Shown here in pieces: positions 1 through 35,787 of a stretch of DNA of 35,787 bases. Position 1 is the first letter of the stretch, and every line of letters starts with the position of its first letter. The translations under genes and the position numbers were made by a program. The notes under the pieces are model-generated. The model searched no databases. It was not told the origin of the DNA and saw only the letters and a program-made list of their open reading frames with translations. Source of the stretch: Calditrichia bacterium (lineage in GTDB: Bacteria; Calditrichota; Calditrichia; RBG-13-44-9; J075); assembly GCA_028284905.1 (NCBI GenBank), contig JANQQU010000051.1, positions 1 through 35,787 of the forward strand. The letters are read 5' to 3'.

Positions 1-47
1 GTAAGGTAAGCGTTCATGAGAGAATTTAACTGCAAATGAGCAAACGA

Positions 48-99
48 GCAAATGGGCCAGTAGAGGAAATTCATGAATTTCCTCTACTGGCCCATTTGC
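48..99. terminator. Perfect 52-nt palindrome just downstream of the porX-like stop
   Basis: The two 26-nt arms are exactly complementary, with the centre at TCATGA (positions 71-76). The hairpin starts 8 nt beyond the minus-strand stop codon at 108-110. The outer part is made of GCAAATGG-type words that recur at 14223 and 16658, and more such words lie at 32-50. No long U-run follows on the minus strand, so it may be an mRNA-end or REP-like element rather than a classical intrinsic terminator. Confidence 0.7.
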
Positions 100-107
100 C
101 CATTTTA

Positions 108-1670
108 TTATTTCGGTTGCAGGCGTATCACCGGAAGGACCATCTCTTCCAGGGAAATGCCGCCATGCTGAAAACTGTCCCGATAATAAGACAAATATTT
201 ATGATAATTGGTAGGATAGACGAAGTAGTAATCTTCCTTGGCGACGATATAGTTGATGTTAAAATTACGCCGCGGGAGCTTGCCGTCCAGGGGATTGCGG
301 ATAAAAAAAGCATGCTTGTTATCGACCTTCAGATTACGACCGTATTTGTAACGCAAGTTCGTGGAGGTTTCCCGGTCGCCAAGCACTTTCGTACCGCGCA
401 TACAACGAATACTGCCATGGTCGCTGGTGACAATTATGGTCAGATCTTTCCGCTCCGACAACTTCTGGAAAACCCGGTAGATTGGTGAATGTTCAAACCA
501 GGAGCAGGTCAGCGAACGATAGGAGGACTCATCCGGGGCAATTTGTTTCAGGATGGGTAGATCGGAGCGGCTGTGGGCAAGAATATCCACAAAGTTAACC
601 ACGATGCTTAACAATGGCGTATCGAGGTAAGAAGAGAGATTCTTTTCCAGATTACGCGCTTCATCGACGGAGATAATTTTGGTATAGCGTGGCTGGTTGC
701 GCAGTTTTAATCCCAGTAAGCGCAGCTGATCATACATCAACTGGCCTTCGTGGCGATTGCGGCTATGATCGTCATCTTCGCCTTGCGCCCACATTTCCGG
801 ATAGCGTCGTTCCAGTTCGCTGGGCAATAATCCGCTAAAAATTGCATTGCGGGAAAACGGCGTGGCCGTGGGGAGAATACTAAAGTGATAATCTTTTTGA
901 ATGTTATAGTAATTGTAGAAATATTTTTCCATCGCCATCCACTGATCGAGGCGCATGCAGTCGATAACCATGAAAACGACTTTCTTGCCTTCTTTTAATT
1001 CGGGATAGACAAATTTTTCGATAATATCATGGGAAAGTGTCGGGCGATCATCTTTTTCGGCATTCACCCAATTGATGTAATTCTTCTCAATGTACTTCCC
1101 GAATTCAACATTGCACTCCCGGCGCTGGTTATAAAGAATTTCCCGTAGCTCTTCATCGGGAACACTATCCAGCTCCAGATCCCAGTTACAAATTTTCTGG
1201 AACATCTCGATCCAGTCTTCGGGATACATATGAGACATCAGCTGCATGGTGATTTTGTTGATTTCCTGGGTATAATCGCGGGTAATTTTCTTCTGGGAAA
1301 TGTCTCGCGATTCCAGAATCTTTTTCGCCGCAATCAATATTTGACTGGGGTTTACCGGTTTGGTGAGGTAGTCGGTAATTTGTGCGCCGATGGCATCTTC
1401 CATCAGGCTTTCTTCTTCGCTTTTCGTAATCATAATTACCGGCAGTCCCGGGCTAACTTTCTTGATTTCGCCGAGGGCGGTTAGTCCATCCTGGCCGGGC
1501 ATCATTTCATCCAGTAAAACAAGATCAAAAGAGGTTTGTTTGAGCAGATCAAGGCCGTCTTCCGCATTAGTTGCGGTTTCGACATCGTAGCCTTTTTCTC
1601 TCAGGAAAAGTATGTGCGGTTGCAAGAATTCAATTTCGTCGTCCACCCAAAGGATTTTGGCTTTGTTCAT
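108..1670 (-). CDS. porX: PorX-like response regulator with PglZ (alkaline-phosphatase-like) domain
   Basis: A 520-residue cytoplasmic two-component regulator. An N-terminal REC domain (about 1-120) carries the acidic pair D10-D11, phospho-acceptor D54, T82 and K104. A helical linker (about 125-220) leads to a PglZ/alkaline-phosphatase-superfamily domain (about 225-510). The domain shows the expected metal and nucleophile residues: D237 in VIDCMR, T270 in TATPFSRNAIFSG, D362 and H366 in FVDILAH, D417-H418 in TSDHGS, and H502 in QHGGISLEEMV. Length and order match PorX of Bacteroidota, which controls type IX secretion and whose PglZ domain is an oligonucleotide phosphodiesterase. I chose ATG 1670 because AAGGA lies 6 nt upstream; a TTG one codon earlier is less likely. 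No histidine kinase or secretion gene is adjacent. Family call is firm; control of type IX secretion here is inferred. Confidence 0.88.
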   Translation of the reverse strand: MNKAKILWVDDEIEFLQPHILFLREKGYDVETATNAEDGLDLLKQTSFDLVLLDEMMPGQDGLTALGEIKKVSPGLPVIMITKSEEESLMEDAIGAQITDYLTKPVNPSQILIAAKKILESRDISQKKITRDYTQEINKITMQLMSHMYPEDWIEMFQKICNWDLELDSVPDEELREILYNQRRECNVEFGKYIEKNYINWVNAEKDDRPTLSHDIIEKFVYPELKEGKKVVFMVIDCMRLDQWMAMEKYFYNYYNIQKDYHFSILPTATPFSRNAIFSGLLPSELERRYPEMWAQGEDDDHSRNRHEGQLMYDQLRLLGLKLRNQPRYTKIISVDEARNLEKNLSSYLDTPLLSIVVNFVDILAHSRSDLPILKQIAPDESSYRSLTCSWFEHSPIYRVFQKLSERKDLTIIVTSDHGSIRCMRGTKVLGDRETSTNLRYKYGRNLKVDNKHAFFIRNPLDGKLPRRNFNINYIVAKEDYYFVYPTNYHKYLSYYRDSFQHGGISLEEMVLPVIRLQPK

Positions 1671-1729
1671 CAATCGTCCTTCAATTTTAGTAATGTGCTC
1701 GTTCTGTCAGTTAGTGCTGTTTGGTGGCG

Positions 1730-1980
1730 CTTTTGTCGATATGAATCCTTGGAAGATGGTTGTTTTTTTACGTATTTAATCTCTTACTAAAACTATCAAC
1801 TGGGTTCGTTGGCGCTTTTGTAGTGTATGGTTCCGCTCCCGATGGTCGCTGATGGTTCCACTCACTGCGTTCGTTAATGGTTGCGCTCCTGGCGTCGCTG
1901 ATGGTTAACTTCTTTAGGCCTGCTATTTCAACCATCAGCGAAGCGCAACAATTAGCGACCGCAGGGAGCGGAACCATATT
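1730..1980. repeat. 25-nt periodic and inverted repeat cluster in the porX/ompA gap
   Basis: ATGGTT occurs at 1827, 1852, 1877 and 1901, a period of 25, 25 and 24 nt, each followed by CGCTC- or CGCTG-like words. Inverted AACCAT copies lie at 1930 and 1972, so the block folds on itself; 1827-1851 pairs with about 1953-1977 with few mismatches. A second small module, TGGCGCTTTTGT, occurs near 1733 and again near 1809. The 1671-2055 gap holds no gene I can support; its one open frame is built entirely of these repeats. Confidence 0.7.
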
Positions 1981-2055
1981 ATCGAGACCTTAGGCTAAGC
2001 AAGGATTCTGATCTGTTAAAATACATCACTTATCCTCGCGCCAAACCTATCTTCC

Positions 2056-3543
2056 CTACTCACTCTCAGTTGCAATATCCGGATGAATAACAATATCGAT
2101 CCGGCGATTCTTGGCCCGGCCTTCCCGGGTTTCGTTATTGGCAATCGGCTTGTTTTCGCCATAACCGACAGCATCAATTTGATCGCGATTAATATTGCTC
2201 ATATTTGCCAGTAAATATTGCCGAACTGCTTCCGCGCGTTCCTGGGAAAGTTCCAGATTCTTGTTGTCTGATCCATGCGAGTCGGTGTGTCCTTCGATGG
2301 TCAGGCGACTTTCCGGAAAGGTGTTAATCGCATTTTGTACCCGGGTGAGCAGACTGAAATATTTCGGCTCAATCACGGCTTTGTTAACAGCGAAGTTTAA
2401 TCCCACCAAACGAAGGATCACGTCATTCTTTTGGCGGAAGACACGGGCTTCTTCCCGGTCAAACATTTTTTCAACAGTCGCGAATTGCTGACGAATCCGC
2501 TCCTGTGCTTCTATACGCTCTTTCAGGGCAGACTGTTCCTGGGCAATAACGCCCAATTGACTTTCCATTTCGGTAATGCGCGCTTTCAGGTCAACAATTT
2601 GCTGATCGCGATCGGCGAGATCCTGGGTAAGACGCTCAACCTGATCCTGCTTGGTGCGGATGTAGTCGATAATGTTGTCTGCCGGTTTATCATAGCCTTC
2701 ATCAAATTCCGCGACAGCGTCCATCGCTGAAGCAATTGCTTGTAAAGGCATTTCTGCCTCCAGCAATAGATCTTCCAGATCTTTCTTTTCTTTCTTAAAT
2801 GCATTGATCTTTTGGGCGAGATAAAGTGCATGCTTGGCTTCATACTTGGCCTGCTGGGCGAGGCTGCGCGCTACGTCTTTATCATAGCGATTTTCTTCCA
2901 GCTCCTGCTCGGCTTTTGCGACCAAACTGCGAGCGCGCTCTAATGTGAGCGGGGCGCGATCTTTTACTTTCTGTTTATCGGCAGCGTCCAGCAATGCGCG
3001 GGTTTCGTTCAGATAATTTGCCTTGATTGCTTCCAGCTCTGCCTGGCGAAATAGCGCTTCTGCTTCGCTGGATTTTTTCTTGGCATTATTGACGTTGCCG
3101 TCTTCCAGCTTCATTGCGGCTTCCCGAAATTTTTCCTCGCCTTTATCCCACAAAATCTGGGTGTATTTGTCGGCATTGGCTTTCAGGGCATCCTGACGGG
3201 CTTTAATGGAAAAGTTCAGGGTTACTTCCGCCAGCTTGGTTGCTTCGATCGCTTTGTTGAAATAAGCGACACTGGCTTTCAGTTTTTTACGAATGTTGTC
3301 GAGATTTTTCCCGCGGTCATATTCGGATTCCGCTTCTCGGTGGAGTTTAATCGCCTGGCTATAGTTCTTGGGGGAAAGATATTTAGCCTGCGCTTCGTCA
3401 GCCGATTTTAAGCTGGCGTTTGCTTCCTGAAAAAGAGTTTCCTTGACACCCTGGGCGAAAATTGTCTGGGTGCCCGCAAGCAGCAATAATACCAGCAGTA
3501 ATTTTCCAAAACCACTTACCGATTGCACACGATTCCGCTTCAT
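2056..3543 (-). CDS. OmpA-domain envelope protein with long coiled-coil region
   Basis: A 495-residue exported protein. An N-terminal signal peptide has a hydrophobic run LLLVLLLLAG and a likely cut after FAQ. Residues about 35-360 are a charged, Ala/Glu/Lys-rich helical region with heptad-like spacing, typical of periplasmic coiled coils. The C-terminal OmpA-like peptidoglycan-binding domain (about 378-490) shows NFAVNKAVIEPKY, then IEGHTDSHGSDNKNLELSQ and the terminal NRRIDIVI, with the Asp and Arg that bind diaminopimelate in this family. It probably links the outer membrane to the cell wall or spans the periplasm. There is no beta-barrel. The start at 3543 has AAGGAG 8 nt upstream. It stands alone between two long gaps. 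A role beyond cell-wall attachment cannot be read. Confidence 0.88.
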   Translation of the reverse strand: MKRNRVQSVSGFGKLLLVLLLLAGTQTIFAQGVKETLFQEANASLKSADEAQAKYLSPKNYSQAIKLHREAESEYDRGKNLDNIRKKLKASVAYFNKAIEATKLAEVTLNFSIKARQDALKANADKYTQILWDKGEEKFREAAMKLEDGNVNNAKKKSSEAEALFRQAELEAIKANYLNETRALLDAADKQKVKDRAPLTLERARSLVAKAEQELEENRYDKDVARSLAQQAKYEAKHALYLAQKINAFKKEKKDLEDLLLEAEMPLQAIASAMDAVAEFDEGYDKPADNIIDYIRTKQDQVERLTQDLADRDQQIVDLKARITEMESQLGVIAQEQSALKERIEAQERIRQQFATVEKMFDREEARVFRQKNDVILRLVGLNFAVNKAVIEPKYFSLLTRVQNAINTFPESRLTIEGHTDSHGSDNKNLELSQERAEAVRQYLLANMSNINRDQIDAVGYGENKPIANNETREGRAKNRRIDIVIHPDIATESE

Positions 3544-3985
3544 TGTGATTTCTCCTTGAATTCTGATAATATAGGGATGGTAAAATTTTCTGACATATCG
3601 TTATCTATTGTCGATGTTTTTCTGCCTTTCTTGATCCTTTTGCAGAAAATGTAAAAGAATGTAGATGGCTGGGTTAATATAAAGAATGTTTATAACCGGC
3701 GTTAGTAAAAATGTATTCAATTTTCGCAGCATGAAAAACCCCTCTAACAGCTATTTACATACTGCCTAAGGGATGATTTCCAGTCTTCAAATCTATTTTT
3801 GCACAACACTGCGCAAAATATGACAAAATTACCTGTCAATATCCCCCGAACTCCGCTAAAAATAAGCCTTTCTGAGTGGCACATGATTTGATTTAGATCA
3901 GTTTTTCGAGAATTAATCATCAATTCGAAAAGTTGCCCGAAGAACGATCTTCTCCCACTCTTAGCCAATAAGGAAGGTAAATATT
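3544..3985. promoter_or_regulatory. Divergent gap between OmpA-domain gene and sigma factor; FNR/CRP-like site
   Basis: This 442-nt gap must hold the promoters of both divergent genes. At 3888-3901 the sequence TTGATTTAGATCAG matches an FNR-type half-site pair (TTGAT-N4-ATCAA) at 9 of 10 positions, 85 nt before the sigma-factor start. A purine-rich ribosome site AAGGAAGG precedes ATG 3986. A 74-codon open frame on the minus strand (3744-3968) has no ribosome site and no recognisable content, so I leave it out. Confidence 0.3.
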
Positions 3986-4501
3986 ATGGAAGCTATCAAT
4001 TCGTCAGATAGAACTGCCAGTATCGAACGATTTTTTCGTGAGGAAAAGGTGTTGGAAAAAATAACCCGGATTGTCTGTTTTCAGGTAAACGGATCTTGTG
4101 AAGACCGGGAAGATTTAATCTCGGAAATCGTCAAGGTTTTACTGATGAATCTAAGAAGAGGGTTATACATCCCGGAGAAGGCTACTTTTAATGCATACCT
4201 GCGGGGAATTATTCGTCATAAAATCAGCGATTACTTCCGACGCAAAAAATTTGCCTCATTTACTGAAATACAAGAACCTGCTTACGAGGGGAGGAGTGAA
4301 AAGCTGCTATTGCAGGCAGAGGAAAAACAACGCTTGCGGAGGTCAATACACAAGTTGGAGCGCAAATATCAGTCGGTAATTATTCTTCGTTATTATCAGC
4401 AGGCTGGTATTGCCGAAATCGCCGAACAGTTAAATCTCGACGAGCGAAAAGTGTATAATCGTATACATTACGGCTTGCGGAAGTTGCGGGATTATATTTG
4501 A
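3986..4501 (+). CDS. ECF-type RNA polymerase sigma factor
   Basis: A 171-residue sigma-70-family factor. Region 2 is around residues 25-95, ending in the helix FNAYLRGIIRHKISDYFRRKK that contacts the -10 element. Region 4 is at about 115-170 with the helix-turn-helix IAEIAEQLNLDERKVYNRIH followed by YGLRKLRDYI. It lacks region 1 and 3, as ECF factors do. ATG 3986 follows AAGGAAGG at good spacing. The next gene on the strand does not look like a classical anti-sigma factor (no zinc-binding HxxxCxxC and no cytoplasmic domain before a membrane helix). A strong hairpin lies 60 nt after the stop. The inducing signal is unknown. Confidence 0.88.
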   Translation: MEAINSSDRTASIERFFREEKVLEKITRIVCFQVNGSCEDREDLISEIVKVLLMNLRRGLYIPEKATFNAYLRGIIRHKISDYFRRKKFASFTEIQEPAYEGRSEKLLLQAEEKQRLRRSIHKLERKYQSVIILRYYQQAGIAEIAEQLNLDERKVYNRIHYGLRKLRDYI

Positions 4502-4561
4502 ATCAAGTCGCTGGATTTGAGCAAATCACCAAGAGTTTTTTCCGAGCCTTTGACGAATTCA

Positions 4562-4608
4562 TTTCGACATTTCTGTCGAAAATAGCCCCAAATTACTACT
4601 TCAGGGGC
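4562..4608 (+). terminator. Two hairpins after the sigma-factor gene
   Basis: TTTCGACA (4562-4569) pairs perfectly with TGTCGAAA (4574-4581) around a TTTC loop, and GCCCC (4585-4589) can pair with GGGGC (4604-4608). Both lie between the sigma-factor stop and the next gene's ribosome site. They could end the first transcript or form the leader of the second gene; the U-run is weak. Confidence 0.45.
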
Positions 4609-4672
4609 GAAAACAGCCCGTTTTTACGTTTGGTACGAAAATCGCTTTTTACTGGCAAAACATTAACCGGAA

Positions 4673-4693
4673 ACCGCCTGGCGGTAAAGGAGG
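4673..4693 (+). promoter_or_regulatory. Small hairpin and Shine-Dalgarno that fix the GTG start at 4699
   Basis: ACCGC-CTG-GCGGT (4673-4685) forms a tight hairpin directly before AAAGGAGG (4686-4693), which is 5 nt upstream of GTG 4699. This is the strongest ribosome site in the neighbourhood. It shows that translation starts here and not at the TTG that overlaps the sigma-factor stop codon. Confidence 0.6.
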
Positions 4694-4698
4694 CGTTA

Positions 4699-5256
4699 GT
4701 GAGAAGCGTTTTGATACTGTGTTTGGTTTTGTTCCTTTCTCAGTCACTCTTGGGGCAAAATAGTTTCTATGAACCATCTGATAAGGCGTCGTTGAAAAGT
4801 CCGCGAGTGGCCGTGATGCGGGCGATCGGAAATACCATTATTCCAGCCCTGGTAGGATCCTATATGATTGAGAATACCAATCCTGATCTGGCACTGGGCG
4901 GATGGACAATGTTGGCTTTCGGGAGCATTTTCGGTCCATCCAGCGGCAATCTCTACGCGAAGGACGGGAAGCGGGGCTATACGGGCATCGCCATTCGTTC
5001 GTTGAGTGTTGCGTTCTTTTTTCTTTCTGCCGGTGCACTGTTTCGGGAAGGGCAAAGTGGGGCCGATCATGAACTGATGGTCACCCTGCTTTATGGTAAT
5101 TTTTTTGTGCTGCTCGGTAGTGCTGCCTGGAATATACAAAGCGCCCCGGCTTCCGTGCGGGAATATAATGAGCGCTATTTTGAGCGATACAGCATAGCGC
5201 CATTAATTGACCCGAAGCGAAAAACGGCAGGATTGCAACTAGCCATCCGGTTTTAG
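4699..5256 (+). CDS. Exported or membrane protein of unknown function
   Basis: I do not recognise this protein. From GTG 4699 it is 185 residues: a signal-peptide-like start (RSVLILCLVLFLSQSLLGQN), then several weakly hydrophobic segments (about 38-55, 62-80, 93-112 and 124-142) separated by short polar loops, and a polar C-terminus rich in Arg/Tyr ending LQLAIRF. The open frame extends 67 codons upstream to a TTG at 4498 overlapping the sigma-factor stop, but that part lacks hydrophobic or domain character and contains hairpins, whereas GTG 4699 has AAAGGAGG. Its 3' end overlaps the opposite-strand YciI gene by 18 nt. It could be an inner-membrane protein or a small outer-membrane-associated protein. 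Function unknown. Confidence 0.65.
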   Translation: MRSVLILCLVLFLSQSLLGQNSFYEPSDKASLKSPRVAVMRAIGNTIIPALVGSYMIENTNPDLALGGWTMLAFGSIFGPSSGNLYAKDGKRGYTGIAIRSLSVAFFFLSAGALFREGQSGADHELMVTLLYGNFFVLLGSAAWNIQSAPASVREYNERYFERYSIAPLIDPKRKTAGLQLAIRF

Positions 5257-5574
5257 TTGTTGCCAATTGCCCGATTGGGCAACACGGTAGGGATACATTT
5301 CCGGTGTCATAACACCACCGGAAACACCCGGATCGGCAGCAACGATTTCCCGGGCCTGTGTTTCGGAATCTGCCAGAAACAGGTAGAGTCCGAAGCTTTT
5401 TTCATCAGCAGTCTGCGTCCGCCCGAAAAAGATGGCGACTTCATCAGCGACCAATTGCTGTAAATATTCACCATGCGCCTGGATAATCGGGAGCTCCGCT
5501 GCCAGTGGGCCTTCGGTAAGCATCGCCAGGCGAGTTGGGCGCAGCAGGCACAAATATTGTTGCTTCTCTGTCAT
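5239..5574 (-). CDS. YciI-like (YCII domain) protein, cytoplasmic
   Basis: A 111-residue protein with a single ferredoxin-like YCII domain: an N-terminal strand YLCLLRPTR, a central helix with the conserved His (about residue 34, in IIQAHGEYLQQL), and a later half with FGLYLFLADSETQAREIVAADPGV typical of the family. The biochemical role of YCII proteins is mostly unknown; some are dehydrochlorinase- or muconolactone-isomerase-like. It starts 2 nt after the stop of the exported paralogue upstream, so both are surely co-transcribed. Its last 18 nt overlap the end of the convergent plus-strand gene. Confidence 0.75.
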   Translation of the reverse strand: MTEKQQYLCLLRPTRLAMLTEGPLAAELPIIQAHGEYLQQLVADEVAIFFGRTQTADEKSFGLYLFLADSETQAREIVAADPGVSGGVMTPEMYPYRVAQSGNWQQLKPDG

Positions 5575-5576
5575 TA

Positions 5577-6035
5577 TTATTCATCCTTCATTGGAGGTTT
5601 GTGGCCAGCATAGGTTAACCCGGCCGGGCCATACCACTCAAGCACTTCGATGGTTAGCCGACCGGCTTTTACTGCCGGATCATCTTTCATCAGGGCAATG
5701 GCCGCTTCTTTTGTGGGGACATCGAAGATGAAAATGCCTGCCAGCGCATCTTTCGGGGCATCTTCGCCCTGGACGAACGGACCGGCAATGATTAAATCCC
5801 CGGCGGCAGCCATTTTTCCGATATGGGCCATATGTCCCTTACCGATCTCTTCAATTTCTGGAGTGCGCTCCGCTGTCCAGTTCGGGCCGCGCTTGAGGAA
5901 GCCCATAAAGTAAGAGCGCATGGAAAATTCTTCTTTTTGCTCGATAGATTGTGTTTCCGACCCAGTGGCCGGTGCAGTCGATTGTTGCGCAAAAATTAGA
6001 GAAGTATATAGTAATACAATGCAGAGCATTTTCAT
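5577..6035 (-). CDS. Exported YciI-like protein
   Basis: A 152-residue protein with an N-terminal signal sequence (MKMLCIVLLYTSLIFAQQ, probable cut after FAQ), a short polar linker (about 19-40), and a YCII domain (about 41-140). The domain carries MGFLKRGPNW, then the His/Asp segment HMAHIGKMAAAGDLIIAGPF, and FIFDVPTKEAAIALMKDDPAVKAG. The His-Asp pair proposed as catalytic in this family is kept. Export is unusual, because YciI proteins are normally cytoplasmic. It is first of a two-gene unit with the cytoplasmic relative at 5239-5574 (2-nt gap). The start has AAAGGAT a few nucleotides upstream. The substrate is unknown. Confidence 0.78.
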   Translation of the reverse strand: MKMLCIVLLYTSLIFAQQSTAPATGSETQSIEQKEEFSMRSYFMGFLKRGPNWTAERTPEIEEIGKGHMAHIGKMAAAGDLIIAGPFVQGEDAPKDALAGIFIFDVPTKEAAIALMKDDPAVKAGRLTIEVLEWYGPAGLTYAGHKPPMKDE

Positions 6036-6090
6036 GATCTATCCTTTCAAAATCATTCATTGTTTTTTGGGGGGATTCTTAAAGAGAGTA

Positions 6091-6122
6091 GATGGTTCCC
6101 TGGGTTAAAACAGGGAACCATC
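6091..6122 (-). terminator. 12-bp perfect hairpin after the VOC gene
   Basis: GATGGTTCCCTG (6091-6102) and CAGGGAACCATC (6111-6122) are exact inverted copies around an 8-nt loop. It begins 7 nt beyond the minus-strand stop at 6130-6132. There is no clear U-run, so it is either a weak terminator or an mRNA 3'-end stabiliser. The ATGGTTCC word also occurs in the 1827-1977 repeat block. Confidence 0.6.
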
Positions 6123-6129
6123 AAAAGCA

Positions 6130-6489
6130 TTATTGTGTGCTTTTAACCAGGCCAACCACATTGCCTTCCGGGTCTGCGAAAAGGGCGAAGGTAACCATGT
6201 CCGGAATTTCCGTTACCGGGACGATCGTTTGGCCTCCCATACCGCTAATCTTATCCAGATAAGCTTGTGGATCATCGACTTCGATGTAGACCGTTACCTG
6301 CGGGGTTTCGCCATCCGGTGCCTGGGCAACACCACCGCCAATTGCGCCGGATTCCTGGGCCGGTTGAACCATGCCGTACTTCATCGGGTTATTCGCATCG
6401 ATTTCCCAATCAAAAATTTTGCTGTAAAACGATTGTAACTTCTCTGCATCTTTACCTAAAATCTCAAAATGAACAACGGGTGCAGCCAT
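6130..6489 (-). CDS. VOC-family (glyoxalase/bleomycin-resistance-like) protein
   Basis: A 119-residue vicinal-oxygen-chelate protein with the paired beta-alpha-beta-beta-beta modules. VVHFEILGKDAEKLQSFYSKIFDW opens the first, a Gly-rich centre SGAIGGGVAQAP follows, then VTVYIEVDDPQAYLDKISGMGG and the closing FALFADPEGNVVGLVK. The metal-ligand candidates are H7, E49-region residues and the Glu/Asp in DPEGN. It is most like the small glyoxalase-like proteins annotated as predicted enzymes or lactoylglutathione-lyase relatives. The start is preceded by AGGAG. The substrate cannot be inferred. Confidence 0.85.
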   Translation of the reverse strand: MAAPVVHFEILGKDAEKLQSFYSKIFDWEIDANNPMKYGMVQPAQESGAIGGGVAQAPDGETPQVTVYIEVDDPQAYLDKISGMGGQTIVPVTEIPDMVTFALFADPEGNVVGLVKSTQ

Positions 6490-6630
6490 AATAATACTCC
6501 TTTAGTTTAGTGGATTGAAATATTTTTCTTATCCACCACCTTGACCGATTTTTTCTACGATGCTCCGGCAAGAATGTTCACAAATTTCCGGGCAAAAAAA
6601 AGTAAATTCTTATTCCTGCTTTGTTTTTCA

Positions 6631-6665
6631 AATTCCGAATTCCGAATTCTAAATTCCGAATTCAA
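6631..6665. repeat. Five 7-nt units (AATTCCG type) next to a stop codon
   Basis: The units AATTCCG, AATTCCG, AATTCTA, AATTCCG and AATTCAA follow one another with no gap, ending 1 nt before the minus-strand stop at 6667-6669. Because AATT and GAATTC are self-complementary, the block can fold on either strand. It lies at the 3' end of the four-helix membrane protein gene. The 6490-6630 stretch otherwise holds nothing I recognise. Confidence 0.75.
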
Positions 6666-6666
6666 T

Positions 6667-7020
6667 CTACGCTTTTTGCAAACCATATTTCTGGGTCGCA
6701 TATCCAACGATTGCACCAACGAGCGAACCGGGAAGAATGATCTGCCAGAAATAGTTGTTGCCGGTTGCCGGGTCTTCCGCGATGGCAAAGGGCAGGGTGA
6801 TCAGGAAAGCAATCACTAAACCGCCGATGATACCGATCGGGAGCGAGTTTACTTTTTTCGCAAGAAAACCGATTGCAGTACCGGCGAGCAATCCCTTAAA
6901 AGTTGATCCCATAATAATAGTCATCATCTGATCGCGCACTTCCGGAGTAAACCAGGCGGTTAATCCATCAAAAAATCCCAATACAGCCCCTAACAAAATT
7001 CCTAAAACCAGTTTCGACAT
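6667..7020 (-). CDS. Small four-helix integral membrane protein, unknown function
   Basis: A 117-residue protein with four predicted membrane segments (about 3-23, 33-54, 60-81 and 90-112), Gly-rich helices (LGILLGAVLGFFDGL, LAGTAIGFLA, GIIGGLVIAFL, GSLVGAIVGYA) and very short loops. The Gly-rich helices and symmetry resemble small glycine-zipper or transporter-like membrane proteins, but I cannot place it in a named family. A ribosome site (GGAGAC) precedes the start at 7020. The stop is abutted by a 7-nt repeat block. Probably monocistronic. Confidence 0.7.
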   Translation of the reverse strand: MSKLVLGILLGAVLGFFDGLTAWFTPEVRDQMMTIIMGSTFKGLLAGTAIGFLAKKVNSLPIGIIGGLVIAFLITLPFAIAEDPATGNNYFWQIILPGSLVGAIVGYATQKYGLQKA

Positions 7021-7093
7021 TTCCGTCTCCTTTGTTGTTAAATGATGCTTACTAACCTCTTTGAAATTCTATTCAACAAAAAAAATGAATCCT

Positions 7094-8143
7094 TTAAACA
7101 TTTAACCAAACAATCATTAAATATCTGAGGATGAGGTAGGTAAGTATGAGTCCTACAAAGAACTTATTTTTCTTAAAAAAACGCAGGGAAAGTTCAATGA
7201 TATTTTCTTTGTAGGCGGAAATTGCCATATCATCGAGAAAATTGTCGATATCGCTGATCAGTGCCTGCACAGTTGAATAACGATTTTCCGGGGAAACAGA
7301 CATCGCTTTTTGGCAGATATATTTTAGCGGTTTGGGAATATTGACAGTTTTGCCAGACACCTGCGTAAGTAGCTGGAGTATCTTTTTCGGAGATGTCGTT
7401 GCCCTGGTTATTTGCGGAGGTGGTTCGCCGCTCAGAAGAAAAAAGAGGAGTGCTCCCAATGCATAAATATCACTTTGCTGATTAATCGCGGTAATTTCTC
7501 CTGCCGCCTGTTCCGGCGCCATATAACCCGGCGTACCTAAAATGGTGCCGCTGAGCGTCCGGGAAGTATCTTTTGCTGGAAGGAGATGGCTAGTGTTGTT
7601 CTTAAGCTCGACAGATGAAGATTGATTGAGCACTTTGGCAATTCCCCAATCCATTACCAAAGTTTCTCCAAAATCGCCGATCATAATATTGGCCGGTTTC
7701 AGATCCCGATGAATTACCCCATGGGCATGGGCAAAGGCGACCGGTTCACAAATTTTCCGGAATATTCGCAGCCGCTCGGAAATTGCCGTCACACTTTTTA
7801 TTGCGATATCCAGCCGTTCTCCCTGGACGTATTTCATTGTATAGAAAACGCGTCCGTCGGATAGCGTGCCGACATCATGTACCGGGACGATGCCGGGATG
7901 TTCCAGGCGGGCGATGATCCGCGCTTCCTCGATCATCCGTTCGCTGAGGTGATTGTCCTGATCGGGAATATCCAGCACTTTCAGCGCTACTTGTCGCTGC
8001 AACTCGCTGTCTGCCACCAGGTAAACGCTGCCCATGCCACCCCGCCCTAATTTTTCCCGCAGCTGATAACGGGTATTGCTGAGGTCCGGCGCATCGGCAA
8101 CCTCGCGAAGATGATGGAGCATTTTATCGGAAAGCCAGTTCAT
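7094..8143 (-). CDS. Membrane-anchored Ser/Thr protein kinase
   Basis: A 349-residue Hanks-type kinase. Glycine loop LGRGGMGSVY (32-41), catalytic Lys K55 in VALKVLD, catalytic loop HRDLKPANIM (D147, N152), and a DWG (165-167) in place of DFG, as in many bacterial kinases of this class. The activation segment ends GTPGYMAPEQ. A single hydrophobic helix near the C-terminus (about 327-346) anchors it, with almost nothing after it, so no sensor domain is outside the cell. Its ATG overlaps the stop of the upstream sigma-factor gene (ATGA), so the two are translationally coupled; the kinase may act on that sigma factor or its partners (inference). Confidence 0.88.
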   Translation of the reverse strand: MNWLSDKMLHHLREVADAPDLSNTRYQLREKLGRGGMGSVYLVADSELQRQVALKVLDIPDQDNHLSERMIEEARIIARLEHPGIVPVHDVGTLSDGRVFYTMKYVQGERLDIAIKSVTAISERLRIFRKICEPVAFAHAHGVIHRDLKPANIMIGDFGETLVMDWGIAKVLNQSSSVELKNNTSHLLPAKDTSRTLSGTILGTPGYMAPEQAAGEITAINQQSDIYALGALLFFLLSGEPPPQITRATTSPKKILQLLTQVSGKTVNIPKPLKYICQKAMSVSPENRYSTVQALISDIDNFLDDMAISAYKENIIELSLRFFKKNKFFVGLILTYLILRYLMIVWLNV

Positions 8144-8892
8144 TCGGGATCTTTTCCCAGTATCAGGCGCGCTTCGTTACGAAATTCGGCATCATTGATG
8201 GTAATATCCCGCAATTTGTCCAGCAATATTCGCCGAAATTCCCGGCGAGCAAAGGCGAGGTAGTTTGTTACCTGGGTGACAGGGATCTCGAAGTTGGAGG
8301 CAATTTCGCTATAGGCGGGAGGATTGGCGCTATCCGGATTGAGATCGTACAGCTCAAAGATTTGAAACTGCTGCATTTTTCCTTTCTTTTCGCAGAATTC
8401 TTTTAATGCCTCTATCGCCAGGGCAAAGAGACTGCGCAGCCATTCCTGATCGAAAAACTCGTCCATAGACTGGGCATCGGGCAGCTGACGGGCGCTCAGT
8501 TCTCCCTCGGCATTTTCAAAATCGAGGGAAGCGATATGCGCATTGCCGCCGCGTTTTTGCCGGTTGCCAGCTTTCATCTCGTTGGAAATGTAACGATCCA
8601 GACAGGTGCGTAAAAAAGTGCGAAAGCGGGCGCGGGCCGGGTCAAATCCCTGGAAAAAATCCTTCTCCATCACCCGGGTAAAAAAGCCCTGGGTAATATC
8701 TTTGGCATCTTCATTCGATTTTCCCCATTTGATCCGAATGTATTTATACACCGGCTTCCAGTAACTGGCAACGAGCACCTCGTATGCGCGGGTGCGTTCG
8801 TTGCTGTCGCTGCTGCCGGCAGCGACGATTGCGGACCAGCGGGTTTGGGGAAAGCGTTCTTCCGCGCCACCGATGCGGGTATCATCAGACAT
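8140..8892 (-). CDS. ECF-like sigma factor coupled to a Ser/Thr kinase
   Basis: A 250-residue factor from ATG 8892. It begins with FPQTRWSAIVAAG, the hallmark start of the large ECF-like group common in Planctomycetes and Acidobacteria, then region 2 (YWKPVYKYIRIKWGKSNEDAKDITQGFF, RFRTFLRTCLDRYISNE, with KRGG after it). Region 4 is near 180-225 (AYSEIASNFEIPVTQVTNYL ... ARREFRRILL). The frame is open to an ATG at 8952, but neither has a good ribosome site and the family normally starts shortly before FPxTRWS. It overlaps the kinase gene by 4 nt. This sigma-kinase pairing recurs in such genomes; control by phosphorylation is inference. Confidence 0.82.
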   Translation of the reverse strand: MSDDTRIGGAEERFPQTRWSAIVAAGSSDSNERTRAYEVLVASYWKPVYKYIRIKWGKSNEDAKDITQGFFTRVMEKDFFQGFDPARARFRTFLRTCLDRYISNEMKAGNRQKRGGNAHIASLDFENAEGELSARQLPDAQSMDEFFDQEWLRSLFALAIEALKEFCEKKGKMQQFQIFELYDLNPDSANPPAYSEIASNFEIPVTQVTNYLAFARREFRRILLDKLRDITINDAEFRNEARLILGKDPE

Positions 8893-9246
8893 ATAAGCTT
8901 CAACCTGCTGAGATGTTGGACAATGATTCAGGTGATAAAACCCCGGGAGCATCGGTCACATTGGGGAAGAACCAAGACCCGGCCGAACAAAATAGAGACT
9001 TGCTGGCTTCATCACTAAACCCTTATTTTTCATTCGAATATAACCGTTTACAGATGAAAAAATCAATAATTTTCATGCGAGGCTATTGCGCTTTTCTATT
9101 GAGAAAACAATTAGAAGTCATTATATTTTTCAGCTTGAACTGTTGCTGGCTTTTTCGTTTGTAATGGATACGAAAAATAAAGTTTCTAAAATCGTAAAGT
9201 TGGTAGTCGGTTTAATTCTGTGTAAAGTTATTCAAAAGGAGAGGTT
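8893..9246. promoter_or_regulatory. Divergent promoter gap, nothing else seen
   Basis: About 350 nt separate the divergent sigma-factor and desaturase genes. It should hold both promoters. AAAAGGAGAGG lies directly before ATG 9247. I see no convincing operator or small gene; a plus-strand open frame here (8784-9164) runs antisense through the sigma factor and lacks gene features. Confidence 0.35.
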
Positions 9247-10158
9247 ATGACACACGCCAATGCCCAAGCGGAAAAAATTAACTGGACCGATAGTACGGCC
9301 TTTATTCTGGTGCATATTGCTTGTATTATGGTAATTTGGACTGGAATTAGCTGGACGGCAGTAATTACCCTGATTTTAACATATGCAATTCGGATGTTTG
9401 CGATAACTGCCGGATACCATCGATATTTTTCTCATCGCTCCTATAAAACATCCCGCGTGTTTCAATTTATGATGGCTTTTCTCGGCAGCAGTGCCGCACA
9501 AAAAGGACCACTCTGGTGGGCAGCACATCATCGCCATCATCATAAGCATTCCGATACCGAAGAGGATATTCATTCACCACGCCGCGGATTTTGGTGGTCG
9601 CATGTTGGCTGGATTATGTGCGACAAATATAAATGTGCCCACATGAAGCTGGTGCACGATCTGATGAAATTCCCGGAACTACGTTTCCTCGATCGCTTTC
9701 ATATGATTGCACCAGTCACGATGGCAGTTTCTCTGGCCGGATTGGGCTGGTTGCTGAATTATTACTTCCCGCAATTAAATACGTCCGGTTTCCAGCTGTT
9801 GATCTGGGGATTTTTTATTAGCACAGTTTTTCTTTATCACGGCACTTTTACCGTTAATTCTCTCGCACACGTTATTGGCCGCCGCCGTTTTGCTACCAGC
9901 GACGACAGCAAGAATAGCTTTTTCATCTCGATGATTACCCTGGGGGAAGGCTGGCATAATAATCATCATCGCTATCCATCGTCCGAGCGGCAGGGATTTT
10001 ACTGGTGGGAAATTGATATCTCGCATTACGTATTGAAGGTGCTTTCCTGGTTCCGGGTGGTCTGGGATTTGCGCAAACCGCCGAAGAAAGTCTACGCGGA
10101 AAATCGTTTCTTTAAACGCCCCAGCGAACTGGTGAAAAGCGAGAAGCCGGAGAAGTAG
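9247..10158 (+). CDS. Fatty acyl-CoA / acyl-lipid desaturase (delta-9 type)
   Basis: A 303-residue integral membrane di-iron desaturase that would insert a cis double bond in saturated acyl chains, adjusting membrane fluidity. All three histidine boxes are present: HRYFSH (58-63), HHRHHHKH (94-101) and HNNHH (237-241, in GEGWHNNHHRYP), plus NSLAH (204-208). Hydrophobic helices flank them. Length and box spacing match stearoyl-CoA-desaturase-like bacterial enzymes. A strong ribosome site (AAAAGGAGAGG) precedes the ATG. It reads away from the sigma/kinase pair and is followed by the 165-nt tandem repeat, so it is probably a single-gene transcript. Confidence 0.93.
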   Translation: MTHANAQAEKINWTDSTAFILVHIACIMVIWTGISWTAVITLILTYAIRMFAITAGYHRYFSHRSYKTSRVFQFMMAFLGSSAAQKGPLWWAAHHRHHHKHSDTEEDIHSPRRGFWWSHVGWIMCDKYKCAHMKLVHDLMKFPELRFLDRFHMIAPVTMAVSLAGLGWLLNYYFPQLNTSGFQLLIWGFFISTVFLYHGTFTVNSLAHVIGRRRFATSDDSKNSFFISMITLGEGWHNNHHRYPSSERQGFYWWEIDISHYVLKVLSWFRVVWDLRKPPKKVYAENRFFKRPSELVKSEKPEK

Positions 10159-10178
10159 GTTGAAGAGACGGTTCTTTT

Positions 10179-10503
10179 TAAGCCACTGATTTGCACGGAT
10201 TTCACGGATAACGGCAAAGATCTTATTAAGAGGTTTTGAGAAGTTTTTTACATCTGTGAAAATCAGTGATCATCTGTGGCTTAATTTTAAAAGCGCTGTT
10301 ATGTGAGATGTTCAATTCCGAGTTAGCCGGCATATGTTGTTTCTAAGCCACTGATTTGCACGGATTTCACGGATAAAGGCAAGGGCCTTGTTAAAAAGTT
10401 GTGAAAAGCATTTTACATCAGTGAAGATCAGTGATCATCCGTGGCTTAATTTAAAATATATTGAAATAACGTCGAGATGCTCAATTTCGAGATTTTTGGC
10501 ATT
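10179..10503. repeat. Tandem duplication of a 165-nt element with terminal inverted repeats
   Basis: Two copies start with TAAGCCACTGATTTGCACGG at 10179 and 10344. The 105-nt cores (10179-10283 and 10344-10448) differ at about 14 positions and both end GTGGCTTA, the inverse of TAAGCCAC. A weaker tail (GAGATG-TCAATT-CGAG) follows each copy, giving a repeat unit of 165 nt. Similar AAGCCACTGATT / CACGGATTTCACGGAT elements are scattered in intergenic DNA of many environmental bacteria. It fills the gap between the desaturase and the acetamidase gene; no open frame is in it. Confidence 0.85.
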
Positions 10504-10561
10504 AAAGATAGAATAAAATCAAGCGGCGTAAGACTAAGGGCCTTTAGGAAAGGAGATAGAG

Positions 10562-11842
10562 ATGATTGATAAGATATTGCTGAGAAATAGTGGGAAAAAT
10601 GTTTTCACTCTGCAGCGTATCATTGGATTACTCTTTATGCTCCTGATCACCGCTGCCAGCAACATTTATGCCCAGGAAATTGTCGAAGTCGGGGATCGAT
10701 CCCTTAATTGCGAGGAAGACCCGGATTGCATTAACAGAATTCATCCGGCAATTCCGATGACGAAACGGGTAAAACCGGGGGCGACAATTGTATTTCATAC
10801 CCGTAACGCCAGCGACTTTGATATCGATCCCGCAGCACTGCAGGACCCACGCAGTGGCGATCCCGGCATCGGTACAGTCCATCCGTTGACCGGGCCAGTC
10901 TACATTGAGGGCGCGGAACCGGGCGATGTGCTAAAGGTGCGTATCCTCAATATTGATCCCGGCCCCTGGGCTTATACTCTGATCTCCAAGATCGGCTTTG
11001 TCTCCGATAAAATTCCCGGACCGCTGCGCATCCTCTGGAAGCTAAACCGGGATTATGCGGTTTCCGACGATCTGCCCGGAGTGCGGATTCCCAATCGAAG
11101 TTTCCCCGGTGTTGTCACCGTTTTGCCCGGGCCGGCGCAGCATGCAAAAATGCTTGCCCGGGAGAACGAATTGTTAGCAGCCGGCGGCACGGTGATGCCG
11201 GCGTCTCATTTAAAACATGCGTCCCCAAAGGAAATCTGTGGGGAAGGTGGTAGCCATGCCGGTGAGTGTCTTCGCACGATTCCACCGCGGGAGAATGGTG
11301 GCAATATGGATATCCGCTACTTGCAAGCTGGTGTCGCGATCTATTTGCCTTGCTATGTAGAAGGTGGTGGCCTGGCCATTGGCGATCCGCATTATTCCCA
11401 GGGGGATGGTGAAGTCTGTGGCACCGCACTCGAAATGGATGCAACCATAACAGCGACAGTTGAGTTAATCAAAAATGGCCCAAACCTGACACGTGGCCCG
11501 CATTATGAAGGTTCCGCCAATCTACTTGATATCCCATCGCGCAGATTTTATGCGACGACCGGTTTCCCGATTAAGGAAAAAGGTGAGGTGCCGCCTGATA
11601 TGGCCTACCTGGCATCTGAGAAAATTGCTAACCTGGAAAATCTGTCGAAGGACATTTCCCTTGCTGCCCGAAATGCCCTGATGGAAATGATTGAATACAT
11701 TTCGAAAACCTACGGATATAGCAGGGAGCAAGCTTACCTAATCGCCTCCGTTGCGGTAGATTTAAGAATTGGGCAACTGGTCGACACACCGAACGTGGGA
11801 GTGACGGCAATTTTACCACTGGATATTTTCGAAAAGCGCTAA
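10562..11842 (+). CDS. Exported acetamidase/formamidase family protein
   Basis: A 426-residue FmdA/AmdA-family amidohydrolase (metal-dependent hydrolysis of short amides to acid and ammonia). Family features are GDVLKVRILNI, PWAYTLISKIGF, the central GGNMDIRYLQAGVAIYLPCY, the acidic GLAIGDPHYSQGDGEVCGTALEM and the late VDLRIGQLVDTPNVGVTAILP. Unlike cytoplasmic FmdA, it begins with a signal-peptide-like segment (residues about 20-38, IIGLLFMLLITAASNIYAQ) after a charged start, so it is likely periplasmic. GGAAAGGAGATAG precedes the ATG. TsaE begins 12 nt after the stop. The true substrate is unknown. Confidence 0.85.
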   Translation: MIDKILLRNSGKNVFTLQRIIGLLFMLLITAASNIYAQEIVEVGDRSLNCEEDPDCINRIHPAIPMTKRVKPGATIVFHTRNASDFDIDPAALQDPRSGDPGIGTVHPLTGPVYIEGAEPGDVLKVRILNIDPGPWAYTLISKIGFVSDKIPGPLRILWKLNRDYAVSDDLPGVRIPNRSFPGVVTVLPGPAQHAKMLARENELLAAGGTVMPASHLKHASPKEICGEGGSHAGECLRTIPPRENGGNMDIRYLQAGVAIYLPCYVEGGGLAIGDPHYSQGDGEVCGTALEMDATITATVELIKNGPNLTRGPHYEGSANLLDIPSRRFYATTGFPIKEKGEVPPDMAYLASEKIANLENLSKDISLAARNALMEMIEYISKTYGYSREQAYLIASVAVDLRIGQLVDTPNVGVTAILPLDIFEKR

Positions 11843-11854
11843 ACGGATCATCCG

Positions 11855-12304
11855 ATGAACAGGAAAGAAATTTACAAAAAGCAGGTGGAAAGCCCTGAGG
11901 AGACTGCACGGTTTGCCGCTGAATTTGCCGGAGAATTGACTGCTGGCGATGTATTGGCATTTTATGGCGATCTCGGCAGCGGGAAAACCTTTTTCACGAA
12001 AGCGCTCTGCCAGGAACTGCAAACTGCCGAAGAACCGACCAGCCCTACCTTTACTATTGTTAATGAGTATAATGCTGCCTCGGGAATGCCGGTTTATCAT
12101 TTTGACTTTTACCGCATTGAGCATGATGCCGAGCTGTCGAATCTCGGGTTGGATGATTACTTCTACGGTGAAGGCATCTGCTTAATTGAATGGGCAGACA
12201 AAATCAGCGCCCACCTGCCCATTCCCCGATACGATATCTACATCGACCCAATTGAAGGAAAACCTGAATCCCGAACAATTCGCATCGAAAAAGTTCTACC
12301 CTGA
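11855..12304 (+). CDS. tsaE: TsaE, ATPase of tRNA t6A synthesis
   Basis: A 149-residue P-loop ATPase that works with TsaB and TsaD to build N6-threonylcarbamoyladenosine on tRNAs reading ANN codons. The Walker A motif is GDLGSGKT (38-45). The switch-like TSPTF (62-66), FDFYRI (83-88) and the conserved EW pair in LIEWADK (110-116) are all present. Length is normal. It lies 12 nt behind the acetamidase gene, so it may be read from the same transcript although the functions are unrelated. The other t6A genes are not in the window. Confidence 0.93.
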   Translation: MNRKEIYKKQVESPEETARFAAEFAGELTAGDVLAFYGDLGSGKTFFTKALCQELQTAEEPTSPTFTIVNEYNAASGMPVYHFDFYRIEHDAELSNLGLDDYFYGEGICLIEWADKISAHLPIPRYDIYIDPIEGKPESRTIRIEKVLP

Positions 12305-12442
12305 TCAAAGCGACCCCTAAGCCTTCAGCCTACCGCCTAAAAATCTTCCGGCTTTTCCCGAAAAAAACGCCCGGTGAGCGTTGAAATTTGCAAGTTTCCA
12401 ACGGGAGTGTTATATACTTAAAAATCGAACAGGAGTGTAGCG
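12305..12442 (+). promoter_or_regulatory. Gap with small hairpin and ribosome site before isomerase gene
   Basis: AACGC (12366-12370) can pair with GCGTT (12378-12382) downstream of TsaE, a weak terminator candidate after an A-run. AACAGGAGTGTAGCG precedes ATG 12443. TATATACTT at 12411-12419 is -10-like, but I see no matching -35 at normal distance. Confidence 0.3.
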
Positions 12443-13363
12443 ATGAAGCTTGGATTTGTAAGTGCAATTTTGCCGGACCTCTCCCTGGAAGAAGTATTCT
12501 CTTTCGCCGCCGAAGCCGGGTATGACTGCGTGGAAGTGATGTGCTGGCCAAAGGGCAAAGCGGAAAGACGCTATGCCGGCGTTACCCATATTGATGTTAC
12601 CAATCTGAAGAAAGCAGATATCCAGCGAATCCACGATTTATGCGAGGCGACAGGTGTTTCTATCAGTGGATTGGGGTATTATCCAAATCCCTTAGCACCG
12701 GACAAGGATGAAGCGAAAGTGGCTGCCGACCATATCAAGAAAGTGATTCGCGCTTCTGCCAAGCTGGGTATCTATCGCATGAATACTTTTATCGGGAGGG
12801 ATTGGCGGAAATCGGACGCAGACAACTGGCCTCGTTTTAAAAAGACCTGGGGACCGATTATCAAGCTGGCGGAAAAAGAGCAGGTATATGTCGGTATCGA
12901 AAATTGCCCGATGTATTTTACCGATGACGAATGGCCCGGTGGTAAAAATCTCGCCCGCAACCCGGCAATTTGGCGAGAGATGTTTCGCACGATTCCCAGT
13001 GATTATTTTGGCCTTAATTACGATCCTTCCCATATGATCTGGCAGATGATGGATTACCTGCAGCCGATGCGCGAATTTTCCCAAAAACTTTTTCATGTGC
13101 ACGCCAAAGATGTTCGTCTGGACCGCCACAAATTGAATGATGTCGGTATTATGGCCACACCAAATTCATTCCACACCCCGAAACTGCCAGGCCTTGGTGA
13201 AGTGGATTGGGGCAAATTCTTCTCCGTACTCACCGACACCGGCTACACCGGCCCGGTATGTGTCGAGGTCGAAGATCGCGCTTACGAAGGCTCCCTGGAA
13301 AACCGGAAAGCCTCTCTCCGCCAAAGCGCAACATATTTACGACAATTCATCCCCCGGCGATAA
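12443..13363 (+). CDS. Sugar phosphate isomerase/epimerase (TIM-barrel, AP endonuclease 2-like)
   Basis: A 306-residue xylose-isomerase-like TIM barrel. The probable divalent-metal ligands are in the expected places: E153 (VGIENCPM), D194 and H197 (YDPSHMIW), H220 with KD (FHVHAKDV), and E275 ([12 protein letters not shown]). The first strand [19 protein letters not shown] is typical of the family, which interconverts ketoses or inositol-type sugars. ATG 12443 follows AACAGGAGTG. It precedes the deoxyribose-phosphate aldolase and a Na+/solute symporter, suggesting a sugar or nucleoside catabolic unit. The exact substrate cannot be read from sequence. Confidence 0.87.
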
Positions 13364-13502
13364 TTGTCTTATATCCCCCGGTGATGGAATCATCGGGCCC
13401 TGCTAATGCCTCACAAGTGACGCAAAAACAAAGTCCGATTTATCGGACGGCTGAAGATAAGCCATGGATTCATCCATGGCCAACAGTCCAAAAGGAACCC
13501 TC
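13364..13502 (+). other. Hairpin-rich gap before deoC
   Basis: In 139 nt there are two tight inverted repeats: GTCCGAT/ATCGGAC (13433-13448) and GCCATGGAT/ATCCATGGC (13461-13479), and a looser one around 13375-13398. AAAAGGAA at 13490-13497 is the ribosome site of deoC at 13503. These could be a processed or attenuating leader; nothing known is recognised. Confidence 0.45.
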
Positions 13503-14222
13503 ATGCCCGAAACAATCACCCTAAAATCCCTCGCAAAAATGATCGATCACTCCCTCCTCCACCCAACAATGACAGACCGGGAAATCGCTGAGGGCTGCGA
13601 GCTCTCCCGAAGATATGACGTCGCCACCGCCTGCGTAAAGCCCTATGCTATCCCCCTGGCAAAATCAATCCTCTCTGGCTCCGATGTGGAAGTCTGCGCC
13701 GTGATCGCATTTCCCCACGGTAACAGTACGCCAGCAATGAAGCGCCGCGAAGCGGAGGAAGTCTGTGCCGCCGGCGCCACCGAGGTGGATGTGGTCGTTA
13801 ATATCGGGAAAGTACTTGGGGGCGACTGGGATTATGTCTCTGCTGAGATTGAGTCCATCAATAAAACCGTTGTAGATAATGGTGCGATCCTGAAAGTGAT
13901 TTTCGAAAACGATTATCTCTCCGATGAACACATCATCCGTCTCTGCGAAATTTGCAGTGAGCATGCAGTAGCATTTGTAAAAACCTCATCGGGGTATGGC
14001 TTTGTGAAGCAGGAGAATGGAATGTATTCCTACAAAGGAGCGACCGATCCACAGCTTCGCCTGATGCGCAAGCATTGTCCACCGCCCGTGGATATTAAAG
14101 GCGCGGGAGGATTACGCACGTTGGACGACCTGCTGCGGGTGAGGGAGATGGGCGTTAGCCGCATCGGCGCCACTGCTACAGCGAAGATTCTCGATACTGC
14201 CCGGGAACAAGGTTTCAAGTGA
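13503..14222 (+). CDS. deoC: Deoxyribose-phosphate aldolase
   Basis: A 239-residue class I aldolase that cleaves 2-deoxyribose 5-phosphate into glyceraldehyde 3-phosphate and acetaldehyde, the last step of deoxynucleoside breakdown. Schiff-base Lys K160 is in VAFVKTSSGYG, with D96 (EVDVVVNIGK) and K199 (VDIKGAGG) as the proton relay. The frame extends to an ATG at 13464, but that lies inside a hairpin and lacks a ribosome site; ATG 13503 has AAAAGGAA at 5 nt. The stop TGA runs straight into an 8-nt repeat block. Neighbours are a sugar isomerase and a symporter. Confidence 0.93.
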   Translation: MPETITLKSLAKMIDHSLLHPTMTDREIAEGCELSRRYDVATACVKPYAIPLAKSILSGSDVEVCAVIAFPHGNSTPAMKRREAEEVCAAGATEVDVVVNIGKVLGGDWDYVSAEIESINKTVVDNGAILKVIFENDYLSDEHIIRLCEICSEHAVAFVKTSSGYGFVKQENGMYSYKGATDPQLRLMRKHCPPPVDIKGAGGLRTLDDLLRVREMGVSRIGATATAKILDTAREQGFK

Positions 14223-14286
14223 GCAAATCTGCAAATCTGCAAATCTGCAAATCTGCAAATTTGCCCATTTGTAAATTTACCCATTT
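14220..14286. repeat. 8-nt periodic block (GCAAATCT words) starting at the deoC stop
   Basis: From 14223 the sequence reads as eight successive octamers: GCAAATCT four times, then GCAAATTT, GCCCATTT, GTAAATTT and ACCCATTT. The GCAAAT and ATTTGC words make it foldable. It begins at the base after the deoC TGA and ends 39 nt before the symporter start. The same word family is at 32-107 and 16658-16718. Confidence 0.85.
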
Positions 14287-14324
14287 ACCGCATCTGCTAG
14301 TTCAAACTTAAAGAAGGAAGCAAA

Positions 14325-15899
14325 ATGGTCACTTTTCATCTGCTGGACTGGATTTGGCTAATCGCCTTCATGGTGCTGATGATCGGCTGCGGGGTTATTT
14401 TCTATCGCCTCGGGAAACGATCGCAATCGGATTTCTTTCTCGCCGGACGAGGGCTGCCCTGGTGGTTGCCGGCCTCATCAGTATATGCTACTCACACAGC
14501 AACAGATACGCCAATTTGGGTTACTGGTGTCATTTACAAGTATGGTTTGGCCGGTATCTGGTATACTTTTTTTGCAGCCTGGTGCGCAGTGTCAGCGTTT
14601 ATCTCCACGCGGATTTTTCGCCGTTCCCTCGCCTATACCCAGGCGGAATGGCAGAGCCTGCGCTTTGGAGGATTGGGGGGCGAGCTCCTACGGGGCTGGG
14701 TTGCTGGCTGGCAAGTTTTTATGAATATGTTCATCCTCGGTTGGGTGGGTATGGCAATGGGCAAGGTCTGTTTCTTTGCCTTTGGTTGGCCGCTCTGGGT
14801 AGGGTTGACATCCTTTTCAGTCGTCTGTGCAATTTATGTGCTCGCCGCCGGTTACTGGGGCGTGATAATGGCGGATTTCCTCCAGGGGATTATCGCCTTT
14901 TCGGCAATTGTGATTGTTTCCGTCTGGCAGATTGTTGCTGCTGGCGGTCCGGGAGAAATAGTTGCCAAGCTGATGGCAACCGGCGAAGGCTGGCGATTGG
15001 ATCCCTTCGCATTCAGCGGCTGGTTTGAAGGAGATTTCCCCATTGCCTGGTTTTTGACGATGATGGTAATTGCCATTGTCGGCGGGATTGGGATGGGGAC
15101 GAGCATGGACTGGTATGTGGAGGCGCAGCGGATTCAATCCGCAAAAACAGTTCGGGATGCTTCTTACAGTATCTGGGGGGGCACCGCATTGGTGCTGGTA
15201 CGTAATTCCATTTGGGCGGTGGCAATACTGGGATTTTTTGCCCTTAATCCAAATATCGCCGAAATGAAAGATTACGAGATGGGTTGGTTCCAGATGGCTT
15301 TCGAATATCTGCCGGCAGGCATGCTTGGCTTTTTTGCCGCGGCTATTTTGGCAATTCATCTTTCAACGATTTCCACTCACCTCAATCTTGGTGCGATGTA
15401 TGTTACCCGCGATTTGTATCATCACTACATTAATCCGCAGGCCAGCGAACAGAAACTGGTTTGGGTGGGACGGGTGGCAACGATTGTTCTCCTGCTGGGC
15501 TCCTTTATGTATGGTTTGATGATGGAAAAGATTACCGAGTGGTTGATTTTTGCCATTTGGATTATGGCTGCCGGGGTTTGGCTGCCAAACATCCTTCAGG
15601 TGATTTGGTGGCGTTTTAATTCCTGGGGATATTTGTCTTCCTGGGTGGCGAACCTTAGCCTGAGTTGGCTAATTGTTTGGGTGCTACCCGAGCTCGGGGT
15701 TATACCGAAACTCGCAGATTATCAGCAATTCTGGCTGCTGGTCTTCCTGATGGCACTGATATACATCCCGGTAACCTACCTGACCAAACCGGAGAATATG
15801 GATCATCTGGTGCGCTATTACGTGATGTCCCGACCCATTGGCTGGTGGGGGCCGGTGCGGGCGGAAGCGGAAAAGCGGGGATTGCTCAGCAATGAATGA
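14325..15899 (+). CDS. Sodium:solute symporter (SSS family)
   Basis: A 524-residue permease with about 13-14 membrane helices. The N-terminus carries the SSS signature around GKRSQSDFFLAGRGLPWW, then SVYATHTATDTPIWVTG. The helix with HLSTISTHLNLGAMYVTRDLYHHY corresponds to TM8, where Ser/Thr side chains make the Na2 site. It imports an organic solute, probably a sugar or nucleoside given the deoC and isomerase neighbours, using the sodium gradient. AAGAAGGAAGC precedes the ATG. Three tiny membrane proteins follow after a repeat-filled gap. The substrate is inferred from context only. Confidence 0.9.
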   Translation: MVTFHLLDWIWLIAFMVLMIGCGVIFYRLGKRSQSDFFLAGRGLPWWLPASSVYATHTATDTPIWVTGVIYKYGLAGIWYTFFAAWCAVSAFISTRIFRRSLAYTQAEWQSLRFGGLGGELLRGWVAGWQVFMNMFILGWVGMAMGKVCFFAFGWPLWVGLTSFSVVCAIYVLAAGYWGVIMADFLQGIIAFSAIVIVSVWQIVAAGGPGEIVAKLMATGEGWRLDPFAFSGWFEGDFPIAWFLTMMVIAIVGGIGMGTSMDWYVEAQRIQSAKTVRDASYSIWGGTALVLVRNSIWAVAILGFFALNPNIAEMKDYEMGWFQMAFEYLPAGMLGFFAAAILAIHLSTISTHLNLGAMYVTRDLYHHYINPQASEQKLVWVGRVATIVLLLGSFMYGLMMEKITEWLIFAIWIMAAGVWLPNILQVIWWRFNSWGYLSSWVANLSLSWLIVWVLPELGVIPKLADYQQFWLLVFLMALIYIPVTYLTKPENMDHLVRYYVMSRPIGWWGPVRAEAEKRGLLSNE

Positions 15900-15915
15900 C
15901 CATTATTCAACGCCG

Positions 15916-16014
15916 AATACCCAATGTCGAAGTTAAAAAGACTGAGAATGCTTAGGGATATCAACCAATGAAAACTTCGAAATTTTAAATTGAGAATTGG
16001 ACATTGGATATTTC
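15916..16014. repeat. Dispersed inverted-repeat element after the symporter gene (copy 1)
   Basis: CCAATGTC (15921-15928) is inverted as GACATTGG (16000-16007), and GAAGTT (15929-15934) as AACTTC near 15973. The block AAAACTTCGAAATTTTAAAT and the following TTGAGAATTGGACATTGG (15971-16007) recur, about 80 percent alike, at 18501-18542. It starts 16 nt beyond the symporter stop. A purine-rich site AAGGAG follows at 16060-16065. Confidence 0.7.
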
Positions 16015-16070
16015 ATTTAGTTCAGACAGCTTTCAATATGCAACATAAAATTATTAAGTAAGGAGCCGTG

Positions 16071-16367
16071 ATGGCATTTTTTCGACGCAAATGGACGCCC
16101 GGTGAGGCGGATGAATGGACGAAGGAAGATTACATTGCCAGTGTGCTTTCTGCCCTGGCCTATATCGCCCTGGCGGTGGGTAGCGCGTTGTCTATGCTGC
16201 TGATGACCAGCGGATTTATCATTCTTGCTATCGGCATTTTGCTTTCCCTGGCGATGTATTACATCATTGATCCGAAACTGCGGATGATTTCTTCCGAGTA
16301 TGAGAAGCGGCAGAAAGAATACTTGCAGGAATTGGCGAAAATTCAACGCTGGGAGGAGATCAAATGA
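16071..16367 (+). CDS. Small two-helix membrane protein, gene 1 of 3 after the symporter
   Basis: A 98-residue protein: a charged N-terminus (MAFFRRKWTPGEADEWTKEDY), two hydrophobic helices (about 25-47 and 50-68) and a charged helical tail (RMISSEYEKRQKEYLQELAKIQRWEEIK). A GTG three nucleotides earlier is possible, but TAAGGAG at 16059-16065 fits ATG 16071 best. Its stop TGA overlaps the ATG of the next tiny gene (ATGA). The same orientation and closeness to the symporter suggest an accessory subunit or a separate small membrane complex. I do not recognise a named domain. Confidence 0.75.
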   Translation: MAFFRRKWTPGEADEWTKEDYIASVLSALAYIALAVGSALSMLLMTSGFIILAIGILLSLAMYYIIDPKLRMISSEYEKRQKEYLQELAKIQRWEEIK

Positions 16368-16513
16368 GTGGCGATTTATGGCTGTTTATTATTGGAATGA
16401 TGATGTCCCTGGTCGTTTCTGTCGCAGGAATGATGCTGGCGTACTTCTCCTATAAAAAACATCATGGTACTGGCGCAGATGGTGCTGGGAAAGGAGGTAG
16501 TGAAAATGGCTAA
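16364..16513 (+). CDS. 49-residue single-helix membrane protein, gene 2 of 3
   Basis: A short protein, MSGDLWLFIIGMMMSLVVSV followed by AGMMLAYFSYKKHHGTGADG, with one Met-rich membrane helix (about 5-29) and a Gly/His/Lys tail. It starts inside the stop of the preceding gene (ATGA), with GGAGGAG 9 nt upstream (16351-16357), and its end overlaps the start of gene 3 by 8 nt. Overlap on both sides argues strongly that it is translated. It resembles, in size and plan only, the tiny accessory subunits known for some Na+ symporters (for example the small subunits paired with certain SSS or NSS carriers). Confidence 0.7.
   Translation: MSGDLWLFIIGMMMSLVVSVAGMMLAYFSYKKHHGTGADGAGKGGSENG
16490..16497 (+). 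promoter_or_regulatory. Shine-Dalgarno AAAGGAGG inside gene 2 that sets the start of gene 3
   Basis: This full-length ribosome site lies in the last codons of the 49-residue gene, 8 nt before ATG 16506. It decides against the upstream start at 16464, which would add 14 residues. Confidence 0.7.
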
Positions 16514-16652
16514 ATTGGTGTTTATGATTGCCGAGCCGATTGGGAGTCCGGCCCTGGGAATTATCATTCCCGGAATTGTTTTTGCCGCAGCGGTATTGGC
16601 AACCTATCTCCTCTACCGGCACTTTTCACAAAGTAGCAGTGGCGGGGAATAG
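16506..16652 (+). CDS. 48-residue single-helix membrane protein, gene 3 of 3
   Basis: A tiny protein, MAKLVFMIAEPIGSPALGII then PGIVFAAAVLATYLLYRHFS, with a short amphipathic start, a Pro/Gly hinge and one membrane helix (about 18-39), then a polar tail. It overlaps gene 2 by 8 nt and has its own AAAGGAGG. The stop TAG is followed at once by an 8-nt repeat block shared with the convergent methyltransferase gene. No family recognised; the conserved packing with genes 1 and 2 is the main clue that it forms part of the same complex. Confidence 0.68.
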   Translation: MAKLVFMIAEPIGSPALGIIIPGIVFAAAVLATYLLYRHFSQSSSGGE

Positions 16653-16718
16653 TAAATGAGCAAGTGAGCAAATGAGCAGTTATTGCTTGATTGCTCATCT
16701 GCTCATCTGCTCATTTGC
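16653..16718. repeat. Inverted 8-nt repeat block between convergent genes
   Basis: Octamers GAGCAAGT, GAGCAAAT and GAGCAGTT (16658-16681) face GCTCATCT, GCTCATCT and GCTCATTT (16693-16716), so the block folds into a long hairpin. It starts directly after the TAG of the 48-residue gene and supplies the last two codons and the TGA of the opposite-strand methyltransferase. It may act as a two-way terminator. Confidence 0.85.
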
Positions 16719-17448
16719 GACAAAAATATATTTCCCCGCTTGCTTCCGTCAACCCCATTTGTGTTGCTGTTTCTGCGTCAACAAGATCCGTTATTTCGAT
16801 GACATCTACGCTAAATCCGGTTTCGCGCAGTCGTTCGGCATAATCCGGACCATAACGGCGCACATGGTCTTCCTGCCCAAACAATGCCAGGCGTTCTGCC
16901 GGATCGGTGATGCTCGGATCTTCAATCGTTTTCTCGCTGGTAATCGGCACTTGTAAAATTGCCCAGCCATCGCTTTTTAATACCCGCTGAAATTCCCGCA
17001 TCGCTTTTTTATCATCAGGCACATGCTCCAGGACGTGGCTGCAATAAATAACATCGAAGGATTGATCGGGATACTGAATATTGGTGATGTCCATCTGCAC
17101 CATTACGTTCGGATCCAGCAGATCGGCAGTTAGATAACCCGATCCGATCTTTTCCCGAAAACGGGATTCGAAACATTTTTCCGGGGCGACGTGAAGCATC
17201 TCTTTCTTACGCCCGTCGAAAAGATTGGTATGCTCGGAGAGATAGATCCAAAGCAGGCGATGACGCTCAAAGGCACCACAATGGGCGCACTGCGCATCCG
17301 CCCGGGGAACAATACCGCCGTCTAAAAATTGCCGGGACGAACGTTGGCAAACCGGACAAAATCTAGCGCTGCCATGGTAAAGTGTCGAGCGAAGTTGCCG
17401 CAGGGGTTTCTTGGCCCATTCGGGAAGTTGAGTGAACAAGGTTTTCAT
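16711..17448 (-). CDS. Class I SAM-dependent methyltransferase with N-terminal zinc ribbon
   Basis: A 245-residue protein. The N-terminal part has CPVC and CAHC pairs (about residues 31-34 and 54-57), likely a zinc ribbon. The Rossmann methyltransferase core follows: MLHVAPEKCFE with a degenerate motif I, YLTADLLDP, the FDVIYCSHVLEHVPDD motif of Methyltransf_11 and LKSDGWAILQVP. The typical GxGxG is replaced, as in several methyltransferases of this group. The frame extends 9 codons to a TTG at 17475; ATG 17448 is chosen although its ribosome site is poor. The last two codons and stop lie in a repeat block. The substrate is unknown; surface-sugar methylation is one possibility. Confidence 0.8.
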   Translation of the reverse strand: MKTLFTQLPEWAKKPLRQLRSTLYHGSARFCPVCQRSSRQFLDGGIVPRADAQCAHCGAFERHRLLWIYLSEHTNLFDGRKKEMLHVAPEKCFESRFREKIGSGYLTADLLDPNVMVQMDITNIQYPDQSFDVIYCSHVLEHVPDDKKAMREFQRVLKSDGWAILQVPITSEKTIEDPSITDPAERLALFGQEDHVRRYGPDYAERLRETGFSVDVIEITDLVDAETATQMGLTEASGEIYFCRK

Positions 17449-17638
17449 AAGACGTTGGCCGAAATATTCCTTCAAAGTATAAGAATATATATTAAAGCTG
17501 CGGATATTCAGGGGAAAGTACTAAAATATATTCCTGTTGGGGTTGCAGAGTAGCGGAGAGAAAAATTCGTAATGAAGAAAGATATCCGCAATGTAGAATT
17601 TACCAGCACTACGGATATCCTTTTGATGCATGGCAAAA
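17449..17638 (-). terminator. Gap with hairpin downstream of the first GPP34 gene
   Basis: GATATCCG (17581-17588) and CGGATATC (17612-17619) form a stem, extended on the minus strand by G-U pairs and followed by TTTCTTC, so it may end the GPP34 transcript. The rest of the gap is AT-rich and should include the methyltransferase promoter; I see no clear boxes. Confidence 0.45.
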
Positions 17639-18307
17639 CTAGGACGTGGCGGCAGTTACGGCGACAGAGGCACCAATGACCGCTGTTATCGCTACAACGG
17701 CAGTGACAACTTCGGTGACGGCCTTCCCGATTATCTCGCCGGTGATGATCGCTTCAATCCGTTTTTTCGCTATTTTGCGATCCGGTTTGTCAAATACTTC
17801 GTTGATCAGATCGCAGGATTTCACCAGGCTCAGCAGGGCGATATCATCTTTTTCCGGGGCTTTATAGCGAAGGACAATTTCGTGAATGTTTTTGCGAATT
17901 TCATTTTCCGGCGCGCCATCGATGGTCGGATAGCGGTTGGAGGGGAACACCCAGAGAATTTTTTGCTCCCTGCGCTCCAGAATTTTTTTCTCGATAAGTC
18001 CATTCGTAACGCGTTTCTGCAGGTTCTTCACTTTGCTGTAGATGCGTTGTACCCAATATTTGATGTCCCGGGATTTATCGGATGCGCGGATCAGCTGTAG
18101 CGTTTCATCCAGCAATCCATCACCGGTAGGACGGGGATTGCGCACTTTTATCTTTCCTTCTACCAGGGCAATTCTCTCCTGAAAAAGTAAATCAATGATT
18201 AGTGCGCCGGCGAGTCCGTAAGGTAGTGCTGTAGATGCTGAGAAAATCACCGAGCCTTTTTCATCATGCAAGGCCAGCAACATTAGTTTTTCTGATAATG
18301 ATAACAT
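17639..18307 (-). CDS. GPP34-family protein A (GOLPH3-like)
   Basis: A 222-residue all-helical GPP34 domain protein. The start MLSLSEKLMLLALHDEKGSV matches the family's N-terminal helix, and ILERREQKILWVFPSNRYP is the conserved central segment equivalent to the KERR/F-P-x-R-Y-P region. The C-terminal 35 residues are hydrophobic and Ala/Val/Thr-rich (GKAVTEVVTAVVAITAVIG), unlike the polar ends of most family members, and might insert in a membrane. In eukaryotes GPP34 binds phosphatidylinositol 4-phosphate at the Golgi; in bacteria the role is unknown. GAGGACCTT lies before the ATG. A paralogue follows upstream at 18543. Confidence 0.88.
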   Translation of the reverse strand: MLSLSEKLMLLALHDEKGSVIFSASTALPYGLAGALIIDLLFQERIALVEGKIKVRNPRPTGDGLLDETLQLIRASDKSRDIKYWVQRIYSKVKNLQKRVTNGLIEKKILERREQKILWVFPSNRYPTIDGAPENEIRKNIHEIVLRYKAPEKDDIALLSLVKSCDLINEVFDKPDRKIAKKRIEAIITGEIIGKAVTEVVTAVVAITAVIGASVAVTAATS

Positions 18308-18424
18308 AAGGTCCTCAATCGTTTAAAGTATCTTTTCAAATCTTTCTTTCTAGATACTTAGCAGATCGGCCGCGTTTTTTTGATGCTTTGGGAGATTAGA
18401 AAAAAATAGGCAGTGGCAGGAAAA

Positions 18425-18542
18425 AATGTCCAATGTCCAATCTAAAATATCCAATGTAAAAGGAACTACATCAGGCAATGAGCAGCGTATCAGGAAGGAA
18501 AACACTTCGACATTTTAAATTGAATATTGATCATTGGACATT
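18425..18542. repeat. Dispersed inverted-repeat element (copy 2)
   Basis: AATGTCCAATG (18425-18435) is exactly inverted as CATTGGACATT (18532-18542), giving a 118-nt element with 11-bp ends. The inner block ACTTCGACATTTTAAATTGA (18504-18523) matches copy 1 at 15974. The element touches the stop codon of the GPP34 protein B gene at 18543. The 18308-18424 part of this gap is AT-rich with no feature I can name. Confidence 0.75.
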
Positions 18543-19175
18543 CTATCCCACCACAACCATGGTAACAGCGGTTACAACATCGGAGACTGATTTGCCGACA
18601 GCTTCGTTTGCGGTTAGTTTTTCGATTTGCTTTTTCGCTGGTTTGCGTTCTTCTTTGCTGAAAACTTCATTGATCAGGCCGCAGGCACGCACCAGGCTGA
18701 GGAGAGTAATATCGGTTTGCTCCGGCTTTTGCTGCTGAAGAACGATTTGGCGGATGTGTTGGCGAACTTCATGCTCCGGCTGGGCGTCGACCATGGGATA
18801 TCGTTTGCTGGGAAATACCCAGAGAATTTTTTGCTCCCGCCGTTCCAGGATGTTTTTTGCTACGAGACCGTCAATTATTCTTTCCGGTAACTTTTTGATT
18901 TTGCTCGCGATTCTCATTACCCAATAATTGCTATCGCGTAGTTTTTCGCTGGCGCGAATCAGTTGCAGTGTTTCATCCAGTAGCGTATCTCCGGTGGATT
19001 TTGGATTGCGCACTTTCACTTTTCCATCCACGAGGGCGATTCTTTCCTGTTCGATCAGCTCGATAAGCATCGCACCGGCTAATCCATACGGGAAGGAAAG
19101 CGACGCAGAGTAAACGAAGGAACCTTTTTCATCATGAAGTGCCAGCAAGGTTAGTTTTTCGGAAAGGGTGAGCAT
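18543..19175 (-). CDS. GPP34-family protein B, tandem paralogue
   Basis: A 210-residue GPP34 protein clearly homologous to the neighbour at 17639: both start ML-LSEKL-LLALHDEKGS, both have PYGLAGA, KVRNP--TGD-LLDETLQLIRAS and ILERREQKILWVFPS-RYP. Protein B ends earlier with a shorter Val-rich tail (SDVVTAVTMVVVG). A tandem duplication followed by divergence of the tails explains the pair. AGAGG lies 5 nt before the ATG. An inverted-repeat element sits between the two genes, so they are probably transcribed as one unit with a stabilised or attenuated junction, or as two units. Confidence 0.88.
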   Translation of the reverse strand: MLTLSEKLTLLALHDEKGSFVYSASLSFPYGLAGAMLIELIEQERIALVDGKVKVRNPKSTGDTLLDETLQLIRASEKLRDSNYWVMRIASKIKKLPERIIDGLVAKNILERREQKILWVFPSKRYPMVDAQPEHEVRQHIRQIVLQQQKPEQTDITLLSLVRACGLINEVFSKEERKPAKKQIEKLTANEAVGKSVSDVVTAVTMVVVG

Positions 19176-19251
19176 CTAGACCTCTTTATTTTCAATGCCA
19201 TTTTTAAAGTAAAAGGACTACTCATTTGTTAAGGAGCGCTTATCGCGAAAG

Positions 19252-20253
19252 TTAGCAGCCACAACCGAAAGAGTAGGGGAGTACTCTGGAAATTCTACGC
19301 CTTAATTCCAACTGTTTGGTTTCTTGATTAAAAAATGGTTTATACATCCGAATCGACTCTATGCCGCCATTAATAATATAAATAGATAGTTCATTACTTC
19401 GATCGCCATTGACATCAGTGATACCTAAAATTTGTGAATATCCAAATTGGGTCTGATTAAAAACTTCATTTCCGGCTTCATCCCAAATAATCATTCGACC
19501 TTCCCGGCTTTGTTCATTCGAATCCTGCGATGCCATCCCGGCATAAAATCGCCTCTTTTCACCCTTGGAAGCATATTGAAAGGGAGTTAGCGAGCGCAGG
19601 GGAAGATCGTTAGAAAAATGAAATCCCACTTCTTTTGAAACCTGAGCACTTAAAGTATCCATTAAGGTTTCGATAGAAGGCGGGATCTCTTCAGAAAAGG
19701 CTTTATTTTTATGTCTGTAAAAGTGAAAAGTTGCTATGAGATTATGATACTTTTTTCCGGCAGTTATTTCATGATACAAACTATCATTGTCAATCGAAGA
19801 TAAACGGATTAATAGAAATCCATTAACATTGTAGAAAATATCCTCGATGGTGGTTTCAATTTTAATCCCGGAATTATCTTTGGTTATTTTTTGCAAGCAA
19901 ACTTTTTGGCCGGGATTCGCGCCGACGGTGTTACGGAAATTCATGTCCGAGCCTGACAGTAGCCAACTGGTATTGTGTTTTCGATAGGCATTTTTTTCAT
20001 AGATGCCATGAAGAAGGTCAATATATTTATCAAATACAAATGTCGAATCTTTCTCTACGGATAATATTGGCTGTCGGGAACTTTCATCAACCAATTGCCC
20101 GGCCACTAGTGCCGCTTGCACTTTCGATATCGTTTGTTTATCATCGAGAAAACCATAAGGAACTCGGTCCACGAGAATCGTATAGAAATAAACCTCTTCC
20201 CACTTTGCCTGAAGAAGTGTTGAAATAAGCAGTAAGGCAACAATATACCGCAT
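19252..20253 (-). CDS. Exported protein of unknown function with Ca-loop-like motif
   Basis: I cannot place this 333-residue protein. The first 16 residues (MRYIVALLLISTLLQA) form a short signal peptide. The middle is a mixed alpha/beta region with no motif I know. Near the C-terminus, GYSQILGITDVNGDRSNELSI carries a D-x-N-x-D-x-x-x-E loop like the calcium loops of FG-GAP/VCBS propeller blades, suggesting one or two such blades (about 255-315). It ends in FGCGC. The ATG follows AAGGAAGGTGC. It stands alone between the GPP34 pair and the efflux operon. Confidence 0.7.
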   Translation of the reverse strand: MRYIVALLLISTLLQAKWEEVYFYTILVDRVPYGFLDDKQTISKVQAALVAGQLVDESSRQPILSVEKDSTFVFDKYIDLLHGIYEKNAYRKHNTSWLLSGSDMNFRNTVGANPGQKVCLQKITKDNSGIKIETTIEDIFYNVNGFLLIRLSSIDNDSLYHEITAGKKYHNLIATFHFYRHKNKAFSEEIPPSIETLMDTLSAQVSKEVGFHFSNDLPLRSLTPFQYASKGEKRRFYAGMASQDSNEQSREGRMIIWDEAGNEVFNQTQFGYSQILGITDVNGDRSNELSIYIINGGIESIRMYKPFFNQETKQLELRRRISRVLPYSFGCGC

Positions 20254-20449
20254 GATGCACCTTCCTTTAAATGACGATAAATAGCTCTGCCGTTTGTAGA
20301 CAGTAACTGTTTCAGCAAGGGAATACCGAAATAATCAGTGTAAATTGAGAGTATGAAAATAATATAGTTTAGAAAGTAGTGTTTGGCAACTTATTCGGAG
20401 GCTTTGCCGAGATGGTTGAAGAGTGGCACAATAGAGATTCGATGGATAT

Positions 20450-20482
20450 TCGCCCGGCTGAAAACTTATTTCAACCGGGCGA
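20450..20482 (-). terminator. Hairpin after the RND operon
   Basis: TCGCCCGG (20450-20457) pairs with CCGGGCGA (20475-20482), and inner TGAAA / TTTCA extends the stem. It lies about 18 nt beyond the stop of the RND gene at 20501 on the minus strand. No strong U-run follows. The 20254-20449 stretch otherwise holds nothing recognisable. Confidence 0.6.
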
Positions 20483-20500
20483 TTAAATGCGATAAAATAT

Positions 20501-23500
20501 TTAACTAGTTTCCAGCGTGCCGGCCCGATAGGCAGAGAATTTGTCCATGAGACCGGATACTGCCTTTTTGATGTCCTCAAGAATACGATAAATTGTCGGC
20601 ACCAGGATCAAGGTGATCACCGTTGCGAAAAGAATACCAAAGGCGAGAGAAATCGCCATGGGGATAAGGAATTGCGCCTGTAGACTGCGTTCCAGCAATA
20701 GCGGCGTCAGTCCGGCAAAGGTGGTCAGCGAGGTCAATATGATTGGGCGGAAACGGGAAACCCCGGCATCGCGAATCGCTTCGCCCAGCGAGCGGTTTGT
20801 TTTCCGTGCCCGATTGATGAAATCGACCATCACCAGGCTGTCATTTACCACCACCCCGGTGAGTGCAACAAGCCCAAATCCGGAAAGGATGGTAAAATCC
20901 ATGCCCATCATAACGTGCCCCCAAATAGCCCCGATCAACCCAAATGGAATGGCGCTCATGACGATAAACGGCTGAAAATATGAGCGAAAGGGAATCGCCA
21001 GCAATACGTAGATAAGCAGCTGTGCCAGGATGAAGCCGCGCAGCAATCCACCAAGCGTTTCCCGTTGTTCTGCCTGTTCGCCTTCCAACGAGTAATTCAC
21101 TGAGGGATACTGTGCCAGCAATTGTGGCAAATAATTCTCGGTGATATCGTTGACGATCTCCGTGGGATTGGCAAGGCTGATATCCACGTCTGCACTAACG
21201 CTGATCGTGCGTTGACGGTCAGTGCGGGTGATGGAAGCAAAGCCACGATCTTCGCGGACTTCCGCCGCTACCGAAAAAGGGATTTCCCCGCCGCCGGGCA
21301 AGCGCACTCGCAGGTTTTCCAGATCGCCCAATGACTGCCGTTCGGTGGCCGGATAACGAATCATCACTTTAATGTCATCACGACCGCGCTGAATGCGCTG
21401 AGCTTCTTCCCCGTAAAATGCCTGCCGTACCTGCCGGGCGAGATCGTTCAGTGTCAATCCGAGCGCTTCTGCTTCCGGTTTGATATTCAGTTTAATTTCC
21501 TTCTTGCCATCCTGAAAAGAATCGGTGATGTCGAAAACACCGGGATATTCGGCAATATACGCTTTCAGATCTTCAGTCGCTGCCAGCAACCTTTCATAAT
21601 CGTTACCGGCCAGCTGAATGTTGATCGGGTCGCCGGCATTAAACAAGGATGATGAAAATGTCAACGCTTCCGCATCGGCAATGGGGCCGGTTAACTCCCT
21701 CCAGCGCCGGGCAATATCGGGACTGGTAACGGTGCGTTCTTCCGCCGGGAATAACTGAATATTGACCTCGCCGATATTCCCGCTTTTCCGGATGCTTTGT
21801 TGCACCGGTCCCGCCTGGTTGGAGATAAACGGTTGATCGCCGATAGTGCTGAGCATGTGCTGAATGACTGCTTCTTCTCCGCCGTTGAATTCGTTCCGTA
21901 ATTGGCGGGCGCTCGCTTCCAGTCGTTCGATATTTGCCGCGGTAACGTCTGCCGGCGTGCCTTCCGGCAGCTTGAGCAATGCGACGACATTATCCGCTTC
22001 AACATCCGGCATAAAGGTGAATTGAACCCGCCCGGCAGCAACCAGGCTAACGGTGATAATCAGCGTACCGACAGCCAGTGCGATGGTATGGTAGCGGAAT
22101 CGCAAAGCAAAATCGAGCAAACGGCGATAGCGGGTGTTGGCAAAGTTTTTCAATCCGTTTGCAAAACGATCCTGGAATTTCGTCCAGCGAGCCCCAATCC
22201 CTTTCGCCTCTTTTTTCACATCCTTCTGCTTCAAATGCGATAAATGCGCCGGCAGAATAAAAAGAGATTCAATCAATGAGAAGAGTAATGTGGCAATGAC
22301 GATGATCGGAATAACCACCATAAATTTCCCGATATTCCCGGGGACGTTCAGGAGTGGTGTAAAGGCCGCTACCGTAGTTAAGACGGCGAAAACCACCGGT
22401 ACGGAAACTTCCTGAGCGCCGTCGACTGCTGCGCGTAATCCGGTCTTTCCTTTTTCGAAATGGGTATAAATATTTTCTCCGACGACGATTGCATCATCCA
22501 CGACAATCCCGAGTACGAGAATAAAGGCGAAGAGGGAAAGCAGGTTGATGGAGATGTCGTATTGGGGAATTACCCAAAATGCCCCAAAGAAAGAAATAAC
22601 CATTCCGATCCCGACCCACCAGGCGAGTTTTAAACGCATAAAGAGGGCCAGTCCGAGCAACACCAGCAGAAGTCCGGCCCGCCCATTCCGCAGCAGCAGG
22701 CTGAGACGATCCTGCAATACCCGGCTATCATCCTGCCAGGTGGTTAACTGAATCCCTTCCGGCATGCTCGGCTGGGTTTTGGCGACATAGGCTTTTACCG
22801 CTTCCGCGACGTCCAGGGCATTTTCGTCGCCAACCCGGAAAACTTGCACCAACACTGCTGGCTGATTATCAAAGCGGGATGCCTGATCGGTTTCGGCAAA
22901 ACCATCGACCACCGTGGCGACATCGCCTAATCGCAGGCGGATGCCATCCCGGGAGCTGCGCAGAATGATGTTCTCGAATTCGCTGCCCCGATAGGCCTGC
23001 CCTTTGGTGCGCAGTAAAATTTCTTCATCGTTCGTTTCGATAGAGCCGCCGGGGAGATCGAGGGAAGAGAGGCGTACTGCCCGCACCAACTCGTCGAAGG
23101 TTAATCCGTAGCGACGCAAGGCAGCTTCGGATACTTCGATGGAAATTTCATAAGGACGGGCACCGGAGAGTGAAATCTGGCTGATTTCCGGCAGGGTGGA
23201 GAGCTCATCGCGAATTTCCTCGCCGAGCGTTTTCAGGGTTTTTTCGTCCGCTGGTCCATATACCGCAATGTTGATTACCTGCCGGCGGCGCACCTGTTCC
23301 TGGATCACCGGCTCTTCTGCTTCAACCGGAAAAGTTGAGATCCCGTCTACCCGCGATTTGATATCGTCCAACAATTTACGGGAATCGAAGCCCGGCTTCA
23401 CTTCAATCGTAACGTTACCGGCGTTTTCCGCAGCGACGGAACTGATCTTGTCGATGCCTTCCAAATCCTGAATTTCTTCTTCAATGCGTACGCAAATGCC

Positions 23501-23686
23501 TTCTTCTACTTCTTCCGGCGCGGCGCCGGGATAAGGCACGGAAACCGTAATAATGTCCGAAGAAAACTCCGGGAATACTTCCAGTTTGATATCCGATAGT
23601 GCAAAGAAACCGGAGGCGATAATAACGATCATCATCAAATTTGCCGCAACGGTATTTTCGGCAAACCATTCAATGGCTCTGTTCAT
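20501..23686 (-). CDS. RND efflux pump inner-membrane transporter (AcrB/HAE1 type)
   Basis: A 1061-residue resistance-nodulation-division permease with the usual 12 membrane helices and two large periplasmic loops. The first helix is at 10-30, and the second block of helices begins near residue 335. The proton-relay Asp pair is in LGIVVDDAIVVGENIY (TM4), and the repeat half has GVVVNDSLVMVDFINRAR. It trades protons for extrusion of drugs, bile-salt-like or other small molecules; the substrate cannot be named. Its ATG overlaps the adaptor's stop by 4 nt. Last gene of a tetR-outer membrane factor-adaptor-pump operon. Confidence 0.95.
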   Translation of the reverse strand: MNRAIEWFAENTVAANLMMIVIIASGFFALSDIKLEVFPEFSSDIITVSVPYPGAAPEEVEEGICVRIEEEIQDLEGIDKISSVAAENAGNVTIEVKPGFDSRKLLDDIKSRVDGISTFPVEAEEPVIQEQVRRRQVINIAVYGPADEKTLKTLGEEIRDELSTLPEISQISLSGARPYEISIEVSEAALRRYGLTFDELVRAVRLSSLDLPGGSIETNDEEILLRTKGQAYRGSEFENIILRSSRDGIRLRLGDVATVVDGFAETDQASRFDNQPAVLVQVFRVGDENALDVAEAVKAYVAKTQPSMPEGIQLTTWQDDSRVLQDRLSLLLRNGRAGLLLVLLGLALFMRLKLAWWVGIGMVISFFGAFWVIPQYDISINLLSLFAFILVLGIVVDDAIVVGENIYTHFEKGKTGLRAAVDGAQEVSVPVVFAVLTTVAAFTPLLNVPGNIGKFMVVIPIIVIATLLFSLIESLFILPAHLSHLKQKDVKKEAKGIGARWTKFQDRFANGLKNFANTRYRRLLDFALRFRYHTIALAVGTLIITVSLVAAGRVQFTFMPDVEADNVVALLKLPEGTPADVTAANIERLEASARQLRNEFNGGEEAVIQHMLSTIGDQPFISNQAGPVQQSIRKSGNIGEVNIQLFPAEERTVTSPDIARRWRELTGPIADAEALTFSSSLFNAGDPINIQLAGNDYERLLAATEDLKAYIAEYPGVFDITDSFQDGKKEIKLNIKPEAEALGLTLNDLARQVRQAFYGEEAQRIQRGRDDIKVMIRYPATERQSLGDLENLRVRLPGGGEIPFSVAAEVREDRGFASITRTDRQRTISVSADVDISLANPTEIVNDITENYLPQLLAQYPSVNYSLEGEQAEQRETLGGLLRGFILAQLLIYVLLAIPFRSYFQPFIVMSAIPFGLIGAIWGHVMMGMDFTILSGFGLVALTGVVVNDSLVMVDFINRARKTNRSLGEAIRDAGVSRFRPIILTSLTTFAGLTPLLLERSLQAQFLIPMAISLAFGILFATVITLILVPTIYRILEDIKKAVSGLMDKFSAYRAGTLETS

Positions 23687-24888
23687 TTCGATTCCTCCCC
23701 GTTAAGCACCTGGGAAGTTTTTTCCGGCACGCTTTCGTCGGCAATGGCGACAGTCATTCCTTCAACTGCGGCAGATAACGTGGAAATACAAATGCGTTCG
23801 CCATTCTTCAGTCCGTCGTCAATATAGGCGTCGTCGCCAGCTTGCCGTATTATGTTCACCGTGCGAAAGTGCAATTTGTTTTCCTGATCGACGATTAGCA
23901 CCTGGTTGCCATTACGCAAGGCACTGCGGGGCACCCGAATCACATCCGCTATCGTCTTTCCATGGATCTCTGCGGTTACAAAAAGCCCTACCGTTAGCGG
24001 CACGTGCTTGCCGGTTTTATTTAGACCGTAAGGATCTTTCACCCGGGCAACCACATAGATCATGCGGCTCTGCGGGTCGATCTCCCCCTCGATGCGCGTC
24101 AGGTAGCCTTCCCACTGATGGGTTTTGCCAGCGAAGCGGGCGCTGAGCACTACCCGCGGCCCCTGAATATCTTTCATTGCTTCGATGCTGTAAGGCATGT
24201 CAATGTAGGCAAGCGCCTCGTCGGGAATTGGTAAGCGCACTTCCGCGTAATCCACGGCATAAACCGAGCCAATTGGATTGCCCGGGGCGACGTACTGCCC
24301 AATGTCAACCGCCTTGCTGCGCACCCGGCCAATAAATGGCGCGCTGATGCGAGTTCTTTGCAAGTCCAGCTCCGCTTTTTTCAGATTGGCTTTAGCGGCA
24401 TCGAGTGCGGCCCGTGCTTCATTCAACTGTGGCTCCCGGGCAACCAGGGGAGGAATTTCTCCCTTGTTCAACCGTTGCCATTCTTCCCGGGCAATTTTGC
24501 CTTGCTGCTCTTCCATTTGGTAGATCCGCTCCGCCTGGGCGACCTGCGACTTCGCCTGAGTGACGGCCAGTTCATAATTACTGGGATCCACGGTTAACAG
24601 CGTTTTCCCTTTACCGAAAAAACCACCGGCAACGAAAGAGGGAGAGACGGAAACAGCCCGCCCGGCCACTTCCGATACCAGCATAATTTCCGTTCGTGGT
24701 GCGACACTGCCCTGGGATTTGACAATCATCCCGGTGTTCTCTTTCTCAACGGTCTGCACGCGCACAATTTTGTGCGGTATTTCCGGAGCGACCTTCTCAA
24801 CGGTCGGCCGGGTAACAATAACCAGCACCGCGATAAGAATGCTGACGAGCAGTATTGCAAGCGGGATATATTTTGATTTCCAGTTCAT
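23683..24888 (-). CDS. RND periplasmic adaptor (membrane fusion protein)
   Basis: A 401-residue adaptor with one N-terminal membrane anchor (about 7-27, IPLAILLVSILIAVLVIV). The lipoyl half-motifs are SEVAGRAVSVSPSFVAGGFF and APFIGRVRSKAVDIGQYVAPG. A coiled-coil hairpin lies between them (about 105-180), followed by the beta-barrel and membrane-proximal domains. It bridges the RND pump with the outer-membrane channel. AGGAG is 7 nt before the ATG. It overlaps the pump gene (ATGA) and follows the outer-membrane factor gene by 77 nt. Confidence 0.94.
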   Translation of the reverse strand: MNWKSKYIPLAILLVSILIAVLVIVTRPTVEKVAPEIPHKIVRVQTVEKENTGMIVKSQGSVAPRTEIMLVSEVAGRAVSVSPSFVAGGFFGKGKTLLTVDPSNYELAVTQAKSQVAQAERIYQMEEQQGKIAREEWQRLNKGEIPPLVAREPQLNEARAALDAAKANLKKAELDLQRTRISAPFIGRVRSKAVDIGQYVAPGNPIGSVYAVDYAEVRLPIPDEALAYIDMPYSIEAMKDIQGPRVVLSARFAGKTHQWEGYLTRIEGEIDPQSRMIYVVARVKDPYGLNKTGKHVPLTVGLFVTAEIHGKTIADVIRVPRSALRNGNQVLIVDQENKLHFRTVNIIRQAGDDAYIDDGLKNGERICISTLSAAVEGMTVAIADESVPEKTSQVLNGEESK

Positions 24889-24965
24889 GGTAATGCTCCT
24901 AAATGCTTTAAACTTTTCTAGACGGTTTCCTATCGACGGAACCCTGTTCGTTTATTTTGCAAATA

Positions 24966-26375
24966 TTATTCTGACTCTTGCACAAATCCGCCGCCCAGCG
25001 CCAGATGCAAATCGATGCGGGCGTCGAGCCGTTCCCGTCGTACACTGAGCAGTTGACTTTCTGTATCGAAGGCTGTGCGTTGTGCATCCAGTAAGCTGAG
25101 AAAATCGCTGAGACCGCTGGCATATTGCTCCTCGGCGAGGTCTCGCGCGGCAACAGCCTGCTCGGTGGCAGTGCGTAATGCGGCTTCCCGGTCTTGCAAA
25201 AACCCTTCCCGGGCCAGGGTGCTTTCCACTTCGCCGAATGCGCGGAGAATCGCCTGGATGTAGCGAAAGCGGGCGATATCTGCCTGGCTCTCGTTTAGCT
25301 TCACATTCGCGCGCAAACGCCCGCCCTGGAACAATGGCTGGAGGATATTGCCGGCGATGCTCCAGATGCTAAAGTCGCCATTAAGAATTTCTTTCAGTTC
25401 ATCCGTTGATGTACCGGTGCTGCCGGTTAAGGAGATACGCGGATACAACGCCCGTTTAGCACTGGAAACATTGGCGTCCGCGGCCAGCCAGCGTCGTTCC
25501 GCGGCAATCAGATCCGGCCGGCGGGAAAGAATGTCTGCCGGAATGCCAGCAGGTACTGCAGCCGGCAGTGTCGGCAGTGAAGGGCTTAGCTCCAGCGCTG
25601 CAGATGGGTAGCGCCCCAGCAGGATTTCCAGCTGGCGCACGGTGGCATCAAATTGCGCCTGTCGTTGGCTAAAAACCGCTTCGGAAGAAGCCAGGCTGGA
25701 AAGAGAGAGGCGGTAGTCCAACGATGGGGTCAGTCCGCTTTCATACCGTTCGCTAACCCGTTGATGAGACAAGCGGCGGTTTTCCACGGTGGCCTTTGCC
25801 AGGCTGACTTGCCGCTGCGTTTCCACCGCAGCAAACCAGCTCTTGGAAACCTGTGCTGCCAGAGAAAGACGGGCACCTTCCAGGTCGGCGCGCGCTGCCT
25901 GCATGTTCGCCAGTGCTGAGCGGTGTTCGGAGCGAATCCGTCCCCATAAATCAATTTCCCAACTCATATCCAGGGAAACACCGAAGGTATTGCTCAGATT
26001 GGTTAGAACACTGCCCTCGCTGCCAGGAATTGGTAAACCGATAAAATTTTGTTTCCGGCGGGCACCATTGGCAGCGGCGGATAGTTGTGGATAGAGCGGA
26101 GCGCCGGCGATTTTCGCCTGGGAAGCGGCAGACTGGAGATTCGCTGCAGCAATTTGCAAATCATAATTTCGCAGGAAGGCCTCATTTAAAATATTCGATA
26201 GCTTTTCATCCTGAAACTCCGGCCACCAGCTACTGTCAGCCTGAAGTGTTTCCAGCTGTAACGTGTGCCACTGCTGCGGTGTTTCGGTGCCGATATCTAC
26301 CGTCCGTCTTTCGGGAGTGCCGGCACAGGCGGTAAGTAGAATCAGGGGAATTGTCCACCCGATAATTCGTTTCAT
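24966..26375 (-). CDS. Outer-membrane efflux lipoprotein (OMF, NodT/TolC type)
   Basis: A 469-residue TolC-family outer-membrane channel. The signal peptide ends in the lipobox LTAC, so Cys17 is lipidated. Two OEP repeats follow: the first with LSNILNEAFLRNYDLQIAAA and SFDMSWEIDLWGR-type SLDMSWEIDLWGR, the second with DILSRRPDLIAAERRWLAADA and ILQPLFQGGRLRANV. The protein makes the alpha-barrel exit duct for the pump encoded downstream. The ATG overlaps the stop of tetR (ATGA), so it is translationally coupled to the repressor gene. Confidence 0.94.
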   Translation of the reverse strand: MKRIIGWTIPLILLTACAGTPERRTVDIGTETPQQWHTLQLETLQADSSWWPEFQDEKLSNILNEAFLRNYDLQIAAANLQSAASQAKIAGAPLYPQLSAAANGARRKQNFIGLPIPGSEGSVLTNLSNTFGVSLDMSWEIDLWGRIRSEHRSALANMQAARADLEGARLSLAAQVSKSWFAAVETQRQVSLAKATVENRRLSHQRVSERYESGLTPSLDYRLSLSSLASSEAVFSQRQAQFDATVRQLEILLGRYPSAALELSPSLPTLPAAVPAGIPADILSRRPDLIAAERRWLAADANVSSAKRALYPRISLTGSTGTSTDELKEILNGDFSIWSIAGNILQPLFQGGRLRANVKLNESQADIARFRYIQAILRAFGEVESTLAREGFLQDREAALRTATEQAVAARDLAEEQYASGLSDFLSLLDAQRTAFDTESQLLSVRRERLDARIDLHLALGGGFVQESE

Positions 26376-27031
26376 TTTTCTGCTCCTTTTCTTTCTAAAC
26401 CGGTAGCATCGGCGCGGAAGCCGGCTGCTACAAAAGCAATAATTTGATGGAATACAACTTCCAGTTCGGGGGAATCATCCTCACTGAGTTTAAACTTTTC
26501 AAACTCCGGGGGAACGATCATCATGGAAAACATTGTGCCCAGCATGAAGCGCATCCTCCAGGCGACAAGCGCCGGGGTGAGTATGGGAAGTGTTTTTTGG
26601 AAGGCTGCATGGAATCGTTGGAAAATAGTTGAAAATTCCTCAAACACCAATTTTTGGGATTCCCGGGATTCTGCATGCATTCTGCCAAAGAGCCGCATAA
26701 TTCGCTGGCGCTGTTTCGGATCTTTTAATTTCATTTGAAAGGCGGGGAGGAGGAAGGATTCGATAATCTTCTCCAGTGGCACAGGCTGCTCTCCGGCTTC
26801 GGCTTCCAGGGCATCCAGCCGGCGGATCCGCTCGTTGTTGATCGGATCGATATGCCTTTTGAATACTGCCAGTATTAAGCCTTGCTTGGAGCCGAAGTGA
26901 TAATTGACAGCAGCGAGATTTACACCGGCTTTCGCAACGATCATTCGCAGTGATGCCCGGCCAATACCATGTTCCGCAATCATTTGCTCGGCAACGTCGA
27001 GGATTTTTTTACGGGTTTTTTCTGAACTCAT
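26372..27031 (-). CDS. TetR-family repressor of the efflux operon
   Basis: A 219-residue regulator. The N-terminal helix-turn-helix runs RKKILDVAEQMIAEHGIGRA to LRMIVAKAGVNLAAVNYHFG, then SKQGLILAVFKRH, the TetR signature with the Y-H-F-G-SK-L pattern. The C-terminal half resembles the CecR/YbiH-like ligand domain. The frame reaches ATG-like codons 13 residues upstream, but those lie in the palindromic operator; AGAGG is 5 nt before ATG 27031. First gene of the operon and coupled to the outer-membrane factor gene. It probably represses its own operon until an effector binds. Confidence 0.9.
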   Translation of the reverse strand: MSSEKTRKKILDVAEQMIAEHGIGRASLRMIVAKAGVNLAAVNYHFGSKQGLILAVFKRHIDPINNERIRRLDALEAEAGEQPVPLEKIIESFLLPAFQMKLKDPKQRQRIMRLFGRMHAESRESQKLVFEEFSTIFQRFHAAFQKTLPILTPALVAWRMRFMLGTMFSMMIVPPEFEKFKLSEDDSPELEVVFHQIIAFVAAGFRADATGLERKGAEK

Positions 27032-27050
27032 TGGGCCTCTATAAATTTTT

Positions 27051-27110
27051 GTTTCAAACGTCTGTTTCAAACGAACGTTTGAATTAATGTATAAGTTTCT
27101 AATTAGTCAA
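27051..27110 (-). promoter_or_regulatory. Operator palindrome and promoter of the efflux operon
   Basis: TCAAACG-AA-CGTTTGA (27067-27082) is an exact inverted repeat with a 2-nt spacer, and a partial copy CAAACG-TCTGTTT lies beside it (27055-27067). On the minus strand TTGACT (27110-27105) sits at -35 distance from the palindrome, so a bound repressor would cover the -10/start region. The CAAAC-N-GTTTG pattern is like operators of several TetR regulators. The rest of the gap up to 27316 is AT-rich. Confidence 0.65.
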
Positions 27111-27316
27111 TAAATTTTTAAAAAGTGGGAGCTAGCGGTTTTCGTTGCGGCATTTTGCAGAATGATAGAATAAGTGAAAAAAAGGAATGCGAGGTTTTTT
27201 TGGAGATGATTGCCTGAACTGCTAAATTGCCGGGTTGATTAATATTCTTCAGAGTTCCTGATTAATGTTTTGCAACTGATTAATTGACCTTTCATCCAAA
27301 TTTAATAAGGTGTCTC

Positions 27317-28078
27317 ATGAATAAACGACTAACCCTGGCAATTTTGAATATTGTTACCTTGATTGCTACCATTACCGTGAACGCGCTTGCGAATCTACTG
27401 CCAATTAACGGACAAACCACCGGGGGGATTTCTGATAAATTCGACGTTTTGTTTACCCCTGCAGGTTATGTCTTTTCTATCTGGGGCGTTATCTATCTTG
27501 GGTTGATTGCCTTCGTCATTTATCAGATCTTACCGGCGCAACGAAATTCTGATCTGATTGATAAAGTGGGCATCTATTTCATTCTCAGTAACCTTGCCAA
27601 CGTGGGCTGGATTTTTGCCTGGCATTATGAGATCTTTTTCCTTTCGCTAGTCTTGATGCTGACGATCCTTTATTCTCTGTTGAAAATATATTTGAATCTC
27701 GATATCGATTTGGTAAAAGTATCCTCAGGCGCGCGACTATCAGTCTTCCTGCCGTTCAGTTTGTATACTGGTTGGATTAGCATCGCGACGATCGCGAATG
27801 TTACGATTTTTCTGGAATCAATCGGCTGGAACGGGTTCGGGCTCCCCGATGTATTCTGGTTTGTTATCGTAATGGTTACTGGTATTGTGGTGCTTTCCCA
27901 GGTGTTGGCGCAGCGTCATGATCTGGTTTATGGGGCGGTGTTTATCTGGGCATTTACCGGTATCGCCGTTAAAAATGGCGGTATACCAACAGCGTCAACA
28001 ATTTCATGGATTGCGGTTGTTTTGGTAATTCTTTTAGTAGTGTGGGAAATTGTTCGGCGGGTAAGGTCTGCCAGTTAA
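27317..28078 (+). CDS. TspO/MBR-like tryptophan-rich integral membrane protein
   Basis: A 253-residue protein with about seven to eight membrane helices. FTPAGYVFSIWGVIYLGLIAFVIYQ carries the P-A-x-x-F-x-x-x-W-x-x-x-Y core of the TspO family, and NLANVGWIFAWHYEIF the following W-x-x-x-F helix, but the protein is longer than the five-helix TspO, with extra helices at the C-terminus. These longer relatives are annotated as tryptophan-rich sensory or membrane proteins of unknown role. TTG 27284 is possible; ATG 27317 is chosen for AAGG at 8 nt upstream. Convergent with the kinase gene, sharing a hairpin. Confidence 0.75.
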   Translation: MNKRLTLAILNIVTLIATITVNALANLLPINGQTTGGISDKFDVLFTPAGYVFSIWGVIYLGLIAFVIYQILPAQRNSDLIDKVGIYFILSNLANVGWIFAWHYEIFFLSLVLMLTILYSLLKIYLNLDIDLVKVSSGARLSVFLPFSLYTGWISIATIANVTIFLESIGWNGFGLPDVFWFVIVMVTGIVVLSQVLAQRHDLVYGAVFIWAFTGIAVKNGGIPTASTISWIAVVLVILLVVWEIVRRVRSAS

Positions 28079-28082
28079 ACTT

Positions 28083-28105
28083 CCGGGCGGGGATTATTCC
28101 CCGTC
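28083..28105. terminator. Shared hairpin between convergent genes
   Basis: GGCGGGGA (28086-28093) and TTCCCCGTC (28097-28105) form a GC-rich stem across the 15-nt gap between the TspO-like and the kinase-TPR genes. It takes in the last codons and stop of the kinase gene. A two-way terminator is likely. Confidence 0.65.
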
Positions 28106-30373
28106 CAGATCAAGTTTATTCAAGAGGGCATTATAGCGGGCGTCGCCGTGCAGATTCTTTAACTGCGGATCAATCTTCAAATATATCATCCGAAACGAAC
28201 GTTCGTTATATGCTTTCTCCAGCCATTCAAAAGCCTCATCTTTCCGATTTAATACGGCGTAAATAGCTGCGATAGAATATTGAGAATAAACTGTCAGTTC
28301 CTCTTTATCCTGGAAAGTCAGTAATTCAGTCAGGGCTTTTTCTGCCTCGGCATTGTTGCCGGCAGCTGCGTATACCCTGCCCAATTCGCCAAGCATTTCC
28401 TGACGATTATCTGCAAACGTGTCTGTATTCTGAAAAATCGTTGTTGCTTCCGCATACATGCCAGCCTGCTCGTAGGCGCGACCGAGGAATAACTTTGCCA
28501 ATCCAAAATCGGGATCGACATCCAGCACGGATTGATACTGTTCAATCGCGTTGCGGTATTTCCCCATAAAGTAGTAAATAATGCCGACGGAAATATTGAT
28601 AACCGGCGAAATCGGATCGAGATTGCTAGCCTTGCGAATTTCGTCCATCGCTTCGGCAAAGCGTTGTTGCGGTAGCAGAAAATTAACGGCATACCAGTGA
28701 TGTGCTGTGGAATAACCGGAATTGAGCTTGAGGGCCTGACGGAATTCTTCCTCTGCTTTTTCCCACTTCCATTCATATACCGCGTGGATACAGGCAAGTG
28801 AGGTATAGGCTTCTGCGAAATTATTATCCAGTCTAAGGGCTGTCTTTACAGCTGCTTTTGCTTTCGGAATGATATCCGCGGGTGGAATAGCTCCGAGAAA
28901 ACTCAACAGGATGTAACCATCTGCCAGTCCGGAAAATGCCGGTGTAAAAGTGGGGTCTTTCTCAATTGCCAATTGACAAAAATCGATGCCCTTTAAAAGA
29001 CTTTTTTCCGTGCGCCGGTTGAAAAAGAAGCGCGCTTTCAGGTAAAGATTGTATGCTTCCAAATTTTCGGTGTAGCTCCTGACCAGGGAAGTGGTATCCT
29101 TCTTCAGTTTGACCTTCAGTTGGGTAACGATTGCCCGGGCGATATTTTCCTGAATTTCGAAGACGTCTTTCAGTTCGCGGTCATATTTTTCCGCCCAGAT
29201 CTGAAAACCATCATCAACCTTGATTAGCTGGGTAGAGATACGCAGCTGATTACCAGCTTTTCGTAAACTTCCTTCAAGAATGTGCGAAACGTTCAGTTCC
29301 TCGCCAATATTCCGCACATCCAGCTCTTTTCCTTTGAAGGCAAAAGAGGAAGTCCGGGAAACCACACGCCATCCTCTTACCGTGGCCAGGGCGTTGATCA
29401 GCTCTTCGGTCATACCGTCGCAAAAATACTCCTGGTCTTTCTGAGGACTTAAGTCGACGAAAGGTAATACGGCCACCGAGGAAGGCTCCTTGCGTCCGCC
29501 ACCGGGACGTTTCTTTCCTTCCGTTGATGTACTCGATACATTCGCAGCTGGCGAGCGTAGGGAATTAATCGCTTTCAGTAACTCGCCGGCATCTGCGTAG
29601 CGTTTATTCGGCTCTTTTTCAAGTGTTTTGGCAACGATTTTCAGCAGACCAGCAGGAATGCGATTGTCATCATTATCAATTTCGTCCGGTTCTTCATACA
29701 TAACGCTGTACATCATCGCCCGGTAGTAATCACCGGGAAAGGGAAGATTGCCGGTAAGCATTTCATACAAAATAATCCCCACGCTCCAGAGGTCTGTCCT
29801 GGCGTCGACGGTTTTACCGCTTAGCTGCTCCGGAGACATGTAGGCGAGGGTGCCAAGGGTCTGTTCGGCCGGATCGGATTCGTTATCTTCTTTCTTCTTC
29901 GCCAGACCAAAATCGAGAAGCTTGATACGATCTTCCAGGGTTACCATCACATTGGCGCTTTTGATGTCGCGATGAATAATTTGTCGGCGATGCGCTGCCT
30001 GCAGGCCTTCTACAATTTGAGCAGTATAATTAAGGACAGTTTTGATCGGAATGAAATTGGATTGACCGGTTTCCGCGGCAATTTTATCCTGAAGCGTCTG
30101 CCCGGCAATATATTCCATAACAATGAATTCATCATCACCTTCTTCGGCGATTTCATAAATCGTAGCGATGTTCGGATGGTTTAGCGAGCCGGCTGCACGG
30201 GCTTCCTGGATAAAGCGATCGTGCGCATCAGTATCCTCTTCTTCCGGAGAGGTGAGGAATTTAACCGCGACTTCTCTTTGCAGACGTTCATCAGTCGCTT
30301 TATATACAACGCCCATTCCGCCTTCGCCCAGCTTTTCAATAATGCGGTAATGGGATACTGTTTTGCCAATCAT
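28094..30373 (-). CDS. Ser/Thr protein kinase with TolB-like domain and TPR repeats
   Basis: A 759-residue soluble protein. The Hanks kinase domain (about 9-270) has LGEGGMGVVY, VAVKF (K38), HRDIKSANVM, LLDFGLAKK and MSPEQLSG, where MSPE stands for APE. Next, SSVAVLPFVDLSPQKDQEYF starts a roughly 120-residue TolB/FlgO-like domain (about 298-420). Then TPR helices fill about 440-750 (for example YNLYLKARFFFNRRTEKSLL, AEAYTSLACIHAVYEWKWEK). No membrane helix. This architecture is frequent in Ignavibacteria-, Calditrichota- and Acidobacteria-like genomes; target and signal are unknown. GGAGG is 7 nt before the ATG. It ends convergent to the TspO-like gene. Confidence 0.92.
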   Translation of the reverse strand: MIGKTVSHYRIIEKLGEGGMGVVYKATDERLQREVAVKFLTSPEEEDTDAHDRFIQEARAAGSLNHPNIATIYEIAEEGDDEFIVMEYIAGQTLQDKIAAETGQSNFIPIKTVLNYTAQIVEGLQAAHRRQIIHRDIKSANVMVTLEDRIKLLDFGLAKKKEDNESDPAEQTLGTLAYMSPEQLSGKTVDARTDLWSVGIILYEMLTGNLPFPGDYYRAMMYSVMYEEPDEIDNDDNRIPAGLLKIVAKTLEKEPNKRYADAGELLKAINSLRSPAANVSSTSTEGKKRPGGGRKEPSSVAVLPFVDLSPQKDQEYFCDGMTEELINALATVRGWRVVSRTSSFAFKGKELDVRNIGEELNVSHILEGSLRKAGNQLRISTQLIKVDDGFQIWAEKYDRELKDVFEIQENIARAIVTQLKVKLKKDTTSLVRSYTENLEAYNLYLKARFFFNRRTEKSLLKGIDFCQLAIEKDPTFTPAFSGLADGYILLSFLGAIPPADIIPKAKAAVKTALRLDNNFAEAYTSLACIHAVYEWKWEKAEEEFRQALKLNSGYSTAHHWYAVNFLLPQQRFAEAMDEIRKASNLDPISPVINISVGIIYYFMGKYRNAIEQYQSVLDVDPDFGLAKLFLGRAYEQAGMYAEATTIFQNTDTFADNRQEMLGELGRVYAAAGNNAEAEKALTELLTFQDKEELTVYSQYSIAAIYAVLNRKDEAFEWLEKAYNERSFRMIYLKIDPQLKNLHGDARYNALLNKLDLDGE

Positions 30374-30498
30374 TTAGGTGCCTCCGGCAAGTCATTCTCT
30401 CCGGGTAGAGTCATCATTGTTTATGCAGATTCAATTCAGTCCTAAAGATAATCATCACCGGAAGAAAGGCAAATTGTATTTTATGATTAAACTGCCTT

Positions 30499-31911
30499 TC
30501 AATCTGTGCGAAACGATTGAAGATAGTTGCGGGTCTCCGCCGGGATGGAAGTGAAGCGTACATATATGGCCGAAGCATCATTGCCGTCGTTATCCATCAC
30601 TTTTGCGAACAGATCACCAGCATCTTTCGTCTCTACAGCATCAAGATCAATTTTGATCGTAGTCAGCGAATCTATTTGCTGATCTGTACGAATTATCCCA
30701 CCTTTATCAGAAAGTTTGATAAAATTTCCTTTAAGCACTTTTTCGCTCAGATGTTTCTCGTGCAGCAGGGTAATGCTTAGGGGGATTTCACTTTTAAGCG
30801 AAGACATCAGATCTTCCGCCTGATCCAACTCAATATTGTACTGCCCGCTGATGCTACTGACATCATAAATGCTGATCGGGTCTTTGAAACCTTTTGCAAA
30901 TATTTCGTTCTTTTGCTTAATAGTCAGCAAGTCCGGGGCATACTGATAGGTAGAATCCGATAACAATACCTGGCCGCCGACAGTGCAGGATTCAATTCGT
31001 GCCGCCAGGTTAACATGACTGCCAACAACGCCGTATTTCATTCGTTTCGGGGAGCCGATATTACCAACGATGACTTCACCGGTATTGATACCAATGCCCA
31101 TTTCCAGGGCAGGTAATCCTTCTTCTCTGTTACTTTCGTTAAACCCTTTCATTGCTTTTTGCATTTCCAGGGCACAGGCAACCGCACGCTCCGCATGGTT
31201 TTTGTGCTCAATTGGCGCACCAAAAATAACTAAAATGCCGTCACCGATAAATTCGTCGATTGTCCCGTCGTACTTAAAGATGACGTTGACCATCGCTTCC
31301 AGGTAACGATTAAGAATGAGGACAACCTGATCGGGAGGTAACCCCTCGCACATTGAGGTAAAACCGCGAAGATCGGACATTAATATAGTTACTTCGCGCA
31401 TCTCTCCACCGAGCCTTAAGCCACCGGGTGTATCAAGTAAAATTTTTACCACTTCATCGGTCATAAAATATCCGAAGGTTTCCCGGATATAGCGGTTCCT
31501 TTTTTCCAGCGCCAGCTTCTCTTTAAGTTCGCCAACCATGCCAAGGGTTTTCCGGACGGTAATCTCCAGGTCTTTCAGATCGATTGGTTTGGTAAGAAAG
31601 TCAAACGCGCCATAGTTCATAGCGGTGCGGATATTGGGCATGTCACCATAGGCGGACACAACCACGGATTTACAGAGTGGATGCTGAGTGCTCATTTCCT
31701 GAAGTAGGGACAAGCCGTCCATTTCCGGCATGTTGATGTCAGTCAGTACCAGATCTACCGAATTATCATTTGCCAGGTAATTCAAAGCTTCGATGCCATT
31801 ATAGACAAATCCAAACTCAAATTCGTTTTTGCGAATTTGGCGGCGGAAGGTTTGCCGGATAATATTTTCCAGATCCGGCTCGTCGTCAACGATTAATATT
31901 TTTGCAGGCAT
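30499..31911 (-). CDS. Response regulator with class III nucleotide cyclase domain and PilZ-like tail
   Basis: A 470-residue protein. REC domain (1-125): D9-D10, phospho-acceptor D58, K108. A helical linker (125-165). Class III cyclase (about 170-345) with metal Asp D180 ([10 protein letters not shown]) and D224 ([16 protein letters not shown]), and the [13 protein letters not shown] segment. At the purine-selecting position it has Glu (E220) where adenylate cyclases have Lys, and Gly294 where they have Asp/Thr. The C-terminal part (about 365-470: [17 protein letters not shown] ... [18 protein letters not shown]) looks like a PilZ fold without the RxxxR motif. It makes a cyclic nucleotide on phosphorylation; whether cAMP or cGMP is open. 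Confidence 0.88.
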
Positions 31912-32149
31912 GTATTTTTCCTGTTTAAAATGAATATATCCGGCAAAAGGTGAAGAACGCTCTTTATGCTGAATTTCGAAGGAATAATTTACCAGATCAA
32001 TTTTTTGTTGTACTAAATAATGTTACGGATGTTTTTTCTGAAAATCAACCCGGTAAGGCTGCAGAGTGAAGATTAAATTAGTTATTATCATGGATTTGAT
32101 ATATGAAAAATTTCCGCTATCTTAATCTTGATAAGAATAAGGGGATGCC
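31912..32149. promoter_or_regulatory. Divergent promoter gap
   Basis: About 240 AT-rich nucleotides separate the cyclase regulator and the DUF3307 gene and must hold both promoters. AACAGGAAAAATAC precedes the cyclase start and AATAAGGGGATGCC the DUF3307 start. No other feature is clear. Confidence 0.3.
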
Positions 32150-32533
32150 ATGTTCACGATGGACCAATTGATGCTGCATTTACTTGGGGACTATGTTTTG
32201 CAAAGTGAATATATGGCGGCAAACAAGGCAAAAAAGACCTGGGTTGCTTTTTTTCATGCATTTGTATATTCCGCGCCTTTTTTATTGATTTGCCAGTCCT
32301 ATCCGGCATTATTTGTTATTTTTTTTACCCACGCGATAATAGATCGCTTTCGCCTGGCGAGATATGTTATCATGGCGAAAAATATTGCCGGTGACCCGGT
32401 CCACTATCGAAACTATTTAACCAGCAGCGGATTTCCGGAAAATTTACCTGCCTGGAGCGCCGGCTGGCTGGTGGTTATTGTTGATAATATTATGCACTTG
32501 TTCATTAATGGTATGGCAATCTATTATCTGTGA
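32150..32533 (+). CDS. DUF3307 family membrane protein
   Basis: A 127-residue protein matching DUF3307: the start DQLMLHLLGDYVLQSEYMAA with the H-x-x-x-D-Y-x-x-Q-x-x-x-M pattern, WVAFFHAFVYSAPFLL, FFTHAIIDRFRLARYV and the late WLVVIVDNIMHLFING. The regular His and Asp residues in or next to membrane helices are conserved in the family and might bind a metal. It is found in chromosomes and in phage genomes; function unknown. The ATG follows AAGGGGATGCC. Single gene between the cyclase regulator and the leader of the secreted lyase. Confidence 0.85.
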   Translation: MFTMDQLMLHLLGDYVLQSEYMAANKAKKTWVAFFHAFVYSAPFLLICQSYPALFVIFFTHAIIDRFRLARYVIMAKNIAGDPVHYRNYLTSSGFPENLPAWSAGWLVVIVDNIMHLFINGMAIYYL

Positions 32534-33002
32534 TGAGACTGAAAGTTAATGGTAGTTTTTCGCTGGAAAATTCCCCAACCTTCCGAGCGTATTTATGTTA
32601 ATTTTTAGTTACATTCTTCGTTAAATTTTTACCTACTCGTCCCGCCTGAAATGTGATAAAATTCTTTATTGGCAAATTTTAGCTTGATTTTTTCAAAAAA
32701 ATGATTATTTATACATTAAGCAATAACAGGTGTATAAAGCATTTTTTAATACCGCAAATTATATACTAAAGAATATGTTTTCAGGGATCAGTTGTTAAAA
32801 CTGTTCTAACGGATTGGGAATAATAACATTTTCAAATTATTCATGTTAGGGTATTAAACCCCGTTTTACGATTTACCCTAATGCGTGTATCATTGATTTC
32901 GATGTACTTCGAATGCACGTTGTCCTATTTACGCAAAATTGCGTAACAGACAGCGCTTTAGTGTTTGATTTTATTGATATTATGCCATAGTGCTACTCTT
33001 TT
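32534..33002 (+). other. AT-rich gap before the leader RNA
   Basis: Almost 470 nt without a gene, clearly richer in A and T than the rest. The only structure I see is an 8-bp inverted repeat TTACGCAA-AA-TTGCGTAA at 32929-32946. It probably holds the promoter of the large secreted protein. Confidence 0.4.
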
Positions 33003-33103
33003 GACGCACCTGGGAAAGGAGGTGCAGCTTTGGGTTTGGGCTATCGATCTTGAGGAGGGTCGAACGTCGGGTTTTTTAAGCAGATCGGGATGAATATCTG
33101 CTT
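33003..33103 (+). ncRNA. Structured 5' leader candidate with terminator-like hairpin
   Basis: Between 33003 and 33068 the sequence forms GCACCT/AGGTGC (33006-33011 with 33020-33025, loop GGGAAAGG) and TCGATC/GGTCGA (33044-33049 with 33058-33063, loop TTGAGGAG), possibly closed by GAC/GTC pairing. It is followed by AAGCAGAT/ATCTGCTT (33078-33085 with 33096-33103) and TATTTTC, a terminator-like hairpin 29 nt before ATG 33133. Such a layout fits a riboswitch or attenuator. It does not match any riboswitch core I know, including the c-di-GMP-I type. Class unknown. Confidence 0.4.
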
Positions 33104-33132
33104 TATTTTCACACTTTATGAGTGAGGTTAAC

Positions 33133-35787
33133 ATGTTGAGGAGAGTAACTTTAGGGTTATTATTAACCCTCATGGGGGTACTGTTTCCTGTACTGCAGGC
33201 ATCAGGGCAGGAAGACAATATCTGGATCAGCCCCCAGGAAATATTTCAATTGCCTACCGAAGGATCGGCCTGGGATGCATTATGGGCCGAAGCCAATAAT
33301 TCTACAGGTTCCCCTAACCTTTCTAACCAGGACGATAATACAAATGTACGAGTGATGGCAAAGGCGCTCCTGTATGTTCGAACAGGCAACGAGCGCTACC
33401 GCCAGGATGTGATTGAAGCTTGTATGGATGCTATGGGTACTGAGTCCGGTGGCCGCACTTTGGCAGTCGGGCGAGAACTGATGGCTTATGTTATTGCCGC
33501 CGGTTTGGTAGGGTTACCTGAAGAAGATGATGATAATTTCCGTGATTGGTTAAACGATGTTCTCGATAAAAACCTTCAGGGAAAAACTTTAAGATCCACT
33601 CACCGCGAGCGTCCGAATAATTGGGGGCGTGTTTGCGGTGCCACCCGTGCAGCCATTGCCGTATACCTGGGAAATAGTAATGAACTGGCAGAATGTGCAG
33701 CTATTTTTCGCGGATGGTTGGGAGATCGCAATGCCTACAACGACTTCAAATACGGCAGTGACCTGAGCTGGCAGTATGATCCGGATAAGCCTGTGGGCAT
33801 TAATCCGGCAGGCGCTTATAAAAACGGGCGTTCTATAGACGGCGTTTTACCGGAAGAAATGCGTCGTTCCGGTAGTTTTACCTGGCCGCCCCCATTAGAA
33901 AATTATGTTTATGAAGCGCTGCAAGGGGCCGTTGCAATGGCGGTAATTCTTTCCCGCAATGGTTACCCGGATGTTTGGAACTGGGAAGATAAAGCCCTTT
34001 TGCGTGCATTTCGCTGGCTCTACTACGAGGCGGATTTTCCTGCCACCGGTGATGATGGATGGCTGCCCCACATCATTAATTTCTATTACAGCGAAGCAAA
34101 TTTTGATGCACCGGTCCCGGCTACACCCGGAAAAAATGCTGGCTGGGCAGATTGGACACATGGAGAAAGAGATGTTCCTCAGCATGTCTACCTGACCCTG
34201 CATACTACTGGAAATGGCAGTGCATCTGCGCAACCATCTGGTGGCATTTATCCTTTGGGAGCAACAGTGGATTTATCTGCAAATGCTGCCAACGGCTACA
34301 TATTTAGCCATTGGAGTGGGGATATTGGCGGAAATAACGTTTCGACTTCCATCATTATGAATGGAGACAAGGCGGTAACAGCGCATTTCGTACCGGAAGA
34401 AAATTACAGCTTAACAGTACATGCCAATGGCGGAGGTGCCGTAACAATTGATCCACCGGGCGGCTTTTACAGTCCGGGCAGTCATATTACCCTAACCGCT
34501 ACACCGTTTCCAGGATACGTTTTTCGCGGATGGGGAAATGACCTCAATAGCGCTGCTAATCCTGCCAGTCTGGTTATGAATGAAAATAAGATCGTGGTCG
34601 CTTATTTTGAGGAACAGGCCACCGGGAATGGCTCGATTGTTCATTATGAAACTAAAAATGGTGGCGCTTCCGGCATAGAAGTTTCAACCGCAGGTAATCT
34701 GGAGAATGTCTCTGGGCATGTCTATTATGCGGCAATTACCATGAAAAAACTGGAAGCAGTGACCAGCGTTTCAGGATTGGGATTAAGCTGGACCAGAGAA
34801 GCAAGTCAATGTGCTGCCCGATCGCAGACTGGCATTGAAATTTGGTCGGCCTGGGGTAATGGAGGTGCAAGCGGAAAAGTGACGGCGGAATTTGCCGGCA
34901 ATGTGTCTAATGCAGCAATATCGGTGAGTCGTTACAGTGGCGTTAGTGCCGCCAGCCCACTTGTTGGAATTTTGCAGGGAAATAGCAATGGTCTGAATGG
35001 TCAGTGCAGCAATGGAACAGATAGCAAGCTATATAATTTTACGACTTATAATACAATCGATAGCCTCTTCATTTTTAGTGCCATCGCGCATCGTAACCGT
35101 CGCCACAGCCCTGGTACGGGATTCACCGAACGTGTGCAAATGCATCAGGGGGGTGGGGGAAGTACAGCCGGATTATCTGTAATGGATCGCTGCATATCCG
35201 GTACAATAACTGTCAGCGTCAACGGTACTTTTAATAGTTCCGTCGATTGGGCAGCTATCGGATTATTGCTAAGGCCTGCCAGCAACAGCTACCAGCCGGA
35301 ACAGTATACTTTGACGACCTCTGAATACGGCAACGGGGATATTTTATTGAATCCTGACGGAGGCATTTATAATGAAGGCACCACTGTTGAAGTATATGCC
35401 AAAGCGAGAGTCGGATCAGTATTTGACCATTGGGAAGGTGATCTGGACGGAACTGTTAACCCTGTCAACCTGGTTATGAATAGTGATAAGGCAGTGACAG
35501 CTGTCTTTACTGATTTGCCAGAATATGAATTAAGTATAGACATTATCGGTAATGGTAATGTTACTGCTGATCCTGCAAATGGTCCGTACCTGACGGGCAC
35601 AACGGTGACGTTAACCGCCACACCGCAGCCCGGCTACGAGTTCAGCGGTTGGAGTGGTGATTTAAGCAGTACATCCAATCAAGCATCGATAACAATGGAC
35701 AGCGACAAATCCGTAACTGCAACGTTTACGGAAATTATTCCGGAGTATAATTTGTCTGTGTCAGTGGTTGGCGGTGGTTCTGTTGCT
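33133..35787 (+). CDS. Secreted alginate-lyase-like protein with InlB-type repeats (3' end outside the window)
   Basis: The frame from ATG 33133 stays open for 885 codons to the window edge. Residues 1-24 are a signal peptide (LGLLLTLMGVLFPVLQA). Residues about 30-345 are an alpha/alpha-toroid-like domain with NNWGRVCGATRAAIAVYLG (N162-N163-W164-G165), the NNxG motif of alginate-lyase (PL5-like) domains, and Trp-rich strands. Two InlB B-repeat-like units follow (about 353-420 and 423-492: GNGSA...PSGGIYPLGATVDLSA...GYIFSHWSGDI...NGDKAVTAHF). A 210-residue Gly/Ser-rich, beta-jelly-roll-like module (493-715) is next, then further repeats (about 722-791, 797-865, 871 on). Probably polysaccharide degradation or adhesion at the cell surface. 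A structured leader precedes it. Confidence 0.82.
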   Translation, partial: MLRRVTLGLLLTLMGVLFPVLQASGQEDNIWISPQEIFQLPTEGSAWDALWAEANNSTGSPNLSNQDDNTNVRVMAKALLYVRTGNERYRQDVIEACMDAMGTESGGRTLAVGRELMAYVIAAGLVGLPEEDDDNFRDWLNDVLDKNLQGKTLRSTHRERPNNWGRVCGATRAAIAVYLGNSNELAECAAIFRGWLGDRNAYNDFKYGSDLSWQYDPDKPVGINPAGAYKNGRSIDGVLPEEMRRSGSFTWPPPLENYVYEALQGAVAMAVILSRNGYPDVWNWEDKALLRAFRWLYYEADFPATGDDGWLPHIINFYYSEANFDAPVPATPGKNAGWADWTHGERDVPQHVYLTLHTTGNGSASAQPSGGIYPLGATVDLSANAANGYIFSHWSGDIGGNNVSTSIIMNGDKAVTAHFVPEENYSLTVHANGGGAVTIDPPGGFYSPGSHITLTATPFPGYVFRGWGNDLNSAANPASLVMNENKIVVAYFEEQATGNGSIVHYETKNGGASGIEVSTAGNLENVSGHVYYAAITMKKLEAVTSVSGLGLSWTREASQCAARSQTGIEIWSAWGNGGASGKVTAEFAGNVSNAAISVSRYSGVSAASPLVGILQGNSNGLNGQCSNGTDSKLYNFTTYNTIDSLFIFSAIAHRNRRHSPGTGFTERVQMHQGGGGSTAGLSVMDRCISGTITVSVNGTFNSSVDWAAIGLLLRPASNSYQPEQYTLTTSEYGNGDILLNPDGGIYNEGTTVEVYAKARVGSVFDHWEGDLDGTVNPVNLVMNSDKAVTAVFTDLPEYELSIDIIGNGNVTADPANGPYLTGTTVTLTATPQPGYEFSGWSGDLSSTSNQASITMDSDKSVTATFTEIIPEYNLSVSVVGGGSVA

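What the first reader, a model, noticed from the sequence alone, without database searches (positions are those of the whole stretch)
14220..14286. Eight-nucleotide periodic repeat family placed exactly at gene ends
Three sites carry blocks built of octamers: 32-107 (GCAAATGA, GCAAACGA, GCAAATGG and inverse), 14223-14286 (eight perfect octamers) and 16658-16718 (three octamers, then three inverse octamers). All three start within a few bases of a stop codon: porX, deoC, and the pair 48-residue gene / methyltransferase. Spacing is constant at 8 nt although the words drift, so the period, not the word, seems conserved. This differs from known REP or BIME elements, which are about 20-35 nt palindromes without octamer periodicity. 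It may be a terminator, an mRNA-end stabiliser, or a product of slippage templated by the stop-codon context.
Basis: seen in the sequence. Interest (0 to 1): 0.75.

Follow-up and report, generated by a model that had tools for sequence, protein, structure and literature searches.

The report
Repeat arrays pinned to stop codons
In this bacterium and its relatives, short 7- or 8-letter DNA words are repeated head to tail immediately after the ends of genes, often with a mirror-image copy; the spacing and position recur while the word differs between species and loci, which most likely reflects copying slippage stopped at the gene's edge, possibly with a mild role at the ends of messages.

Summary
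GCAAATNN triples (up to 3 mismatches) occur 414+402 times in the 8.55-Mb genome, against 2+2 for the reversed control, in roughly 240 elements. Typical form: [stop](GCAAATNN)n - loop - (NNATTTGC)m, the array nearest the stop almost always in gene sense.

Word-free tests find essentially only lags 7 and 8: 75 of 675 gaps here, 17 of 208 in a sister genus with different words, none in shuffles. Arrays touch stops more than placement predicts and avoid starts. Several heptamer families in this genome behave similarly.

Five tandem paralogues (G003) share C-termini but carry about 1-12 units of different words after the stop. Two species of one genus show an array present in only one, changed copy number, word drift at kept period, and a stop codon swapped in register.

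Best reading: slippage-generated arrays whose edge is set at the stop by purifying selection. Spread of one octamer to ~240 places, its polarity and the hairpins need more, perhaps copying between gene ends and/or a weak mRNA 3'-end role. Closest known: GGGAATC heptamers of Xanthomonas/Nostoc (PMC4692102); most arrays here cannot form quadruplexes. New variant of a known kind.

The parts
32..107 (-). Octamer array plus inverse copy around a perfect inverted core, between the porX stop (108) and the start of the next minus-strand gene (about 17)
   Evidence: folds at -52.6 kcal/mol in porX sense
108..1670 (-). porX (response regulator + PglZ domain); stop at 108-110 directly abuts the array
13476..14222 (+). 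deoC-like aldolase; stop TGA at 14220-14222 is in register with the array (TCAAGTGA|GCAAATCT)
14223..14288 (+). Array: 4x GCAAATCT, GCAAATTT, then three drifted units of opposite polarity
16464..16652 (+). Small ORF (62 aa, no Pfam match) ending in TAG; the G is unit position 1 of the array
16653..16718 (+). Array, loop, inverse array filling a convergent gap; -38.7 kcal/mol hairpin
16711..17448 (-). Methyltransferase; its TGA stop is part of an octamer of the array
18425..18542 (-). Sibling 7-nt array (AATGTCC family) directly after a TAG stop, with inverted partner at 18425-18461
6630..6663 (-). Sibling 7-nt array (GGAATTC family), 3 nt after a TAG stop

Best explanation
These are tandem arrays of 7-8 nt words that arise, lengthen, shorten and change word by slippage or tandem duplication in the DNA just after genes. 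Their gene-side edge is set at the natural stop codon because 7- or 8-nt changes further in would shift the frame, while changes at or after the stop are tolerated. The stop itself is often taken into the array, so it sits in register and can be swapped (TGA, TAA, TAG) as the array turns over. Regions before start codons are avoided, presumably because they hold promoters and ribosome sites. In this genome one word, GCAAATGG, has additionally been copied to roughly 240 gene ends and gaps, usually in gene sense and often with an inverted partner that folds into a hairpin. Shown: the placement, periods, in-register stops, copy-number and word differences between paralogues and orthologues, sense polarity. 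Inferred: slippage as the process, purifying selection as the limit, some copying between loci. Not shown: any effect on RNA.
For: Genome-wide excess over control. Essentially only lags 7 and 8, in two genomes with different words; none in shuffles; near zero at lags 5-6 and 9-12. Stop edge within 3 nt: 34% vs 17% null (G000), 30% vs 5% (G003). Adjacent units share their variable dinucleotide 57% vs 38% in within-array permutations (p=0.0003) and 24% across arrays. G003 C59: five tandem paralogues with the same C-terminus, most with a shared 3' flank, and about 11, 1, 12, 2 and 4 units between. G005 vs G006: stop swapped TGA/TAA within the array, internal repeats 3 vs 1 and 4 vs 1, word drift at period 7, and one array of TAG-containing units present only in G005. 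Array-bearing proteins are not systematically truncated: C-terminal tail difference to the best homologue has median 0, n=32. Stop usage at array ends shifted to TGA/TAG (p=5e-5), with TGA at phase 1 in 13/22 and TAG at phase 2 in 13/19.
Against: Independent slippage cannot give the same octamer at about 240 loci, nor the sense polarity (by inspection about 61 of 65 array-bearing stops are sense-first, 2 antisense, 2 ambiguous), nor inverted partners at 18 of 29 codirectional gene ends. The within-gap null for octamers alone is only moderately exceeded (18 vs 11.6 expected, p=0.002) because arrays often fill the gap.
Confidence: 0.6

Rival explanations
1. Selected mRNA 3'-end devices: the sense array and its inverse fold into a hairpin after the stop that ends transcription or protects the 3' end, in both directions between convergent genes.
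For: Array ends fold far below shuffles (mean z -5.0 vs -1.55 at other gene ends); convergent gaps enriched (16/65 vs 51/516 codirectional, OR 3.0, p=0.0015); fixed polarity; inverted arm at 18/29 codirectional ends; avoidance of starts. In Xanthomonas, transcripts start or end more often at quadruplex-capable repeats than at control repeats (PMC4692102).
Against: No U-tract terminator at 25 array ends, against 6-10% at other ends (difference not significant); own arms pair no better than swapped arms (p=0.96, n=16); 11 of 29 codirectional ends lack a partner; only about 11% of gaps carry any array, so most genes do without.
Confidence: 0.25
2. A dispersed mobile element family (REP/BIME- or MITE-like) that inserts at gene ends.
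For: One word at hundreds of loci in one genome and near background in relatives; palindromic form; preference for gene ends.
Against: No conserved loop or body between arms; the two RAYT genes carry no arrays in about 1.5-kb flanks; different words at paralogous ends with a shared flank.
Confidence: 0.1
3. All-frame safety stops: periods that are not multiples of 3 place stop codons in all frames after a leaky stop.
For: In G003 and G005 many units contain TGA, TAA or TAG.
Against: In G000 the sense stop density in arrays (3.4 per 100 nt) is below shuffled (6.1) and similar to antisense (2.9); the commonest octamer GCAAATGG has none.
Confidence: 0.03
4. G-quadruplex elements, as proposed for GGGAATC heptamers.
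For: GGGCAAAT repeats contain a GGG per unit.
Against: Only 9 of 130 octamer arrays have four G-tracts in reach; most sibling families have no G-tract.
Confidence: 0.02

Closest known systems
GGGAATC / GGGGA(C/T)T heptamer arrays of Xanthomonas and Nostoc (Rehm et al. 2015, PMC4692102)
   Same: Many intergenic short-unit arrays, sense strand close to or overlapping stop codons, frequent inverted partners, word and length variation between relatives, under-represented between divergent genes
   Different: Here the main unit is 8 nt, most arrays cannot form quadruplexes, several unrelated words show the same placement within one genome, and the stop is in register with the unit
TAACTGA direct repeats of marine Beggiatoaceae (MacGregor 2015, PMC4679880)
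   Same: Genome-wide intergenic heptamer arrays in one polarity; stops in the word
   Different: Those mostly sit just upstream of start codons; these follow stop codons and avoid starts
Long simple sequence repeats of prokaryotes (Mrazek et al. 2007, as summarised in PMC4679880)
   Same: Heptamers the commonest class in most genomes; slippage proposed
   Different: No stop-codon rule or register in the summary I read; here 7 and 8 both, with one dispersed word
REP/BIME palindromes (PMC3733652, abstract only)
   Same: Extragenic, palindromic, proposed 3'-end roles
   Different: 20-40 nt single palindromes; here tandem 7-8 nt units and no RAYT link found

Membership tests
Heptamer-type intergenic SSR arrays (Rehm 2015) | Many tandem short-unit arrays, mostly intergenic | tested here: met
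Heptamer-type intergenic SSR arrays (Rehm 2015) | Sense-strand position next to stop codons; inverted pairs | tested here: met
Heptamer-type intergenic SSR arrays (Rehm 2015) | Four G-tracts able to form a quadruplex | tested here: not met
   9 of 130 arrays
TAACTGA repeats (Beggiatoaceae) | Within a few nt upstream of start codons | tested here: not met
REP/BIME | Single 20-40 nt palindrome as the unit | tested here: not met
   tandem period 7/8
REP/BIME | Association with a RAYT transposase gene | tested here: not met
   two PF01797 genes, no arrays in flanks
Intrinsic terminator | Stable hairpin after the stop | tested here: met
   72% of array ends with z below -2
Intrinsic terminator | U-tract after the stem | tested here: not met
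   0 of 25 with a crude detector
Intrinsic terminator | RNA 3' ends at the site | not testable with these tools
   no RNA data available
Known RNA families (Rfam) | Match over gathering score | tested here: not met
   no match in the window
Cyanobacterial STRR | Specific heptanucleotide words | not tested
   words known to me only from memory

The most novel reading that the evidence does not exclude
There is a general bacterial process that seeds 7-8 nt tandem arrays at the stop codon itself, with the stop codon as part of the first unit and independent of the word, perhaps linked to where ribosomes and RNA polymerase uncouple; the arrays then turn over quickly and some words spread to many gene ends.
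Probability: 0.15. Interest if true: 0.75.

Novelty: new variant of a known kind. Interest (0 to 1): 0.5.

Why it matters
Quadruplex formation was proposed for the best-studied arrays with this placement. Here the same placement and polarity hold for words that mostly cannot form quadruplexes, so position after the stop and a 7/8-nt period, not the word, look like the common factor. Paralogue clusters and same-genus pairs in this group show arrays that differ in presence, word, copy number and stop codon, which makes the question of why short arrays gather at gene ends directly testable.

Tried and rejected
(1) ORF artefact (the array merely supplies the first stop of a truncated ORF): C-termini match homologues (median tail difference 0) and the G003 paralogues end in the same residues; but some stops do lie inside the array, so it contributes. 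(2) RAYT mobilisation: no arrays near the two RAYT genes. (3) Quadruplex: 9/130. (4) All-frame safety stops: not in G000. (5) Arm co-adaptation as proof of an RNA hairpin: negative, n=16, limited power. (6) Rfam: nothing. (7) An exact 30-mer across genome contigs gave three unrelated hits, which I take as chance octamer SSRs. (8) The other-phyla survey is too small (96 gaps, gene caller trained on at most 20 kb each) to judge how widespread this is; 7-nt arrays do appear in some of those genomes. (9) The whole genome was not provided as a file, so positions rest on a 1.2-Mb sample plus 37 loci.

Full report
OBSERVATION. The three blocks are in the sequence at the stated places. The central one is four GCAAATCT plus GCAAATTT followed by three drifted units of opposite polarity, not eight perfect octamers. 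At 32-107 a perfect inverted core lies inside the octamers, and only porX presents a stop there: the other neighbour, on overlapping contig C4, presents its start. At 16653-16718 both neighbours present stops and the methyltransferase TGA lies inside an octamer.

EXTENT. The pattern GCAAATNNGCAAATNNGCAAAT with up to 3 mismatches hits the genome 414 times forward and 402 reverse; read backwards it hits 2 and 2. Relatives are at background, except one (G003) whose reversed control is equally high. I took 1.2 Mb of the genome in stretches plus loci around hits. Several contigs were chosen because they held hits, which inflates density but should not affect position relative to genes. Genes were called with a simple dicodon caller of my own; the window genes tested agree with Pfam.

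ANATOMY. Typical form: stop, (GCAAATNN)n in gene sense, short loop without conserved sequence, (NNATTTGC)m. In the contig sample every octamer array lying within 15 nt of a stop was sense by the first count (23/23). A second automatic count over all loci flagged 14 of 65 as antisense; reading these by eye leaves 2 antisense, 2 ambiguous and about 61 sense-first. Convergent gaps are often filled from stop to stop; 29 of 30 convergent and 18 of 29 codirectional cases have an inverted arm. Only 2 arrays lie within 20 nt upstream of a start.

POSITION. Octamer elements: 18 of 28 stop-facing ones within 15 nt of a stop, 11.6 expected by random placement in the same gaps (p=0.002); GGAATTC heptamers 9 of 11 vs 2.5 (p=0.0005); other heptamers weaker and not significant alone, partly for small numbers. 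Word-free: windows after stops show excess self-match at lags 7, 8, 14, 16, 21 and 24 in G000, windows before starts little or none; G003 shows the same at lags 7, 8, 14, 16 and 24. Arrays at lag 7 or 8 lie in 75 of 675 gaps (G000) and 17 of 208 (G003), 0 in shuffled gaps, almost none at lags 5-6 and 9-12; the stop edge is within 3 nt in 34% vs 17% null, and 30% vs 5%. Convergent gaps are enriched (OR 3.0, p=0.0015).

REGISTER. At TGA stops the unit starts right after the stop in 13 of 22; at TAG stops the G is unit position 1 in 13 of 19. Stop usage at array ends is TGA 22, TAG 19, TAA 18, against 204, 180, 536 in all sampled genes (p=5e-5). In G003 and G005 the stop letters match the letters one period downstream 57-58% of the time, 25-28% at other offsets (few arrays); in G000 over all families the effect is small (36% vs 29%).

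TURNOVER. Adjacent octamers share their variable dinucleotide more than expected (57% vs 38% permuted, 24% across arrays), the mark of local duplication. In G003, five tandem paralogues end in the same residues and most share the downstream flank, but between them lie, in order, about 11 AGGATTGA, 1 degenerate unit, 12 AACATTGA/AGCATTGA, 2 and 4 units. Between G005 and G006 (same genus, about 86-91% identical here), one gene end reads TGAAGCG TGAAACG TAAAACG TAACACG in one and TAAAACG TAATGCG TAACACG in the other; at a second the 7-nt word drifts while the period is kept; at a third a long array of TAGGCGAG/TAGGCAG follows the TAG stop in G005 and is absent in G006. Which state is ancestral was not determined.

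FUNCTION. Array ends fold strongly (mean z -5.0 vs -1.55) but have no U-tract terminators (0/25), and arms are not co-adapted within elements (p=0.96, n=16). Quadruplex potential is rare (9/130). Sense stop codons are not enriched in G000 arrays. So the favoured reading is slippage-born arrays with an edge set by selection at the stop; a 3'-end role is possible and would best explain the polarity and inverted arms. How one octamer reached about 240 places is unexplained.

KNOWN KINDS. The nearest precedent is the GGGAATC heptamer set of Xanthomonas and Nostoc, with the same placement, polarity and inverted partners, and more frequent transcript starts or ends at quadruplex-capable repeats (PMC4692102). 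Beggiatoaceae TAACTGA arrays lie before starts instead (PMC4679880). Heptamers are known as the commonest long SSR class (Mrazek 2007 via PMC4679880). The host is probably of the phylum of Caldithrix abyssi: a same-class genome is a single contig of 4,978,541 bases, matching the published 4.98 Mb (PMC5317091); this is inference from size alone.

Noticed in passing
G003 C59:21359-39488 (L163, L164): Five tandem paralogous large genes whose ends look like type IX secretion sorting domains, with differently sized arrays between a shared C-terminus and downstream DNA: a natural experiment in array turnover.
   Followed up: partly
L188:5867-6330 (G005) versus L228 (G006): An array of TAG-containing 7/8-nt units directly at a stop in one species and absent in the other; the two unit lengths mix in one array. 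The G005 gap also seems to hold an extra uncalled ORF.
   Followed up: partly
L192:19267-19474 (G005) and L213 (G006): Between the array and its inverse lies CCCTGAGCTTGTCGAAGGG, partly repeated 3-4 times in one species and once in the other; it resembles a palindrome core I know from other bacteria.
   Followed up: no
L190:3707-3805 (G005): A stretch of about 95-99 nt, absent from the orthologous G006 site but present elsewhere in G006 at 98-99% identity: looks like a small mobile element.
   Followed up: no
window 10159-10561: Two copies of a roughly 100-nt repeat with inverted ends (AAGCCACTGATTTGCACGGATTTCACGG ... CCGTGGCTTAA) in one gap.
   Followed up: no
window 1827-1980: 25-nt repeats (about ATGGTTCCGCTCCCGCGGTCGCTG) with an inverted copy, between two minus-strand genes.
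   Followed up: no
G000 C52:29666-29746 (L032): Convergent gap filled from stop to stop by AATGTCC arrays as arms of one hairpin around CCAAGGATACTTGG.
   Followed up: no
G000 C26:42594-44119 (L076): Octamer arrays flanked by inverted copies of TCGACTTTGTCACT on both sides of a gene, as if that gene had been inverted or duplicated between them.
   Followed up: no
window 1-99: The first 99 bases overlap the end of contig C4 exactly, so the assembly breaks at one of these repeat elements.
   Followed up: yes
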